Source: Croceivirga thetidis (lineage in GTDB: Bacteria; Bacteroidota; Bacteroidia; Flavobacteriales; Flavobacteriaceae). Taken from it: a stretch of DNA of 64,000 bases. Of the stretch, positions 1-64,000 are shown in pieces. Below the pieces are notes generated by a model. That model did no database searches. It was not told the DNA's origin and worked only from the letters and a program-made list of their open reading frames with translations. The translations under genes were made by a program, and so were the position numbers. Location of the stretch: positions 894,154 through 958,153 of the forward strand of contig NZ_JAAWWL010000001.1 in assembly GCF_012272815.1 (NCBI RefSeq). The letters run 5' to 3'. How positions within the stretch are numbered: the first letter of the stretch is position 1; every line of letters starts with the position of its first letter.

Positions 1-355
1 AATTTAAATTCAAAGAGTTATTCCAAAAAAACTTGTCCTCAACAAGGTTGGCAAAAGCGTTACCGGTAATACCAATATTACCTGAGCTGTTGTTGGGAGA
101 TCCTTGTGCAAACCAGTTATTAAAATTTGAAAGACTTCCGCCTATGGTTCCGAAAGCTCCTGTTCGCCACCCAGGTAAAGCATCAATTTGAGCTTGTAAG
201 GCGTCTGCCCTTGCTTGAATTGGGGCAGCCTGGGCATTTATAGCGGCAATTGAATCATTTTTCTCGGCCAATTGAGCCTTTAGTTCTTCTTCTGTTTGTG
301 CGAATGAACTAAATGATACTATTCCTGCAAGTAATGCAAATACGATTTTTTTCAT
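1..355 (-). CDS. DUF3078-type outer-envelope protein, 5' part only
   Basis: The gene starts at ATG 355 and runs off the left edge, so only 118 codons are visible. The start has a typical Sec signal peptide (MKKIVFALLAGIVSFSSFAQ). A short Glu/Gln/Ala-rich helical stretch with heptad character follows (about residues 21-60), then WRTGAFGTIGGSLSNFNNW, which resembles the start of the barrel-like DUF3078 domain found in Bacteroidota. The family has no established biochemical function; a periplasmic or outer-membrane location is inferred. It has its own promoter-like motif just upstream, so it is probably transcribed separately from DUF2480. The family call rests on remembered similarity. Confidence 0.7.
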   Translation of the reverse strand, partial: MKKIVFALLAGIVSFSSFAQTEEELKAQLAEKNDSIAAINAQAAPIQARADALQAQIDALPGWRTGAFGTIGGSLSNFNNWFAQGSPNNSSGNIGITGNAFANLVEDKFFWNNSLNLN

Positions 356-383
356 GGTCTAAAGTGTTTATCGTTTAGAACCG

Positions 384-414
384 CAAATGTATGAATAGTC
401 ACTTGTAAGGAAAA
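384..414 (-). promoter_or_regulatory. Candidate Bacteroidota promoter for the DUF3078 gene
   Basis: On the minus strand TACATTTG (391-384) matches the -7 consensus TAnnTTTG exactly. A TTTT lies 19 nt upstream (414-411), three of four matches to the -33 TTTG. The predicted start leaves a leader of about 20 nt before ATG 355. Confidence 0.5.
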
Positions 415-418
415 AGAA

Positions 419-922
419 TCACTTTTTTTTATACAGTGGGACCGAAGAACAGGCTTCTCCGTACATAATACTCTTAGCGACGGGTTGAATTTTATCAATT
501 GCCATTAGGTAGGCGTTTTGGGGCACTGGTTTGTGAGAACATCCTTTAATAATAACCGGTTTGTCTCGAAATTCGGCGACGTCTAAATCTTGTAGTATTG
601 ATTGGTATATCGTTGTTTCAAGTTGCTCCAAACTACCAACAACCACGTTCTTAGCAAAAGGTTGGAGTTTTGTTTTAATGAGCATGTATGCCCATCCCGG
701 GATTATGGCATCTGAGCTGCAATTCAATGCAAGATGCTTACCTCCATACTGGCTCCAGTCATGATTTGAAACATGGTCCCGAAATTCTTTTTCGCGAAGA
801 ATCAAGCCTTCATAAAGCCAATCTTTAATATCAAAAAGCAAACGTTCGCCTGGAGGGTAAAATTCTTCCAAATCGAAAGTTACAAGTTTGCTTTGAGCAA
901 CTCTATTTATTATTTCAGACAT
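419..922 (-). CDS. DUF2480 family protein
   Basis: A 167-residue soluble protein with no signal peptide or membrane segment. Its length and features (an FDLEEFYPPGERLLFDIKDWL start, GKHLALNCSSDAIIP in the middle, a KGCSHKPVP segment near residue 128) fit the DUF2480 family, found almost only in Bacteroidota and of unknown function. It lies at the downstream end of the SUF cluster. A link to Fe-S assembly is therefore possible but is only inferred from position. It is separated from the DUF59 gene by the inserted four-helix-bundle gene. Start ATG 922 is the only good one. Confidence 0.75.
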   Translation of the reverse strand: MSEIINRVAQSKLVTFDLEEFYPPGERLLFDIKDWLYEGLILREKEFRDHVSNHDWSQYGGKHLALNCSSDAIIPGWAYMLIKTKLQPFAKNVVVGSLEQLETTIYQSILQDLDVAEFRDKPVIIKGCSHKPVPQNAYLMAIDKIQPVAKSIMYGEACSSVPLYKKK

Positions 923-924
923 AA

Positions 925-947
925 GATTTCAGAATTAAGAAATCAGA
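925..947 (-). repeat. Left complementary end of the IVS-type element
   Basis: Read on the minus strand, this is TCTGA-TTT-CTTAATTCTGAAATC. It matches the right copy (1311-1333, plus strand) at 18 of 23 positions, in inverted orientation. It contains the TGA stop of the four-helix-bundle gene. Confidence 0.7.
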
Positions 948-1311
948 TTTTAGCATTTAGATGTTTAATTAAACCAAATATAGTCCTTGAAATCTCATCA
1001 CATAAACTATAGGCTTTATCAAAATCCTTTTCGCTCAAATATTCGATATCAAGCGCAAGATAAAGTTGTGATTTTACCTCATAGCACGAAGCCTTAGCAA
1101 TATTCAAAAAATAGGTAAACTCTTTATCAGATTTTCGTCCGAATCCTTCAGCAATATTCGATGAAATTGAAATAGAAGCTCTCCTTATTTGGTCTCTTAA
1201 GCCGAAGTCTTTTGAAAACTCTGTCTGTCGCGTTATCTCATAAACCAGCTTGTTTAGCTCTCTGGCTTTCTGCCATGAAATAATCTGCTCAAAACCTTTA
1301 TCTGCTGACAT
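943..1311 (-). CDS. Four-helix bundle protein of the 23S rRNA intervening-sequence family
   Basis: A 122-residue all-helical protein of the S23/IVS family. Typical segments are FEQIISWQKARELNKLVYEIT at the start, LRDQIRRASISISSNIAEGFGR near residues 38-60, and FLNIAKASCYEVKSQLYLALD near 70-90. Relatives are encoded by intervening sequences in 23S rRNA of some bacteria but also occur free in chromosomes, often in Bacteroidota; their function is unknown. Here the gene interrupts the DUF59-DUF2480 run. It is bounded by two complementary 23-nt sequences, one containing its stop codon and the other touching its start. That suggests insertion as a unit. Confidence 0.88.
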   Translation of the reverse strand: MSADKGFEQIISWQKARELNKLVYEITRQTEFSKDFGLRDQIRRASISISSNIAEGFGRKSDKEFTYFLNIAKASCYEVKSQLYLALDIEYLSEKDFDKAYSLCDEISRTIFGLIKHLNAKI

Positions 1312-1333
1312 CTGAAAACTGAATTCTGATATC
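1311..1333 (+). repeat. Right complementary end of the IVS-type element
   Basis: On the plus strand this is TCTGA-AAA-CTGAATTCTGATATC, the inverted partner of 925-947. Its first base is also the first base of the gene's ATG complement. In a minus-strand transcript the two ends could pair and enclose the whole gene. Confidence 0.7.
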
Positions 1334-1335
1334 CG

Positions 1336-1665
1336 CTAGAGCAGTCCTAACTCAAGTTTGGCTTCTTCGCTCATTAAGTCTTGGGTCCAAGTAGGGTCAA
1401 AAGTAATCTCAACCTCGGCGTCTTTTATCTCATTTATAGACTTTACTTTTTCCTCTACCTCAACCGGTAATGTTTCTGCCACAGGGCAATTAGGTGAGGT
1501 CAAGGTCATAAGGATTTTTACTTCGTAATCTTCATTGACCAAAACGTCATAAATCAGTCCTAATTCATATATGTCCACAGGAATTTCAGGGTCATAAATG
1601 GTTTTTAAAACCTTTACGATTTTCTCCCCTAATTCTGCAGTATCGATAGTTACTTCTTCATTCAT
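1336..1665 (-). CDS. DUF59 (MIP18/SufT-like) iron-sulfur assembly factor
   Basis: A 109-residue protein of the DUF59/MIP18 family. It shows the family fold markers YDPEIPVDIYELGLIYD (residues 24-40), TLTSPNCPVAETLP (54-67, with conserved Cys60) and VEITFDPTW. Homologues help deliver or mature Fe-S clusters, and the name SUF system assembly protein is usual in SUF operons. It starts one base after the sufE stop, which implies translational coupling. It therefore belongs to the sufE transcript. Confidence 0.88.
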   Translation of the reverse strand: MNEEVTIDTAELGEKIVKVLKTIYDPEIPVDIYELGLIYDVLVNEDYEVKILMTLTSPNCPVAETLPVEVEEKVKSINEIKDAEVEITFDPTWTQDLMSEEAKLELGLL

Positions 1666-1666
1666 A

Positions 1667-2089
1667 TTAATTCAATTGTGTTTGGTAAGCAACAGCATAC
1701 AGTTTTAATTGTTTGACCATGCTTACCAGTCCATTCGCCCTAGTTGGTGACAAATGTTCCTTGAGACCAATTTCATCTATAAAATCAGTATTGGCTTCAA
1801 TAATATCTTGAGGCTTTTGATTGCTAAAGGCACGAACCAATACCGAAATAATTCCTTTGGTGATTATCGCATCGCTATCTGCCGTAAAGACCAACTTATC
1901 ACCTTCCAATTCAGCATGAACCCAAACTTTACTTTGACACCCTTTTATGATATTATCATCCACCTTATATTGTTCTTCAATCAAAGGAAGTGACTTTCCC
2001 ATATCGATGATGTATTCATACTTCTGCATCCAATCATCGAACATTGAAAATTCATCTACAATCTCTTCTTGAATTTCTGAAATGGTCAT
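1667..2089 (-). CDS. sufE: SufE sulfur acceptor protein
   Basis: A 140-residue SufE family protein that takes persulfide sulfur from SufS and passes it to the SufBCD scaffold. Cys51, in the segment IIKGCQSKVWV, is the expected sulfur-carrying cysteine. An open frame extends 11 codons upstream, but the start is taken as ATG 2089 (MTISEIQEEIVDEF), because the extension overlaps a promoter-like motif and is not family-like. The DUF59 gene follows after one base. Having SufS and SufE in the same locus fits the standard two-component sulfur transfer. Confidence 0.93.
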   Translation of the reverse strand: MTISEIQEEIVDEFSMFDDWMQKYEYIIDMGKSLPLIEEQYKVDDNIIKGCQSKVWVHAELEGDKLVFTADSDAIITKGIISVLVRAFSNQKPQDIIEANTDFIDEIGLKEHLSPTRANGLVSMVKQLKLYAVAYQTQLN

Positions 2090-2102
2090 TCGAAAATTTT
2101 TG

Positions 2103-2134
2103 TAAAAATACGACGCAACCAATAGGAAGTCAAA
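2103..2134 (-). promoter_or_regulatory. Candidate promoter for sufE-DUF59
   Basis: On the minus strand TTTG (2134-2131) is followed after 20 nt by TATTTTTA (2110-2103), seven of eight matches to TAnnTTTG. The predicted start would give a leader of fewer than 10 nt before ATG 2089. Confidence 0.5.
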
Positions 2135-2151
2135 AGGTTTGGGAAAACCTT
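2134..2151 (-). terminator. Weak intrinsic terminator after the porP/sprF-like gene
   Basis: On the minus strand AAGGTTT-TCCC-AAACCTT forms a 7-bp hairpin followed by TTG. It touches the -33 box of the sufE promoter. The short U-tract makes it weak. Confidence 0.35.
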
Positions 2152-2199
2152 ACACATTTGCCAAATGCCCGGTTGAATTCACTTGAATTGTGAAGAAAA

Positions 2200-3129
2200 T
2201 CAAAATCGAGTAAAAAGCTTATTTCCTCTTTTTAAGACACTTTCGTATCGCAAGGTGATTTGAAAAATACCATCATTACTAGTGGCACTACCTTCAGTGC
2301 GAATGCTGGTTTGGTTGCCATACCCAAGACTGATAAGTAGCGATTTAAAGACTTGGAAATTAGCAAATACGGCGTAATGGTCACCGAAGCGGTAAACCGC
2401 ATTGAGCCCAACCTTATCTTGAAACAAAAAATTGGCTGCAACATCAATATCCGTTGTCTCACTATTTTGAATCCTTGAGTATACCATCGGCATGAAAGAA
2501 ATGTCTTTATTCAGAAAAAAGACATAGCCCGAATGAAAGACCACAGGCAGATTTCTGGTATCAACCGCCAGTGCAGCAATGTCATAATGCACCGTACTTA
2601 AAAAACTGGGAATAGAGACGCCGGCAAAAAACCAATCATTGCTATAAACAGCTCCTGCCCCGATATTAAAAACAAAACGATTGACAAGACCATCGTAAAA
2701 ATTTTGAAGTGGTTGTATGGCAGTTTCTGGAAAGCGGTGGTCCAATAAATTGCCCCTTACCTTCAAACCGAATGATAAATCAGCATTACCACCCAATTTT
2801 AAAACATAGGCAGAAGCCAAATCAAAGTAAGTATATTGAATATTATCAAACTCATCATTTATAATGGAAAAGCCAAAGGCGATATTTTTTTTGGCCGGAA
2901 AGCTCACCAAGGCAGACTCTCTAGTGTAGTGGTTAAAATCGCGTATTAGCTCTGTTCGGTAATTGATAGTAAAATTTGGTGTGCCTTCAATACCCGTCAT
3001 AGCTGGATTAACCGTGAACGAATTGTACATGTATTGGGAATACTCGATTCGCTCTGCTTCGTTATAAATCTGGGCTTGCAGGGTGGAAACAACCAATAAG
3101 AAGAAAAAGTAGAGTAGTCTGAAGTTCAT
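2200..3129 (-). CDS. PorP/SprF family type IX secretion system outer-membrane protein
   Basis: A 309-residue protein with a Sec signal peptide (about residues 1-19, ending in LQAQ). The segment YSQYMYNSFTVNPAMTGIEG matches the PorP/SprF N-terminus (NPAxAG-like). A series of amphipathic strands then resembles a 14-stranded barrel. Family members cooperate with secreted gliding or adhesin proteins of the type IX system, or anchor a partner at the surface. No obvious secreted partner with a C-terminal sorting domain lies beside it. It sits between sufS and sufE, an unrelated context, so the substrate cannot be guessed. Confidence 0.88.
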   Translation of the reverse strand: MNFRLLYFFFLLVVSTLQAQIYNEAERIEYSQYMYNSFTVNPAMTGIEGTPNFTINYRTELIRDFNHYTRESALVSFPAKKNIAFGFSIINDEFDNIQYTYFDLASAYVLKLGGNADLSFGLKVRGNLLDHRFPETAIQPLQNFYDGLVNRFVFNIGAGAVYSNDWFFAGVSIPSFLSTVHYDIAALAVDTRNLPVVFHSGYVFFLNKDISFMPMVYSRIQNSETTDIDVAANFLFQDKVGLNAVYRFGDHYAVFANFQVFKSLLISLGYGNQTSIRTEGSATSNDGIFQITLRYESVLKRGNKLFTRF

Positions 3130-3162
3130 AGGTTGGTATTGATGAACAAACGACTAGAAATA

Positions 3163-3181
3163 CCCTGATATTGCATCAGGG
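3163..3181 (-). terminator. Hairpin after sufS
   Basis: CCCTGAT-N5-ATCAGGG forms a 7-bp stem between the sufS stop and the porP/sprF-like start. On the minus strand TATTTC follows, so the U-tract is poor. It may only attenuate or stabilise the sufS mRNA. Confidence 0.35.
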
Positions 3182-3189
3182 ACAGGTGA

Positions 3190-4404
3190 TTATTGCAACA
3201 TCATTCGGGCCTTTTTTACCCCTTCAACCAAAACATCAATTTCTTCTTTGGTATTGTAAAAGCTAAAGCTTGCCCGTACAGTACCAGGTATTTGATAGAA
3301 GTCCATTATAGGCTGTGCACAATGATGACCCGTTCTAACCGCGATACCCAACTTGTCTAAAATAGTCCCGATATCGTAGGGATGAATTCCTTGAATGTTA
3401 AATGATATCACGGACGCCTTACCTTCCAATGGACCATAAATTTTGAGCCCATCGATTTCCAACAGTTTTTTGGTGGCATATTCCAACAAATCATTCTCAT
3501 AACTGGCAATTGCCCCAAACCCGACAGCATTCATGTAATCCAATGCTGCCCCAAAAGCAATGCCACCAGCAATATTGGGTGTACCTGCTTCAAATTTATG
3601 TGGCAGGTCTGCATAGGTGGTTTCTTCAAAAGTCACCTCAGCAATCATTTCGCCCCCACCTTGGTATGGCGGTAGTTTGTTCAACCAATCTTCCTTGCCG
3701 TACAATATACCAACACCCGTAGGTCCACACATTTTATGGGCAGAAACTGTATAGAAATCTACATCAAGTTCTTGAACATCAGCCTTAATATGTGGTGCTG
3801 CTTGTGCGCCATCAATCAAAACGGCTGCCCCAACTTTATGGGCAGCATCGATAATTTCTTTTATGGGATTTATGGTTCCTAATGCATTGGAGACATGGTT
3901 ACAAAAGACAAGTCTTGTTTTGTCAGAAAGTAACTCGTGAAAAATGTCCATTTTGAGCTGGCCGTCTGTACCCATTGGGATTACCTTGAGTTGAGCCCCG
4001 GTCTTTTCACAAAGCATTTGCCAAGGCACAATGTTGCTATGATGCTCCAGTGCAGAAACCAGCACCTCATCTCCTTGCTTAATAAATGCAGCAAATCCGT
4101 TTGCAACAAGGTTGATTGCATCTGTGGTACCAGAAGTAAAAATTACTTCATGTGACTTCGCAATATTGAAATGCTCCTGTATTTTTTGACGTGCCTGCTC
4201 GTAAGCATCGGTTGCTTCTTGAGATAACGAATGAACGCCGCGATGAATATTGGCATTGTAATTCTGGTAATAATCAACAATAACATCAATCACCTGTTGC
4301 GGTGTTTGCGAAGTTGCCGCATTATCAAAATATACTAGCGGTTTGCCGTTGACTTCCCTTTTGAGTATCGGAAAATCATTTCGGATTTTAGCTATATCGA
4401 ACAT
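3190..4404 (-). CDS. sufS: SufS cysteine desulfurase
   Basis: A 404-residue PLP-dependent class V aminotransferase that removes sulfur from cysteine, giving alanine and an enzyme persulfide for SufE. Lys224 in SAHKMCGPTG is the expected PLP lysine. Cys362 in RTGHHCAQP is the expected catalytic cysteine and matches the SufS (group II) motif. His121 in ALEHHSN also fits. Length is normal for the family. It is separated from sufD by two outer-membrane protein genes and may have its own promoter. Confidence 0.97.
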   Translation of the reverse strand: MFDIAKIRNDFPILKREVNGKPLVYFDNAATSQTPQQVIDVIVDYYQNYNANIHRGVHSLSQEATDAYEQARQKIQEHFNIAKSHEVIFTSGTTDAINLVANGFAAFIKQGDEVLVSALEHHSNIVPWQMLCEKTGAQLKVIPMGTDGQLKMDIFHELLSDKTRLVFCNHVSNALGTINPIKEIIDAAHKVGAAVLIDGAQAAPHIKADVQELDVDFYTVSAHKMCGPTGVGILYGKEDWLNKLPPYQGGGEMIAEVTFEETTYADLPHKFEAGTPNIAGGIAFGAALDYMNAVGFGAIASYENDLLEYATKKLLEIDGLKIYGPLEGKASVISFNIQGIHPYDIGTILDKLGIAVRTGHHCAQPIMDFYQIPGTVRASFSFYNTKEEIDVLVEGVKKARMMLQ

Positions 4405-4422
4405 TCGGAATTTTCTAAGCTA

Positions 4423-4430
4423 CAAAGATA
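4423..4430 (-). promoter_or_regulatory. Candidate -7 box upstream of sufS
   Basis: TATCTTTG on the minus strand is a full match to TAnnTTTG, placed 19 nt before ATG 4404. No clear TTTG lies at the expected -33 distance, so support is partial. Confidence 0.35.
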
Positions 4431-4465
4431 ATTACCGAAATCCAGGCCTAGAACTTTTAAGATAC

Positions 4466-5056
4466 TTAAAATCTATACCCTATTCCCAATCTTATATTAT
4501 TGATATTGCCCTTAATATCTTGTGAGAGCAGTATAACCCCTTCCGGAACTTCTACGTTCGGTGTTAAATCAATAAAATCATATTGCGCCTGAACAAAAAA
4601 GCGATTGCTGATATTATAGGAAATACCCAGATTAAAATTAAAACCATAATCAATTCCTGTATTCGAACCTTGACCCCCATTTTCAAAGGTGTAGTTCGAT
4701 AGAACATTTACATAACTATAGCCAAGGCCCAAGTATGGTCGCAATTTTTGTGCTCCTGGAATCATAAGTTCGGTGAAAACCCGAGGTTGAATCAAATGAG
4801 TATTATCAGTTCGACTTTCAAAACCTGTATTCTCAACATTGACCCTCGAAAAGCCTGCATTTATACCAAAACCTAATCCAAAGACTCCTATTTTGGCAAA
4901 CCTGAATTTGGCACCTACATCAATGAAATTGTCTTCACCAAAAACACCATCTCCTGGTACTAAGGTGTAATTGGCTTCGACATTCCATTTTTTTTCTTGA
5001 GCAAATGAAATCGAACATAGTACTATCGATAAAAGAACAAGTAATTTTAACTTCAT
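4466..5056 (-). CDS. Outer-membrane beta-barrel protein (porin family)
   Basis: About 196 residues, with a signal peptide (MKLKLLVLLSIVLCSISFAQ) and alternating hydrophobic strands ending in RLGIGYRF. The terminal aromatic residue is typical of outer-membrane barrels. It resembles small eight-stranded OmpA-like or OMP_b-brl proteins. The start is ATG 5056; a GTG two codons upstream is possible but less likely. Its function is unknown. It has the same orientation as the SUF genes, about 60 bp before sufS, and may share their transcript. Confidence 0.8.
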   Translation of the reverse strand: MKLKLLVLLSIVLCSISFAQEKKWNVEANYTLVPGDGVFGEDNFIDVGAKFRFAKIGVFGLGFGINAGFSRVNVENTGFESRTDNTHLIQPRVFTELMIPGAQKLRPYLGLGYSYVNVLSNYTFENGGQGSNTGIDYGFNFNLGISYNISNRFFVQAQYDFIDLTPNVEVPEGVILLSQDIKGNINNIRLGIGYRF

Positions 5057-5165
5057 GGTCACTGTTTTAGAATTCGTCTAATCTAAAGCTAGGGATAAAT
5101 TATACTGAAGTTATCTAACAGAAGGTTAAATAATGGAATGTAGAAAGTTTAGTAACCGCTCTTTT

Positions 5166-5810
5166 CTAAAAGAGATACCCGATGGAAAGTTGCAAGGCTA
5201 CATTGACATTATAGAGATTGCCCCCCAAACTATTTAGCCGATTTCGAAGTCCGATGTAAGCCCTTGGTGAAAGCGACAATTTATCACTGATAGCATAACC
5301 AAGGCCAAGCGTCGCCCCATAATCCAATTGAAAATTACCATTTTGAACCATACGGTCATTCGAGGCACCATTACTTTCATTCAGATTTTTGGTCTTCGTT
5401 ATTTGATTGATGAGAAAACCAAACTGTGGCCCAACTTGCGCATCAAGCTTGTCATTAATACCAAACTTCATAAGTAAAGGAACGGTAATAAAGTTCAACT
5501 GCACGTCGTTTCTGAAGTCGTTCTGGTCGACTGATGAATTCGGATTTTCTATTGAGGATAAATCTGAACTAAATTGAAATCCCTGGGAAGAATACAACAA
5601 TTCAGGTTGAAACTTAAGCTTGTAGGATAAATCAAATTCCATAAAGACACCTACATGACCTGAAAATCGGAATTTCAAACCTTCGGTCAAGTCTCCAACA
5701 ACAGAAGAATAGTTTGGTCCAGCCTTAATACCAAATCTGCTATCCTGCGCAAATACCAAAACTGAGTTAAGTAGTATTAGGACGAAAAGCAGTTTGACTT
5801 TTGTCATCAT
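5166..5810 (-). CDS. PorT-family outer-membrane beta-barrel protein
   Basis: A 214-residue protein with a signal peptide (about residues 1-21, FAQ cleavage). The sequence FGIKAGPNYSSVVGD is the usual opening of the PorT/OMP_b-brl_2 group, and LSIGYLF is a typical barrel end. Most members of this broad group are uncharacterised, and only a few take part in type IX secretion. It starts 35 bp after sufD, so it may be co-transcribed with the SUF genes although unrelated in function. It is similar in size and design to the next gene, but the two are not close copies. Confidence 0.8.
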   Translation of the reverse strand: MMTKVKLLFVLILLNSVLVFAQDSRFGIKAGPNYSSVVGDLTEGLKFRFSGHVGVFMEFDLSYKLKFQPELLYSSQGFQFSSDLSSIENPNSSVDQNDFRNDVQLNFITVPLLMKFGINDKLDAQVGPQFGFLINQITKTKNLNESNGASNDRMVQNGNFQLDYGATLGLGYAISDKLSLSPRAYIGLRNRLNSLGGNLYNVNVALQLSIGYLF

Positions 5811-5844
5811 AAATTGCGACCTGATTTCCTTGTACGCTTGATTA

Positions 5845-7161
5845 TTACAATTCGAACCCTAGTCGAACACCTAACTTATTGGCGATGATTTTATTTACCC
5901 TTGTCTTTAATTCAGGTATTCGAACGCTTTCCAAGACGTTATTTGCAAAAGCGTACATCAAAAGTGCCGAAGCTTCTTTCTTAGGAATACCTCGTGATTG
6001 GAGATAAAATAGGGCTTCGTCATCCAACTGTCCTATGGTACAGCCATGAGAACATTTTACATCATCAGCAAAAATTTCCAACTGCGGCTTGGTATTGATG
6101 GTGGCCTTATCGCTTATTAAAACGTTGTTGTTTTGTTGAAAAGCGTCTGTTTTTTGGGCAATTTTATCCACCAAAATTTTACCGTTGAAAACACCGGTTG
6201 ACCTATCATCATAAATTCCTTTATAATCTTGATGGCTCTCGCAATTTGGCTGTGCGTGATGTACCAAAGTGTAATGGTCAACGTGTTGTTTTCCATCAAG
6301 AATGGTTACACCTTTCATGGTGGAATCTATACGTTCGCCATTTTGGTAAAAGTTAAGGTTGTTTCGCGTCAGCTTTCCACCAAAAGAAAAGGTATGCACG
6401 CGTACAACACTACTGTCTTTTTGGTCAATGTAGGTGTTGTCGACTAATGAAGCATGCTCATTATCGTTTTGCACCTTGTAATAATCAACCCTGGCGTCTT
6501 TTGCTGCAAAAATTTCAGTCACTGAATTGGTGAACACCTCATTTGAGGTTAAACTCTGATGACGTTCGATGATTTGTAATTCTGCATTCTCCTCAGCAAT
6601 AACAAGGTTTCGAGGTTGTAATAGCAAAGCCGCCTCATTACCCGTTGCAAGATGAATTATTTGAATAGGCTTTCTGGGAGCCTTGTTCTTTGGAATGTAA
6701 ATGTAAGCCCCTTCTTTACTGAAGGCAGTATTCAAAGAGGTCAATGACTCATCTTTTGAGGCTACCTTGTTGAAATACAATTCAATTATTTGTCTGTATT
6801 CTGGTTTGTTCAAGGCAGAACTCATCAAACAAACATCAACACCATCATGCGTAGTTTCAGAAAGATAGCTACTGTAAATACCATCGACAAAGACTATTTT
6901 ATAGGTATCGATTTCATGTAGAAAATACTTCTTGACGTCTTTATATTCCAAGGTGTTTTCTTGCTTTGGGAAAACACTGAAGTCAACCTTTTGAAGACTA
7001 TTTAAAGAGGTGTATTTCCAACCTTCTTCTTTTTTCGAAGGAAAACCCTTGGTCTCAAAGTTCTTGATGGCTTCTGAACGAATGTCATGGACCACGTCAT
7101 TGACGTTTACATGATCTTCAAAAGCCATGAAAGATGATATTAATTTCTCTTTCAAATCCAT
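5845..7161 (-). CDS. sufD: SufD, scaffold subunit of the SufBCD complex
   Basis: A 438-residue SufD protein, a beta-helix scaffold that pairs with SufB on SufC for Fe-S cluster assembly. The C-terminal region DDVKCSHGCTIGQLDDEALFYLQSRG is the conserved SufB/SufD signature. Start ATG 7161 (MDLKEKL) lies one base after the sufC stop; a TTG three codons earlier would overlap sufC. The coupling suggests balanced synthesis of SufC and SufD. Confidence 0.96.
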   Translation of the reverse strand: MDLKEKLISSFMAFEDHVNVNDVVHDIRSEAIKNFETKGFPSKKEEGWKYTSLNSLQKVDFSVFPKQENTLEYKDVKKYFLHEIDTYKIVFVDGIYSSYLSETTHDGVDVCLMSSALNKPEYRQIIELYFNKVASKDESLTSLNTAFSKEGAYIYIPKNKAPRKPIQIIHLATGNEAALLLQPRNLVIAEENAELQIIERHQSLTSNEVFTNSVTEIFAAKDARVDYYKVQNDNEHASLVDNTYIDQKDSSVVRVHTFSFGGKLTRNNLNFYQNGERIDSTMKGVTILDGKQHVDHYTLVHHAQPNCESHQDYKGIYDDRSTGVFNGKILVDKIAQKTDAFQQNNNVLISDKATINTKPQLEIFADDVKCSHGCTIGQLDDEALFYLQSRGIPKKEASALLMYAFANNVLESVRIPELKTRVNKIIANKLGVRLGFEL

Positions 7162-7162
7162 T

Positions 7163-7915
7163 TTAAACAACTGTTTCTTGTTTGATCCAATCGTAACCTT
7201 TTTCCTCTAATTCCAGCGCAAGTTCTTTCGTGCCAGATTTCACGATTTTACCATCATGTAAAACATGAACAAAATCAGGTACGATATATTCCAACAAACG
7301 CTGATAGTGTGTAATGACAATAATGGCATTGTCTTCACTTCGAAGTTTATTGACACCATTGGCCACAATTCGAAGTGCATCAATATCAAGACCAGAATCC
7401 GTTTCATCTAGGATGGCCAATTTTGGCTCCATCATGGCCATTTGAAAAATTTCATTTCGTTTTTTCTCGCCACCAGAAAATCCTTCATTTAATGAACGGG
7501 ACAAGAACTTTCTATCAATTTCCAATAATTCAGCTTTCTCACGAATCAATTTCAACATTTGGTTGGCAGGCATGTCCTCCAGGCCTCTTGCCTTTCTTGA
7601 TTCATTAATAGCGGTCTTAATGAAATTTGTTACGGTAACCCCTGGTATTTCTACAGGGTATTGAAAGGATAAGAAGATTCCTTTGTGGGCGCGCTCTTCA
7701 GGAGCCAACTCTTCTAAATCTTCACCCTCTAATTCAATAGAACCCTTTTTGATGTCGAAATCCTCTTTACCAGCAACAACCGAAGCCAACGTACTTTTAC
7801 CTGAACCGTTTGGGCCCATAATGGCATGAACTTCACCAGGCTTTACCTCTAGGTTGATTCCTTTTAATATTTTCTTGCCTTCAATACCGGCATGTAAATC
7901 ATTTATCTTAAGCAT
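7163..7915 (-). CDS. sufC: SufC ATPase
   Basis: A 250-residue ABC-type ATPase of the SufBCD complex. The Walker A motif GPNGSGKST is at residues 34-42. The signature FSGGEKKRNE is near 147 and the Walker B region LAILDETDSGLD near 167-178. The KKRNE form of the signature is characteristic of SufC rather than of transporters. It has no membrane domain. It sits between sufB (14-bp gap) and sufD (1-bp gap). Confidence 0.97.
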   Translation of the reverse strand: MLKINDLHAGIEGKKILKGINLEVKPGEVHAIMGPNGSGKSTLASVVAGKEDFDIKKGSIELEGEDLEELAPEERAHKGIFLSFQYPVEIPGVTVTNFIKTAINESRKARGLEDMPANQMLKLIREKAELLEIDRKFLSRSLNEGFSGGEKKRNEIFQMAMMEPKLAILDETDSGLDIDALRIVANGVNKLRSEDNAIIVITHYQRLLEYIVPDFVHVLHDGKIVKSGTKELALELEEKGYDWIKQETVV

Positions 7916-7929
7916 CTCTGATTGATTTA

Positions 7930-9375
7930 TTATCCAACTGAGCCTTCAAGGCTTATTTCCAATAGTTTTTGTGCTTCAACAGCAAACTCCATAGGTAATT
8001 TGTTCAAGACCTCTTTACTAAATCCATTTACGATTAAAGCAATGGCTTTTTCAGTATCAATGCCCCGTTGATTGCAATAAAAGATTTGGTCTTCTCCAAT
8101 CTTACTAGTTGTAGCTTCATGCTCAATTTGAGCAGATTTGTTTTTTGTTTCGATATACGGAAAGGTGTGTGCTCCACACTCATTACCCATCAATAAGGAA
8201 TCGCATTGTGAAAAATTTCGGGCATTTTCAGCTCTGCTGTTCACCTGAACCAAGCCTCGATAGCTATTCTGAGATTTACCTGCTGAGATCCCCTTTGAAA
8301 TAATGGTACTTCGTGTATTCTTCCCAAGATGAATCATCTTAGTACCAGTATCAGCCTGCTGAAAGTTATTGGTTACTGCGATGGAGTAAAATTCACCGAT
8401 GGAATTATCACCTTTCAACACACAAGATGGATACTTCCAAGTAACCGCTGAACCAGTTTCAACTTGGGTCCAAGAGATTTTAGCATTGGACTCACAAAGA
8501 CCTCTTTTGGTCACGAAATTGAAAACCCCTCCTTTTCCTTCTTTGTCACCAGGAAACCAGTTTTGTACTGTTGAATATTTTATCTCTGCGTTGTCTAAAG
8601 CAATCAATTCAACAACGGCGGCATGCAATTGATTTTCATCACGCATCGGAGCGGTACATCCTTCTAAATAACTTACGTAACTGCCCTCATCTGCTATGAC
8701 CAAAGTTCTTTCAAATTGACCCGTACCAGCTTGATTAATCCTAAAATAGGTTGACAACTCCATTGGGCAGCGTACGCCTTTCGGAATGTAACAGAAACTA
8801 CCGTCAGAGAAAACTGCCGAATTCAGTGCTGCGTAAAAATTATCTTTCTTAGGGACAACTGAGCCAATATATTTTTTGACCAGTTCAGGATGTTCCTGAA
8901 TGGCTTCTGAAATTGAACAGAAAATAATCCCCTTTTCTGCCAAGGTCTTTTTGAAAGTCGTAGCAACAGAAACCGAATCCATCACGACATCAACCGCAAC
9001 CCCAGCCAATTTCTTTTGTTCATCCAATGAAATTCCCAATCTTTTGAAGGTGTCCAAAAGTTCAGGGTCAACCTCATCAAGGCTATTGTATTTGGGTTTG
9101 CTATTTGGCGCAGAATAGTATGAGATATCTTGGAAATTTGGCTTCTGATAGGTCACGTTGGCCCATTCGGGCTCTTCCATTTTTTGCCACTCTCGAAAGG
9201 CATCCAATCGCCATTCGGTCATCCATTCCGGTTCCTCTTTCTTTTTAGAAATTGCCCGAACGATATCTTCGTTGAGGCCTTTGGGCAGGGTGTCTGCCTC
9301 TATATCGGTATAGAAGCCATACTCATACTCCTTGGTCTCTAATTCTTTTTTTAATTCTTCTTCAGTGTAGGCCAT
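7930..9375 (-). CDS. sufB: SufB, Fe-S cluster scaffold
   Basis: A 481-residue SufB, the scaffold subunit on which the cluster is built. Diagnostic parts are [62 protein letters not shown] and [23 protein letters not shown]. The usual functional cysteines and glutamates of the family appear in these regions. Length is normal. It starts 14 bp after sufA and is the second gene of the operon. Confidence 0.98.
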
Positions 9376-9389
9376 GTTCTCGTACTACT

Positions 9390-9719
9390 TTAAAGTGAAA
9401 AACTCTCACCGCACCCACAGGTACGTTGGGCGTTTGGATTGTTAAAAACAAACCCTTTGCCGTTCAATCCGCCAGAATACTCTAGCGTTGTTCCAACCAG
9501 ATAAAGAAAACTCTTTTTGTCAACTATGATTCTAACCGAATTATCCTCGAATACCTTATCATCTTCCGCGGCATTATCATCAAATTTCAATTCATAAGAT
9601 AACCCACTGCAACCACCGCTCTTAACTCCGACACGAACAAAATCCTTGCTTGCATCAAAGCCCTCCTCAGTCATTAAATTGACTACTTTTTGTTTAGCGT
9701 TATCAGATACTTTTATCAT
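9390..9719 (-). CDS. sufA: SufA/IscA-type iron-sulfur carrier
   Basis: A 109-residue HesB/IscA-family A-type carrier that accepts and delivers Fe-S clusters. The three conserved cysteines are present: Cys37 in SGGCSGLSYEL, and Cys101 and Cys103 in RTCGCGESFSL. It is the first gene of the SUF operon. A perfect -7 box and a palindrome lie directly upstream. Confidence 0.94.
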   Translation of the reverse strand: MIKVSDNAKQKVVNLMTEEGFDASKDFVRVGVKSGGCSGLSYELKFDDNAAEDDKVFEDNSVRIIVDKKSFLYLVGTTLEYSGGLNGKGFVFNNPNAQRTCGCGESFSL

Positions 9720-9747
9720 TGTTTAACGATATTATTGGAAAAGTGCA

Positions 9748-9755
9748 CAAATATA
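9748..9755 (-). promoter_or_regulatory. -7 promoter element of the SUF operon
   Basis: TATATTTG on the minus strand is an exact TAnnTTTG. Transcription would start near 9741, about 22 nt before the sufA ATG. The -33 position is occupied by a palindrome rather than TTTG, which suggests a regulated promoter. Confidence 0.55.
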
Positions 9756-9779
9756 CCCTATAAGTAGCATTTATAGGGT
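9755..9779. promoter_or_regulatory. Perfect inverted repeat upstream of sufA (operator or terminator)
   Basis: ACCCTATAA-N7-TTATAGGGT has 9-bp perfect arms and abuts the SUF -7 box. Position favours an operator for a dimeric regulator. As RNA it could instead be the terminator of the lipoprotein gene ending at 9831, though the U-tract after it is weak (ATATTTG). Confidence 0.5.
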
Positions 9780-9830
9780 TTTCCTAACATTATTATAACG
9801 AATGATCAAATAAGCTTTACTTATTGAGAA

Positions 9831-11177
9831 CTAGTCTTGTGAAAGCTTAACGATAAGTAGGTCGAGGCCTCCTTTGTTTTCAGTATCTGGAAGGTCTTTA
9901 CTTGCCGACTCACCAACCATTATGTAATCGCCTTCAGAAGTCTCAATAGCGTCGTATGCAAAATCGAGACCAAGCCCGCCAAAGCTCTGTTGCCAAAGTA
10001 GTTGACCCTCGGAATCCGTTTTGAGTAACCAAAAGTCGTTTTCACCAAAATTTTGTGTGGCATCACCATCAAAACTCTTGGTCGTGCCGGCAATCAAAAA
10101 ACCACCGTCCGCAGTAAGTTTCACACTATTCCCATTATCAAAAGCACTGCCCCCAAAACTTTTTTGCCATTGCAATGCTCCTTCACCATTTAATTTTACC
10201 AACCAGACATCTGATTCGCCATTATTTTTGGTTACTTGAATATCGTTACTGAATGTGCTTCCCACTATTACATATCCACCATCTGAAGTTCTAGCGATAT
10301 CTTGGGCCTGTTCTATTCCTGTTCCACCGAGTGATTCTTCCCATTCTAATAATCCGTTTTTATCGACTTTGACCACCCAAAAATCATAACTCCCCTTTGA
10401 ATTCGTAATATCAAAATCCTCACTTTCTGTAAAACCAGCCATTACATAACCACCATCATGTCCTTCAACAACCCCGTGTGCCCTATCGTTGTTGGTTCCG
10501 CCAAAGTATTTTCTCCAATTCAATTCACCACTGTTATCGACTTTTGTCCCCCAAAATTCTCCAACTCCGTGGGCAGATAAACTCGATTTGTCAGTTGCCC
10601 CTGCACCATTCGAAGATGTGACATCAAGAAAGCCAGAAAAAAAGAAACCTCCATCAACGGTTTCGACCAAATCGTAAGAGTGGTCGTGGCCTGAAAAACC
10701 AAAACTTTTTTCCCATAGAATATTTCCCGTACCATCCAACTTTAAAATCCAGTTGTCATGAAACCCTTCGTTATTACTAGCGTCTCCATCATCGCTTTGT
10801 GCGTATCCAGTAATGGCGTAGCCCCCATCTGAAGTTTGGATAATTGCTTGACCGCGATCATCTCCACTACCACCATAAGTCTTTTGCCATTCTAAATTCG
10901 AGGCGCTATCAAATTTTAATAGCCAATAATCATTGACGATAAGTGATTTTTCAGACAAATCGCCGTCAGTACTATTGGTGAAACCAAATACCGCGAAACC
11001 GCCATCTTTGGTTTCAATAATTGAACGAGGACTATCATCGCCAGAACCGGCAAAATTTTTGATCCAAATTACATTTGTAAAATCGGAGGGAGTGCTGTCT
11101 ACACCTTCAACTGTATAACTGTCATCAATACACGAAATGGCCAATAAGCCAACTAAAAAAGCCCATAACTTTTTCAT
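9831..11177 (-). CDS. Surface lipoprotein with seven DGGY-type repeats
   Basis: A 448-residue lipoprotein. The signal MKKLWAFLVGLLAISC ends in a lipobox Cys at residue 16. Seven repeats of about 50-55 residues follow, each with W..(T/S)FGG.G.D and (T/S)DGGY(V/I)..G cores, for example QTSDGGYAITGYA and RTSDGGYVIVGST. Such repeats are common in secreted Bacteroidota proteins and probably fold as a beta-propeller; the function is unknown. The start is ATG 11177, four bases after the stop of the upstream gene, so the two are probably translated from one mRNA. A longer frame upstream is not needed. Confidence 0.75.
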   Translation of the reverse strand: MKKLWAFLVGLLAISCIDDSYTVEGVDSTPSDFTNVIWIKNFAGSGDDSPRSIIETKDGGFAVFGFTNSTDGDLSEKSLIVNDYWLLKFDSASNLEWQKTYGGSGDDRGQAIIQTSDGGYAITGYAQSDDGDASNNEGFHDNWILKLDGTGNILWEKSFGFSGHDHSYDLVETVDGGFFFSGFLDVTSSNGAGATDKSSLSAHGVGEFWGTKVDNSGELNWRKYFGGTNNDRAHGVVEGHDGGYVMAGFTESEDFDITNSKGSYDFWVVKVDKNGLLEWEESLGGTGIEQAQDIARTSDGGYVIVGSTFSNDIQVTKNNGESDVWLVKLNGEGALQWQKSFGGSAFDNGNSVKLTADGGFLIAGTTKSFDGDATQNFGENDFWLLKTDSEGQLLWQQSFGGLGLDFAYDAIETSEGDYIMVGESASKDLPDTENKGGLDLLIVKLSQD

Positions 11178-11181
11178 TGCC

Positions 11182-12462
11182 TTACTCTGTTTTTTTGACA
11201 ATAAAAAGTCCTGTATTACTATCATTAATTAGAACTTTGCCACTATCAAAATATGGGTATACACTCCAAACACCATTAAAACTGGCAGTATTGTTCGAAG
11301 GAAAAGTATCAAAGAAACCAACTTCAGTCAGGTTTTCATTTGCTATATCTGAAATGTCAATAAGACGCATTCCGGCAGTGTAGTTCGCTAGGTAATATTC
11401 ATTACCAAATACGTAACCATTGTGGTCAATTGCCGCAGTTGGGCCTAAATATTCAGTGTGCAAAACCGGGCTGTCTAAATTCTCAAAATCAAAGACCAGG
11501 GTTCTTGAATTAAATCCAAAATTGATTTCATCCACCTCATCCCCAAGAATAAAATAGCGATGGTCATCTGTGAACCATCCTTGATGGGTGTAGCCCAACT
11601 GGCTGTACCCCAAGTCAGCTATTGTAGTAGGATTGGATTTGTCAGTAATATCAACAATCACAACCCTATTTTCATTTGAGCCGACATAGATTTCGCGACC
11701 CGAATAATCAGTGTCTGGGCCGTTGTAGGTAACCACTTGACCGTCATGGCTATAACCACTGTCACCATAACCACCTACACCGCTAGGATTCATTGGGTCT
11801 GAAATATCGATAAAATGGACACCTCCATTAAAGGCATCTCCTCGGGCAGTACCTACGGGATACGCAAATCCCATTTCTTCATTTATCACAATGTTGTGTG
11901 CATTGCCAATACCGGTATATCGTGCATCGGAAGAAAAATTTTGGGGTGTAGTTACGTTTCTCAGCTTGGTAAGGTCAAAAACTTGCATACCATGATTGTT
12001 AGCCTCAGAAACAATGAAGGCATAATCACCAAAAATTTTAATATCGCGCCAAGTACTTGAAGAAGTTGCTGTTGGTAACTTACCCAAAAAAATTGGATCA
12101 TCACCGCTTATATCAATAAAGGCAGTGCCATTATCCAAACCTGCCAACGCATACTCATTACCCGTCGTGCTATCGGTCCAACCCCAAACATCGTTTGCCG
12201 AATTGGCGTCCATTTCAGATAAAGTTACCAAACCCAAGAGGCCAAAACCATTACAGGGATAAATACCGGCCATCCCACCTTGACAAGGTTGGGCTCCGGT
12301 TGTCATGGGGTCATCGTCAGATGTCATAGGATCATCATCGGACGACGGATCGTCATCGGACATACCGATGATATCATTAATATTACCAGAATCATCGCTT
12401 CCACTGCAAGAAACAATACAGCACATAACCAAGCACAACAAGAGGTTGAAAAATAATTTCAT
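11182..12462 (-). CDS. Choice-of-anchor B family lipoprotein with LVIVD-type repeats
   Basis: A 426-residue lipoprotein. The signal MKLFFNLLLCLVMCCIVSC ends in a lipobox-like Cys, followed by an Asp/Ser-rich linker with repeated SDDDP units (about residues 30-55). The rest matches the choice-of-anchor B domain: ANDVWGWTDSTTGNEYALAG, FIDISGDDPIFLG, MQVFDLTKLR, VHFIDISDPMNPSG, REIYVGSNENRVVIVDI. These LVIVD-like blades suggest a beta-propeller. The role is unknown. It is probably co-transcribed with the following repeat lipoprotein. Start ATG 12462 is preferred to a TTG three codons upstream. Confidence 0.85.
   Translation of the reverse strand: MKLFFNLLLCLVMCCIVSCSGSDDSGNINDIIGMSDDDPSSDDDPMTSDDDPMTTGAQPCQGGMAGIYPCNGFGLLGLVTLSEMDANSANDVWGWTDSTTGNEYALAGLDNGTAFIDISGDDPIFLGKLPTATSSSTWRDIKIFGDYAFIVSEANNHGMQVFDLTKLRNVTTPQNFSSDARYTGIGNAHNIVINEEMGFAYPVGTARGDAFNGGVHFIDISDPMNPSGVGGYGDSGYSHDGQVVTYNGPDTDYSGREIYVGSNENRVVIVDITDKSNPTTIADLGYSQLGYTHQGWFTDDHRYFILGDEVDEINFGFNSRTLVFDFENLDSPVLHTEYLGPTAAIDHNGYVFGNEYYLANYTAGMRLIDISDIANENLTEVGFFDTFPSNNTASFNGVWSVYPYFDSGKVLINDSNTGLFIVKKTE
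12305..12365 (-). repeat. Degenerate short tandem repeat coding the Asp-rich linker
   Basis: Units related to GGATCATCATCGGACGA recur four times within the lipoprotein gene and encode SDDDP/TSDDDP. The repeat could change in number without shifting frame if slippage occurs in multiples of three. Confidence 0.6.
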
Positions 12463-12516
12463 GGGGATCAATTTTTTATTAAAGGTACAATTTAATTAAG
12501 CCCTTAACTTTGCCAA

Positions 12517-13566
12517 ATGCTAGAAAACAAAAATCAAGAACGAACCTCAATCGAAAATTTAGGTGAATTTGAGCTAATCAACCATCTTACTAAAGGATTT
12601 GAATTAAACCATAAATCAACGGTAAAAGGTATTGGTGATGATGCTGCGATATTGGACCATGAAGGTCAAAAGACCATAGTTTCGACTGATTTATTGGTAG
12701 AGGGTGTTCATTTTGATTTGTCCTACATGCCTTTAAAACACCTAGGTTACAAATCAGTGATTGTGAATCTATCCGATATCTATGCGATGAATTCCATAGC
12801 CACCCAAATAACAGTTTCAATTGCCGTATCCAATAGGTTCCCTCTTGAAGCTCTAGAAGAATTTTATGCTGGCGTGGCCACGGCCTGTAAAGTTTATGGT
12901 ATTGACCTAATTGGTGGTGATACCACTTCCTCTAATAAAGGCATGCTAATAAGCGTCACCGCCCTTGGTGTTTCGAATACTGAAAATATTGTGTACCGTT
13001 CCAATGCCAAACCTAATGATCTATTGGTGGTTTCAGGTGATTTAGGCGGAGCGTATCTTGGTCTTCAGGTTTTGGAAAGGGAAAAGGAGGTGTTTAAAGT
13101 AAATCCGAATAACCAGCCTGATTTAGATCCTTATTCCTACATAGTTGAACGTCAACTCAAACCTGAGGCGCGAAAAGACATTGTTGAATTATTAGAAAAA
13201 CTTGAAGTAAGGCCCACGGCGATGATTGATATCAGCGACGGGCTTTCTTCTGAAATTCTACATCTATGTAAAGAAAGTACTGTTGGGTGTAATCTATTTG
13301 AAGATAAAATTCCATTGGATCCAACAGTGATTTCGTCTGCCGAAGAATTTCAAATGGATAGCACAATGATTGCCCTAAGTGGAGGTGAAGACTACGAACT
13401 ATTATTTACGATTGGTCAAGACGATTTTACTAAAATCAAGGGAAATCCCAATCTAACCATCATAGGTCATATGACGGACCATTCTGAAGGGATTCATTTG
13501 GTAACCAGAGCGAACGAAAAAATTCCGATTACGGCCAGAGGTTGGAATTCTTTTAACGGAGATTAA
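12517..13566 (+). CDS. thiL: Thiamine-monophosphate kinase
   Basis: A 349-residue ThiL of the AIR synthase-like fold, which phosphorylates thiamine monophosphate to thiamine diphosphate. Diagnostic parts are KGIGDDAAILDH (metal/ATP site, residues 40-51), STDLLVEGVHFDL, GGDTTSSNKGMLISVTALG, and DISDGLSSEILHLC with ALSGGEDYELLFT in the C-terminal domain. TAACTTTG, a full -7 match, lies at 12505-12512, only four bases before the ATG. The transcript may therefore be nearly leaderless, although no -33 box is seen. It diverges from the lipoprotein pair. Confidence 0.95.
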   Translation: MLENKNQERTSIENLGEFELINHLTKGFELNHKSTVKGIGDDAAILDHEGQKTIVSTDLLVEGVHFDLSYMPLKHLGYKSVIVNLSDIYAMNSIATQITVSIAVSNRFPLEALEEFYAGVATACKVYGIDLIGGDTTSSNKGMLISVTALGVSNTENIVYRSNAKPNDLLVVSGDLGGAYLGLQVLEREKEVFKVNPNNQPDLDPYSYIVERQLKPEARKDIVELLEKLEVRPTAMIDISDGLSSEILHLCKESTVGCNLFEDKIPLDPTVISSAEEFQMDSTMIALSGGEDYELLFTIGQDDFTKIKGNPNLTIIGHMTDHSEGIHLVTRANEKIPITARGWNSFNGD

Positions 13567-13820
13567 GCAACTTTTTGTTTTTTCTGTCGCTTACTTCGTC
13601 TTTGATATAATTTGTGCACCTCATAGTTTATCTCTTTTAATCTGGAGGTCAAAGGTTCCAATTTGCCATTAGGTGCCGTTGTCACTTCTTTTTGACAGTT
13701 GGTGCACTTGTATTCTTTTATATGTCGAGTGATTTGTTTGGAAACCACATAATTGTGGCCAAATATTTGGCAATATACCCCAGTGATTTTATTGCCTTTG
13801 GGGGATGCGGAATTTGTCAT
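13563..13820 (-). CDS. Small zinc-ribbon-like protein of unknown function
   Basis: An 85-residue basic protein with a potential metal site Cys17-x4-His22 and Cys39-x2-Cys42 (GVYCQIFGHNY...EYKCTNCQKEV). The C-terminus is rich in Lys and Arg (RRSKRQKKQKVA), which suggests nucleic-acid binding. It weakly recalls small phage-type DUF1660 proteins, but no phage genes are near. It converges on thiL with stop codons overlapping. It starts at ATG 13820. Confidence 0.65.
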   Translation of the reverse strand: MTNSASPKGNKITGVYCQIFGHNYVVSKQITRHIKEYKCTNCQKEVTTAPNGKLEPLTSRLKEINYEVHKLYQRRSKRQKKQKVA

Positions 13821-14043
13821 TAGCCTATTTAGGTTTTAGTTACATATCTTCGATTTTTGGGGTAAGCGGTTTTGATCCAATTGGGGTTAAAAAGTTATGG
13901 AGTTTTAATAACCGTTAGTAGCGAAGAAAATAAATTAAGTTAGTTGTTACTTTCAATTAAGTAGAGCTCCCGCTCTAAAAATTTAAATACTCAAATTCTA
14001 ATACGCTGGAAAATACGACTTTAGACGATATTAACAAATAATT

Positions 14044-15330
14044 ATGAATAAAAAAAGTGTACTGCTGATTGGCTTCGCCCTTTTCTCGCTCTTTTTTGGT
14101 GCTGGAAATTTAATTCTTCCACCTTTTTTAGGCCTTAATGCTGGGGAATCTTGGTGGATAGTAGCTATAGGTTTTTGCCTTTCGGCTGTTTTTATTCCTT
14201 TATTGGGTCTATTGGCTCACGCCAAATTACAGGGCACACTTTTTGACTTTGGCAAGAAAGTATCACCAACGTTCAGTTTGGTTTACTGTCTACTAGTTTA
14301 TCTTATATCAATTACACTGCCTTCGCCAAGAACAGCCTCTGTAACTCATGAAATGGCGATTCAACCAATTTTCAATAGTTCTCCATGGTTAACCAGTATT
14401 CTATATTTTATTCTGGTCTTAATTTTCGTTTTGAACCGTTCTAAAATTTTGGACGTAATCGGCAAGCTATTGACGCCAGCCATAATTCTATTGTTAATGG
14501 CAATAATTATTGAAGCACTTTTTGGATTCGATTTTTCTTTTGATCCAACCCAGTTCGAGAATTCCTTCTCTGCAGGCATTTTAGAAGGTTACCAAACCTT
14601 TGATGCGATAGGTGCAGTAGTCGTTGGCGGAGTCATTATTATTAGTATCAACTTGAAATTTAAAGACTACTCCAAAGCTGATAAAAAAAGGTTGATTATT
14701 GGTGGAAGCTTAGTTGCAGCATTTGGACTTCTATTGATGTACGTTGGCTTGATTCTTACGGGAGCGCTCACCCAAACGAATTTTGAACTGGATGTAACCC
14801 GAACAGCGTTACTCAGCGGAATAAGCAAATTAACTTTGGGTACGACTGCCACTCTGTTTTTGAGTATTCTTGTTAGTTTGGCCTGTTTTACGACTGCCGT
14901 CGGTATAGTTACGGGTACTGCGGATTATATTAAAGGCAGATTCCATGATTCACAACTGGCATATAAAATTACTGCGGTGATTGGGTGTGTCTTAGGGGTT
15001 TTGATGGGTCAATTTGATGTGGGCTACATCATAGCAGTTGCCCTTCCAGCACTTATGTTCATTTATCCTGTGACTATTGTGCTGATATTGTTAAATGTAG
15101 TACCAGAAAAATATGCCTCTACAGCTGTTTTTAAAGCTGTGGTTATGGCTACCATTATCTTTAGTATCCCTGATTTCATTGGCAGTCTTGGTTATGGCAA
15201 CAGCATTTTGGCTCTTCAAAATTTGATTCCATTATCCAAATTTCATTTGGGGTGGATGATTCCAGCCTTAGTCACCTTTATATTTTCCAATGCATTTTAC
15301 CAGGTAAACACTCAAGAAAATAAATTATAA
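14044..15330 (+). CDS. brnQ: BrnQ-type branched-chain amino acid:cation symporter
   Basis: A 428-residue integral membrane protein with about 12 hydrophobic segments. The N-terminal FALFSLFFGAGNLILPPFLGL and GYQTFDAIGAVVVGGVII are characteristic of the LIVCS (BrnQ) family, which imports leucine, isoleucine and valine with sodium or protons. It stands alone, preceded by about 220 bp in which I see no clear promoter. Confidence 0.95.
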   Translation: MNKKSVLLIGFALFSLFFGAGNLILPPFLGLNAGESWWIVAIGFCLSAVFIPLLGLLAHAKLQGTLFDFGKKVSPTFSLVYCLLVYLISITLPSPRTASVTHEMAIQPIFNSSPWLTSILYFILVLIFVLNRSKILDVIGKLLTPAIILLLMAIIIEALFGFDFSFDPTQFENSFSAGILEGYQTFDAIGAVVVGGVIIISINLKFKDYSKADKKRLIIGGSLVAAFGLLLMYVGLILTGALTQTNFELDVTRTALLSGISKLTLGTTATLFLSILVSLACFTTAVGIVTGTADYIKGRFHDSQLAYKITAVIGCVLGVLMGQFDVGYIIAVALPALMFIYPVTIVLILLNVVPEKYASTAVFKAVVMATIIFSIPDFIGSLGYGNSILALQNLIPLSKFHLGWMIPALVTFIFSNAFYQVNTQENKL

Positions 15331-15435
15331 ATAGTAGGAATTTTAACACGGTGTTAATTCCTTACTAAAGTCAACTTGTAAGAAAACTATAGCGTTTTCC
15401 ATGTCGTAGATATAAGGAAATTCAAAAACACTTAT

Positions 15436-16074
15436 ATGAAAACGATCAACACAATCAAATCAATCGCTTTGGTTGCTGCATTAGCCGCAACCTCAATTTC
15501 TTTTGCCCAAGAAGAGGATATGAGAAAAGCCAAATTGCAAGGTGAAAAAATGATGGAAAAAGCCGTAATGGTAGGAGGTGCTGAAATGCTTCCCACAAAA
15601 AACATCATTGAAAATGCAGTCAACTCTGAAGATCACACCACCCTGGTAGCAGCCGTAAAAGCTGCCGGACTGGTTGAAACCTTATCTGGAGAAGGACCAT
15701 TTACAGTATTTGCTCCAACCAACGCCGCTTTTGAAAAATTACCGGAAGGTACTGTTGAAACCCTATTGAAGGAAACAAATAAAAACCAATTGATAGCTGT
15801 GCTTACCTATCATGTTTTACCCGGTAAGTTCGAAGCAAAAGATGTGATTGAAGCCATCAAAGAAGGAAAAGGAAAGGCAGTATTGACCACAGTGAATGGT
15901 GGTACCTTAACCGCCATGTTAGATGGAAAAAGTGTAAAAATTCAAGATGAAAATGGCAATGTGGCCACGGTAACCCAAGCCAATGTTTTTCAATCCAACG
16001 GTGTTATTCATGTAACGGATACAGTTTCCTTGCCATCAGCAGAGGAAGCAGAAGAAATGGAAGACAACAAATAA
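15436..16074 (+). CDS. Fasciclin (FAS1) domain secreted protein
   Basis: A 212-residue protein with a signal peptide (about residues 1-24, ending ISFAQ) and one FAS1 domain, about residues 55-195. The domain contains GLVETLSGEGPFTVFAPTNA (H1 box), LTYHVLPGKFEA, and SNGVIHVTDTVSLP (H2 box). FAS1 proteins are adhesion or matrix proteins; the bacterial ones are mostly secreted and of unclear role. The tail is acidic (SAEEAEEMEDNK). It forms a single-gene unit with its own strong terminator. Confidence 0.95.
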   Translation: MKTINTIKSIALVAALAATSISFAQEEDMRKAKLQGEKMMEKAVMVGGAEMLPTKNIIENAVNSEDHTTLVAAVKAAGLVETLSGEGPFTVFAPTNAAFEKLPEGTVETLLKETNKNQLIAVLTYHVLPGKFEAKDVIEAIKEGKGKAVLTTVNGGTLTAMLDGKSVKIQDENGNVATVTQANVFQSNGVIHVTDTVSLPSAEEAEEMEDNK

Positions 16075-16096
16075 GATTCGAAGATTTATATTTTGG

Positions 16097-16123
16097 AAAA
16101 GCGCCTAAGTGGGCGCTTTTTTT
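16097..16123 (+). terminator. Intrinsic terminator of the fasciclin gene
   Basis: The stem AAAAGCGCC/GGCGCTTTT has a 6-nt loop and is followed by a run of T. It lies 22 bp after the stop codon. Confidence 0.85.
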
Positions 16124-16168
16124 GTAATTAAGATTTTCAAAGATTTGAAAGCTATTATGGTTAAGATT

Positions 16169-17467
16169 CTATTTATTCATAAGCTCCTCAATCTCCTCTG
16201 CTTCTAAAGGAATGTTCTTCATGAGGTTAAAGGGTTCGCCTGATTCTTGAATAACAACATCATCTTCCAAACGAATCCCAAAACCTTCCTCTGGAATATA
16301 AATACCCGGCTCAACCGTAAAAACCATATTCGCTTTCATTGGGGTTTTTAATTCACCATAATCATGGGTGTCCAATCCTATGTGATGGCTGGTTCCATGC
16401 ATAAAGTACTTTTTGTAGGCTGGTTTTTCTGGATTTTCATTTTGAACGTCTGCCTTATCCAACAAACCGAGTCCTAATAATTCTGAAGTCATGATTTTAC
16501 CGACTTCTTTATGATAATCAGCCCAAATTGTTCCGGGCACCAACATTTTTGTAGCCTCATTCTTTACGTGAAGTACGGCATTGTATACTTCTTTTTGCCG
16601 CGCTGTGAATTTACCACTTACAGGTATGGTCCTTGTCATATCGCTAGAGTAATTGGCATATTCAGCACCAACATCCATCAAAATCAAATCACCTGCCTTA
16701 CATTGCTGATTGTTTTCTATGTAGTGCAATACGTTGGCATTATTTCCTGAAGCAATAATCGGTGTATACGCAAATCCTTTACTTCTATTTCTAATGAATT
16801 CATGCAGGTATTCGGCTTCTAATTCATACTCCCAAACACCGGGTTTTGTAAAAGCCAAAATTCTACGAAATCCCTTTTCGGTAATATCACAGGCCTTTTG
16901 CATTAATTCCAATTCCTCTGCCTCTTTTACTCCTCGAATTTGCTGTAAAATAGGATTACTCTTTGCAACCGAATGGGCTTTAAATTCACTCTTGCACTTC
17001 TCAATAAAACGGTCCTCCCTGGTTTGGGTCTCTACTGCTTGTCGATAGTGTTCATTTGTATTGAAATAAATGGTATGTGCCTCGGTCATTAAGTCAAAAA
17101 AGACCTTATTAAACTCACTTAACCAATGAATTGTTTCTATTCCAGAAACTGCCTTTGCCTGTTCTTTTGTCAACTTTGCACCTTCCCAAACCGAGATGTG
17201 TTCATTGGTTTCTCGAACAAAAAGTACTTCACGGTGTTTGGAATCCATGGCATCAGGGAACAACACTAAAATTGTTTCTTCTTGGTCAGCTCCACACAAA
17301 TAAAAAATATCACTATGCTGTTCAAATGGCATGGTGCCATCTGCACTGGTAGGATAAGTATCGTTCGAGTTGAAGACCGCAATGCTTTTGGGCATCATTT
17401 GCGCCATAAATTTTTGTCGGTTCTTCCTAAAAAGTGTGTTTGGGATGGGTAGGTATTTCATTGCCAT
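16169..17467 (-). CDS. Aminopeptidase P family (M24) metallopeptidase
   Basis: A 432-residue Xaa-Pro aminopeptidase-like protein that would cleave N-terminal residues before proline. Metal ligands are visible: the Asp in LILMDVGAEYANYSSDMTRTIPVSG (two Asp), the His in HGTSHHIGLDTHD, the Glu in VFTVEPGIYI, and the Glu in GIRLEDDVVI. The N-terminal creatinase-like domain (about 1-170) is of normal length. There are two adjacent ATG codons (17467 and 17461). Upstream lies a perfect 11-bp palindrome that overlaps a -7 box. Confidence 0.93.
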   Translation of the reverse strand: MAMKYLPIPNTLFRKNRQKFMAQMMPKSIAVFNSNDTYPTSADGTMPFEQHSDIFYLCGADQEETILVLFPDAMDSKHREVLFVRETNEHISVWEGAKLTKEQAKAVSGIETIHWLSEFNKVFFDLMTEAHTIYFNTNEHYRQAVETQTREDRFIEKCKSEFKAHSVAKSNPILQQIRGVKEAEELELMQKACDITEKGFRRILAFTKPGVWEYELEAEYLHEFIRNRSKGFAYTPIIASGNNANVLHYIENNQQCKAGDLILMDVGAEYANYSSDMTRTIPVSGKFTARQKEVYNAVLHVKNEATKMLVPGTIWADYHKEVGKIMTSELLGLGLLDKADVQNENPEKPAYKKYFMHGTSHHIGLDTHDYGELKTPMKANMVFTVEPGIYIPEEGFGIRLEDDVVIQESGEPFNLMKNIPLEAEEIEELMNK

Positions 17468-17471
17468 TGCG

Positions 17472-17499
17472 TTTGTTCAAATGTACCAATTTGAACAAA
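17472..17499. promoter_or_regulatory. Perfect 11-bp palindrome with -7 box upstream of the aminopeptidase gene
   Basis: TTTGTTCAAAT-N6-ATTTGAACAAA has perfect 11-bp arms. On the minus strand TACATTTG (17485-17478) within it matches TAnnTTTG fully. No -33 TTTG is present, so an operator or activator site is plausible. Confidence 0.5.
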
Positions 17500-17503
17500 T
17501 AAA

Positions 17504-17527
17504 AAAGGAGCCTTAAAAGACTCCTTT
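17504..17527 (-). terminator. Intrinsic terminator of the glycine-zipper gene
   Basis: On the minus strand AAAGGAG-N10-CTCCTTT is followed by a T-run. It lies 23 bp after the stop of the gene at 17550-17831. Confidence 0.7.
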
Positions 17528-17549
17528 ACTTTTTTAAGTATTGCTAATA

Positions 17550-17831
17550 TTACTTTGCCATGGCACTTTTAATGGCGCCGATTATTGCCATAATAACGCC
17601 ACCGCCGACGCCACCACCTGCAACACTGCCCAAAATGCCCGAAAGGTCCATTCCGCCATCAGTACCTAATCCCAACATACCCAAAAGGTAGCCCCCGAGG
17701 CCCCCTCCTAGAATACCTGAGATTGAATTACCCAAAGTGCCCAAATTAAGTTTTGGTAATAGCTTTCCTGCTAAATTACCTCCTACGGCTCCTGATACCA
17801 ATTGAATAATAAGCGGTAAATACTCTTCCAT
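17550..17831 (-). CDS. Small glycine-zipper membrane protein, unknown function
   Basis: A 93-residue very hydrophobic protein with many small-residue repeats (GAVGGNLAGKLLP, GILGGGLGGYLLGMLGLG, GSVAGGGVGGGVIMAIIGA). These glycine zippers favour close packing of membrane helices; two to three helices are likely. It has no signal peptide. The layout resembles the GlsB/YeaQ type but it is not clearly a member. It is a separate transcription unit with its own terminator. Confidence 0.7.
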   Translation of the reverse strand: MEEYLPLIIQLVSGAVGGNLAGKLLPKLNLGTLGNSISGILGGGLGGYLLGMLGLGTDGGMDLSGILGSVAGGGVGGGVIMAIIGAIKSAMAK

Positions 17832-17932
17832 TTCTTTATAGTTTATGTGGTTACTTGATAATAAATAAACATAAAAATTATCATTTTCACAATTTTTTAA
17901 GATTTTATCTGCCTACTTATCAGTATTCTAAC

Positions 17933-17960
17933 AAAAAAAAGGAGCCTTGAAGGGCTCCTT
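17933..17960 (-). terminator. Orphan intrinsic terminator
   Basis: On the minus strand AAGGAGCC-N6-GGCTCCTT is followed by eight T residues. No minus-strand gene lies upstream of it within 250 bp. Confidence 0.75.
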
Positions 17961-18083
17961 ATAGTCTCACTTTGGTTGCACGTTATTTAGACGTTGCTTT
18001 GTATTGTACTTTGAAAGTACATATGCCTTTTAATTCCTATTAAGTGGAATAATATTTCTTACGAGTTAAGCCGTAAATAACGT
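17933..18083 (-). ncRNA. Candidate structured small RNA with intrinsic terminator
   Basis: Read on the minus strand, ACGTTATTTA (18083-18074) pairs with TAAATAACGT (17989-17980) to form a 10-bp closing stem. Inside are ATTCC-N8-GGAAT and GTACTTT-C-AAAGTAC hairpins. A terminator follows (AAGGAGCC-N6-GGCTCCTT then eight T, ending at 17933). No gene accounts for this terminator. No known RNA family is recognised. Confidence 0.35.
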
Positions 18084-18133
18084 AGGTTTTTTCAAAAATC
18101 ACAATACCAAAAATTATTTTTCTCGAATTTGAT

Positions 18134-18161
18134 ACAAATTGTTCCATTTATCACAATTTGT
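18134..18161. promoter_or_regulatory. Palindrome upstream of the BNR protein gene
   Basis: ACAAATTGT-N10-ACAATTTGT has perfect 9-bp arms. The right arm covers the -33 TTTG of the candidate promoter, so it could be an operator. Confidence 0.4.
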
Positions 18162-18187
18162 TCTGATTCCTTTTCTTCATACCTTCC
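18157..18187 (+). promoter_or_regulatory. Candidate promoter of the BNR protein operon
   Basis: TTTG (18157-18160) is followed after 19 nt by TACCTTCC (18180-18187), a partial match to TAnnTTTG (six of eight counting free positions). Confidence 0.35.
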
Positions 18188-18207
18188 CTTTTTAAATCAC
18201 ACCATCC

Positions 18208-21048
18208 ATGAAATATCTTATTTGTCTTCTATTAACTTCCACTTTTTGTTTAGCACAAATAAATCCGACATCGGCAGACAATCTTGAAAATGCTGCAAAG
18301 CAAAAAATTGCAATGGCCGAGAGTTCATTGCTGAAAAACATCCCACTCAAAAACATAGGGCCAGCAATAATGAGTGGTCGCGTTGTGGATTTGGACGTAA
18401 ATCCTTTAGATGCAACCGAATTTTATGTTGCTTATGCCTCAGGTGGATTGTGGCATACTTCTGATAATGGTATTTCGTTCACACCAATTATGGACAATAG
18501 TGAAACCCAAAATATTGGGGATATCGCTGTGCATTGGAACAGTGGTACCATTTGGGTCGGAACCGGTGAAAACAATGCGTCTCGCTCAAGTTATGCCGGA
18601 ATTGGAATTCTAAAGTCCACTAATAATGGAAAATCATGGGAAAATATGGGCTTGGCCGATTCTCACCACATTGGTCGAATTATAATTAATCCGAAAAATC
18701 CAAACGACGTTGTGGTTGGGGTAACGGGCCACTTGTATTCTCCTAATCAAGAACGTGGTATTTACAAGACCATTGATGGTGGTAAGACCTGGAATAAAAC
18801 CTTATTCGTTGATGATAATACTGGAATTATTGATGTTGCAGTCGACCCCAATAACTTCTACACCCAGTATGCCGCTGCTTGGCAAAAAGATAGAAAAGCA
18901 TGGGATTTTATTGGTAACGGAAATGGTTCGGGTATCTACAAAAGCAATGATGGTGGAGCTAACTGGACATTAATAAGTACGGCTGAAAGTGGATTCCCTC
19001 AAGGAGAGGGTGTCGGGCGTATTGGTCTGGCTGTTTTTGATGAAAGTACCATCTATGCTGTACACGATAACCAGTATCGAAGGGAAAAGAAAACAATGGC
19101 CAGTAAGTCAGAAGGACTTGAAAAAGATGATTTCAAAACCATGGATAAGGCCACCTTTCTAGCATTAAGTGATGGTAAACTCAATCAATTTTTAAAAAAC
19201 AATGGATTCCAAGAAAAATATAAGGCCAACAATGTGAAAAACATGGTTCGGGATGGTGTAGTTCAACCCATAGACTTGGCTAAATATCTTGAAAATGCAA
19301 ACTCGCAGTTGTTCGATACGCCCGTAATTGGTGCAGAGGTTTATAGAAGTGTCGATGCAGGAAAAACTTGGCAGAAAACCAACCAAAATTACATTGATGA
19401 TCTTTTTTACAGTTATGGCTACTATTTTGCGCAGATAAGGGTTGACCCTTCGGATAAGGACAAAATATACCTAGCAGGGGTCCCCTTAATAATGTCAGCA
19501 GATGGTGGCGCTACCTTTACTTCAATCAGTAAAGAAAATGTACACTCTGACCATCATGCCCTTTGGATAAACCCTAAAAAACCTGGTCATCTTATCAATG
19601 GTAACGATGGTGGTGTTAATATCACGTACAATGATGGTAAGGTCTGGATGAAAAACAACTCCCCTTCAGTAGGTCAATTTTATGCCATAAACGTGGATAA
19701 TCAAGAACCTTACAATGTCTATGGTGGCCTACAGGATAATGGGGTTTGGATGGGCGCCCACAACACTGAAGAAAGTAACCGTTGGCAGTCTTCAGGCGAA
19801 AATCCTTGGAAAGGGATTATGGGTGGTGATGGTATGCAAGTTCAAATTGACAATCGTGACCACAATATTGTCTACACAGGATTTCAATTCGGCAATTATT
19901 TTCGACTGAATTTAAAAAGTGGGGCCAGAAAACGCATTCAACCCAAACATGAGCTAGGTGAAAATCCCTACCGATTCAACTGGCAAACTCCAATTCTATT
20001 ATCACCCCACAATCAAGATATTTTATACTTGGGTGGAAACAAGTTACATAGATCAATGAACCAAGGTGACGATTGGTCTACGATTTCAAATGACCTCACT
20101 AAGGGAGGCAAGAAGGGAAATGTGGCATATGGTACCATCACTACAATTTCAGAATCGCCATTTCAATTTGGTTTACTTTATGTAGGCTCCGACGATGGCC
20201 TAGTTCATATTTCAAAAAATGCCGGTGGAAGCTGGGACAACATCTCAACAAACTTGCCTAAAGACATGTGGGTAAGTGAAGTAGCAGCTTCAAAACACAA
20301 AAAAGAACGTGTATTTGTTACCTTAAATGGGTATCGGTGGGATAATTTTACGCCACTTGTTTTTATGAGTGATGATTATGGAAAAACCTGGGCGAACATT
20401 TCAAGTGGTATTCCAACATCACCTGTAAATGCATTGGTAGAAGACCCTGAAAATGAAAATTTAATATTCGTTGGAACGGACAATGGACTTTATGCCTCAA
20501 TTGATCTTGGTAAATCTTGGCACTTAATGCAAAATGGAATGCCAAATGTCGCTGTTCATGATCTAGTTATCCAACCCGAGGCCAAAGATTTATTAGTTGG
20601 CACACACGGCCGTAGTATTTATAGAGCCGATATTTCGACTTTACAAAAAATTTCGGCTGGTCTCATTAAAAAAGCGCTTACGGTTTTTGACGTTGGATCA
20701 ATTAAACACTCAAAAAGATGGGGCAATAGTTGGAGCAGCTGGGGCGAACCGAATACCCCTGGGCTTGATATTCCTTTTTACTGTACCTCAGCAGGACAAT
20801 GCACCGCATCTGTAAAAACAGCAGACGGCGTTGAAGTAAGTTCTACCCAACTTGATGCAGATAAAGGAATCAACATTTTATCTTATGATGTTGCCTTTTC
20901 AAAAGAAGGAAAAAAGAATTTTTTAAAGCGAAATAAAAAGCAATTAAAAGAAGCCAATAACGGGAAAACCTATTTGCCAAAAGGAACCTATACTGTTGAA
21001 ATTTCGGGCAGTGGCAATATGGATTCCATTCAATTTGAGATTGAGTAA
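18208..21048 (+). CDS. Secreted VPS10/sortilin-like BNR (Asp-box) repeat protein
   Basis: A 946-residue exported protein with a signal peptide (residues 1-16, CLAQ). Many Asp-box motifs are visible: DGGKTWNK, DGGANWTL, DAGKTWQK, DGGATFTS, NAGGSWDN, DYGKTWAN and DLGKSWHL. Such repeats form beta-propeller blades in VPS10/sortilin and sialidase-like folds. The N-terminal part (IGPAIMSGRVVDLDVNP) matches large Bacteroidota proteins often labelled glycosyl hydrolase, but catalytic residues cannot be assigned. The last 150 residues lack repeats. It probably acts in the periplasm or outside the cell. The next gene starts inside its stop codon (taATG), so the genes form an operon. Confidence 0.85.
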   Translation: MKYLICLLLTSTFCLAQINPTSADNLENAAKQKIAMAESSLLKNIPLKNIGPAIMSGRVVDLDVNPLDATEFYVAYASGGLWHTSDNGISFTPIMDNSETQNIGDIAVHWNSGTIWVGTGENNASRSSYAGIGILKSTNNGKSWENMGLADSHHIGRIIINPKNPNDVVVGVTGHLYSPNQERGIYKTIDGGKTWNKTLFVDDNTGIIDVAVDPNNFYTQYAAAWQKDRKAWDFIGNGNGSGIYKSNDGGANWTLISTAESGFPQGEGVGRIGLAVFDESTIYAVHDNQYRREKKTMASKSEGLEKDDFKTMDKATFLALSDGKLNQFLKNNGFQEKYKANNVKNMVRDGVVQPIDLAKYLENANSQLFDTPVIGAEVYRSVDAGKTWQKTNQNYIDDLFYSYGYYFAQIRVDPSDKDKIYLAGVPLIMSADGGATFTSISKENVHSDHHALWINPKKPGHLINGNDGGVNITYNDGKVWMKNNSPSVGQFYAINVDNQEPYNVYGGLQDNGVWMGAHNTEESNRWQSSGENPWKGIMGGDGMQVQIDNRDHNIVYTGFQFGNYFRLNLKSGARKRIQPKHELGENPYRFNWQTPILLSPHNQDILYLGGNKLHRSMNQGDDWSTISNDLTKGGKKGNVAYGTITTISESPFQFGLLYVGSDDGLVHISKNAGGSWDNISTNLPKDMWVSEVAASKHKKERVFVTLNGYRWDNFTPLVFMSDDYGKTWANISSGIPTSPVNALVEDPENENLIFVGTDNGLYASIDLGKSWHLMQNGMPNVAVHDLVIQPEAKDLLVGTHGRSIYRADISTLQKISAGLIKKALTVFDVGSIKHSKRWGNSWSSWGEPNTPGLDIPFYCTSAGQCTASVKTADGVEVSSTQLDADKGINILSYDVAFSKEGKKNFLKRNKKQLKEANNGKTYLPKGTYTVEISGSGNMDSIQFEIE

Positions 21049-21437
21049 TGCAATTATCACTTAGCATTCCCGCACTTTTATTTCCTGCAATTTCATTGAC
21101 TATGCTGGCCTACAACGCCAGGTATTTGGCAATTGCAGCTTTGATTCGTCAACTGCATGCCCAATTTGAAGATTCGCAATCGAGCCCTTTAAAACTGCAA
21201 ATTGAATCGCTCAGAAAACGCTTGAACATTATTAAAAATATGCAGGCGACTGCTATTATAAGTTTTCTTTTGGCTGCCGTGACCATGTTCTTGATTTATG
21301 TGGAATTTGATGTTTGGGCAAATATCATTTTCGGCATAAGTCTCATTTTTTTAATGATTTCACTACTACTCTCCTTGATTGAAGTGCAATTATCAACGAA
21401 GGCCCTTGGAATTCAATTGAATAATATGGATAAATGA
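21048..21437 (+). CDS. DUF2721-like membrane protein
   Basis: A 129-residue protein with one N-terminal hydrophobic segment (about 5-30) and two near the C-terminus (about 68-88 and 91-112). A charged helix with KLQIESLRKRLNIIKNMQ lies between them. This layout fits DUF2721, of unknown function. Its ATG overlaps the preceding stop by one base and its own stop overlaps the next start (ATGA), so all three genes are translationally coupled. Confidence 0.65.
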   Translation: MQLSLSIPALLFPAISLTMLAYNARYLAIAALIRQLHAQFEDSQSSPLKLQIESLRKRLNIIKNMQATAIISFLLAAVTMFLIYVEFDVWANIIFGISLIFLMISLLLSLIEVQLSTKALGIQLNNMDK

Positions 21438-21772
21438 GACTTGTTAAACATCAAGAGTTGCCCGAACTTGGCGTGAGCCACAATAAAGAAATCAAAAAAA
21501 AGACCATGATATCCGCTGGTGAAATACCCCAACTTATGATGTTTGGTTCTGCTATTTTCTTGCCTGGACAAAAAGTTGATTTGCACAAACATGATACCAT
21601 GACCGAAGTGTTTTATATTCAAAAGGGAAAGGCTGAATTTACCGTTGAAGAAAAAACTTTGATACTTGAAAAAGGGCATTGTATTACCATTGAAGCTGGT
21701 GAAATGCATCGACAATCAAACCCCTTTACCAAGCCCGTTGAGTGGTTATATTTTGGTATTGCATTAGACTGA
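21434..21772 (+). CDS. Cupin domain protein
   Basis: A 112-residue single-domain cupin. Motif 1 is PGQKVDLHKHDTMTEVFYIQKGKAE (residues 45-69), with a metal-binding HxH and Glu. Motif 2 is EAGEMHRQSNP (87-97), with His. It probably binds a metal ion and a small ligand, but the ligand or reaction is unknown. It is the last gene of the BNR protein operon, and its ATGA overlap shows coupling to the DUF2721-like gene. Confidence 0.85.
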   Translation: MRLVKHQELPELGVSHNKEIKKKTMISAGEIPQLMMFGSAIFLPGQKVDLHKHDTMTEVFYIQKGKAEFTVEEKTLILEKGHCITIEAGEMHRQSNPFTKPVEWLYFGIALD

Positions 21773-21807
21773 CTAACGAAAATACCCAGTTTCTTGCCGA
21801 GAATTCC

Positions 21808-21838
21808 ATTGCTTTATTGGGGTTAATCTGTATTTTTA
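21808..21838 (+). promoter_or_regulatory. Candidate promoter of the STAS/SEC14-like gene
   Basis: ATTG (21808-21811), 19 nt, then TATTTTTA (21831-21838). Each box has one mismatch to the Bacteroidota consensus. Confidence 0.35.
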
Positions 21839-21864
21839 AGGGATTAAACCAACATTAATTAACG

Positions 21865-22323
21865 ATGAAGCGTGTCGTTGACACATCCCACTTCAAAAAC
21901 ATACGCGAAATACGGGAGTACCATTTCGGTAAGTTCTATTTTTTTAACGGCCTTGTTATAGGAGAACTTAATGAAGGTATCACCTTTAATTGGGAGATGG
22001 GCAAACGCGCAATTGATGCCGCTCATGAGGTTTTCGGTAAAGACCTGCCAATCGCGTATATCTCGAATCGAATCAATAAGTACTATGTTGTTCCAGCAGA
22101 TTGGAGCAAATTCTTTTCAAATCGCCATCAACTTTTATTTTACTCCGTAGTTGGTGATACAAAAGGCAGTTTTGCAAGTTTGATTATGGAAAAGGTCTTT
22201 TTTGGCAACACGATTAAAAAATTCTATGATTTGGAGGAGGCCATTGAATGGTCGCTAAAAAAAATTGAAGTCCATCGGGCAACAAACCAGAACGGTACTT
22301 CCCTATCTTCCGATATGGAATAG
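21865..22323 (+). CDS. STAS/SEC14-like cytosolic protein of unknown function
   Basis: A 152-residue soluble protein with no signal peptide. The order of strands and helices (HFGKFYFFNGLVIGEL, then DLPIAYISNRINKYYVVPADWSKF, and DLEEAIEWSLKKI near the end) recalls the STAS/SEC14-like proteins of Flavobacteriia. The fold assignment is tentative and no ligand can be named. The last 21 bases overlap the 3' end of the aspartoacylase gene on the other strand. Confidence 0.6.
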   Translation: MKRVVDTSHFKNIREIREYHFGKFYFFNGLVIGELNEGITFNWEMGKRAIDAAHEVFGKDLPIAYISNRINKYYVVPADWSKFFSNRHQLLFYSVVGDTKGSFASLIMEKVFFGNTIKKFYDLEEAIEWSLKKIEVHRATNQNGTSLSSDME

Positions 22324-23259
22324 GGCATCACCCTGATTGACCACAGCTTGGTGATTGATACAAAACACATAGCCGTCTAGTGGTGACTTTATCGATTTAC
22401 TTTTTTTCGCAAAAGTATCTGACACCAATCCCAATACCTGTCCTTTCATTATTTTGGTTCCATTCTTAATTTTTGGTACAAACATGCCGGCCCTTGGAGC
22501 TCTTAGCCATCTGGTAACCTCCAAATGTACCGATTGGTTTGTTTTAATTTGAGGAGTGCCTAGCATGTCAAAGTACTTTAAAACATTACGTATTCCAGCA
22601 CAAGCAGTTTCAATAGCATTTTCATCGAAACGCATACTTTCTCCAGCTTCATAAACAAGAATTGATTTTCCCATTTTAAATGAGGCTTTACGAAAAGATC
22701 CAGAAATAAGCTTTGAGGCAAATTGAAAAGGTGCTTCAAAACTACTTGCAACCTCTGCACTTAACTTATCTCCCTCGGTATAACGAACTTGTGGAAAATT
22801 ATTTCGTTGACCTCCTCCGGTGTGCAAATCAATACCAAAATCAATTTGAGGTAAAATCTCATTGGTATAATGATAGGCTATCCTACTGGCCAATGAACCA
22901 CTCTTGCGGCCAGGAAAACTTCGGTTTACATCTTTACCGTCAGGAACATCCCTAGAAAAGTGAATAAATCCAAAAATATTTACAATGGGTACCACCACAA
23001 CTGCGCCTTTATTCAATTTAAAAGATTCCCCTTCCAACATACGGCGCAAGGTTTCCACTCCATTTATTTCATCACCATGCAAACCGGCTTGAATCAATAC
23101 TACCGGCCCAGGCTTTTTTGCATTAAAAACATGTACTGGAATATCGATTAACGTTCCGGTTGGTAATCGGGCAATGTTGATTTTAACCAGTTTAGATTCT
23201 CCCGGAGGAATCTTATCCCCATTTATCGTAATGACTTTATTTTCGTCTTCTCCCAACAT
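22303..23259 (-). CDS. Succinylglutamate desuccinylase/aspartoacylase family zinc hydrolase
   Basis: A 318-residue M14-like zinc hydrolase. The zinc ligands are His and Glu in LIQAGLHGDEINGVE (residues 54-68) and the downstream His in GIDLHTGGGQRNNFP. Family members remove an acyl or amino acid group from an amide bond. The substrate here is unknown. Its first 23 bases overlap the end of the RimK-like gene, a tight coupling that suggests the hydrolase and the ligase act on the same bond type or substrate. The start is ATG 23259. Confidence 0.87.
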   Translation of the reverse strand: MLGEDENKVITINGDKIPPGESKLVKINIARLPTGTLIDIPVHVFNAKKPGPVVLIQAGLHGDEINGVETLRRMLEGESFKLNKGAVVVVPIVNIFGFIHFSRDVPDGKDVNRSFPGRKSGSLASRIAYHYTNEILPQIDFGIDLHTGGGQRNNFPQVRYTEGDKLSAEVASSFEAPFQFASKLISGSFRKASFKMGKSILVYEAGESMRFDENAIETACAGIRNVLKYFDMLGTPQIKTNQSVHLEVTRWLRAPRAGMFVPKIKNGTKIMKGQVLGLVSDTFAKKSKSIKSPLDGYVFCINHQAVVNQGDALFHIGR

Positions 23260-24127
23260 TTCTTTCTACGAACTGTATAATGTGTTTTGCTACATTGATA
23301 TTTGTTGCGTGTTCGATGCCCTTTAAACCAGGCGATGCGTTCACTTCTATCAAAACAGGGCCATTTTTAGACCGCATTAAATCTACTCCGGCCACGCCCA
23401 ACCCAAGATATTTTGCTGCATTAACCGCTATTTTGGCTTCTTTTGGAGAGATTTGAACTGCAACGGTATCTCCACCCCGGTGAACATTTGAGCGAAAATC
23501 ATCCAATTGACTTGTTCGTTTCATACTTGCAACAACCTTACTGCCCACCACGATAATTCGAATGTCTTCACCATTGGCTTCCTCTATAAAACGTTGCATC
23601 AAAATACTGGTATCCATCTTGTAGAAGGTATCGATAATTGACTTAGCCGATTTTTGACTTTCTGCCAAAATCACTCCACGGCCTTGGGTTCCCTCCTGCA
23701 GTTTTATAATAACAGGTGCACCACCCAATATTCGTAGTTGGTCACCAATATTGTCTGGGTTTATGGAAAATAAGGTTTCTGGTATGGGAATTCCTTTTCG
23801 TGCCATAATCTGCAGGGTTCTCACCTTATTACGTGCACGTGTAATCCCCAATGAACGGGCAGTGCTAAAAATATCGTTCATCTCAAACTGCTTTACAATT
23901 GCAGCGCCGTGCCGGGTTACTTTGGTTCCAATTCTTGGGATTATGGCGTCAAATTCGTTGGTGATGTCTTCTTCACCAATAAAGATCTTGGGTTGGCCTT
24001 CTCCGAGCTTTACAGAACATTTTGTATGGTCTATTAACTCAACATAATGGCCTAAAGCTTCAGCTTCTTGAGCAATTCTTCGAGTGGAATGAACTCCGAG
24101 GCTAACGGAGAGCAAGGCAATATCCAT
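23237..24127 (-). CDS. rimK: RimK-family ATP-grasp amino acid ligase
   Basis: A 296-residue ATP-grasp protein. GAPVIIKLQEGTQGRGVILAES is the ATP-binding lysine region. The metal-binding end is VLIEVNASPGLKGIEHATN with Glu and Asn. RimK of Escherichia coli adds glutamate to the C-terminus of ribosomal protein S6, and relatives make other gamma-glutamyl or amino acid tails. The substrate here is not proven. Start ATG 24127 (MDIALLSVSLG) is preferred to a TTG three codons before. It overlaps the aspartoacylase gene. Confidence 0.88.
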   Translation of the reverse strand: MDIALLSVSLGVHSTRRIAQEAEALGHYVELIDHTKCSVKLGEGQPKIFIGEEDITNEFDAIIPRIGTKVTRHGAAIVKQFEMNDIFSTARSLGITRARNKVRTLQIMARKGIPIPETLFSINPDNIGDQLRILGGAPVIIKLQEGTQGRGVILAESQKSAKSIIDTFYKMDTSILMQRFIEEANGEDIRIIVVGSKVVASMKRTSQLDDFRSNVHRGGDTVAVQISPKEAKIAVNAAKYLGLGVAGVDLMRSKNGPVLIEVNASPGLKGIEHATNINVAKHIIQFVERNVGRRRK

Positions 24128-24303
24128 TTTAGGCAAATCAGATTATTCACAATATCGGAAAAAAACGATTCTTCCACATGTATTTATAAATCAACTTTTG
24201 TTCAATGATTAATACTCAAATTGAGTTTATTGTAACTTTTGGTTCAACAAGAATTCAATCTCCTTAAAACGCTTCTAAATAAGAAGTTGTTAATCGTAGA
24301 TTT

Positions 24304-24335
24304 CTTGTTAAAGAATTACCTGTGCCGTAAATTTG
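24304..24335 (+). promoter_or_regulatory. Candidate promoter of the sdhCAB operon
   Basis: CTTG (24304-24307, three of four -33 matches), 20 nt, then TAAATTTG (24328-24335), an exact -7 box. The leader before ATG 24353 is about 12 nt. Confidence 0.55.
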
Positions 24336-24352
24336 TTGAAAACTTTATCATA

Positions 24353-25021
24353 ATGAGCGGACTTATAAAATCCTCTTTGGCCCGAAAATTTGTAATGGCA
24401 CTTTCGGGTCTTTTTTTGGTCTTTTTTCTACTTCAACACTTTACCATAAATATTACATCTGTGGTGGCACCCGACACCTTTAACTCGTGGTCTCATTTTA
24501 TGGGTTACAATCCAGTTGTACAATACATTTTACAACCTGTATTAATTGCTGGGGTCATTATCCATTTTATTATGGGATTTATTCTAGAGATTCAGAATAG
24601 AAATGCCCGTGGAGTTTCTTATGTCAAATACAAAGGCAGTGCAAATGCACCTTGGGTTTCTAGAAATATGATTTATTCCGGGCTCGTGGTTTTGGCATTT
24701 TTAGGCTTGCACATGTACGACTTCTGGGTACATGAAATGAGTTACAAATATGTGCAGGGGCTCGCCGAAGACCCAACACGATATCACGAAGAGACGGTGG
24801 TCAAATTTGAGCCTTTCTGGAGAACCGTAATTTATGTTGTTTCGTTTGCTCTTCTGGCATTACATCTATGGCATGGATTCGCTTCTTCATTCCAAAGCAT
24901 GGGTGTGAACAACAAATACACTGCGGCAATCAAAACATTTACAAAAATATTTTCGGTGGTGATTCCAATTGGCTTCGCAATTATTGCAATTTACCACCAC
25001 CTTAACCCAATAACACACTAA
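24353..25021 (+). CDS. sdhC: Succinate dehydrogenase cytochrome b subunit
   Basis: A 222-residue membrane anchor with five predicted helices. It is of the single-subunit, dihaem type (FrdC/SdhC of the menaquinone-linked complexes). Histidines in the helices (for example LLQHFTINIT, VIIHFIMGF, FLGLHMYDFW, ALHLWHGFAS) are candidates for haem ligands. An upstream frame adds 38 codons, but ATG 24353 (MSGLIKSSLARKF) is chosen because it follows the promoter and matches the family start. No separate sdhD exists here. The type suggests menaquinone as electron acceptor. Confidence 0.95.
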   Translation: MSGLIKSSLARKFVMALSGLFLVFFLLQHFTINITSVVAPDTFNSWSHFMGYNPVVQYILQPVLIAGVIIHFIMGFILEIQNRNARGVSYVKYKGSANAPWVSRNMIYSGLVVLAFLGLHMYDFWVHEMSYKYVQGLAEDPTRYHEETVVKFEPFWRTVIYVVSFALLALHLWHGFASSFQSMGVNNKYTAAIKTFTKIFSVVIPIGFAIIAIYHHLNPITH

Positions 25022-25024
25022 AAA

Positions 25025-27028
25025 ATGGCAGTATTGGATTCGAAAATTCCATCAGGCCCACTGGCCGATAAATGGACCAAACATAAAAATGAAATTGACC
25101 TGGTTAATCCAGCCAACAAACGAAACATCGATGTTATCGTTGTGGGTACTGGTTTAGCAGGAGGTTCCGCGGCTGCAACCCTGGCAGAATTGGGTTACAA
25201 CGTCAAAACTTTTTGTTATCAAGATTCTCCTAGAAGGGCGCATTCCATTGCCGCACAGGGAGGGGTTAACGCAGCAAAAAATTACCAAGGTGATGGCGAC
25301 AGTGTATACCGCCTTTTTTACGATACGGTAAAAGGAGGCGACTATCGCTCAAGGGAAGCTAATGTGCACCGTTTGGCAGAAGTTTCTACGAATATTATTG
25401 ACCAATGTGTTGCTCAGGGTGTTCCTTTTGCACGCGAGTATGGCGGTCTTTTGGACAATAGATCCTTCGGCGGTGTTTTGGTTTCGAGAACTTTTTACGC
25501 AAAGGGACAAACCGGACAACAATTGCTTTTGGGTGCTTATGCTGCAATGAACAGACAAATTCAACGCGGTAAAATCAAATCGTTCACAAGGCACGAAATG
25601 TTGGATTTGGTTCTTGTGGATGGAAAGGCACGCGGAATTATTGCAAGAAATTTAGTGACTGGAGAAATTGAGCGACACGCTGCACACGCAGTCGTTCTAG
25701 CCACGGGAGGTTATGGGAACTTATTTTTCCTTTCGACTTACTGTATGGGGGCCAATGTAATGGCCGCTTGGAAAGCACATAAGAAAGGTGCGTACTTTGC
25801 TAATCCTTGTTTCACACAAATACACCCAACTTGTATTCCAGTTTCGGGTGACCATCAGTCGAAACTGACCTTAATGTCAGAATCATTACGAAATGATGGT
25901 CGTATTTGGGTGCCAGCAAAGAAAGAAGATGCTGAAGCTATACGAGCTGGAAAATTGAAACCAACCGAGATAGCTGAAGAAGACCGGGACTATTATCTGG
26001 AAAGAAGATATCCAGCATTTGGAAACCTCGTCCCCAGAGATGTCGCTTCTCGAGCAGCTAAAGAACGTTGTGATGCTGGTTTTGGAGTCAATAAAACTGG
26101 TGAAGCAGTTTACCTTGATTTTGATGCAGCCATTATGCGCTACGGTCGTGAAAAGGCTTTGACCTCTGGGATGAAAAATCCTGATGACGCTACCGTTCGA
26201 AAATTAGGTGAAGAAGTCGTAGAGGCCAAGTATGGAAACCTTTTTCAGATGTATGAAAAAATTGTAGATCAAAATCCGTACAAAACCCCTATGATGATTT
26301 ATCCAGCCGTACACTACACTATGGGAGGTCTTTGGGTAGATTACAATCTGATGACCACAATCCCGGGTTGCTACGCGGCCGGAGAAGCAAATTTTAGTGA
26401 TCATGGTGCGAACCGTCTTGGAGCATCGGCACTAATGCAAGGACTTGCCGATGGGTATTTTGTACTTCCTTACACTATTGGAGATTACCTAAGCGATGAT
26501 ATTAGAACTGGACCTATATCCACAGACACCAAAGAATTTGATGAAGCCGAGCAAAATGTTAGGGGCCGAATTGAAAAATTGATGTCTGCAAATGGACTAA
26601 ATTCCGTTGATTACTACCACAAAAAATTAGGTAAAATCATGTGGAATAAATGTGGTATGGCTCGTAATGAAAAGGAATTGAAAGAAGCCGTTAAAGAAAT
26701 TGCAGAGCTACGAAAAGATTTCTGGGAAAATGTAAAAGTTACCGGTGTCGCTGATGGCAAAAACCAAGAATTGGAAAAAGCCGGTCGTGTAGCTGACTTT
26801 CTAGAATTGGGAGAACTTTTTGCACTTGATGCTTTAAATAGAAACGAATCGTGTGGAGGTCATTTTAGAGAGGAATATCAAACCCCAGAAGGTGAAGCTT
26901 TACGTGATGATAAAAATTACAAATATGTTTCTGCCTGGGAATATAAAGGAGAACCAAGTAAAGCCAAACTTCACAAAGAAGACTTGGTTTATGAAAATAT
27001 TGAAGTAAAAACAAGATCTTACAAATAA
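25025..27028 (+). CDS. sdhA: Succinate dehydrogenase/fumarate reductase flavoprotein subunit
   Basis: A 667-residue flavoprotein. The FAD-binding motif [22 protein letters not shown] is at about 37-58. The [21 protein letters not shown] region carries the covalent FAD histidine. The active-site segments [14 protein letters not shown] and [20 protein letters not shown] follow. It oxidises succinate to fumarate in the TCA cycle. It starts three bases after the sdhC stop. Its length fits the larger type found with single-anchor complexes. Confidence 0.98.
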
Positions 27029-27036
27029 CAATTGCT

Positions 27037-27783
27037 ATGAAGATTTATCTGAAGATTTGGAGACAAAAGAACGCTGACACCAAAGGGAGTATGGTTGACT
27101 ATACTCTAGAGGGTGTAGAAAGCGATATGTCTTTTTTGGAAATGCTAGACGTTCTAAATGAAGAATTAATTTCAAAAGGCGAAGAGCCTGTTGAATTTGA
27201 CCACGACTGTCGTGAAGGCATCTGCGGAACTTGCTCATTAATGATAAATGGTCGCCCACATGGGCCTGATTCAAAAATTACGGTTTGTCAATTACATATG
27301 AGGAGTTTTAATGATGGTGATACCATCGTAATTGAACCATGGAGAGCAAAAGCTTTTCCTGTAATTAAGGACCTTATTGTAGATAGAACTGCTTTTGATC
27401 GCATACAACAAGCAGGTGGTTATATTTCAGTCAATACTTCTGGAAGACCTGTTGACGCCAATGCGATTCCAATCGAAAAAGAAGCGGCTGATGCCTCTTT
27501 TAATGCTGCTACTTGTATTGGTTGTGGTGCCTGTGTTGCCGCATGTAAAAATGCCAGTGCCATGCTATTCACCTCGGCCAAGGTTTCTCAATTCGCACTA
27601 TTACCGCAAGGTCGAGTCGAAGCGACCGAGCGTGTATTGAATATGGTGCGTCAAATGGACTTGGAAGGATTTGGAAACTGTACGAATACCGGAGCCTGCG
27701 AAGTAGAATGCCCTAAAGGAATATCATTGGAAAATATTGCCCGAATGAACAGGGAATATTTATCTGCCAGTATAATTGGATAA
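27037..27783 (+). CDS. sdhB: Succinate dehydrogenase iron-sulfur subunit
   Basis: A 248-residue electron-transfer subunit. The N-terminal [2Fe-2S] site is [12 protein letters not shown] with a further Cys downstream. The second site is [13 protein letters not shown] and the last is [17 protein letters not shown], giving the [4Fe-4S] and [3Fe-4S] ligands. It passes electrons from FADH2 in SdhA to the quinone site in SdhC. Its cluster demand links it to the SUF locus. A strong terminator follows. Confidence 0.97.
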
Positions 27784-27813
27784 TTTTCTATCCACTTTAT
27801 TTCAAATAGAATC

Positions 27814-27847
27814 AAAATCCCGGATTAATATCTACATCCGGGATTTT
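27814..27847 (+). terminator. Intrinsic terminator of sdhCAB
   Basis: AAAATCCCGGAT-N10-ATCCGGGATTTT is a perfect 12-bp stem followed by TTG, 30 bp after the sdhB stop. Confidence 0.85.
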
Positions 27848-27860
27848 TGTATTTTGGACA

Positions 27861-28331
27861 ATGGCAAAGTCTTATTCTCAAGAACGTATAAAAGTTCCAC
27901 GTTTTAATGAACAATCGGGATTCTATACCACTCCTGAACGCTCAAAGATAATGTCAAAGATTCGAGGCAAGAATACCAAACCTGAACTGGCATTACGAAA
28001 GGCACTTTGGGCTGAAGGCTATCGCTATCGTATCGACTACAAAAAACTGATAGGCAGGCCAGACATCCTTCTGAAAAAACATAAGACTGCCATCTTTATC
28101 GATGGAGAATTCTGGCATGGCTACAATTGGCCGGAACGGAGGGAAAAAATAAAATCAAATCGAGAATTCTGGATTCCAAAGATTGAACGAAATATTCAAC
28201 GTGATTCTGAAGTTAATGCCGAACTCCAAAAATTGGGTTTTACTGTTTTTAGGTTCTGGCAAAAAGAAGTTGACAAAAATCTAGAGTCTTGCCTAACAAA
28301 GGTTTTGAATCACTTAAAGAAAAATAAATGA
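27861..28331 (+). CDS. Vsr-like very short patch repair endonuclease (DNA mismatch nicking)
   Basis: A 156-residue Vsr-family protein. Key segments are TTPERSKIMSKIRGKNTKPELALRKALW, GRPDILLKKHKTAIFIDGEFWHGYNW (catalytic Asp68, Phe84, Trp85, His86) and FRFWQKEVDKN. Vsr normally nicks at T:G mismatches left by cytosine methylation. In Escherichia coli it is zinc-bound through cysteines and His; those cysteines are absent here and the Thr-His pair before the FW pair is replaced by Ile-Asp. No cytosine methyltransferase is adjacent. The stop overlaps the next start (ATGA). Confidence 0.85.
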   Translation: MAKSYSQERIKVPRFNEQSGFYTTPERSKIMSKIRGKNTKPELALRKALWAEGYRYRIDYKKLIGRPDILLKKHKTAIFIDGEFWHGYNWPERREKIKSNREFWIPKIERNIQRDSEVNAELQKLGFTVFRFWQKEVDKNLESCLTKVLNHLKKNK

Positions 28332-29461
28332 CATCAAAGTTGCCCAATGTCGGTCACTCAATTTTTACCACCATTAGTCAATTGGCGAACGAGTACAAAG
28401 CCGTAAATCTCTCACAGGGCTTTCCAAATTTTGATGTTGATCCTAAATTAATTGAACTCGTTTCCGAAGCTTTAAAAAAGGGGCATAATCAATATGCTCC
28501 GATGCAAGGTGATTTTGAATTACGGGAAACCATAGCCCAGAAAATTGAATCGCTGTATGGAAGAGCATATCATCCTGTAAATGAAATTACGCTTACTGCT
28601 GGGGCGACTCAAGCAATATTTACAGCTATTTCGGCTTTTATAAAATCCGATGATGAGGTGATAATTTTTAAACCTGCCTATGATGCCTATGAACCATCTG
28701 TAATCTTGAATGGTGGAAAAATCGTTCCTGTACAATTGAAAAAAGACCATTCGATTAATTGGGAATCATTTAAGGCAGCTTTGAGCTCCAAAACCAAAAT
28801 GGTCATCATTAACTCACCACATAACCCTTCTGGAGCAATTTTGAGCAATGCCGACCTTTTGGAATTGGAAGTAATCCTTAAGGACAGATCAGTAATTGTA
28901 CTCAGCGATGAGGTATATGAACATTTGGTTTTTGATGGTCAGCGTCACGAGAGTATTGCCAGATATCCTGAACTGGCTAAGCGTAGCCTTATCTGTGCTT
29001 CATTTGGAAAGACTTTTCATGTTACAGGATGGAAATTGGGATATTGTGTCGCTCCAAAGGAATTAATGCAGGAATTTCAAAAAGTACATCAATTTGTTGT
29101 TTTTGCAGTGAACCATCCAATGCAAAAAGCAATAGCCAACTATTTAAAAAATGAAGAACACTATTTGCAATTAAACCAATTCTATCAGCAAAAACGGGAC
29201 TATTTTTTGGAAGCAATCAAATCTAGCAGATTCACTTTTTCTCCCGCTTCAGGAACCTACTTTCAACTTTTGCAATATGATAAAATCACAGATGAACCTG
29301 ATATTGAATTCGCTACAAGACTAATTACTGATTATAAGATTGCAAGCATACCAATTTCAGTTTTTAATCATAATGGAATTGACCATAAGCAGCTAAGATT
29401 TTGCTTTGCTAAAACGAACCAAACCTTAGATAAGGCCGCAGAGATATTGAACGCTATTTAA
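28328..29461 (+). CDS. Class I PLP aminotransferase (methionine/kynurenine type)
   Basis: A 377-residue fold type I aminotransferase. Features are NLSQGFPNFD near the start, GATQAIF, INSPHNPSGAIL, LSDEVYEHLVFDG, and SFGKTFHVTGWKLGY, where Lys in FGK is the PLP lysine. The NLSQGFPNFD opening and FGKTFHVTGWK motif are typical of YbdL-like methionine or KAT-like aminotransferases. The exact substrate is not certain. It overlaps the vsr-like gene by four bases, an unexpected coupling. Confidence 0.88.
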   Translation: MTSKLPNVGHSIFTTISQLANEYKAVNLSQGFPNFDVDPKLIELVSEALKKGHNQYAPMQGDFELRETIAQKIESLYGRAYHPVNEITLTAGATQAIFTAISAFIKSDDEVIIFKPAYDAYEPSVILNGGKIVPVQLKKDHSINWESFKAALSSKTKMVIINSPHNPSGAILSNADLLELEVILKDRSVIVLSDEVYEHLVFDGQRHESIARYPELAKRSLICASFGKTFHVTGWKLGYCVAPKELMQEFQKVHQFVVFAVNHPMQKAIANYLKNEEHYLQLNQFYQQKRDYFLEAIKSSRFTFSPASGTYFQLLQYDKITDEPDIEFATRLITDYKIASIPISVFNHNGIDHKQLRFCFAKTNQTLDKAAEILNAI

Positions 29462-30621
29462 CGTAGTGATGCGTTCACTTTTCGCATAAACTCACCGATT
29501 TTACTTGGTTCTAACCAGCGTGTAACCACCACTAAACCGTTTTCTTTATCTACTACTATAAAATTACCTCCGAAACCAGCAGCATAAAAGATGTTTTCAG
29601 ACAGGCCTTCCCAGTGTCGATTTCCTTCTTTTTCGTTCAACCACCACATAAACCCGTAATTTGGATTTGGTTTTGAAGGGGTAACTGCCATTTGAATCCA
29701 ATTCTCACTTATGATTTGTTTTCCATTCCAGTTTCCATCATTAAGAAAAAGCAATCCGAACCTGGCCATATCTTCAGTTGAAATAAAGATGCCTCCACCT
29801 GAGTGACCACCCCCGGTAACAGATTTCATTTTTAATCCGTCTACAGTGGTCCACGCATGTTCATAACCAAACCAACGCCAAGTAGTACTTGCACCTATAT
29901 TATCCATTAGGTTTTCTTTCAGCACTAGGGGCAATGGCTTGCGCCAAACTTGTGTCAATGAATAAGCAAGGACGTTTACCCGAACATCGTTGTATTCCAT
30001 CTTTGTGCCAGGTTCGACCAATTCGCGAAATTTCCAATCGTCTAAATCCCCTTCACGAGGAGGCCGATCAGCCCAATCTTTAATTCCGAAAAGTTCTCCC
30101 GACCAATCAGAGTTTTGTTGCAATAGATTTGCCCATGTGATTTTTTCATTATGAGCGCCACGAAAAGTACCATCCCAAACATATTGTCCTACCTTATCAT
30201 TTACATTAGCTATTAAATTTCGATCTACTGCCAATCCAGCTACAGTAGAAAGAAAACTCTTGGTTACACTAAAAGTCATATCGACCCTATTGATATCACC
30301 CCAGCTCTTTACCAAAAACCCATCTTTGAGAATCATCCCTGCTGGTCCACCTCTTTTTTTTGTTGGCCCCAAAATTTCATGGAATGGTTCGCGCTCAAAT
30401 CCTTTCAAAATTGCCCTTCTTAAATCTCTTGATCCAGAATACTCATTTTCTTCAGCAAAGTTGATTGCTTCAATCAATTTAGAATTATCAAATCCAGCTT
30501 TATCAGTTTCGATAGTTTGCCATTCTTGATTGCGCTCTGGAAAAAATCGTTCTTGTGCGCTAATACAAAATGGAAGCAACAGTAATGCTAAAAGTAGGGT
30601 ACTTGTTCTATTCATTCTCAT
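29458..30621 (-). CDS. Exported class C beta-lactamase-like serine hydrolase
   Basis: A 387-residue protein with a signal peptide (NRTSTLLLALLLLPFCISAQ). The SxxK motif SVTKSFLS near residue 130 carries the catalytic Ser and Lys. The YND in EYNDVRVN is the second motif, and GGHSGGGIFIST the third region. These are of the class C/penicillin-binding fold, used by beta-lactamases, esterases and D-amino-acid peptidases; the substrate is unknown. Start ATG 30621 overlaps the stop of the GNAT gene (ATGA), so the pair is an operon. Confidence 0.85.
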   Translation of the reverse strand: MRMNRTSTLLLALLLLPFCISAQERFFPERNQEWQTIETDKAGFDNSKLIEAINFAEENEYSGSRDLRRAILKGFEREPFHEILGPTKKRGGPAGMILKDGFLVKSWGDINRVDMTFSVTKSFLSTVAGLAVDRNLIANVNDKVGQYVWDGTFRGAHNEKITWANLLQQNSDWSGELFGIKDWADRPPREGDLDDWKFRELVEPGTKMEYNDVRVNVLAYSLTQVWRKPLPLVLKENLMDNIGASTTWRWFGYEHAWTTVDGLKMKSVTGGGHSGGGIFISTEDMARFGLLFLNDGNWNGKQIISENWIQMAVTPSKPNPNYGFMWWLNEKEGNRHWEGLSENIFYAAGFGGNFIVVDKENGLVVVTRWLEPSKIGEFMRKVNASLR

Positions 30622-31133
30622 AGTGTTTTCTTCATTAACCAATCCGTCTGTTTGTCATTCCCAATATAGTATGGGTGTTCCCCAAACTTAACGAATCCAT
30701 TTTTCTGATAAAATTTGATTGCTTTTTTATTTTTCTCCCAAACCCCTAACCAGAGATAATCCTTAAACTTTTCATGACAAAGTTTTTCAACGTTTTTCAA
30801 AATTCTCTTTCCAATGCCTTTTGATTGAAACTCTTTCAAAACGTATATTCGTTCCAATTCAATTCCAACCTGTTCCTTTAACTCGGTTTGAGCATCAAAT
30901 TCATTGATTTTAAAGTAACCAACTATCATATTTTCATTTCTAACAAAAAAGAACGCTGTGCCATTGGTAGTTAATTCTTTACGTAAGGTTTTCATTGAAA
31001 ATGCACTTTCAATATAAGAGCCAAAATCTTCAGGATTATTTTGTGATTTAAAGGCGTCTGTGAAAGTCTTTTTGCCTATTTGTTGAAGTAATTTCAAGGA
31101 GTCAATGGTGACCAATTCGAATTTTAAGTCCAT
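30618..31133 (-). CDS. GNAT family N-acetyltransferase
   Basis: A 171-residue GNAT. The acetyl-CoA loop is seen in RIYVLKEFQSKGIGKRILKNVE (about 93-114), a Q/RxxGxG/A form, and WLGVWEKNKKAIKFYQKNGF follows. The substrate is unknown; relatives act on amino acids, polyamines or protein N-termini. It heads a two-gene operon with the serine hydrolase. A strong terminator lies directly upstream (31152-31183), so its own promoter must lie in the remaining 20 bp or the unit is expressed by read-through. Confidence 0.85.
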   Translation of the reverse strand: MDLKFELVTIDSLKLLQQIGKKTFTDAFKSQNNPEDFGSYIESAFSMKTLRKELTTNGTAFFFVRNENMIVGYFKINEFDAQTELKEQVGIELERIYVLKEFQSKGIGKRILKNVEKLCHEKFKDYLWLGVWEKNKKAIKFYQKNGFVKFGEHPYYIGNDKQTDWLMKKTL

Positions 31134-31151
31134 AGCTCAAAATAGGAAAAC

Positions 31152-31183
31152 AAAAAAGCGAATCCAATTAGATTCGCTTTTTT
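31152..31183 (-). terminator. Intrinsic terminator after small gene B
   Basis: AAAAAAGCGAATC-N6-GATTCGCTTTTTT is a perfect 13-bp stem, T-rich at the end on both strands. On the minus strand it is 17 bp after the 36-codon frame at 31200-31310. It lies upstream of the GNAT start. Confidence 0.8.
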
Positions 31184-31199
31184 GAGCTAGCATAAAGGT

Positions 31200-31310
31200 T
31201 CAAATCATGAACAGCTTTCGTGTTAATACAAAAAGAGCCCTAACATACTGCCCTTTTCGTTTTGATGAAAGATGCTCACTCATCGAATCACGATAGATTG
31301 AATTTTGCAT
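31200..31310 (-). CDS. Candidate small protein B, 36 residues
   Basis: ATG at 31310 opens 36 codons ending in TGA at 31200. The product starts MQNSIYRDSM and ends TRKLFMI. It has a basic middle (SSKRKGQYVR) and an aliphatic last third (ALFVL), suggesting an amphipathic or membrane-associated helix. It resembles the neighbouring 35-codon frame in size, a Ser-x-x-Glu-x-Leu start of the helix and the RKLFM ending. It has a full promoter pattern upstream and a strong terminator 17 bp after the stop. No known family is recognised. It is too short for routine gene finding. Coding function is inferred. Confidence 0.5.
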   Translation of the reverse strand: MQNSIYRDSMSEHLSSKRKGQYVRALFVLTRKLFMI

Positions 31311-31333
31311 CTTACTATTGATTTGGGAACACC

Positions 31334-31364
31334 TAAATCTATTTTAAAACCTTTTAAATTCAAA
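31334..31364 (-). promoter_or_regulatory. Candidate promoter of small gene B
   Basis: On the minus strand TTTG (31364-31361), exactly 19 nt, then TAGATTTA (31341-31334), one mismatch to TAnnTTTG. The leader would be about 17 nt. Confidence 0.6.
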
Positions 31365-31407
31365 AACTATGTTGCAAAGTGATTCGAAACTGTTGTATTC
31401 CATAAAA

Positions 31408-31437
31408 AAAGGACTGAAATACAGTCCTAATTTTTTT
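31408..31437 (-). terminator. Intrinsic terminator after small gene A
   Basis: AGGACTG-N5-CAGTCCT is a 7-bp stem with A-run and T-run on its two sides, so it works on both strands. On the minus strand it lies about 30 bp after the stop of the 35-codon frame. Confidence 0.75.
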
Positions 31438-31462
31438 GTTGAGTAGTGTTGGAAAATCTTGG

Positions 31463-31570
31463 TTATAGCATAAACAATTTTCTGACCAACATCTTAAATC
31501 CGCTATAGAAATCACTGCGGTAGACCTGAAGCTCTTCTTCAACAGATCCTTGATTAAATTTAGAAAACAT
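31463..31570 (-). CDS. Candidate small protein A, 35 residues
   Basis: ATG at 31570 opens 35 codons ending in TAA at 31463. The product starts MFSKFNQGSVEEEL and ends VRKLFML, with LQVYRSDFYSGFKM between. The N-half is acidic and the C-half basic and hydrophobic, suggesting an amphipathic helix. It shares size and the RKLFM-aliphatic ending with small protein B 150 bp away. A -7 box at 31604-31611 and a terminator at 31408-31437 enclose it. No known family is recognised. A 60-codon frame overlapping here in another register runs through the terminator and is not preferred. Confidence 0.5.
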   Translation of the reverse strand: MFSKFNQGSVEEELQVYRSDFYSGFKMLVRKLFML

Positions 31571-31603
31571 TGTTAAGAGTTTTGTAGGTTAAAAATTCTC
31601 GCC

Positions 31604-31635
31604 AAAAGATAAATATCAATTGGGGATTAACCTAA
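31604..31635 (-). promoter_or_regulatory. Candidate promoter of small gene A
   Basis: On the minus strand TTAG (31635-31632), 20 nt, then TATCTTTT (31611-31604). The -7 box has one mismatch; the -33 box matches three of four. Confidence 0.45.
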
Positions 31636-31697
31636 CGTCTTAGCGGATTTTTTATTGCTTTTACCGATAAAATTTGGCTTGAACTTTCACGCAAACG

Positions 31698-32351
31698 TTA
31701 TAGTGCCATTTCAGGTACTTCTGATGGGGTAATCAAGGTGCCTTCAGTTGCATTTTTGATATCTTCCACACTAACCCCAGGGGCCCTTTCCAATAAATGA
31801 AATGCTCCATTTTCCACTCCTAAAACGGCCAAATTGGTTACGATTTTTGTTACACAACCTACTCCTGTAAGCGGAAGGGAACACTGTTGTAGTAATTTGG
31901 ATTTACCTGCTTTGTTGGTATGCATCATTGCTACAATGATGTTATCAGCTGAAGCAACAAGATCCATTGCTCCACCCATACCTTTGACCATTTTACCTGG
32001 AATCTTCCAATTTGCTATATCTCCGTTCTCTGCAACCTCCATAGCACCTAAAATTGTGAGGTCAACGTGTTTTCCACGAATCATACTAAAACTCGTTGCA
32101 GAATCAAAAAAAGAAGCTCCGGGCAAAGTCGTTATAGTCTGCTTTCCGGCATTGATGATATCAGCGTCTTCTTCCCCTTCAAAAGGAAAGGGACCCATGC
32201 CTAAAACACCGTTCTCACTTTGAAATTCAACACTAATATCCTCACGTACAAAGTTGGCTACCAAAGTGGGTATACCAATACCAAGATTAACATAGTAACC
32301 ATCTTTAACTTCCTGGGCTATACGTTTGGCAATTCCGTTTTTGTCAAGCAT
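31698..32351 (-). CDS. scoB: 3-oxoacid CoA-transferase subunit B
   Basis: A 217-residue CoA transferase subunit. The catalytic Glu is in [14 protein letters not shown] (about residue 44-57). [11 protein letters not shown] is also family-like. With subunit A it moves CoA from succinyl-CoA to acetoacetate or a similar 3-oxoacid. The gene overlaps the end of subunit A by 8 bp, so the two are coupled. The exact acid cannot be deduced. Confidence 0.93.
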
Positions 32352-33051
32352 TATTACGTGTTCTTACCGTTCGTTGTTCGATTCTCTTCTCATATTTCTC
32401 TCCTTGAAAAATACGTTGAACGAAGATTCCTGGTATATGAATTTGATTTGGATCAAGGCTTCCGGCCGGTAGTAACTCCTCAACTTCGACTACTGTTATT
32501 GTGGCCGCTCCACACATACATGGATTAAAGTTTCTGGCAGTGCCCTTAAAAATCAAGTTTCCTGCCTCATCTCCTTTCCAAGCCTTTACAAAAGCAAAGT
32601 CAGCCTTAAACGCCGGTTCTAAAACATGCATTTTACCATCAAACTCACGTGTTTCTTTGCCTTCGGCTACTTCGGTTCCAAAGCCAGCAGGTGTGTAAAA
32701 TGCCGGGAATCCAGCTTGTGCCGCCCTACATTTTTCTGCTAAGGTACCTTGAGGGGTAAGTTCAACCTCTAACTCTCCACTGAGCATTTGACGTTCGAAC
32801 TCATCGTTTTCACCGACATAAGAAGAAATCATTTTTTTTATCTGTTTCTCTTGTAGTAGTAAACCAAGGCCAAAATCGTCAACGCCAGCATTGTTTGATA
32901 TACAGGTCAAATTGTTAACCCCAAGTCTTACCAATTCAGCAATAGCATTTTCAGGAATACCACATAATCCGAAGCCCCCTAGCATTAAAGTCATACCGCT
33001 TTCAACACCAGCTAAAGCTTTATGGACGTCTGCAACAGTTTTCTTAATCAT
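32344..33051 (-). CDS. scoA: 3-oxoacid CoA-transferase subunit A
   Basis: A 235-residue partner of ScoB. The CoA-binding loop [13 protein letters not shown] (residues 25-37) and the segment [23 protein letters not shown] are standard. Together the two subunits activate acetoacetate for use as acetyl-CoA. It lies 18 bp after the PBP1A region on the minus strand; that gene could be part of the same transcript. Confidence 0.94.
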
Positions 33052-33068
33052 CCTATTTCTACTTTGCG

Positions 33069-35402
33069 CTAAAAATCAAGTTCTTCTAAATCGTCTTCGA
33101 CATCAACTTCCTTTTTCTGTTTCTCAACAACTTTTGTGCAGTCAACATTTATTGACAGGTCTTCAGGTTCTTCGAAAGCATCAGTAGAAATTGAAAGTTC
33201 TTCATTGGCATAATTGGCTTTCATATAAAGTGCCCATATAGGAAGTGCCATTGTGGCGCCTTGACCATAATTCAAGGTTTTAAAATGGGTAGCACGTTCC
33301 TCTCCTCCTACCCAAACTCCAGTAACCAAATTGGGCACCATGCCCATGAACCAACCATCACTTTGATTTTGGGTGGTTCCGGTTTTACCTGCAATCGGGT
33401 TCGTAAATTGATATGGATAACCGGTTACAACCTCTTCGTAGACATGGTTTTTGCCTGCCCAGGCATGCCTGAGACGAGTACCTGAACCTGCCTCAGTAAC
33501 ACCCTGCATGAGATTGACCATGGTATACGCTACATCTTTACTTAACACATCCCTGGTTTTTGGGACATATTCGTATAAAACTGCACCGTTTCTATCTTCA
33601 ATACGGGTAATCAGTACAGGCTCAACATAAACGCCTTGATTAGCAAATGTGCCATAAGCTCCGACCATTTCAAACACATTCATATCTGGGGTTCCCAATG
33701 CAATTGAAGGCACTTCCAACATTTCTCTGCTTAAGCCCATGTTTTTAGCGATGTCAACTACCGATCCAGGCCCCACTTGATCTATCAATTGAGCCGTTAT
33801 CGTATTAACGGAATTAGCAAGGGCATTTTTGAGGGTTTTCTTCTCTAAAGAGTATTTGCCATCTGAGTTTTTAGGACACCAAATATCCACATTACCATGT
33901 TTGCCAGCTTCTATACAATACTGTGTGTCAGGTAACGAATCACAAGGAGAGTATCGTAATTGATCAATTGCTGCCGCATATACAAAAGGTTTGAACGTAG
34001 AACCTGCTTGTCTCGCTCCTTGAATAACATTATCGTATTGGAAATGTTTATAATCCACACCGCCTACCCAGGCTTTTACATGGCCGGTTTGGGGCTCCAT
34101 TGACATCATTGCTGTTCTGAGGAATGTTTTATAATACTTGATGGAATCTATAGGTGTCATGATTGTATCTTTCTCATACGAATCACTATTCCAATCAAAA
34201 ACCTTCATTTCTGTTTCTTTTCTGAACGATGCACGAATTTCGTTTTCGGAAATCCCTCGTCTATCCATTGATCGCCATCTTTCTGAGGTTTTCATCGCCC
34301 TTTCAATAATATTTTCTATCTGAAAATCTTCCAAATCAAGAAATGGCGTGGTTGGGTTTCTTTCGGGGGTGTTTTGAACAAAAAATTCGGCTTGCAACCT
34401 TTTCATATGTTCTACCACAGCTTCTTCAGCATTTTTTTGCATTCTAGAATCAATGGTGGTGTAAATTTTCAAACCATCTAGATAAATGTTGTATTCAGAA
34501 CCATCCGGCTTGGGGTTGTTTTTAACCCAATTTCTTAGCCAAAAACGTTGCATATACATCCTAAAATAGGTTGCTAACCCTTCATTATGGGATTCAGGGT
34601 TAAAATTGATTTTTAACGGTAATTCTTGAAGGGAGTCTTTGATTTTCTTATCGAGATAACCATATTTTGACATCTGTGCCAATACTACGTTTCTTCGATT
34701 TCTGGTCCCCTCTGGGTTTCTATGGGGTCGTGGATTATAAAGAGATGAGTTTTTAAACATCCCCACGAGCATGGCACCCTCTTCTACCCGTAAGTCTTGT
34801 GGTTCTTTTCCAAAATATATTCGAGCAGCCGAACGTATACCATCAGCATTATTTCCAAAATCATAGATATTAAAGTACATGGCTATGATTTCCTCTTTGG
34901 TATAATTACGCTCCAACCGTGTGGCTATAACCCATTCTTTTATTTTTTGGGTCAATCTTCCTACCAAATCCCTGCGCTTGAGTCCAACAAAAAGTTGTCT
35001 TGCCAACTGTTGGGATATGGTACTGGCACCACCTTTTTTCCCTAAAAATGCAAATGCCCTAATTGTACCTCGAGCATCAATGCCTGCGTGGTCTTCAAAA
35101 CGAGCATCTTCCGTGGCAATTAATGCATTTACTACATGTTCTGGAATGGCATCATAGGAAACATCAGTTCTATTGTCTTCCAAAAATATCTTACCTAGTG
35201 TCTCACCATCTGAAGATATAAATTCAGTAGCCAGTTTTGTTTGGGGGTTTTCCAATATTTCAAAAGTGGGCAGTTTCCCAAAAACACCCCAAGAGGCCAA
35301 TAAAAAGACAAGCACCATTAACAATATTCCAGATCCAAAGAGAATCCAGAACCATTTGATGTATTTTAAAAACCCCTTTGCCTGATTTAACAACGCCTTC
35401 AT
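33069..35402 (-). CDS. Class A penicillin-binding protein 1A (glycosyltransferase/transpeptidase)
   Basis: A 777-residue bifunctional peptidoglycan synthase. One N-terminal membrane segment lies at about 17-38. The GT51 domain contains the catalytic Glu in [14 protein letters not shown] and [15 protein letters not shown]. The transpeptidase domain shows [11 protein letters not shown] (active-site Ser), SVNTI (SxN) and GKTGTTQN (KTG). It polymerises glycan and cross-links peptides at the outer face of the inner membrane. Start ATG 35402 lies one base after the gldH stop. The last 40 residues are acidic. Confidence 0.95.
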
Positions 35403-35403
35403 A

Positions 35404-35892
35404 CTACTGTGTTACTTTTTGTATTTCCAATCCAAAATCTGTGATTCCATTAAGGGCTGCTAAACCTTCGGCCTCTCCATTTTTGCGCATTGCTTGTCGA
35501 ACCCGAAGTTTGTAATTACCCGAATCTTTGAATTGAAAAGATTCTTTATACCAGAGTTTACTCTCTTTTACACTCCCCATACCAACGCCTAACCATTCTC
35601 CGGTAGGTTCGGCCATTTGGTACTCAAGGGTATCAATCAAAACTTGGCCGCTTGGTGAATCAAGATAGGTGATAAGGAATAGATTGCTAAAAGGATATCC
35701 CTCATCATTTCTTACGTTCAAAAAGAGGTTATAGTTGTCGGCAGGGTCAAATTTTGGCATATCAAAAGACAAGGTATCATTAGCGGCCCATGAACCATTA
35801 GCTAGATTTTGATACTCATGAAACACCTTTCCTTCTTCTGAACAAGAAACCAACATAACGAGTAAAAATCCAAAAAATAATTTCTTAAGCAT
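35404..35892 (-). CDS. gldH: Gliding motility lipoprotein GldH
   Basis: A 162-residue lipoprotein with signal MLKKLFFGFLLVMLVSC (lipobox Cys17). The sequence HEYQNLANGSWAANDTLSFDM and the Asp-rich, beta-rich body match GldH, needed for gliding and stability of the type IX system in Flavobacterium johnsoniae. It overlaps ricT by 8 bp and PBP1A by none. This order (ricT-gldH-PBP1A) is known to me from other Flavobacteriia. Confidence 0.92.
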   Translation of the reverse strand: MLKKLFFGFLLVMLVSCSEEGKVFHEYQNLANGSWAANDTLSFDMPKFDPADNYNLFLNVRNDEGYPFSNLFLITYLDSPSGQVLIDTLEYQMAEPTGEWLGVGMGSVKESKLWYKESFQFKDSGNYKLRVRQAMRKNGEAEGLAALNGITDFGLEIQKVTQ

Positions 35893-37057
35893 TGTTGGAT
35901 TTCTTTTTATTACGGTGTTTACGGTTCTTCGATTTCCCTTTTCGAGCCTTGCTTCTTTTCGGCCTATCGAAACGATTTAGGCTATCTTGCCCAACCACAT
36001 TTTCAAACAATAAGGCGTCGTCATTTTCTTTCTCGTTCTCACTTGCATATTCTTCCAAACTGGTAATTTTTTTTCCAGATTTGTTAATCGCTAGTATTTC
36101 TTGAACTTGTTCTTTTTTCAATGCATACCAATTCGCAACATCACCTTTGTACGAATACCATAGCGTCTCTTTGAAAATATCGGCTTTTTGGCAAAAGGCG
36201 ACACCTTTTTCGGTTGCTAATTTTGCATCTTGTGAAGGAAAATCTTTCAATGCCTCCAAATACGTATCCAACTCGTAATTCAGACAACACTTTAACTTGC
36301 CGCACTGACCTGCCAATTTTTGTGGGTTCAGAGCAAGTTGTTGGTAACGTGCAGAGGCCGTACTGACCGAACGAAAATCAGTCAACCAAGTAGAACAACA
36401 GAGTTCCCTGCCACAAGATCCAATACCTCCTAAGCGTTGCGCTTCTTGGCGATACCCAATTTGACGCATTTCAATACGAATGCCAAAGGCCTTGGCCATG
36501 TCTTTAATTAATTGCCGGAAATCAACCCGATCTTCAGCCGTATAATAAAATGTTGCTTTGGAACCATCACCTTGAAACTCAACGTCGCTCAGTTTCATTT
36601 GTAGATTCAACGAGATTGCGATTTCTCTAGCCCTTTTTTGGATGTCTTCTTCGCGGGACCTACTTTTTTGCCAAATATCAATGTCTCTCTGGGAGGCTTT
36701 ACGGTAAATTTTAGGAAGATTTTCATCTTCGGGATTTACTTTTTTCTTCCGCATTTGGACCTTAACCAGTTCTCCGGTCAATGTTACAATGCCAACATCA
36801 TGTCCAGATTTGGCTTGTGTCGCTACAACATCACCAATGGTTGGGGGCTTACCTTCGGTTATTCTATAAAATTCTTTTCGACTGTTTTTGAAACGGACCT
36901 CAACACAGTTAAAAGGTTTCTGTCCGTTTGGGGGAGCCATATTGGAAAGCCAATTGAAAACGGTAAGCTTGTTACAACCATCAGAGCCACAAGTTCCATT
37001 GTTCTTGCAGCCACGCGGTTGTCCATCCTTACCGGTTGAACAACTGCCACATGCCAT
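35885..37057 (-). CDS. ricT: PSP1-domain protein RicT (YaaT-like)
   Basis: A 390-residue protein with the PSP1 domain. The N-terminus has a cysteine cluster (MACGSCSTGKDGQPRGC, then TCGSDGC), and further cysteines occur in GIGSCGRELCCSTWL and CGKLKCCLNYELD; these fit the Fe-S binding regions of YaaT. In Bacillus, RicT with RicA and RicF controls RNA processing and development. The C-terminus is Lys/Arg-rich, typical of RNA-binding tails. ATG 37057 is chosen; an earlier in-frame start adds a non-family extension. No RicA or RicF is nearby. Confidence 0.85.
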   Translation of the reverse strand: MACGSCSTGKDGQPRGCKNNGTCGSDGCNKLTVFNWLSNMAPPNGQKPFNCVEVRFKNSRKEFYRITEGKPPTIGDVVATQAKSGHDVGIVTLTGELVKVQMRKKKVNPEDENLPKIYRKASQRDIDIWQKSRSREEDIQKRAREIAISLNLQMKLSDVEFQGDGSKATFYYTAEDRVDFRQLIKDMAKAFGIRIEMRQIGYRQEAQRLGGIGSCGRELCCSTWLTDFRSVSTASARYQQLALNPQKLAGQCGKLKCCLNYELDTYLEALKDFPSQDAKLATEKGVAFCQKADIFKETLWYSYKGDVANWYALKKEQVQEILAINKSGKKITSLEEYASENEKENDDALLFENVVGQDSLNRFDRPKRSKARKGKSKNRKHRNKKKSNNA

Positions 37058-37155
37058 ATTGTATATCTTTGATTGGTCCGAAATCAACAATGGGACCAAC
37101 TGGGTTCATAAAAATCGTTCAGTAAATATACCACAAATTATACCGAAGATTTTTG

Positions 37156-38187
37156 CTATTTCTTGAATTTAAGAACTTCTGAACGCCCTTTTTTAAAGAT
37201 TTTATTACTGGCGTGTTTTCCTTTCCGAAGTCTTTTTTGTTCATCGAAAGGAAGCGCTTTGACCTCTTTGCATTCATCAGAACAACAGTTGTCCATGGCA
37301 GCTGCACATTCTTCACATTGGATGAATAATAAATGACAGGCTTCATTGGCACAATTAACATGGGTGTCGCAAGGCTTGCCACATTGATGGCAGTTTGCGA
37401 TTACATCTTCCGAAATACGTTCGCCCCTTCTGTGATCGAATACAAAGTTCTTTCCCAAAAACTTGTTCTCAAGTTCTTTTTCCCGAACCTGTCTGGTATA
37501 CTCTATAATACCCCCTTCTAATTGATATACCTGCTTGAACCCTTTGTGTTTATAATATGCACTGGCTTTTTCACAACGTATTCCTCCTGTACAGTACATC
37601 ACCAATTTTTTGTCTTCCTTATGTTGAGAGAGATCAGCTTCTATTATGTCGAGGGAGTCCCTAAAAGTATCAACATCAGGTGTAACGGCATTTTTGAAAT
37701 GACCAATCTCGCTTTCATAGTGATTTCGCATATCGACGACAACCGCGTTCGGGTCTTCAATAAGTTCATTGAACTTTTCGGCCCCAACATGAATCCCTTT
37801 ATTGGTGACATCAAAGGTGCTATCGTTCAGCCCATCAGCAACAATTTTTTCCCTGACTTTCACCTTCAATTTTAAGAAAGATTTATTGTCTTGTTCAATG
37901 GCAATATTTAATCGAACATTTTCTAAAAAGGAAATACTATCTAGATGTTCCTTAAATGAATTAAAGTTTTCAGCGGGTACCGATAATTGGGCATTTATAC
38001 CTTCTTTGGCTACATAGATTCGGCCAAGTACCTCAAGGGCATCCCAGGCCAAGAACATATGATTTCTAAAAATAGAGGTGTTTTTTATGTGCGCGTACTG
38101 ATAGAAAGAGATGGTCAGTCGGTCTTTGCCGGCTTCCTCAATTAACTTTTCTCTTTCCTTCGCACTCAAAGTATTGTACAGTTGCAT
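37156..38187 (-). CDS. trhO: tRNA uridine 5-hydroxylase TrhO (rhodanese domain)
   Basis: A 343-residue protein of the YceA/TrhO family, which makes 5-hydroxyuridine at the wobble position of tRNA with oxygen. The N-terminal domain carries FYQYAHIKNTSIFRNHM, the middle is a rhodanese domain with NHYESEIGHF and the active loop LVMYCTGGIRCEKASAYY, and the C-terminus has a Cys-rich segment (CHQCGKPCDTHVNCANEAC) that could bind zinc. Start ATG 38187 (MQLYNTLSAKERE) is chosen; the frame continues 25 codons upstream over a terminator. Confidence 0.94.
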   Translation of the reverse strand: MQLYNTLSAKEREKLIEEAGKDRLTISFYQYAHIKNTSIFRNHMFLAWDALEVLGRIYVAKEGINAQLSVPAENFNSFKEHLDSISFLENVRLNIAIEQDNKSFLKLKVKVREKIVADGLNDSTFDVTNKGIHVGAEKFNELIEDPNAVVVDMRNHYESEIGHFKNAVTPDVDTFRDSLDIIEADLSQHKEDKKLVMYCTGGIRCEKASAYYKHKGFKQVYQLEGGIIEYTRQVREKELENKFLGKNFVFDHRRGERISEDVIANCHQCGKPCDTHVNCANEACHLLFIQCEECAAAMDNCCSDECKEVKALPFDEQKRLRKGKHASNKIFKKGRSEVLKFKK

Positions 38188-38230
38188 GCTATACCAATGT
38201 TTAAGTTGAAGAATTCTCTGCAAAAATAAA

Positions 38231-38257
38231 AAAGGCATCCTACAATAAGGATGCCTA
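38231..38257 (-). terminator. Terminator upstream of trhO
   Basis: AGGCATCCT-N6-AGGATGCCT is a 9-bp stem followed on the minus strand by a T-rich tract. It precedes trhO by about 45 nt. A frame of 24-26 codons (MTNSNYC... start, 38334-38260) ends just before it. It could be an attenuator or the end of a small transcript. Confidence 0.6.
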
Positions 38258-38417
38258 ATCACAAACTTTCTTTTTCATAGACTGAATAGTTGTGATATAA
38301 ACAGAATTGGGGACAGTAATTTGAATTAGTCATTAGCATAGATACTGAGCTAACAAAAAGGTTGCGTTGCAAAACTTAAAATATAAAAGAAGTGGTATTT
38401 TAGTCCTTTAAATTTTT

Positions 38418-39431
38418 ATGGAAATGAGCAAAGAAAAAGATGCCAAATTAAAAGCGCTAAAGCTGACCCTGGATAAACTGGACAAGACCTATGGAAAAGG
38501 TGCGGTCATGAAAATGGGTGACAGTAATGTTGAAGATGTTGAAGTAATATCTTCAGGTTCCCTAGGGCTGGATTTGGCATTGGGTGTAGGCGGTTTTCCG
38601 AGAGGTAGGGTTATTGAGATATATGGTCCTGAATCATCAGGTAAAACCACACTTACATTACATGCAATGGCCGAAGCACAAAAAGCAGGAGGTATTGCGG
38701 CATTTATTGACGCAGAACATGCATTTGACAGGTTTTATGCACAAAAATTAGGTGTTGATATCGATGACCTTATTATTTCTCAACCGGACCACGGTGAACA
38801 AGCATTGGAAATAGCAGATAATTTAATTCGCTCTGGTGCCATTGATATCGTCATTATTGATTCTGTTGCCGCTTTGACCCCAAAAAGCGAAATTGAAGGT
38901 GAGATGGGCGATTCAAAAATGGGACTACACGCTCGATTGATGTCACAAGCCCTACGAAAGTTAACCTCTACGATAAGCAAGACCAACTGTACCGTAATTT
39001 TCATCAACCAATTGCGTGAAAAAATCGGCGTTATGTTCGGTAATCCTGAGACAACAACTGGAGGTAATGCATTGAAGTTTTATGCTTCAGTACGCCTTGA
39101 TATCAGAAGGTCTTCTCAAATAAAAAATACCGATGGTGAAGTCATGGGTAATAAGACCCGAGTTAAGGTTGTGAAAAACAAAGTTGCACCTCCTTTTCGG
39201 ACGGCTGAATTTGACATCATGTATGGTGAAGGTATTTCGAAAGTTGGTGAGATATTGGATATGGGAGTATCCTATGAAATCATCAAAAAAAGTGGGTCAT
39301 GGTTCAGTTATGGTGACTCAAAACTTGGTCAGGGAAGAGACGCCGTTAAGACTTTATTAGAGGACAATCCAGAACTCGCTGAAGAGGTTGAAGGTAAAAT
39401 CAAAGAAGCAATTGCAGCGCTTTCCAAATAA
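38418..39431 (+). CDS. recA: Recombinase RecA
   Basis: A 337-residue RecA, which forms filaments on single-stranded DNA for recombination and SOS signalling. The Walker A motif GPESSGKTT is at residues 70-78. [22 protein letters not shown] and the loop L2 segment [26 protein letters not shown] are diagnostic. Two ATG codons lie six bases apart (38418, 38424). I see no clear SOS box. A weak hairpin AAAGAAC-N8-GTTCTTT follows at 39464-39485. Confidence 0.98.
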
Positions 39432-39518
39432 CTTAGAATTTTAAAAGAAATTCCAGATAATAAAAAGAACGCAACCAAGTTCTTTAAAAAGCATCTTTAA
39501 CCAAGAAAAAAGCAGTAA

Positions 39519-39950
39519 ATGCGAAGGATTAGTAAGTTTTTGGTTGCGTTTTCTTTGGTTCTATTTCTCTTTGGATGTGAATTGGATTCAGGCGAAAATT
39601 TCTACTTCATTAACTTAGAAGTGGTAAGTGCTGATTTTCCAGAAAACTTCATCATGGGCCAGACCCATTCAATTGCGGTGAGTTATAGACGCCCGGATGA
39701 TTGTACCTTCTTTGAAGGTTTTGATGTGCTCTCCCCCGATGATAGCACGCGAAATGTTGTTGCCATTGGTACCGTTTTCACAAATGACGATTGCAACAGC
39801 ACAAATGATTTGGTTGAGGCTACGCTTTACTTTACCGTATTGAATAGCGAATCCTATCTTTTTCGGTTCTATAGTGGAAGGGATAATACCCAACAACCAA
39901 TTTATGTTGAATATGAAATAGAAGTAGTAGACGATACAACCAACCAATAA
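39519..39950 (+). CDS. Hypothetical lipoprotein
   Basis: A 143-residue lipoprotein. The signal MRRISKFLVAFSLVLFLFGC ends in a lipobox Cys (residue 20). The body is beta-rich with two further cysteines (DDCTFFEG, NDDCNST) that could form a disulfide. No family is recognised; the pattern recalls a small Ig-like domain. It precedes the sigma-factor gene by 27 bp in the same direction and may be its co-regulated target. Confidence 0.7.
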   Translation: MRRISKFLVAFSLVLFLFGCELDSGENFYFINLEVVSADFPENFIMGQTHSIAVSYRRPDDCTFFEGFDVLSPDDSTRNVVAIGTVFTNDDCNSTNDLVEATLYFTVLNSESYLFRFYSGRDNTQQPIYVEYEIEVVDDTTNQ

Positions 39951-39977
39951 GCAAGCAAAAACCTGCGTAAACCCCAT

Positions 39978-40508
39978 ATGAGTATTGAAGAGCTCATAGT
40001 TAACTGTAAAAAAGGTCAAAGAATGGCCCAAGAAGAACTGTACCGAAAATATTCGGGTATTTTGTATGGCATATGCCTAAAGTACTCCAAGAACAAAACT
40101 GAGGCTGAGGATAATCTTCACGACAGCTTCATGACCATATATGATAAAATCGGGCAGTTCAACCACAAGGGTTCTTTTGAAGGTTGGATGAAGCGCATTA
40201 CGGTGAACACCATAATGCAGAAATACAGAAAAGAGAGACATCTGAAAGTTGTCTCTGAAAATATTGGCGACGAAGCTGATTTAGAAGTGGACCACAGTAA
40301 TATCAGCTTATCAACGCTTTTGAATTACATTCAAGAGTTACCCAATAAATACCGGCTCACCTTTAATCTCTATGTTCTTGATGGGTACACCCACAAGGAA
40401 ATAGGGGAAATGTTGGGCACCTCAACAGGTACATCAAAATCAAACTTGGCAAGAGCTAGAATGATTTTGAAAGAAAAATTGGAAAAGGAAAATATAAACA
40501 TTGCTTAA
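39978..40508 (+). CDS. ECF-type RNA polymerase sigma factor
   Basis: A 176-residue sigma-70 family protein of the ECF group. Region 2 is seen in AQEELYRKYSGILYGICLKYSKNKTEAEDNLHDSFMTIYDKIGQF, and region 4 in LPNKYRLTFNLYVLDGYTHKEIGEMLGTSTGTSKSNLARAR (helix-turn-helix). It is followed by, and slightly overlaps, a protein likely to be its anti-sigma partner. The pair would sense an envelope signal. Confidence 0.93.
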   Translation: MSIEELIVNCKKGQRMAQEELYRKYSGILYGICLKYSKNKTEAEDNLHDSFMTIYDKIGQFNHKGSFEGWMKRITVNTIMQKYRKERHLKVVSENIGDEADLEVDHSNISLSTLLNYIQELPNKYRLTFNLYVLDGYTHKEIGEMLGTSTGTSKSNLARARMILKEKLEKENINIA

Positions 40509-40518
40509 TTGCATTGAA

Positions 40519-41991
40519 ATGGATCAAAACAACTTAGACAAATTGTTTCAAAAAAAGCTCGAGGACTTTTCCCCTACCCCTGATGAACAGGTATGGGGCA
40601 GAATCGAAGCTTCTCTGAACAAAAAGCAAAAGAAACGGGTAATCCCCATTTGGTGGGGCGTCGGTACTGCTGCGGCCATTTTGATTTTTGCCGTATTGCT
40701 TTTCAATCCTTTTGAAGTAGATGAAAACTTAAATCAAAATCCGGTCACCAACACAGAGGTCAATTCCCAAAAGCAAGAGGATGAAGTAGAATTACCTACA
40801 AATGAAGTGAATCCTGCTTCTGTGAATGACATATCCGATGAGTTGGTAGAAACCGAAAAAGATTCTCAGATTGAAGAATCGACTAAGGATTCTGAAAATC
40901 AAAACACACCTTTAGCACCGAGTAATCAATTTTTGACCACTAACAAAAATGATGGACTAGCAAGTTCAGAAGTAGGTGCAGAACAGCAGGTTGAAGAACG
41001 TCAAAAAGAGCAAGGGAAAAAGGAACATTCACCTGAATTGAACTTTGAGAAACCTACAGACGATTTAATGTCAGACAATGCCGTTGCCGTTCAAGAAAAC
41101 CAAAAGCAACAAGCAAAATTCCAAGAAAGTAAAACGGAAGAGGCCATTACTGATTCTGATGAAAAATCAGAAAAAAAATCAATTTATGAAGCGATTGAGG
41201 AGCAACTAAAGAACAGTGACGAGACTGAAGTAGCAGAAATTATTCCTGGAAAATGGAGCATAAGTCCTTCTGTGGCGCCGGTTTATTTCAACGCTATCGG
41301 GCAAGGCTCACCAATTCATTCCAATTTCAGCGAAAATGGAAAGGCTGGTAAAGTGAATTTAAGCTATGGTGTTGCTGTTGGTTATGAAGTTGGGAAGCGC
41401 TTAAAGATTAGGTCTGGTGTTCATCGCGTAAATATGGGCTATGGCACAGAAGACATACAATTTTCATCATCTGTAGAAGGCTCAACGAATGCCATGATTG
41501 ATAATATCGATTACAACAGCACATCTAGATCATTGGTCGTACAAAGCAGAAAAAGTTCTGGAACCGAAAGTTTAAGTGATGGCCCAACAGCAAATGCGGA
41601 GTTAGCAGCAAATACCAATCCAGCCCTTAATGGTAGTATGGTACAGCAATTGGGTTATTTTGAAGTTCCTATGGAATTGAACTACGCCTTGGTTGACAAA
41701 AAGTTTGGTGTCAATTTAATTGGTGGTATCAGTTCACTTTTTTTGGTGGATAATTCCGTTTCACTTGAATCTCAAGACGGACTTATAACCGAAATGGGCG
41801 AAGCTAATAATGTGAATTCGGTCAATTTCAGTACGAATGTTGGGTTCGGACTTAATTATCAATTCACCGATAAAATTCAATTAAATGTTGAACCTATCTT
41901 TAAATATCAACTGAATACTTTTACAGAAAGTGCGGGTAATTTTAATCCTTATTCAGTAGGCGTTTACAGTGGGTTGAGTTTTAAATTTTAA
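40519..41991 (+). CDS. Anti-sigma-like protein fused to an outer-membrane barrel domain
   Basis: A 490-residue protein. The first 35 residues are soluble (NNLDKLFQKKLEDFSPTPDEQVW) and could bind the sigma factor. One membrane helix follows (VIPIWWGVGTAAAILIFAVLLF, about 37-58). Then comes a long Glu/Gln/Asn/Lys-rich disordered stretch (about 60-245), and last a beta-rich domain from GKWSISPSVAPVYFN to YSGLSFKF that looks like a porin-type barrel. The order would let one chain link cytoplasm, periplasm and outer membrane. Start ATG 40519 is chosen rather than a TTG in the sigma gene's stop region. Confidence 0.8.
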   Translation: MDQNNLDKLFQKKLEDFSPTPDEQVWGRIEASLNKKQKKRVIPIWWGVGTAAAILIFAVLLFNPFEVDENLNQNPVTNTEVNSQKQEDEVELPTNEVNPASVNDISDELVETEKDSQIEESTKDSENQNTPLAPSNQFLTTNKNDGLASSEVGAEQQVEERQKEQGKKEHSPELNFEKPTDDLMSDNAVAVQENQKQQAKFQESKTEEAITDSDEKSEKKSIYEAIEEQLKNSDETEVAEIIPGKWSISPSVAPVYFNAIGQGSPIHSNFSENGKAGKVNLSYGVAVGYEVGKRLKIRSGVHRVNMGYGTEDIQFSSSVEGSTNAMIDNIDYNSTSRSLVVQSRKSSGTESLSDGPTANAELAANTNPALNGSMVQQLGYFEVPMELNYALVDKKFGVNLIGGISSLFLVDNSVSLESQDGLITEMGEANNVNSVNFSTNVGFGLNYQFTDKIQLNVEPIFKYQLNTFTESAGNFNPYSVGVYSGLSFKF

Positions 41992-42027
41992 TGAAGTTGG
42001 TTAGGTTTTGCAACACTTGTTGCAACC

Positions 42028-42062
42028 AAAAAAAGCGTTCTTTAAACAGGAACGCTTTTTTT
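42028..42062. terminator. Bidirectional terminator shared by the barrel gene and the acyltransferase gene
   Basis: AAAAAAAGCGTTC-N9-GAACGCTTTTTTT has a 13-bp stem. It ends the plus-strand barrel gene. Part of its right arm also encodes the last codons of the minus-strand acyltransferase gene. Confidence 0.85.
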
Positions 42063-42791
42063 ATTCAATTCATTCAAAATGGTGTTTCGAGATTCATTGC
42101 GTAAAGTTCTAGTGTCTTCGAGCTCAAGTATACCCGTTTCAATCAATTGATGCACTTTTACCCTTAGCCTGCCGGGATATCCGCTAAAAAACTCCCATGG
42201 AAAATGCTCCTTACAATCGTAAAAAGTCATTGGCACTACTGGTATCTTATGTTCGATGGCCATTCTAAAGGCTCCGTCCTTAAAATGATCCAAGAGGATG
42301 TTTTTCTCAGGAACACCTCCCTCAGGAAAAATGCAAATACTTAATCCGTCATCCAGTCTTTTTCTAACACTTTTAAAAACCTCAGCCCTGCTTCGAGGAC
42401 TTTTCCTATCAACCAAAATGCAGACGCGCTTATAGAAGAATCCAAAAATCGGTAGCTTTTCCAATTCCTTTTTACCCACGAATACAAATGGATTTTTGCT
42501 GACATAAAGCATCAACATAATATCTATCATGCTCGTATGGTTTGAAATAAGCATGTAACTTTTATCACGATCTATTTTTTCAGCCCAAGTTATTTTGGGA
42601 ATTAGTCCCATACCAAACAAGATTGGCTTCGCCCAAAGATTACGGGCCATCCAAAAAAACTGTCGATACGTTTTAGGGTTGATTGTGGCTAAAAATAAGG
42701 GTAATGAAAATGTAATCATTGGTACAGCAACCAGGATAAAAAACCAGATTCTATACAGTGCGTGGCCAATGTTTTTAAGTACTTTCAACAC
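42042..42791 (-). CDS. 1-acyl-sn-glycerol-3-phosphate acyltransferase family protein (PlsC-like)
   Basis: A 249-residue membrane enzyme with an N-terminal hydrophobic segment (about 13-34). The catalytic NHTSMIDIMLML motif has HxxxxD, and FPEGGVPEKN is the second PlsC block. It would add an acyl chain to lysophosphatidate or a similar lysolipid. The final residues NKKSVPV are encoded within the terminator hairpin. It diverges from the GlsB-like gene. Confidence 0.9.
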   Translation of the reverse strand: MLKVLKNIGHALYRIWFFILVAVPMITFSLPLFLATINPKTYRQFFWMARNLWAKPILFGMGLIPKITWAEKIDRDKSYMLISNHTSMIDIMLMLYVSKNPFVFVGKKELEKLPIFGFFYKRVCILVDRKSPRSRAEVFKSVRKRLDDGLSICIFPEGGVPEKNILLDHFKDGAFRMAIEHKIPVVPMTFYDCKEHFPWEFFSGYPGRLRVKVHQLIETGILELEDTRTLRNESRNTILNELNKKSVPV

Positions 42792-42849
42792 CCGGCAAAA
42801 GTAGAATTTTTAGCTATCTTTAATCAGTAACCAATTTAAAACTAAAATT

Positions 42850-43095
42850 ATGGGAGGTTTAATTTATGCCTTACTTATTGGCGCTATTGCAGGTTGGCTA
42901 GCCGGTAAAATCATGAAAGGAGGAGGTTTTGGCGCCCTAATCAATATTATTTTAGGTATTGTAGGTGGCGCTGTTGGCAATTGGCTTTTTGGAGTACTCG
43001 GATTACATATTGGGTCGGGTATTGTTGGTGACCTGATTACAGGTGTCATTGGTGCCATTGTGGTGCTATTTGTTGCAGGACTATTTAAAAAATAG
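42850..43095 (+). CDS. GlsB/YeaQ/YmgE family stress-associated membrane protein
   Basis: An 81-residue protein with three hydrophobic stretches rich in Gly (GGLIYALLIGAIAGWLAGKIMKGGGFG, GIVGGAVGNWLFGVLG, ITGVIGAIVVLFVAG). These fit the transglycosylase-associated (GlsB/YeaQ) family; members rise under stress but their biochemical role is unclear. A terminator follows at 43118-43142. Confidence 0.92.
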   Translation: MGGLIYALLIGAIAGWLAGKIMKGGGFGALINIILGIVGGAVGNWLFGVLGLHIGSGIVGDLITGVIGAIVVLFVAGLFKK

Positions 43096-43117
43096 GTTCA
43101 TTTTAAAAAGTAAATCC

Positions 43118-43142
43118 AAAGCGGCCTCTGCCGCTTTTTTTA
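43118..43142 (+). terminator. Intrinsic terminator after the GlsB-like gene
   Basis: AAAGCGGC-N4-GCCGCTTT is an 8-bp stem followed by a T-run, 22 bp after the stop. Confidence 0.85.
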
Positions 43143-43183
43143 TTTTGAGGGGAATGGTACATTTACGACTTAATTTTTTTTGA

Positions 43184-44152
43184 ATGGCGCGAATTTTAAC
43201 AGGAATCCAGAGCACAGGCACCCCGCATTTAGGAAATATTCTTGGGGCTATTCTTCCGGCAATTGAAATGGCCGAAAATCCAGAGAATGACTCTTTTCTT
43301 TTTATTGCGGATATGCATTCCCTTACCCAAATCAAAAATGGTTCGGAACTAAGAAATAATACCTACGCCACTGCAGCAACTTGGCTGGCATTTGGATTAG
43401 ATGTTGAAAAAACTGTGTTTTATAGACAAAGCGATGTCCCTCAAGTGACGGAATTGGCATGGTATCTCAGTTGTTTCTTTCCGTATCAACGATTGACATT
43501 GGCCCATTCATTTAAAGATAAATCCGATCGGTTAGAAGATGTGAATTCAGGTCTATTCACCTATCCAATGTTGATGGCCGCTGATATTTTGTTATACGAT
43601 GCTGATATAGTTCCTGTTGGTAAAGATCAGTCTCAACATTTAGAAATGACCAGAGACGTAGCCTCCCGTTTCCATAACAAATTCGGTGAAACTTTTGTAT
43701 TGCCAGAGACCAAACTGCAGGAAAGCACCATGTATGTTCCGGGTACTGATGGCGAGAAAATGAGTAAGAGTAAGGGCAACATCATTGACATCTTTCAACC
43801 AGACAAGAAATTACGGAAGCAAGTAATGGGTATCGTAACTGATAGCACTCCGATGGAAGATCCAAAAGACCCATCTAAGGACAATGTATTTGCACTCTAT
43901 AAACTACTTGGTTCACAGGAACTTTTAGAAGATATGACCGCAAATTATTTGGCCGGAAATTATGGCTACGGCCACGCAAAACAAGCCTTGTACGAACTAC
44001 TACTTCAAAAGTTTGAAGAACCACGTGAAAAGTTCGATTACTACATGAATAATTTGAATTTGGTTGATGAGGCTTTAGCTATTGGTGCCGAAAAAGCGGC
44101 TAAAGTTGCCGATGGCGTATTAAATAGGGTACGTGAAAAGATAGGGTATTAA
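43184..44152 (+). CDS. trpS: Tryptophanyl-tRNA synthetase
   Basis: A 322-residue class I synthetase. The HIGH-like motif is TPHLGNILGA (residues 13-22), and the KMSKS motif is GEKMSKSKGN. DADIVPVGKDQSQHLEMTRDVASRFH forms the ATP and substrate region. It charges tRNA-Trp. Its stop codon overlaps that of dprA on the other strand. Confidence 0.97.
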   Translation: MARILTGIQSTGTPHLGNILGAILPAIEMAENPENDSFLFIADMHSLTQIKNGSELRNNTYATAATWLAFGLDVEKTVFYRQSDVPQVTELAWYLSCFFPYQRLTLAHSFKDKSDRLEDVNSGLFTYPMLMAADILLYDADIVPVGKDQSQHLEMTRDVASRFHNKFGETFVLPETKLQESTMYVPGTDGEKMSKSKGNIIDIFQPDKKLRKQVMGIVTDSTPMEDPKDPSKDNVFALYKLLGSQELLEDMTANYLAGNYGYGHAKQALYELLLQKFEEPREKFDYYMNNLNLVDEALAIGAEKAAKVADGVLNRVREKIGY

Positions 44153-45252
44153 ATAGCTTCAAATAATTTTCCGGGCAAAGGGCGTATTACTCCTTTCATT
44201 TCCATGTTCAACAGCGTTGAAGAAACTTGAAAAATCGGCATTTGACATTCCAAGGCTATAATGTCAAGCTGTTCTTTACCATTGCTCTGAAGAAATTTAT
44301 AAATGCTTTTTTCGGTATCGTTTAGTTCGACAAACAGTTGCTTTTGAGTTGCTACCTTTTTAGCTTCTTCAAGTTTCCATCCTAAATTATAAACCAAATC
44401 AGCTGCGGAGGTTAGCATTTGAGCTTTTTGTTGTTTTATAAGATTATTGCATCCCTTGCTGAACTTATCTGAGTTCCTGCCCGGAACCGCAAAAACATCT
44501 CTGTTATAACTATGTGCGATATTGGCCGTTACAAGACTACCTCCTTTTTCAGCAGACTCAATTACAATCGTGGCTTCGCTCATTCCTGCAATTATCCGAT
44601 TGCGTTTTAAAAAATTCTCCCTGTCAGGATTACTGGTACTCCAGAATTCGGTAAAGAAACCACCGTTTGACTCTACTTGTTTTACGTACTTTTTATGAAC
44701 TTTAGGATAAATTTGGTTTAAGCCATGTGCCAAACATCCAATAGTTTGCAACTTGTTCTCGAGGGCTATTCGCTGAGCAAAAATATCTACCCCGTATGCA
44801 AAACCACTTACAATAACTGGATCGAGCGGGCTTAATTGAGAAATAAAATCTTCAATAAACGCTTGCCCATAACTGGTCATATTTCGGGTACCGACAATAC
44901 TTAATATTCTTTTTCCCTTTAAATCAATATCCCCTCTTTTGAATAATAAAATTGGACCATCAATACAATGCTTTAAATGATGTGGATATTCATCTTCGTG
45001 GAAACCGAGTACTTCAATTTCTTGTTTTTGTATGACCTTTAGTTCATCTTCTGCCTCTTCTAGATGTTGTTTGTCCCATAACCCACTAATTACAACTTCT
45101 CCAATGCCATCAATCTTTCGAAGCGCAGACTTTCTCTCCTTAAATACCGCAGTTGCAGAACCACATCTATCCAATAACTTTTTTGCATTGACACTGCCAA
45201 CCTTTGGTATATTTTGGAGTCTTAAAAGTGCCAGTAATTCTTGTTCCTGCAT
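44149..45252 (-). CDS. dprA: DNA-processing protein DprA
   Basis: A 367-residue DprA, which protects incoming single-stranded DNA and loads RecA during transformation. An N-terminal helical domain (about 1-80) is followed by the Rossmann-like fold: ILSIVGTRNMTSYGQAFIEDFI, IVSGFAYGVDIFAQRIALE, CLAHGLNQIYPKVHKK, FLKRNRIIAGMSEATIVIESAEKGGSLVTA. The C-terminal winged helix (about 300-367) is present. Standing alone, it may serve natural competence; recA is 6 kb away. Confidence 0.95.
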   Translation of the reverse strand: MQEQELLALLRLQNIPKVGSVNAKKLLDRCGSATAVFKERKSALRKIDGIGEVVISGLWDKQHLEEAEDELKVIQKQEIEVLGFHEDEYPHHLKHCIDGPILLFKRGDIDLKGKRILSIVGTRNMTSYGQAFIEDFISQLSPLDPVIVSGFAYGVDIFAQRIALENKLQTIGCLAHGLNQIYPKVHKKYVKQVESNGGFFTEFWSTSNPDRENFLKRNRIIAGMSEATIVIESAEKGGSLVTANIAHSYNRDVFAVPGRNSDKFSKGCNNLIKQQKAQMLTSAADLVYNLGWKLEEAKKVATQKQLFVELNDTEKSIYKFLQSNGKEQLDIIALECQMPIFQVSSTLLNMEMKGVIRPLPGKLFEAI

Positions 45253-45354
45253 GGTTAGGTTTCATTGGTCTTACAATGTACATATTTGCCACTAGTTGAA
45301 AAAAGTTGGGGTTATCCTTTTGGAGCGCCTTATTTTTTTCCAATATTTGTAGTT

Positions 45355-46302
45355 ATGCGTGTAGAACAATACATCACTGAATTACTGTACCATCATAACT
45401 GTGTGATTTTGCCTGATTTTGGAGGGTTTTTAGCCAACACCACCCACGCACAATTTGAGAAGGAATCAAACCTTCTTCTGCCCCCTTCCAAATCTATTTC
45501 GTTTAATGAACATTTATCTTCAAACGACGGTCTTTTGGTCAATCACATTGCAAAGGCAAAAAAATTGGAATACAATGAGGCCCTTACTAAAGTACAATTG
45601 ACCATAAAAGAATGGAAGCAGAAATTAAATGCAGGTGAAAAATTAAGGTTGGTGAATTTAGGTGTGTTGCAAATGAGTCAAGACAAGGCATTAGTCTTTA
45701 CGCCAAAAAACGATACCAATTATCTAGCATCTTCTTTTGGCTTATCAACTGTTGCGGCCATTCCAATCAAAAGGGAATCGTTGAAGAAGGAGGTTGTGCA
45801 ATTGGAAGCTTCCGTTCCATTAAAAATCACCCCTGAAAAACGAAAAGAATCTACTCTTAGACCGTGGATGAAATATGCCGCCATACTACTGCTAATGGTT
45901 TCTATGGGTACCTCGGGATATTTGGGATACAAAGAATATGGCCAAAACAAAATTGCCTTAGAACAAAAAGCTGCTGTTCAGGTAACCAACCAATTACAGC
46001 AGGCAACATTTTTTGATACTTCACCATTGGAATTGCCACCCTTGCACTTGAAAGTTAAGAGGGTAACCCAAGGCCCAAAATACTTTATAATAGCTGGGGC
46101 TTTTCGTTCAAAAGCCAATGCTGATAAGAAAGTGCAAATGCTTCAGGAAGCTGGTTTCGATGCTTCGTACATTGGCACGAATTCTTTCGGCCTGCATCAA
46201 GTATCCTTCGAATCTTCTAACGATAAATCGTTGGCCCTAAACAAGCTTCGAGAGATTCGCAAGAATATTGCTTCCGATGCTTGGATACTTATCAAGAAAT
46301 AA
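45355..46302 (+). CDS. HU-CCDC81 / SPOR domain protein
   Basis: A 315-residue protein. The N-terminal part (YITELLYHHNCVILPDFGGFLAN, then SFNEHLSSNDGLLVNHIAK) is the HU-CCDC81 domain. One membrane helix follows near residue 185-205 (WMKYAAILLLMVSMGTSGYLGY). The last 75 residues form a SPOR domain (YFIIAGAFRSKANADKKVQML) that binds denuded peptidoglycan. It probably links cytoplasmic and periplasmic sides, perhaps at the division site. ATG 45355 is chosen over an upstream frame. Confidence 0.87.
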   Translation: MRVEQYITELLYHHNCVILPDFGGFLANTTHAQFEKESNLLLPPSKSISFNEHLSSNDGLLVNHIAKAKKLEYNEALTKVQLTIKEWKQKLNAGEKLRLVNLGVLQMSQDKALVFTPKNDTNYLASSFGLSTVAAIPIKRESLKKEVVQLEASVPLKITPEKRKESTLRPWMKYAAILLLMVSMGTSGYLGYKEYGQNKIALEQKAAVQVTNQLQQATFFDTSPLELPPLHLKVKRVTQGPKYFIIAGAFRSKANADKKVQMLQEAGFDASYIGTNSFGLHQVSFESSNDKSLALNKLREIRKNIASDAWILIKK

Positions 46303-46338
46303 GAAGCAAGCTTTTAGATAAAGCCATGCATTCTTAAA

Positions 46339-46346
46339 TATCTTTG
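46339..46346 (+). promoter_or_regulatory. Candidate -7 box of the thioesterase gene
   Basis: TATCTTTG is an exact TAnnTTTG, 14 nt before ATG 46361. A weak -33-like TTTTAG lies 21-22 nt upstream. Confidence 0.4.
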
Positions 46347-46360
46347 CCAAAATATTGAAA

Positions 46361-46873
46361 ATGCAGAGCAAGACCCCTAGCGATTCGAGAACCATTATGA
46401 CCGATATGGTTCTACCTAGCGAAACCAATCCTTTAAATAATTTATTTGGCGGCGAATTATTGGCTCGTATGGATCGTGCAGCCAGTATTGCAGCAAGAAG
46501 ACATAGCCGCCGAATTACGGTCACCGCTTCAGTGAATCATGTCGCCTTTAACCGTTCCGTGCCTTTGGGAAGTGTTGTTACAGTTGAAGCGGCTGTTTCA
46601 AGAGCTTTTAAAACTTCGATGGAAATCTTTATTGATGTTTGGATTGAAGACCGCATTAGCGGTGAAAGGGTTAAAGCAAATGAGGCTATTTATACCTTTG
46701 TTGCGGTAGATGATACCGGTACTCCAACCGACGTACCAAAATTAGAACCAGAATCGGACCTAGAAAAAGAACGATTCGAAGCGGCATTGCGAAGAAAACA
46801 ACTCAGTTTGGTCCTTGCAGGTAAGCTTAAGCCCAATGAGGCAACTGAACTCCGGGCACTATTTATGAATTAA
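46361..46873 (+). CDS. Acyl-CoA thioesterase (hot dog fold)
   Basis: A 170-residue hot dog-fold enzyme. The motif NPLNNLFGGELLARMDRAASIAA contains the usual Asn and Asp positions of YciA/ACOT-type thioesterases, and VNHVAFNRSVPLGSVVTVEA follows. It would hydrolyse acyl-CoA; the chain length preference is not clear. The start is ATG 46361, not the TTG before it. It converges on the reductase gene with a 4-bp overlap. Confidence 0.9.
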   Translation: MQSKTPSDSRTIMTDMVLPSETNPLNNLFGGELLARMDRAASIAARRHSRRITVTASVNHVAFNRSVPLGSVVTVEAAVSRAFKTSMEIFIDVWIEDRISGERVKANEAIYTFVAVDDTGTPTDVPKLEPESDLEKERFEAALRRKQLSLVLAGKLKPNEATELRALFMN

Positions 46874-47706
46874 AAGTCAAAATTGTCTGGGTCAGGACCA
46901 AAACGCTTACCCTGGTGAAGTGCATCGAGCATTTTCGTGTCTTCATCTGATAATTCAAAATCAAATATATCGGCATTGCCAATTATACGGTCCTTCTTCG
47001 AAGACTTCGGAATCGTGACAACTCCCTTTTGCAAATCCCATCGCAAAACAATTTGCGCTATGGTTTTTTGATACTTTTCAGCCAAACTTTTGAATTCGTC
47101 CATATCGAATATCTTACCCTGCATCATTGGGGACCATGCCTCATATTGAATTTGATTTGCCACACAAAAATCAATAAGTTCTTGCTGCACCAAATATGGA
47201 TGAAATTCCATTTGATTCACAGCGGGCACTACTTTAGAAACCGAAAGTAAATCTTCGAGATGATGTTGCAGAAAATTACTTACACCTATAGCCTTTACCC
47301 TTCCTTCAGCATATATCTTTTCTAAAGCTTTCCATGTGTCTTTATATTTACCAGCAACTGGCCAGTGTACAAGATAAAGATCAAGATATTCCAGCTTCAA
47401 TCGCTTTAAACTAGCATCATAAGCCTTTAAAGTTTCGTCATAGCCTTGATCACTATTCCAAACCTTGCTCACTACAAACAGTTCTTCTCGAGGAACACCA
47501 CTTTGTCGTATTCCTTCACCTACCCCTTCTTCATTATTATAAATAGATGCGGTATCGATATGCCGATATCCCGTTTCTATTGCCCATTTTACGGCATTAA
47601 CAACTTCTTGACCATCTTTTGAGAGATATACCCCTAGCCCAAAATAGGGCATTTCAACACCGTTATTGAGCGTAAATGTTCCCTGTATATCTGTAATCTT
47701 TTTCAT
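46870..47706 (-). CDS. Aldo/keto reductase
   Basis: A 278-residue AKR. The features are MPYFGLGVYL, HIDTASIYNNEEGVGEGI (Asp and Tyr of the catalytic tetrad), YLDLYLVHWP (His), AIGVSNF, and NADPH-binding TIPKSSKKDRI. It reduces aldehydes or ketones with NADPH. The substrate is unknown, but length and motifs match 2,5-diketo-gluconate reductase-like enzymes. Confidence 0.94.
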   Translation of the reverse strand: MKKITDIQGTFTLNNGVEMPYFGLGVYLSKDGQEVVNAVKWAIETGYRHIDTASIYNNEEGVGEGIRQSGVPREELFVVSKVWNSDQGYDETLKAYDASLKRLKLEYLDLYLVHWPVAGKYKDTWKALEKIYAEGRVKAIGVSNFLQHHLEDLLSVSKVVPAVNQMEFHPYLVQQELIDFCVANQIQYEAWSPMMQGKIFDMDEFKSLAEKYQKTIAQIVLRWDLQKGVVTIPKSSKKDRIIGNADIFDFELSDEDTKMLDALHQGKRFGPDPDNFDF

Positions 47707-47778
47707 GCTTAAAAATTTATAGTGTCACTCTTGGCGATTCTAAAAAGTAGGTCTAAAAGTATTAACCCAAAATTGATT

Positions 47779-49005
47779 TTATAATTGAAAAATCCAATCT
47801 TCAGGGTTTAACTTCTTGGTGTCTTGATAAAGGTAAAATTTGAGCTTCGTGGAATTACTAAACTGATTGGTATAAATTTCGCCAAGTTCCTCCTTTGCTG
47901 CTACCTGATCGCCTTTTTGAACATAGATTTGAGAAAGGTTATAATACATGCTAACATAATTACCATGTCTAACCAAAACTCCTTTTTTTCCTAATTTATT
48001 GGTGATTATCGCAGCCACTTCACCCTTGAATACAGCTCTTGCTTTTGCTCCTTTTTCGGTTGTTATGGTTACTCCATTATTCCGATGTTTTATTGTCGGA
48101 TAGACTTTATCAGTATATACCCCAAAACCTTGGCTTTTTATCCCCTTCTCTACAGGCCATATTAATTTACCTCTATTAGATACAAAATCAGAGGCTAAGG
48201 CCTTGGCCTCTGGTGTCAATTCAAAAGAAGAGGTGCTGCTGCTTCCTGAAGCCTTATTTGAACTTGCTATGGCACTTCTAATCAACCTTTCAATTTCACG
48301 ATCTATTCTACGTTCTTCTTTCTTGCGCTCACTAATTTGGGCCGCATATTTGCTTTCGTTTTTCCGAATACTGGATAACAGATCTTTTTGCGAGTTGATT
48401 TCCTTATCCAAAGAGTTTTTCTGTGCCCTATTTTCTGTTAAAAGTTGCTCTTTTACTTTGCGCTGGTCAACTAAATCTTTGTTGAGTTGCGTCAAAGAAG
48501 CTGTTTTCTGTACAATATCTTCTCCTTGTTGCTTTCTATAATTGGCATATTGTTGAAGGTATTGCATTCGCTTATAAGCTTGCCAAAACCCATCGGATGA
48601 TAAAAGGAACATCAAACGGTTTTGCTCATTTTTATTTTGATATGACTTTTTGATAATCTGGGCATAGTCCTTTTTTAAGGTTTCCAATTCATTTTTCAAC
48701 TGCCCTATTTTTCGAATATTGGTATTAATTTGACGGTTCAATAAATTGGCCTGTTGATTGGTTACCCGAATTAATTCTTGGCTAACATTTATCTTTTGAT
48801 CCAAGGCCTCAACCTGTTCAAGAACACTACCTTTTTCTTTTCGTTCGGCAAGCAATAACTGATTAATTTGCCTTATTTCTGTGCGTAACCGTTTCTTTTT
48901 TGCCTCTAGTTGTTGCTGTTCGCTACTTTGTGCATTTAGACCAACCATACCGAAGGTCATGAAGCCTACGCACAAAATTCTAAAAAGCAACTTCAGCTTT
49001 CGCAT
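47779..49005 (-). CDS. EnvC-like murein hydrolase activator with degenerate M23 domain
   Basis: A 408-residue periplasmic protein. A signal peptide (about 1-25) is followed by a long coiled coil (about 28-245) and a C-terminal LytM/M23 domain (about 280-408). In that domain the HxxxD position reads HRNNGVTI (no Asp) and the final HxH reads LKFYLYQ (no His), so metal binding is not expected. Such degenerate forms activate amidases at division rather than cut peptidoglycan. It starts inside the stop of DUF4292 (taATG). Confidence 0.88.
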   Translation of the reverse strand: MRKLKLLFRILCVGFMTFGMVGLNAQSSEQQQLEAKKKRLRTEIRQINQLLLAERKEKGSVLEQVEALDQKINVSQELIRVTNQQANLLNRQINTNIRKIGQLKNELETLKKDYAQIIKKSYQNKNEQNRLMFLLSSDGFWQAYKRMQYLQQYANYRKQQGEDIVQKTASLTQLNKDLVDQRKVKEQLLTENRAQKNSLDKEINSQKDLLSSIRKNESKYAAQISERKKEERRIDREIERLIRSAIASSNKASGSSSTSSFELTPEAKALASDFVSNRGKLIWPVEKGIKSQGFGVYTDKVYPTIKHRNNGVTITTEKGAKARAVFKGEVAAIITNKLGKKGVLVRHGNYVSMYYNLSQIYVQKGDQVAAKEELGEIYTNQFSNSTKLKFYLYQDTKKLNPEDWIFQL

Positions 49006-49787
49006 TAATCCAGTTCTATTCTCTTAAACCCTTTCGGAACCTTATATGGATAATTCATCGATTGATTGAATTCCACATTTTTATACTCCAAATTAATCTT
49101 TGTCAAATCACCATTTGCCGTTGCCTCTATGAAAATTTCATTAGGCAATATTCTAGTTTCAATTTCTTGATAAGAATACTCCATAGTTAAAAAACGGTTT
49201 TCCCAAGGTTGCGAGACTTCTTGAGTTGCTATTCTAAAAGTCTTGGGTTCAATGGCAAACAAAATTTTGAAAAGTTCATTGCTCCGTTTGGGCTTTAATT
49301 GGTAGTTCCCTCCAGCAACCTCGATGGTGTATTTATCCTCTCTTAGGTCCAAAACAGCGTCCCCCAACAATAGGTTTTGCACTTTTTCAAAATCAAGCTC
49401 TGTTCCTAACAATCCACTTAAATAGTCAAATTCCCCTTCAAAATATTCCTTATCCAGTTTATTGAAAAACTCAACTTTATTTGGGGTGATTTTCGCTTTC
49501 ACGACATTAAATGGAGCACTAATCCATATAATTTCATCTTTTTTCATTCTAAGGCTGACACGAAAGCTTTGGCTATTTTCACCATCATCGTAATCAATTT
49601 TTAGGCTGCCACGTATAGTATTAAAATCAATTGTGCTGTTGTAGTGGTTTGCTATCACTTTCTTCGAACCCAAAGAGGGGTCAGCCACGCCTTTCGGTAA
49701 AGATTTTGTGGCCTTACAAGATGTCAATAAGACAATTGTACCAAGTAATAGGTTTTTGAGAAGTCTCGGTTTGAATTCAAAGGTCAT
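49005..49787 (-). CDS. DUF4292 lipoprotein
   Basis: A 260-residue protein with a signal and lipobox (LLLGTIVLLTSCKA, Cys24). The sequence NTIRGSLKIDYDDGENSQSFRVSLRMKKDEIIWISAPFNVVKAKITP matches the start of DUF4292, which resembles the LolA/LolB fold of lipoprotein-carrier proteins. The role is unproven. The gene lies between TPR (1-bp gap) and EnvC (1-bp overlap), a compact envelope operon. Confidence 0.87.
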   Translation of the reverse strand: MTFEFKPRLLKNLLLGTIVLLTSCKATKSLPKGVADPSLGSKKVIANHYNSTIDFNTIRGSLKIDYDDGENSQSFRVSLRMKKDEIIWISAPFNVVKAKITPNKVEFFNKLDKEYFEGEFDYLSGLLGTELDFEKVQNLLLGDAVLDLREDKYTIEVAGGNYQLKPKRSNELFKILFAIEPKTFRIATQEVSQPWENRFLTMEYSYQEIETRILPNEIFIEATANGDLTKINLEYKNVEFNQSMNYPYKVPKGFKRIELD

Positions 49788-49788
49788 A

Positions 49789-50733
49789 TTAGGAGCCCGA
49801 TTTCACTTTGCTAAGGTACTCATTTGCTTTTGATGAATTCCCCAGTGCACCATAAGCATTAGCCAGTTCTTTGTAGATTTTTGAAGTTAGGCCATCATCA
49901 TCAAACAAATAATCTAGTGCAGATAACAGCACTTCTGTAGCCTTATTGGGCTCATTTTGTTTATTCAGCGCTAATCCATAGGCATAATAAAAGTACGGTT
50001 GAAGTGGATAATTCTCAATTGCTTCTTCAGCTTCTTCAGCCAAATTTTTGAATTGGCCTTTTTGTATGTAATCCTCCAATTGTTGTTTCAATTCTTCCGT
50101 TGGATTCGTTGTGACCTCTTTTGATTTTGGAGACATATTATTTTGAACCACAACTTCTTTCCTTTTTTGCAGGGAATCATCAATCTTGCGAGTCAATTTG
50201 GCACTAAAATCAGACTTTCTTAGGCTTTTTAATTCCTTCTTTGCTGCCGTATAGTCTTTGTTCTTAAAGTAAATCAAACTTAAATTTTGTCTAAGCATTT
50301 CATTGTCATAGGGAATTGTGCCTTTTAAGACTTCAACGGAATTGGATTGTTTTAGAACACTATTATACCACGTTTCTAAAAACCAGAAGTTTTCAGGATT
50401 CTTGGTCAAGGCGTTTTCAGCATATTCTTGAGAAGGAATGTATTGTTTATTTAGAAAATACGTCTTAGCCAATTCATGGTCTATTGCTGTATTGAATGGC
50501 TCTAGAGATTTACATTCTAAAAGCAAATTGATGGCCCTGTCATAATTCTCAATGCCCTTTTGTTTTAAGGCCTCGAAAAACTTTTCTTGAAACTCATCTG
50601 TATATTCTTCAAGAAAGACTTCGGCACTTTCCTCTTCTTGCAGAATTTTGGACGGTTGTTCTTGGCAAATAAGAGTTTGGCTCGTTAGTCCTAAGATTGT
50701 TAAAAGAAAAAAACAATCAAGATATTTTTTCAT
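49789..50733 (-). CDS. Tetratricopeptide repeat protein
   Basis: A 314-residue exported protein with a signal peptide (residues 1-23). Several TPR-like units are visible: QKGIENYDRAINLLLECKSLEPFN, AIDHELAKTYFLNKQYIPSQEYAENALTKNPEN, YYAYGLALNKQNEPNKATEVLL and KELANAYGALGNSSKANEYL. A lysine-rich linker (about 190-215) divides two halves. It probably acts as a scaffold in the periplasm. It is co-transcribed with DUF4292 and envC-like genes. Confidence 0.85.
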   Translation of the reverse strand: MKKYLDCFFLLTILGLTSQTLICQEQPSKILQEEESAEVFLEEYTDEFQEKFFEALKQKGIENYDRAINLLLECKSLEPFNTAIDHELAKTYFLNKQYIPSQEYAENALTKNPENFWFLETWYNSVLKQSNSVEVLKGTIPYDNEMLRQNLSLIYFKNKDYTAAKKELKSLRKSDFSAKLTRKIDDSLQKRKEVVVQNNMSPKSKEVTTNPTEELKQQLEDYIQKGQFKNLAEEAEEAIENYPLQPYFYYAYGLALNKQNEPNKATEVLLSALDYLFDDDGLTSKIYKELANAYGALGNSSKANEYLSKVKSGS

Positions 50734-50771
50734 AAGCCCAGTGTTTTCCGTCCATTATGAAGAATAAAAGT

Positions 50772-51788
50772 CTATTCCAAGACCGAGTAGTCTCCAATGC
50801 TGATGGTCTCAAACTTGCCATCATAACGCACATGATTACCTATCATGGCATTATCCAAATTAGCATTTTTTATCTGGCTATTACTTTGGATTAGGCTATT
50901 TTTAACGGTACAGTTTTCTAGAATTGTATTGGCACCAATTGAAACATAAGGCCCTACTGTTGTATCTTTCAGCACAACGCCTTCACCTATAAAACAGGGT
51001 TCTATGATATTTGCATTTTCTTGCTGAATAGATGCAGACACCAATTGTTCACCATCCTTTTCTAAGAAGCTAAGCATCTTCTGGTTGGTTTCAATGGTAA
51101 CATTTTTATTTCCACAATCCATCCATTCATTCACGCTACCGGTAACGAATACCTTACCATCGGCCATCATTCGCTTGATACCATCATTGATTTGATATTC
51201 CCCGCCATGGATAATATCGTTATCCAAAACATATTGAAGCTCGTTCTTCAATACACCAACATCTTTAAAATAATAGATACCAATTACAGCCTGGTCACTT
51301 ACAAATTGCTCTGGCTTTTCAACGAGTTCAACGATATGATTTTGTTCATTTAAATTGACAACGCCATAGGCTTCTGGGTTTTCGACCCTTTTGGTCCAAA
51401 TAACACTATCAGCGTTCTTGTCCAAATCGAAATCTGCACGAATCAAGGTGTCAGCATAAGCAATTACAGCAGGGCCGCTTAGCGATGGTTCTGCACACAT
51501 AATAGCGTGTCCGGTTCCTTTTGGTTGTAATTGTCTATAAATACTTGGTTTTGCACCTAATTCCTTAGCGAGCTCTTCGAGGCTCTCCACCACATCTTCT
51601 CCAAAAAACGCAGGGTCTCCTAATATAAAAGCTACTTCTTCAATGGGTTCTCCAAGAACTTTTGCAATATCACTGACCAATCTATGAACTATGGGTTTGC
51701 CTGCAACAGGAATTAAAGGTTTCGGAACGGTAAGTGTATGAGGTCTTAGCCTTGAACCTCGACCAGCCATTGGTACAATTATCTTCAT
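50772..51788 (-). CDS. Sugar nucleotidyltransferase with left-handed beta-helix domain
   Basis: A 338-residue NDP-sugar pyrophosphorylase. The nucleotide loop MKIIVPMAGRGSRLRPHTLTVPKPLIPVAGKP is N-terminal. The C-terminal third (about 255-338) has hexapeptide-like repeats (VVLKDTTVGPYVSIGANTILENC), as in bifunctional uridylyl or glucose-1-phosphate thymidylyl enzymes. The exact sugar cannot be deduced. It probably feeds the surface polysaccharide route that also needs the nearby flippase. Confidence 0.9.
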   Translation of the reverse strand: MKIIVPMAGRGSRLRPHTLTVPKPLIPVAGKPIVHRLVSDIAKVLGEPIEEVAFILGDPAFFGEDVVESLEELAKELGAKPSIYRQLQPKGTGHAIMCAEPSLSGPAVIAYADTLIRADFDLDKNADSVIWTKRVENPEAYGVVNLNEQNHIVELVEKPEQFVSDQAVIGIYYFKDVGVLKNELQYVLDNDIIHGGEYQINDGIKRMMADGKVFVTGSVNEWMDCGNKNVTIETNQKMLSFLEKDGEQLVSASIQQENANIIEPCFIGEGVVLKDTTVGPYVSIGANTILENCTVKNSLIQSNSQIKNANLDNAMIGNHVRYDGKFETISIGDYSVLE

Positions 51789-51791
51789 AAA

Positions 51792-51812
51792 ATTGCCTGC
51801 GAAAGCAGATAT
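51792..51812. repeat. Remnant of a GCAGGAAT-type palindromic repeat, left of the GIY-YIG gene
   Basis: ATTGCCTGCGAAAGCAGATAT resembles the hairpin in the copy at 58865-58890 (CCTGCTTTCGCAGG core), read on the opposite strand. One arm has degraded. Confidence 0.45.
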
Positions 51813-51827
51813 CTTTTGGGTTAAACT

Positions 51828-52142
51828 TTATTTTCTTAATCTATTGTAATTCAATTTCCAATTCAAACTTAAATCGTTCCACTTAGGATTCATTTCTTCA
51901 ATAAGTTCGATTTTCCATTTTCTTTTCCACTTTTTAAATTGTCCCTCTCTACTTACAGCATTACCGCCTTCGTCAAACTCTTCAAAATAAACAAGTTTAT
52001 CACAGTTGTATCTTGAAGTAAACGATATTGGATAAACTTTTAATTTATGCTCTTTTACTCTTTCATCAATGTTGTCTGTAACTCCTATATAAATTACCCC
52101 ATTGGGTTTATTTGCCATGATGTAGACATACCAGAGTTTCAT
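51828..52142 (-). CDS. Small GIY-YIG nuclease domain protein
   Basis: A 104-residue single-domain GIY-YIG protein of the COG2827 group. WYVYIM and VIYIGVTDNIDERVKEHK form the active site, with the catalytic Arg in ERVKEHK and the Glu in AVSREGQFKKW. The group may be nucleases of mobile origin, with no known target. It lies between dut and the nucleotidyltransferase, an otherwise conserved pair, and has palindromic repeats on both sides. This suggests later insertion. Confidence 0.85.
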   Translation of the reverse strand: MKLWYVYIMANKPNGVIYIGVTDNIDERVKEHKLKVYPISFTSRYNCDKLVYFEEFDEGGNAVSREGQFKKWKRKWKIELIEEMNPKWNDLSLNWKLNYNRLRK

Positions 52143-52156
52143 TCTGATTTTCTATG

Positions 52157-52180
52157 AGATTCCTGCGTTCACAGGAATCT
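52157..52180. repeat. Palindromic repeat right of the GIY-YIG gene
   Basis: AGATTCCTG-N6-CAGGAATCT is a perfect 9-bp dyad. Its core matches the GGATTCCTGC...GCAGGAATGAC type seen between atpA and atpG. Confidence 0.65.
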
Positions 52181-52614
52181 TATTTTGTCCCTGTGCTTCC
52201 GAAACCACCTGCTCCCCTTGCAGTCTCCGAAAGTTCATCTACTTCAATCCATTCTGCGCGCTCATGTTTTGCGATAACAAGTTGAGCGACACGTTCTCCA
52301 TCTTCAACCAGGAAATCTTCATTGGAAAGGTTTGCCAGAATAACTCCTATCTCACCCCTATAATCAGCATCAATGGTGCCAGGTGAATTCAAAACGGTAA
52401 TTCCCTTTTTGGCGGCTAATCCACTTCTTGGCCTTACTTGAGCTTCAAAGCCCATAGGCAATTCTATGAATAAGCCCGTTTTAATTATGGCCCTTTCCAG
52501 TGGTTTTAACGTTACAGGGTCAGAAATATTGGCTCTCAAATCAACTCCTGCTGAGGCTTGGGTTTCATAATTGGGTAACGGATGCTTGGACTTGTTTATA
52601 ATCTTAATCTTCAC
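52180..52614 (-). CDS. dut: dUTP diphosphatase
   Basis: A 144-residue trimeric dUTPase. All five motifs are visible: [53 protein letters not shown] and [10 protein letters not shown]. It converts dUTP to dUMP and keeps uracil out of DNA. The start is taken as GTG 52614 (MKIKIINKS), which overlaps the flippase by 11 bases; a TTG three codons upstream is less likely. Confidence 0.97.
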
Positions 52615-54070
52615 GCTTAACAAATATTACTTTTAGGTTATCTCCTTCGAGTTTATAGACCAGCCCCAAAAATACTAAAAGCAGTATGCTGCCAACGATA
52701 ATGTTCCGATTAAAAACATAAAATGATAGGCCGGCAAACAAGATTGATAACCCCCCATAAAAAACAATCTTTCTAAGATTGTAAGGTATAGGATAGTACT
52801 TCTTTCCGAAATAATAGGATAGGACCATCATTGTTGAATAAGCGACCAGCGTTGCCCATGCAGAAGCCATATAGCCAATTTTCGGGATGAATAGAACATT
52901 AATACTTAATGTTAAAACAGCTCCAATTGAAGAAATGTAAGCCCCAAACTTGGTGCGATCCGTGATTTTATACCAAACTGATAAATTATGATAAATGCCC
53001 AAACAAAAGGCGGCCAATAAAATCAAAGGAACAACTTTAAGCGCTTCCCAATAGGCTTCATCGCGAACCAAAAGCGCTTTTAATGGATCGGCAAAAACTA
53101 AAACCGTAAGAAAAATCACTGCGCCCAGAATTACAAAGTATTTGGTTATTTGTGCATAGGTTTTTTGTGGATTTTCACTGTTCGCATGACTAAAGAAAAA
53201 AGGTTCTACTCCTAATCGAAAAGCAGTGCCAAACAAGGTCATAAACACTGCCAATTTACGACAGGCCGAATATTTTCCGATTTCTGCTTTGGCAATGTCT
53301 TCAGGTAATAATTTCTGAAGTAATACGCGATCAAAGACTTCATTAATCGTAAACGCAATGCCAGCTATCATAACAGGTGCAGCGTACTTGAGCATTTGAT
53401 ACCAGAGTGACCTGTCAAATCTGTACTTCACCTCAAAATACAATCCACTGATTAAAATCAGTGCCAAAGCACTCGATATCACATTGGCTATAAATACATA
53501 CTCAATTTGAAAGTTGGCAATAAAAATTTCAGCCCAATAAGAATTCGGGGCTTTGGTCGCCCATTTAGGCAACAAAGTCAAGAAGAAGATATTTAAAAGT
53601 AAGTTTACGGCAACACTCAATATTTTAATTACCGAATATTTAAACGGTTTCTCATTTGCTCGTAACCATGCAAAAGGAACAACTGTCAAAGCATCCAACC
53701 CAAGAATTAAAATAATATATCCTACCAAGCTCGACTTCACCTCAAGCAAATTGCCAAAAGCAGTTTTAAAAACATAGGCGAAGCACATAAACAAAATAGA
53801 AGTGCTAAGCATTGATATCAACGCTGTTGAAACAACTAAAGACTTATCACTTTGTTTATTAAAAAATCGGAAAAAAGCAGTTTCCATGCCATAGGCAAGC
53901 ACAACATTGAAAATGGCAAACCATGCAAAGACCAACGATACTTCACCATAAGCCCCTGGATTCATTACATCGGTATGTAATGGTACTAAGAGAAAAGAGA
54001 GCATTCTGGGCATTACTGTTGCCAGCCCATAAATTAATGTCTGTTTAAAAAGTTTTTTGAGTGGATTCAA
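52604..54070 (-). CDS. Polysaccharide flippase of the MATE/Wzx (PST) family
   Basis: A 488-residue membrane protein with about 14 hydrophobic segments. It matches lipopolysaccharide biosynthesis proteins (Wzx or MurJ-like) in its start ([35 protein letters not shown]) and C-terminal domain. It would flip lipid-linked sugar units across the inner membrane. The start codon is TTG 54070, as no ATG fits. It overlaps dut. Neighbouring genes support a surface-glycan role. Confidence 0.9.
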
Positions 54071-54093
54071 AAGGATTCGAACAGATTGAAATA

Positions 54094-54117
54094 GGCCCCG
54101 AAACTAACTTCGAGGCC
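54094..54117. other. Hairpin between the lipoprotein and flippase genes
   Basis: GGCCCCGAA-N6-TTCGAGGCC forms a 9-bp stem with one G-U pair. The T-tract follows on the plus strand, yet both flanking genes are on the minus strand. It may be an mRNA processing site or a non-functional hairpin. Confidence 0.3.
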
Positions 54118-54148
54118 CATATTTTTTAATAAAAGTACGTATTCTAGC

Positions 54149-54634
54149 CTATCGACGGATTTCCTTCTTTAGTTCCTTGATATCAGATAGTTTAAAATAC
54201 TTTATAGTTTCTCCGTCAAGAAAACTAATGACACATTCATTTTCGGCCAGTTCAAACGGAAATTTTTCAGGTATAGACGGTGGTTGGTTCCCCACCTCTT
54301 TCGCAGCATCAGCATCCATTGTAATGTCTGGCTTTTCAAGCTTACCGTTCAAAAAATTTGCTTTGGCCATCCAGCCATCTGCCGTATTCTCAATTTTTAT
54401 ATCTGCGACTTTTCCTCTAAAATAGGCCTGTTGAAGTTTCTGGGCATCAAGATTTTCATCTGCCAAAGGAATGGTCAAAAGCATACCAGAACCTGATTCA
54501 GGCATACCGCCTACCCAAGCTTGGCAGGTAGGAGCACCCAATTGAACAGGGGCCTCCGAAACCAATTTTTTTTGTGGCGAACATCCCAAAAATGATAAAA
54601 CCATAATCACTGACATAAAAACACTATTCTTCAT
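54149..54634 (-). CDS. Hypothetical lipoprotein
   Basis: A 161-residue lipoprotein with signal MKNSVFMSVIMVLSFLGC (Cys18). The body (CQAWVGGMPESGSGMLLTIPL, YFRGKVADIKIENT, ENECVISFLDGETIKYF) shows no clear family match. The two further cysteines may bond. It stands as a single gene upstream of the flippase, probably as part of the envelope cluster. Confidence 0.75.
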   Translation of the reverse strand: MKNSVFMSVIMVLSFLGCSPQKKLVSEAPVQLGAPTCQAWVGGMPESGSGMLLTIPLADENLDAQKLQQAYFRGKVADIKIENTADGWMAKANFLNGKLEKPDITMDADAAKEVGNQPPSIPEKFPFELAENECVISFLDGETIKYFKLSDIKELKKEIRR

Positions 54635-54706
54635 GGTAAAAAGCTTTGCTTAAAGGTATAAAACCAAAATTGATGCCAAAGAATATCAGAACCATTATAT
54701 ATCAAT

Positions 54707-55264
54707 CTATTCTGCATTTAGTTCTTTGAGCAAACGAAGTTCCTTTCGGACCTGAAAGAAAATTAATAGTAGCAACAAGCAAAGTAAAATTCCTGAAGAA
54801 TAAACGATGTAATTGTAGAATCCTTTGGACAAAGTTGCCTTAAAGTCAGGAAACAGGGTCCAGAAGGCATAGCTATAGATTGCAATTAAAATTGGGGTGA
54901 GAATGGTATGGATAACTATTCGCTCTTTATAATACTGTTTCAGTTTCTGTTTGAAGACCTGAATATTCAAGACACCAGAGGCCTTTTTGATTCGCTTTAT
55001 ACTGAATACCTCTACCCCAATTCGAATAACTAAGGCTAAAATCATGACCCCAATCGCCAATGCTGCGTGATTGGAATTAATGGCCCCTACATAAATAAAA
55101 AAGATGACCAAAGCCACTATTGTAGCGAACAAGATGGCATTCATTCCCTTCTGCTTCTTGGTAATCTTGGCTATGACTCCTTTTAACTCGGCAAAATTTT
55201 CCGCTGATGGTTTTTGAACTGGTTGTTCCTTCCAGTTTTCTTTTAGTATATCAAATTCGTTCAT
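54707..55264 (-). CDS. Membrane protein paired with an ECF sigma factor (possible anti-sigma)
   Basis: A 185-residue protein. A soluble N-terminus (MNEFDILKENWKEQPVQKPSAENF, residues 1-24) precedes four hydrophobic segments. The LKENW...A-E-F pattern is common in Bacteroidota proteins beside sigma factors. It starts at ATG 55264, inside the last 14 bases of the sigma gene, which suggests coupling and an anti-sigma or sensor role. No direct evidence for binding exists. Confidence 0.7.
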   Translation of the reverse strand: MNEFDILKENWKEQPVQKPSAENFAELKGVIAKITKKQKGMNAILFATIVALVIFFIYVGAINSNHAALAIGVMILALVIRIGVEVFSIKRIKKASGVLNIQVFKQKLKQYYKERIVIHTILTPILIAIYSYAFWTLFPDFKATLSKGFYNYIVYSSGILLCLLLLLIFFQVRKELRLLKELNAE

Positions 55265-55745
55265 TGGTAACACATTTTGAAAGTTGATTTTTAATTCGAT
55301 GTATTCTTGTTCGGATTGCCTCATGGTTTAAACCCATGACATCGGCGATTTCCTTCTGTGGAAGTCCTTCCAATTCCATGAGAATGATGGCTTTATTCGT
55401 TGCTCCCAGCTTATGAATACAGGCGTACATTTTTTTAAATTTTTTTTCCTTTTCAAACTGCTCTTCTGAATTTTCAGATTCATCGTTTGAAAGGTTTCTT
55501 TCCATCAATTCAAGAGGTTTTTTCTTTCGTAGGTTCATCAGGCAAGTATTGATCGCTATTCTATAAATCCATGTTGAAACTTGGCTGTCTTGCCGAAAAG
55601 AACTGAGGTTGTTCCAAACCTTTATAAAAACCTCTTGTGTTAGGTCCTTAGCTATATCTGAATCACCACCCACATAACCCATGCAAAGACGCATTATTTT
55701 GGAATAATTATCGTCGTATATCTTCTTAAAATCTAATTCTGTCAT
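55251..55745 (-). CDS. ECF-type RNA polymerase sigma factor
   Basis: A 164-residue ECF sigma factor. Region 2 is seen in YSKIMRLCMGYVGGDSDIAKDLTQEVFIKVWNNLSSF, followed by STWIYRIAINTCLMNLRKKK. Region 4 is LGATNKAIILMELEGLPQKEIADVMGLNHEAIRTRIHRIK. It starts inside the hydrolase stop (taATG) and overlaps the membrane protein gene, so all three belong to one operon. Confidence 0.94.
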   Translation of the reverse strand: MTELDFKKIYDDNYSKIMRLCMGYVGGDSDIAKDLTQEVFIKVWNNLSSFRQDSQVSTWIYRIAINTCLMNLRKKKPLELMERNLSNDESENSEEQFEKEKKFKKMYACIHKLGATNKAIILMELEGLPQKEIADVMGLNHEAIRTRIHRIKNQLSKCVTNERI

Positions 55746-56590
55746 TAGTCTTTAAGTGTTTCTAAAAGTTGATTCATAAACCACTCCGGTTGATCAAACA
55801 TAATAAAGTGTGCGGCATCAGGGGCCATTCTTAAATCATAGGTATCAAGATTGGCATATTGGGTATTGTATGTCTGTTTTGCCATTGCTTCACCAAAAGG
55901 TTTAGTAGCAGCTAAAATTACCACTGGAGTTTCAATTTGGGATACTGCATCCCTCAAATCAACTTTCAGGTAATCCGTATATCCATAAACATAGGTTTCC
56001 CTGTCCGCCTGTACCATCCAAGCGGCTATTTGCTTTTGTCGTTCAGGGTTGCTTGTCATGCCCGCAGCCATGCCTGCCGCCATTTGTTGAAATTGGTTTT
56101 CATTCATAGCCAAAACCTGATTGTTATATGGACTATCATAAACCATGTTCTCACTGGCGTAGTTAGGGAACATCATTGCCCCAGTTGATGTAAGTGCATC
56201 CACAATTACTATCTTTTTGAATATCGGTTCTGCAGATGCCAATGAAAGTGCCATGGTACCGCCAAGGCTATGACCGATTACAACGGAACTTTCCAATTCA
56301 TATTCATTGATATAATTGGATAGGGCTTCTTCAATTTTTGGGTACCATGGAAATTCTATGGCTGGTACGTCTCCAAATCCGGCAAACGTAAAAAGATGAC
56401 ATTCATAGTTCTTGGAAAGTTCTTCTACTTGGTCTTCCCAAACCTCGTCAGTACAGGTAAAACCTGGAAAAAAGAGTATGGGTTCGCCACTGCCGACAAC
56501 CTTTACCTCAAAAGGTACCTGTTGTGCATTTAAGCCAAAAGTGCCAAGGGCTAATAGAAATACTGTAAGTATTGATTTTAAATTTTTCAT
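55745..56590 (-). CDS. Exported alpha/beta hydrolase
   Basis: A 281-residue protein with a signal peptide (about 1-22). The nucleophile elbow is VIGHSLGGTMALSLA (Ser), the oxyanion region is LFFPGFTCTDEVWEDQ, and the catalytic His near the C-terminus is in APDAAHFIMFD. The substrate is unknown. It leads an operon with the ECF sigma and its partner, so it may be a regulated enzyme or a sensor component. Confidence 0.87.
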   Translation of the reverse strand: MKNLKSILTVFLLALGTFGLNAQQVPFEVKVVGSGEPILFFPGFTCTDEVWEDQVEELSKNYECHLFTFAGFGDVPAIEFPWYPKIEEALSNYINEYELESSVVIGHSLGGTMALSLASAEPIFKKIVIVDALTSTGAMMFPNYASENMVYDSPYNNQVLAMNENQFQQMAAGMAAGMTSNPERQKQIAAWMVQADRETYVYGYTDYLKVDLRDAVSQIETPVVILAATKPFGEAMAKQTYNTQYANLDTYDLRMAPDAAHFIMFDQPEWFMNQLLETLKD

Positions 56591-56677
56591 GTTGTTGCGA
56601 TTAAAAGATTTTACCTTTTGATGCCCAACCCAAAAAATGTTACATCAATCTTCGAAAAATTTTAAATTGAAGGTAAC

Positions 56678-57892
56678 TTAATCCAATTCTATCCTGCTCA
56701 TTGCCGTCTTAGCTAAAATAAATGCAATGAACAATAGTACGGATGCTACTACATAAGGAGCCCCTGGAAAATAAAATGTGGTCTCTGGCCTTATGAAATA
56801 ATAAAATACAGGTGCAAATAATAATTGCCCCAAAATAGCTGTAACGCTAACCAAACCGGTTATTGAGCCTTGAAGATTACCTTGCTCTTTTTCTGAAACT
56901 TGATTTGATATAATGCCTTGAACCGTGGGTCCCGCAACACCACCAAGTGCATAGGGAACTAGAAACGCATAGAGCATCCAAGGTTCTGAAGCTTGAGAAA
57001 ACAAGAACATGCCCAAGGTCCACAGTAAAAAACCAAAAGTAACTACCTTTTGTTTTCCGAACCATTCCACAGCCCGACCAACTAAAAAACCTTGAACAAA
57101 AGCCACTAATAGCCCTACAACCACTAATGATAATCCAATTTGTTTGGGGTTCCAATCAAATCGTTCAATACTAAAATACGACCACACAGAGGGCAATGCC
57201 TGTCCCGCTAAATTGGCGAGAAAGAATGCAGCAATTAACATGAGCACGCCTTTATAGTTTCGTAAGGCTACCAAGGATACCCCTGGTATCATTTTAACAG
57301 GATTGATTGGCCTTCTGTTTTCCTTTTGTAATGATTCAGGAACAGCAAACCAACCAAACAGAAAATTAGCAAATGTGAGCCCTGCGGCGATATAGAATGG
57401 AAGTCTAATATCGATATCCCCAAAATAGCCTCCTATTCCAGGACCAATAATAAAACCAAGACCAAAAGCCGCCCCTATTAGACCAAAATTTTTGGCCTTC
57501 TCTTCAGGAGTACTGATATCAGCAATATAGGCAGAGGCCACGGTAAAACTGGCTCCAGTTATTCCTGCAAGAAAGCGACCTATAAATAACCATGTGATTG
57601 TTGGCGCCCATGCATGAATCAGGTAATCGATACTTAAACCAAACAGCGACAGCAACAAAATGGGTTTCCGACCAAACTGATCAGAAATCTCTCCAAGAAC
57701 TGGTGAAAAGAAAAACTGCATTCCTGCAAAAGCCGTAGTCAGCCACATACCATAAATAACTGCCTTATAATTACCTTCACCGGTCAACTGCATTATGAAA
57801 TCAGGTATGATTGGTAGTATAATACCGATACCAATAACATCTACCAGAATGGTGACAAAAATGAAAAGTAAAGCAGTCTTTTTGGATTTCAC
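56678..57892 (-). CDS. TetA-like MFS efflux transporter
   Basis: A 404-residue transporter with 12 membrane segments of the DHA1/TetA (TCR) group. Segments IGRFLAGITGASFTVASAYIAD and DQFGRKPILLLSLFG (the MFS motif A) are typical. It would pump out small drugs or metabolites with protons; the substrate is unknown. The start is taken as GTG 57892, since the TTG at 57922 lies inside the ATP operon terminator. It is read in the same direction after the atp operon. Confidence 0.9.
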   Translation of the reverse strand: MKSKKTALLFIFVTILVDVIGIGIILPIIPDFIMQLTGEGNYKAVIYGMWLTTAFAGMQFFFSPVLGEISDQFGRKPILLLSLFGLSIDYLIHAWAPTITWLFIGRFLAGITGASFTVASAYIADISTPEEKAKNFGLIGAAFGLGFIIGPGIGGYFGDIDIRLPFYIAAGLTFANFLFGWFAVPESLQKENRRPINPVKMIPGVSLVALRNYKGVLMLIAAFFLANLAGQALPSVWSYFSIERFDWNPKQIGLSLVVVGLLVAFVQGFLVGRAVEWFGKQKVVTFGFLLWTLGMFLFSQASEPWMLYAFLVPYALGGVAGPTVQGIISNQVSEKEQGNLQGSITGLVSVTAILGQLLFAPVFYYFIRPETTFYFPGAPYVVASVLLFIAFILAKTAMSRIELD

Positions 57893-57908
57893 TTGTTTGG
57901 TTGAAAAA

Positions 57909-57932
57909 TGAAAGCCCCACAAATGTGAGGCT
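57909..57932 (-). terminator. Intrinsic terminator of the ATP synthase operon
   Basis: On the minus strand AAAGCCTCAC-N4-GTGGGGCTTT forms a 10-bp stem (one G-U pair), then CATTTTT. It lies 25 bp after atpG. Confidence 0.7.
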
Positions 57933-57956
57933 TTTATCTAATAAATTCTTTTATTG

Positions 57957-58817
57957 TTAGTTATTCAATGCTTCCGCACCTCCAACAATCTCTAAAATCT
58001 CGTTCGTAATAGCAGCTTGACGTGCCTTGTTATATGTTAACGTCAACTGATCTTTTAGCTCCCCAGCATTGTCCGTTGCTTTATGCATTGCCGTCATACG
58101 CGCTCCGTGTTCACTAGCAAAGGAATCTCGAATCGCCTTGTACAATTGGGTCTTTAACGACTTTGGTATCAATTGCTCAACAATTTCTACTTTAGAAGGT
58201 TCAAAAATGTAATCTCCTGAACTTGAGTTATCCCCTTCTAAAGGAACTATCGGCAAAAATTGCTCGGTTGTAACAATCTGTGTTGCCGCATTTTTGAATC
58301 GGTTATAAACCAAATCTATTCTGTCGTATTCCCCTTCGGTGAAACGCTCCATTAAATTTTCAGCTATTGAAGCTACATTCTCGAAAGTCAAATCGTCAAA
58401 TACTTCACTATGATTAGCAACTACATTATGCTTTTTGGATAGGATATCATTCCCCTTTTTTCCAATAGCAACGATACTTACATCCTTAGTTCCGTATTGA
58501 CCATCTGCCAAAGAAATACTCTCTTTGATAATGTTGGAATTAAAACCGCCGCAAAGTCCTCTGTTAGAAGTAATAGCTACCAAAAGCACCTTCTTCACTT
58601 CGCGATTGTCTGCAAACTTACTTCCAGAATCCCCATCCAAGCTTGCGCTCAAGTTTTGAAGCAATTCTGTTAGTTTATTCGCGTATGGACGCATGGCCGT
58701 AATCGCATCTTGGGCTTTTTTCAACTTAGCAGCAGATACCATTTTCATGGCAGATGTTATCTGCATAGTTGATTTAACCGAAGATATTCTATTACGTATT
58801 TCTTTTAAGTTCGCCAT
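57957..58817 (-). CDS. atpG: ATP synthase gamma subunit
   Basis: A 286-residue gamma subunit, the rotating shaft of F1. The N-terminal coiled coil NLKEIRNRISSVKSTMQITSAMKMVSAAKLKKAQ and the C-terminal helix EHGARMTAMHKATDNA...LTLTYNKARQAAITNEILEIVGGAEAL are typical. It is the last gene of the operon; atpD and atpC (beta, epsilon) are not in this window, which is usual for Bacteroidota. Confidence 0.98.
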   Translation of the reverse strand: MANLKEIRNRISSVKSTMQITSAMKMVSAAKLKKAQDAITAMRPYANKLTELLQNLSASLDGDSGSKFADNREVKKVLLVAITSNRGLCGGFNSNIIKESISLADGQYGTKDVSIVAIGKKGNDILSKKHNVVANHSEVFDDLTFENVASIAENLMERFTEGEYDRIDLVYNRFKNAATQIVTTEQFLPIVPLEGDNSSSGDYIFEPSKVEIVEQLIPKSLKTQLYKAIRDSFASEHGARMTAMHKATDNAGELKDQLTLTYNKARQAAITNEILEIVGGAEALNN

Positions 58818-58828
58818 TGTTCTTTTTT

Positions 58829-58890
58829 GTCATTCCGCACCTGATGCGGAATCTATTATACTATGGATTCCTGCTTTCGCAGGAATGACA
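58829..58890. repeat. Two-hairpin palindromic repeat between atpA and atpG
   Basis: TGTCATTCC...GGAATGACA bound the element. Inside are hairpins ATTCCGC-N6-GCGGAAT and GATTCCTGC-N4-GCAGGAAT. It lies in the transcript between two genes of one operon. Confidence 0.75.
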
Positions 58891-58894
58891 AGAA

Positions 58895-60475
58895 TTATGC
58901 CTTGTACTTGCTAGATAGATCCTTGCAAACCGAGGTCAAGGTATCCGTTACCTCATCAGTAAGTTTTCCTGCCTTTAGGGTGTCAAGAACTCCTCTATGC
59001 TTTGCATTCAAGAATTCAATAAAATCACGTTCGAATTCTTTTACCTTGTTCACAGGAACATCTCTCAACAAGTTTTTTGAACCAGCAAAGATGATTGCTA
59101 CCTGGTCTTCAACGGTAAATGGATCATTTTGGGCTTGCTTTAATATCTCAACGTTTCTTCTACCTTTTTCAATTACGTTCAAGGTAGCTGCATCCAAATC
59201 AGAACCGAATTTTGCGAAAGCCTCCAATTCACGGAACTGTGCTTGATCCAGTTTTAATGTACCTGCCACTTTTTTCATGGACTTAATCTGAGCTGAACCA
59301 CCAACACGTGATACCGAAATACCTACGTTAATCGCAGGACGCACACCTTGGTTGAATAAGTCTTGCTCCAAGAATATCTGACCATCTGTAATCGAAATTA
59401 CGTTGGTAGGAATATAAGCAGAAACGTCACCTGCTTGCGTTTCAATAATTGGTAACGCAGTCAAGGAACCTCCACCTTTAACTATTGGTTTAAGGCTTTC
59501 AGGTAAATCATTCATTTCTTTTGCAATGCTGTCATCAGCAATCACCTTAGCAGCACGCTCCAACAGTCTTGAGTGCAAATAGAAAACGTCACCAGGGTAC
59601 GCTTCACGTCCCGGTGGTCTTCTCAAAAGAAGTGATACCTCACGATAAGCAACCGCTTGTTTTGATAAATCATCATAGATAATCAATGCAGGACGACCTG
59701 TATCCCTAAAATATTCACCAATTGCCGCACCTGCGAAAGGAGCATATACCTGCATAGGAGCAGGGTCTGAAGCATTTGCAGCTACGATAGTTGTATATGC
59801 TAATGCACCCTTATCCTCTAAAGTCTTGGCGATAGCAGCGACTGTAGATGCCTTCTGACCAACTGCAACATAAATACAGTAAACTGGCTCACCGGCATCA
59901 TAAAATTCTTTTTGGTTCAAGATGGTATCGATACAAACTGTTGTCTTACCAGTTTGACGGTCTCCGATTACCAACTCACGTTGACCTCTACCTACAGGTA
60001 TCATCGCATCAATTGCTTTAACACCGGTCTGCAATGGCTCGTTTACAGGTTGTCTGTAAATTACACCAGGAGCTTTACGCTCTAATGGCATTTCGTAAGT
60101 GTCTCCTGCAATAGGTCCTTTACCATCAATTGGCGTACCTAAAGTGTCAACTACACGACCAACAATTCCTTCACCAACATTGATAGAAGCGATACGTTGG
60201 GTTCTCTTAACCGTAGCACCTTCCAAAATTTCCTTTGATGGGCCTAACAATACCACACCAACGTTATCCTCTTCTAGGTTCAAAACGATTCCCTGCATAC
60301 CTCCATCAAACTCCACCAACTCACCGTACTGGGCATTTGAAAGACCATATACACGAGCAATACCATCACCTACTTGAAGTACGGTACCTACCTCATCCAA
60401 TGAAGCAGTTGCTTCGAATCCTGATAATTGCTGTTTTAATATTGCTGAAACCTCAGCTGCTTTTACTCCTGCCAT
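58895..60475 (-). CDS. atpA: ATP synthase alpha subunit
   Basis: A 526-residue alpha subunit of F1. The Walker A motif GDRQTGKT is at 171-178; [56 protein letters not shown] and [15 protein letters not shown] are family signatures. It forms the non-catalytic nucleotide sites. It lies two bases after atpH. A repeat interrupts the space to atpG. Confidence 0.98.
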
Positions 60476-60476
60476 T

Positions 60477-61016
60477 TTATAGACTATTTGTAAATTCTCG
60501 TTTTAATGTATTCAGTTTGTTTGCCACACTGGCATCGTATTGCAAGTCACCGACGCGAAGGATAAATCCACCCACAATACTTTCATCAATTTTATTTTCA
60601 AGGGTCACCTTGTTACCGGTCAATTCTTTGACCTTGGCCAAAATCTGTTTTTCCAAAGCGGCTGTCAAGGGAACTGCGGTAGTCACCATGGCCACATCTT
60701 CACCCTTCATTTTTTCGTACTGGATGATATATTTGTATGCCACCTCTTGCAATAGGTCAACCCGCTTATTATCTGCAAGGGTATTTATCAAACCAATGGT
60801 AATCTCTTGGCCACCTTTAAAAATTTCTTTTAAAGAGTTTTTTTTCGTCTCACCTTTGACTACGGGACTTGAAAGCAATAATTGCAAGTCTTTACTTTCT
60901 GCAATTGTAGCGGCAATATTGCGCATATCACCTTCAACTTTATCAGCTGATTTTTTTTCAACTGCAAAATCCAAAACTGCTTTGGCGTAACGTATGGCTG
61001 CCCTACTATCTACCAT
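60477..61016 (-). CDS. atpH: ATP synthase delta subunit
   Basis: A 179-residue delta subunit that joins F1 to the peripheral stalk. The N-terminal helical domain starts [18 protein letters not shown]. The C-terminal part [36 protein letters not shown] carries the family signature. It starts seven bases after atpF. Confidence 0.96.
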
Positions 61017-61023
61017 TGTTCAA

Positions 61024-61524
61024 TTAATTCAATTTGATGTCACCCAACATATCTTCAACAACCTTAAGTTGTTTCTTTTTGTCAGATAGTTCACCTTTTA
61101 AAACCTTCTCTGCAATATCAACTGAAAGAGTAGCGACTTGTTCTTTGATATCGGCAACTGCGGCTTTTTTCTCAGCTTCGATTGCGGCTTGAGCTTGTTT
61201 CAACATCTTGTCTCCTTCGGACTGTGCTTGCTCTTTTGCGTCAGAAATCATTTTTTCTTTGATTTCCCTAGCCTCTTTCAACATGGTCTCGCGTTCGGCT
61301 CGAGCTTCCTTCAAGAGCTTTTCGCTATCTGCAGTAACATTCTGCATTTCTTTTTTTGCATCTTCAGCTGCTTTCAATGCATCTTTAATGCCTTCTTCTC
61401 TGTCGCTAACTGCTTTTAGAATTGGCTTCCAAGCGAACCTATGAAGCAAAAACAATAAGAGCACAAAAAGGAGTAATTGCCAAAAAAACAATCCTAACGA
61501 AAACTCTTCTAATAATTTACCCAT
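61024..61524 (-). CDS. atpF: ATP synthase b subunit
   Basis: A 166-residue b subunit. One N-terminal membrane helix (LGLFFWQLLLFVLLLFLLHRF, about 10-30) is followed by a long charged helix that forms the stator. A strong hairpin lies in the 75 bp before it, perhaps to lower expression relative to atpE. Confidence 0.96.
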   Translation of the reverse strand: MGKLLEEFSLGLFFWQLLLFVLLLFLLHRFAWKPILKAVSDREEGIKDALKAAEDAKKEMQNVTADSEKLLKEARAERETMLKEAREIKEKMISDAKEQAQSEGDKMLKQAQAAIEAEKKAAVADIKEQVATLSVDIAEKVLKGELSDKKKQLKVVEDMLGDIKLN

Positions 61525-61555
61525 GACAAACTATGTTTTTTTAATTTTTAAACAA

Positions 61556-61589
61556 GCAAGAGCTGTAACCAACCGTTACAGCATCTTGC
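61556..61589 (-). promoter_or_regulatory. Intercistronic hairpin between atpE and atpF
   Basis: GCAAGA-GCTGTAAC, loop CAACC, GTTACAGC-A-TCTTGC gives a 14-bp stem with one bulged A. On the minus strand TTGTTT follows, so it may cause partial termination or protect the atpE message. Confidence 0.55.
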
Positions 61590-61599
61590 CTTTTAAGAT

Positions 61600-61794
61600 T
61601 TAGTTTACAGCGAATAACGCAGCAAAACCAATACCTTCAATCAATGCAGCTGCAATCAACATTGCAGTCTGGATTTTACCGTAAGCTTCTGGCTGACGAG
61701 CAATAGCTTCCATGGCTGAACCACCGATTCTACCAATACCCATACCAACACCGATAACTACCAAACCTGCACCTACCATTACTGGAATTTCCAT
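61600..61794 (-). CDS. atpE: ATP synthase c subunit
   Basis: A 64-residue c subunit with two membrane helices. The loop is ARQPEA, and the ion-binding Glu53 lies in ALIEGIGFAALFA. The first helix lacks the Gln common in sodium-binding forms, so proton coupling is likely. It is short, as in other Bacteroidota. It is separated from atpB by 69 bp with a small hairpin. Confidence 0.97.
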   Translation of the reverse strand: MEIPVMVGAGLVVIGVGMGIGRIGGSAMEAIARQPEAYGKIQTAMLIAAALIEGIGFAALFAVN

Positions 61795-61833
61795 ATCTAT
61801 CTAGTTTAAAAATTAAATATTCAAAATTTTGGT

Positions 61834-61851
61834 TTCCCACTTAAATGGGAA
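61834..61851 (-). other. Short hairpin between atpB and atpE
   Basis: TTCCCA-N6-TGGGAA forms a 6-bp stem in the gap before atpE. It is a possible mRNA feature without other support. Confidence 0.3.
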
Positions 61852-61863
61852 TTAAATTCTCTT

Positions 61864-63006
61864 TTATAAATGCACCAATTCTGGGTCATCTTCATGACCT
61901 TCTGCGTGATGATCTTCAGAAGCGAATCCGAAATACAACGCACTCAACATGGTGAATATATAGGCTTGTAGCAAGGCTACAAGTACTTCAATCAACATAA
62001 TGGCAAAAGCCAATCCAAATGAAAGTGGACTTCCAATCCAGTTTTTAAAGATGAACATCAACCCAATCAAACTACCAATTACAATGTGTCCAGCCTGCAT
62101 GTTTGCGTACAGACGAATTAAAAGCGAAAAAGGTTTAATGATCAATCCCAACAATTCTATGGGTACTAATATGATGTATAATGGTATTTTACCATACCAA
62201 GGCAACGAATCGCCTAAAGGGTTGAACTGGTGCATCCAGTAATCCTTTGTTCCAGTAAAATTTGTTATCAAGAAGGTTAAAATGGCCAAAGCTGTAGTTA
62301 TGGCAATGTTACCTGTAACATTAATCCCCAGGGGAGTCATGCCAAACATGTTCAAAAACCATATAAAAAAGAATACGGTCAATAGAAAAGGCATGTACTT
62401 TTTGTAACGTTTCTCTCCGATATTAGGCCTAGCAATGTCATCTCGTATATAAAGGACTATAGGCTCAAAAAATCGGCCAACTCCGGTAGGAATACCTCCA
62501 TTTTTAGCATAAGACCTTGCAAGACTTGTAAATAACCAGAACATTAAAAGTCCTGTCACTATAATCATGAACACGTTCTTAGTTATGCTAAAATCTAAAG
62601 GTTTGGCATTTGTTGGATGATGTTCTTTATCATAATTTATGGTGCCCTCTGCGTCAGTTTTGTAAATTTTACTGTGGTAAAGCTTGTAATAGTTACCATC
62701 GGCCTCTGCCAAAGTCTCGCCATGATGGAATTTAGAAGAAGAAAATACTTTTAGTCCTTCGTCCCACAGAATTACAGGCAGTGGAAACCCAACATATTTG
62801 TGCTCACCGTTCTCCTCAGTATAGGAAAAAAGAGAAAAATCGTGGGAATCCTGAAGGTGATGGGAGATATACTCTTTGATTTCGGTTTTTAGGTCTTTAC
62901 CGTGGCCATCTTCACCATGTTGTTCCTCCTTCTCAGTTGCGAAGGAAATTTGTCCAAAAATCAGTACAGAAAATAGAAGAAAACTCTTCAAAATCGTTTT
63001 TCGCAT
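61864..63006 (-). CDS. atpB: ATP synthase a subunit
   Basis: A 380-residue a subunit. It begins with a signal-like segment (MRKTILKSFLLFSVLIFGQISFA) and a His-rich, acidic region of about 110 residues that has no counterpart in Escherichia coli. The core then carries the essential Arg in SLLIRLYANMQAGHIV (about residue 300) and five to six membrane helices. The tail is acidic and His-rich (ASEDHHAEGHEDDPELVHL). ATG 63006 is chosen; a longer frame adds 12 codons. The long N-terminus is typical of Bacteroidota. Confidence 0.95.
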   Translation of the reverse strand: MRKTILKSFLLFSVLIFGQISFATEKEEQHGEDGHGKDLKTEIKEYISHHLQDSHDFSLFSYTEENGEHKYVGFPLPVILWDEGLKVFSSSKFHHGETLAEADGNYYKLYHSKIYKTDAEGTINYDKEHHPTNAKPLDFSITKNVFMIIVTGLLMFWLFTSLARSYAKNGGIPTGVGRFFEPIVLYIRDDIARPNIGEKRYKKYMPFLLTVFFFIWFLNMFGMTPLGINVTGNIAITTALAILTFLITNFTGTKDYWMHQFNPLGDSLPWYGKIPLYIILVPIELLGLIIKPFSLLIRLYANMQAGHIVIGSLIGLMFIFKNWIGSPLSFGLAFAIMLIEVLVALLQAYIFTMLSALYFGFASEDHHAEGHEDDPELVHL

Positions 63007-63119
63007 TGCGCTTGAAATAACGGTCTCTAAAAATCGGTGCAAATGTAAGCCATTTACTAAGAAAGAAAAAAGCTTTACAGGTTTATTTTAAGGGATTTCG
63101 ACGTCTGGTTGTCAAGGAA

Positions 63120-63509
63120 TTATTTTTCCAGTGAATTCAAAAGTTTTGAAGCGTAAAAGGTCTCCAAAACAAGCGCAATTAAGTAAGGAATCAAAAAAGC
63201 AGAAATTTCTAGTTTATCGGTAACGCCGTCAGATTTGTAGACTGGATAAAAAACTAAAAAGAACACCAAAAATTTTAATAGGCTTCCTGCCATGAAAAGG
63301 AAACCCATGGCATTGCTCAGGCGGTCTTTTAAGAAATAAATTATCAAAAAAATTAGTGCAGCCAGTATAAAATTAATCACGTAAGAAGTTGCAATTAAAT
63401 TATCCCATAATGGGAGGTTGTTCGACTGCAGCGCAAAAAGGTGCAGCCCAAATGCCACCAATAGACTTAACATTAGCACACCTAGGAAAATCAAAGGTAA
63501 TCTCGCCAT
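63120..63509 (-). CDS. DUF6168-like membrane protein in the atp operon
   Basis: A 129-residue protein with four membrane segments (MARLPLIFLGVLMLSLLVAFGLHLF, then SYVINFILAALIFLIIYFL, AMGFLFMAGSLLKFLVFFLVFY and AFLIPYLIALVLETFYASKLL). It sits where AtpI-type proteins occur, and may have a similar accessory role in c-ring assembly. ATG 63509 overlaps the atpZ stop by one base; a frame extending upstream is out of place. The family name is tentative. Confidence 0.7.
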   Translation of the reverse strand: MARLPLIFLGVLMLSLLVAFGLHLFALQSNNLPLWDNLIATSYVINFILAALIFLIIYFLKDRLSNAMGFLFMAGSLLKFLVFFLVFYPVYKSDGVTDKLEISAFLIPYLIALVLETFYASKLLNSLEK

Positions 63510-63736
63510 TAATATTCTATCTTTTTCAATTGGCGCAAAACTACCCAAATTGAAATTGCCACACCCAAGAGTGTGGCAATTACCGTAAATATTCTTTTTT
63601 CGGTTTCGAAATGACCATCTAGCCATTTGCCTCCTTGAACCGCGAGATAAATAATCGCACCCATCTCAAAGGCAATGCCTGTGAGAATCAGTGAATTTTT
63701 GAATCCCTTTTTCTTAGGAGACTTTTGCTGGCTCAT
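63509..63736 (-). CDS. AtpZ/AtpI family protein
   Basis: A 75-residue protein with a basic start (MSQQKSPKKKGFKN) and two membrane helices (SLILTGIAFEMGAIIYLAVQGG and RIFTVIATLLGVAISIWVVLRQL). The pattern and position fit AtpZ, which pairs with AtpI in magnesium or calcium handling or c-ring assembly. Start ATG 63736 lies within the end of the bactofilin gene, and its stop overlaps the next start, so all three are coupled. Confidence 0.85.
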   Translation of the reverse strand: MSQQKSPKKKGFKNSLILTGIAFEMGAIIYLAVQGGKWLDGHFETEKRIFTVIATLLGVAISIWVVLRQLKKIEY

Positions 63737-64000
63737 TTTTAGCCGATTGCTGATGGCTCTTAATAGCACCATTTGAAGAATGGTTACTTGAGTTTGATGG
63801 TGGTGTTCCTTTACCCATTGTACAAGAGGCATTAAAAGTAGCACCAGGTTCCACGGCCAGTTTGGCTACATCAACAGTTCCTTCGATACGTGCTGAAGAT
63901 TTTAAAGATAATAACTGTGAAACGTATAATTCACCCTTAAAGTTACCTTCAATATCGGCATTTACACATTCTACTTTTCCGTTAATTAAGCCATCTTTAC
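63714..64000 (-). CDS. Bactofilin (polymer-forming cytoskeletal protein), 3' part only
   Basis: The gene enters from the right edge; only its last 94 codons are visible. The sequence KDGLINGKVECVNADIEGNF followed by GELYVSQLLSLKSSARIEG and AKLAVEPGATFNASCTM is the right-handed beta-helix of bactofilins, which assemble filaments without nucleotide and guide cell shape or envelope machines. The tail is Ser/Asn-rich. It overlaps atpZ by 23 bases. Co-location with the atp operon may only reflect gene order. Confidence 0.9.
   Translation of the reverse strand, partial: KDGLINGKVECVNADIEGNFKGELYVSQLLSLKSSARIEGTVDVAKLAVEPGATFNASCTMGKGTPPSNSSNHSSNGAIKSHQQSAKNEPAKVS

Follow-up and report, generated by a model that had tools for sequence, protein, structure and literature searches.

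Two frames of about 35 codons, here called P1 and P2, lie between scoAB and a GNAT acetyltransferase gene in the window, the 64,000-nucleotide stretch of the Croceivirga thetidis genome analysed here. Genes of 26-45 codons are easily missed in annotation, and the locus raises the question of whether the two frames encode related proteins, how they are controlled and where their products would act. An earlier note, made from the letters alone, took them for possibly paralogous genes; its coordinates, its minus-strand placement, its lengths of 35 and 36 residues and its C-termini (RKLFML in P1, RKLFMI in P2) are all confirmed (Table 1). Our main reading, to which we assign a probability of roughly 60%, is that both belong to a scoB-linked microprotein family that would be switched by a LytTR-type regulator and act in trans.

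Table 1. Features of the P1/P2 locus, numbered from the first nucleotide of the window.
Feature	Position	Strand	Basis
P1 microprotein gene, MFSKFNQGSVEEELQVYRSDFYSGFKMLVRKLFML	31463..31570	minus	35 aa; orthologues after scoB, profile matches, pS/pN
P2 microprotein gene, MQNSIYRDSMSEHLSSKRKGQYVRALFVLTRKLFMI	31200..31310	minus	36 aa; C. lutea counterpart
P1 intrinsic terminator	31410..31428	minus	terminator scan; fold z -4.9 (31400-31440)
P2 intrinsic terminator	31151..31184	minus	terminator scan; fold z -7.7
P2 upstream direct repeat ACAACA-N15-GCAACA, 21 bp, LytTR-type	31370..31396	minus	sole RCAACA-N15-RCAACA in 64 kb
TTTG, -33 element of P2 promoter	31361..31364	minus	sequence
TAGATTTA, P2 -7 box	31334..31341	minus	55 nt after first repeat
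CCCAAATC box, P2 leader	31320..31327	minus	sequence; occurs in short units too
scoB, 3-oxoacid CoA-transferase subunit B, syntenic anchor	31698..32351	minus	TIGR02428 1.8e-96
GNAT acetyltransferase, usual gene 3' of P1	30618..31133	minus	PF00583

The kinship of the two frames can be weighed against chance within the window. An ending of the form [RK]K[LI]FMx occurs in two of the 4580 stop-terminated frames of at least six codons, these being P1 and P2, and the score of their local alignment (36) is equalled in 18 of 5000 shuffles; the related ends thus go beyond chance, as had been supposed. A Ser-x-x-Glu-x-Leu segment that was put forward as a second shared trait is literally present in both (SVEEEL and SMSEHL), but it is lost in aligned relatives and means little, and this resemblance was dropped. 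No known family had come to mind, and indeed neither peptide has a profile match in NCBIfam, Pfam or PHROGs, while searches of solved structures with the profiles A2 and A3 reach best E-values of 0.25-0.75, which are chance-like. Rfam covariance models give no match in the window at gathering score. Each frame is followed by a hairpin and a T-run whose fold far beats its shuffles, although the scan of that 4-kb stretch returns five terminator-like sites where 3.0 are expected (sd 1.8). Of the promoters claimed for the two genes, that of P2 is present exactly as TTTG-N19-TAGATTTA, whereas that of P1 is a weak match, TATCTTTT, judged by eye. A scan for sigma-70-type promoters, which omits the TTTG-N19 type, finds 9 sites with 9.3 expected and hence no excess. 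Taken together, the picture of related small genes with control signals of their own is supported, and P1 and P2 may be two short mRNAs, each encoding a microprotein of about 35 residues that is predicted to be helical. Elsewhere in the window, a Vsr-type endonuclease gene (PF03852) occupies positions 27861-28331; a gene that looks similar by eye lies convergent after P1 in another locus (L045).

That P1 is a gene with a conserved protein is evident from related genomes. Of the 11 genomes of the genus, 10 have P1 in the gap that follows scoB, the anchor used here; only G010 shows none in the part that was read. Searching for the peptide across the family finds its frame conserved, with a profile of 11 P1 sequences matching 47 of 299 Flavobacteriaceae genomes at E<1e-6. 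Among 395 genomes across the phylum, the profile matches six genomes of Flavobacteriaceae and, weakly (6e-4), G487, a genome with no scoB match at E 1e-40; barring this weak match, P1 is confined to the Flavobacteriaceae in that set. A collection of named genomes, scanned after preselection for the words [IV]QVY[RK][NS]DF[FYL], yielded 160 confirmed P1 loci, of which 80 were kept; they come from Maribacter, Flagellimonas/Allomuricauda, Zobellia, Eudoraea, Croceitalea, Kriegella and others. Their neighbourhood is conserved as well. Among the 79 loci used for neighbour counts (L171 is uncalled), 69 have a co-directional scoB within 700 nt, one has it at 706 and two have it farther away; seven have none in the stretch read, two of them (L139 and L173) being cut by a contig end. 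Downstream, a GNAT gene follows within 400 nt in 61 of the 79, lies farther away in 13 and is absent in 5.

The changes between relatives are mostly synonymous. Over the last 25 codons, 36 pairs from nine of the ten scoB-anchored genus sequences (L020 was left out) give a pS of 0.674 and a pN of 0.109, and a larger set agrees (0.862 and 0.168), its pN being biased low because the sequences were picked by motif. Judged by these substitutions, P1 is a conserved protein under purifying selection. Conservation extends to a polar middle, QVYxxDFxSG, and to a basic and hydrophobic C-terminus, [RK]KLFM plus an aliphatic residue, which is nearly invariant across genera. A type I toxin-like membrane peptide would likewise be short, end in basic and hydrophobic residues and have its own promoter and terminator, but P1 has its conserved polar middle and the peptide is mostly single copy, at one locus and kept over many genera, so that we consider a toxin very improbable.

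The C-terminal motif leads to further members. A search with it recovers a P3 form of 40-42 residues (NLPExPT...LTKKLFML), which also follows scoB, as does a P4 form of 26-29 residues (...KNTxxLLKNVLYVAKKVFLLM). At E<=0.01, the P3 profile matches 137 of the 299 Flavobacteriaceae genomes; P1 is present as well in 13 of these. Of 40 such loci inspected, 26 with matches weaker than 1e-6, 37 have a frame with the family ending, and it is among these loci that the P4 form came to light. Neither the P1 nor the P3 profile matches in 128 of the 299, and the peptide is therefore dispensable for Flavobacteriaceae. Among 76 of these negative genomes, chosen for completeness, the P4 profile matches 33 at E<=0.1 and just 8 at <=1e-3. 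In a set of 70 loci, 48 P3-type peptides were called, 41 of them with a co-directional scoB upstream within the stretch read; in the 22 loci where no peptide was called, the ending rule excluded the P4 form. Three further family members were flagged after scoB (G031, G060 and G075). In the loci read from genus g152, perhaps Flavobacterium to judge by its size in the sample, and from other families of the order, scoB has no recognisable peptide within 900 nt, and frames flagged there were rejected as unlike the family by eye. P1, P3 and P4 can be aligned over their C-terminal halves with a mean column identity of 45%, and because of this alignment we treat them as one; in our judgement they form a single family that is usually located in the gap downstream of scoB. 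As a separate observation, CAAATC copies, often about 39 nt apart, recur in P3 leaders (L204-L220, L224-L253), and the final copy in many P3 loci already belongs to the frame, contributing to the codons for NLP.

These neighbourhoods bear on the suggestion that the frames encode leader peptides, in which case P1 would attenuate the downstream GNAT gene via its terminator. The frequent GNAT neighbour within 400 nt of P1 and a terminator-like stretch between the two, seen by eye in the loci read, would suit such a role. However, the gene after P1 is convergent in L045, L046 and L080, and none of the 48 P3-type peptides has a GNAT gene downstream within the stretch read. In 8 of 10 listed P3 loci, moreover, the stop codon of the peptide abuts a convergent gene, ABC transporter-like by eye, so that neither a terminator nor a cis-regulated gene would fit in between; the P3 form has retained the peptide and not the terminator. 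Neither the identity nor the orientation of the downstream gene is constant across the family, and we therefore give leader-peptide action little credence. It was dropped as a reading, the co-directional downstream gene being conserved in P1 loci and not family-wide.

Besides the protein, the P1 loci share a promoter element with the 9-bp word TTCACAACA. Counted without L134, L171 and L173 from the 80 named loci, and with the window included, 76 of 78 P1 promoters contain ACAACA and 56 contain at least two copies, against 1.5 in shuffles; 52 adjacent pairs are exactly 21 bp apart. When the window is excluded, 53 of 77 P1 loci have the repeat pair, and in 50 of these 53 promoters a TAnnTTT[AG] box starts at an offset of 55 or 56 nt from the first repeat. 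This box is close to TAnnTTTG, which an excerpt of the Flavobacterium psychrophilum work gives as the -7 box of sigma-A (PMC9723704); only 24 of 79 P1 promoters have the strict TAnnTTTG form, compared with 5.9 in shuffles. The P3 (41) and P4 (18) promoters have another conserved region, distinct from that of P1, which reads roughly AAATGTTAAA..TGCATTTCATCGA..TGTTTTAA..CATATTAGCA.TCCCAAAT when merged by eye. Near-repeats at 21 bp are present in 16 of the 41 P3 promoters (3.3 in shuffles) and at 20 bp in 5 of the 18 P4 promoters (1.0 in shuffles).

In the window's own genome, the letters place the control element at P2. The P1 promoter of the window has no ACAACA repeat, and the pair upstream of P2, where just six letters of each repeat match (RCAACA), is the only one of its kind in 64 kb, with 0.04 expected; the -7 box stands at exactly 55 nt. 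P2 is a diverged second copy that is also present in C. lutea, where a 36-residue frame between P1 and the GNAT gene aligns to it with a score of 39 (equalled by 1 of 5000 shuffles) and is likewise preceded by the repeat pair, with the box at 55. A second copy in G157 is a weaker counterpart, with no repeat found upstream. Of the three family profiles, P2 fits that of P3 best (18.4 bits, versus 13.2 for P1 and 12.2 for P4). With few counterparts and an N-terminal half that is not conserved, P2 could be taken for a chance frame beside a real P1, but the promoter element at its exact spacing, the C. lutea frame that matches P2 in length as well as in element and spacing, and the fit to the P3 profile make this a far-fetched explanation. 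The promoter is the strongest evidence for P2 as a gene.

The full pair, CACAACA-N14-CACAACA, reaches beyond the microprotein genes. It has 181 matches in 55 P1-bearing genomes, as opposed to 3 for the reversed pattern, and occurs at least once in 54 of these 55 and in 2 of 25 comparison genomes; only one of 12 P3 comparison genomes has it (G203). By our own count, at least 17 sites among the places listed are at the P1 promoter itself. One site in the window's own genome is flanked by the gene for a Response_reg-LytTR regulator of 234 aa and that for a HisKA_2/HATPase_c kinase of 658 aa (L401), and a short terminated unit lies between these regulator and histidine kinase genes (L401:6305-9521). 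Elsewhere, sites precede the gene for a CHU_C/Ig protein, followed by PorP/SprF, and the gene for an LRR protein. As a pattern of sequence matches, the distribution of the element is regulon-like.

LytTR regulators bind 9-bp repeats that are 12 bp apart, according to the part of PMC2766830 consulted here. The P1 promoters have, upstream, two direct repeats of about 9 bp separated by 12 bp, and the gene for a regulator with REC and LytTR domains adjoins a site in the window's own genome. Both features recur in known regulons of the AlgR/AgrA/LytR type such as that of SilA, which in the same excerpt combine direct repeats of this size and spacing upstream of the promoter with a regulator gene that adjoins a site (PMC2766830). 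They differ in the repeat word, here TTCACAACA, and in the candidate targets, here short units, microproteins and secreted surface proteins. In the window's clade, a LytTR-type response regulator may thus bind two TTCACAACA-like repeats, 21 bp apart, and switch the family promoter. The same regulator would also control its own kinase locus, the genes for secreted surface proteins and, in addition, a group of short non-coding RNAs. LytTR regulators also serve peptide pheromone systems (PMC2766830, in the part consulted), and P1 could by analogy be an exported signal under LytTR control. Yet its C-terminus is nearly invariant across genera and no export signal is seen by eye, and we regard a pheromone-like role as the least probable of the readings considered.

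Returning to the LytTR-switched microprotein, the predicted structure offers a hint of how it would act. A single helix is predicted for residues 4-34 (mean pLDDT 75.9, lowest at the N-terminus). The hydrophobic moment is high for the P3 and P4 examples, reached by 61 and 43 of 2000 shuffles, and is not high for P1 and P2, reached by 487 and 723 of 2000. The proposal that the frames encode membrane-associated peptides is therefore compatible with the helix and the hydrophobic, basic C-terminus, but amphipathy is unsupported for P1 and P2. Since the C-terminus is near-invariant to its last residues, it points to docking on a partner or a membrane, and the peptides would act in trans, most likely with their C-terminal helix docked to a membrane or to another protein. 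SpoVM is an amphipathic-helix microprotein, and microproteins of its type have a similar length and a helix able to dock on a membrane; P1 and P2, their amphipathy being unsupported, are likened to it by length and predicted helix.

Sites of the same element also stand before short terminated units that lack a long frame. Of 72 distinct sites, 43 lead into a terminator before any 60-aa frame, a share that is biased because the regions were partly chosen for tandem or repeated sites; 26 lead to a frame, 2 to the family peptide and 1 to neither. In 30 loci not chosen for tandem sites, 12 are sRNA-like, a label that combines a loose terminator finder with the lack of a 60-aa frame, while 15 have a frame, 2 a peptide and 1 another outcome. 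A TAnnTTT[AG] box at the same offset of 55 or 56 nt is present in 39 of the 72, all of them sites other than the paired P1 promoters, and in 0 of 72 in a control stretch; 33 of the 72 sites read have no -7 box at 50-61. No shorter frame shared between units was seen by eye in 11 regions. The short units that we chose for alignment fall into two groups (23 and 12 sequences) that contain the CCCAAATC box, and the longer group has ACCTACTT ahead of the terminator. A CC[CA]AA[AG]TC box follows 29 of the 72 sites and is part of the consensus of the short-unit classes A and B. Tandem arrangement at intervals of 260-430 bp is common among the units, and no Rfam model matches at gathering score in 26 loci. 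Seven loci (L405, L409, L415, L421, L422, L424 and L426) hold short terminated units with LytTR-type repeats, several of them in tandem and some close to genes that look by eye like hflX and a porin gene; they are a candidate multicopy sRNA family without an Rfam match.

The nearest analogue of these units appears to be FopS of Bacteroides, a multicopy sRNA family that is described together with RbpB (PMC11697453, seen in excerpt). Like the short units, the FopS/RbpB system of the Bacteroidota has, in that excerpt, paralogous short RNAs with a promoter and a terminator, which share a conserved box in their single-stranded 5' portion. Unlike FopS, the units described here have a LytTR-type element and some members encode a conserved peptide; their transcription is predicted from sequence signals, and they have no Rfam match at gathering score in a release that may or may not hold FopS.

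The shared architecture invites the reading that the P1 and P2 transcripts are dual-function RNAs. The transcript itself, with boxes that resemble CCCAAATC and ACCTACTT, would then do most of the work, as in the non-coding members, and the peptide would play a subsidiary part. The microprotein genes resemble the short units in promoter geometry, in their small size and in having a terminator and boxes in the leader, and a CC(C/A)AA-type box is present in 39 of 53 P1 leaders, with like boxes in many P3 and P4 leaders. However, the peptide is conserved far better than its synonymous sites, and the P3 form has kept the peptide without the terminator; we therefore hold a primary role of the RNA to be unlikely, although it deserves serious attention. 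A bolder and slightly more doubtful proposal is that the LytTR system of marine Flavobacteriaceae drives a multicopy set of short RNAs, which would use their CCCAAATC boxes to titrate an RNA-binding partner that they share. Microprotein genes linked to scoB would then be coding members with the box in their leaders, and non-coding decoys would be coupled to the dose of microprotein. For the LytTR-switched family itself, we infer a two-component system that would control short RNAs, some of which encode trans-acting microproteins.

The titles of the literature on flavobacterial small proteins and sORFs, LytTR regulators, small RNAs and start sites (F. psychrophilum, Maribacter, Zobellia) gave no hit to this family or regulon. 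The microprotein family is retained across a large part of a major family of marine bacteria, at a single locus and with its own conserved promoter region. Through its promoter element it points to a candidate two-component regulon that includes short units, which makes both the peptide and the RNAs directly testable; the DNA switch that P2 has in common with a set of short units likewise opens an overlooked regulatory circuit to testing. For the P3 form, 1.2 Mb of the 3.09-Mb genome G117 was searched. This part holds no close LytTR relative (best identity 29%) and one match to the P3 promoter element, which precedes a short terminated stretch with ACCCTAAATC. Peptides that end in RKLFMV, KKILMF and KKLFMI also occur away from scoB (L074, L075 and L077), with neighbours that by eye are a peptidase or hydrolase gene in L074 and L075 and a sigma factor gene in L077.
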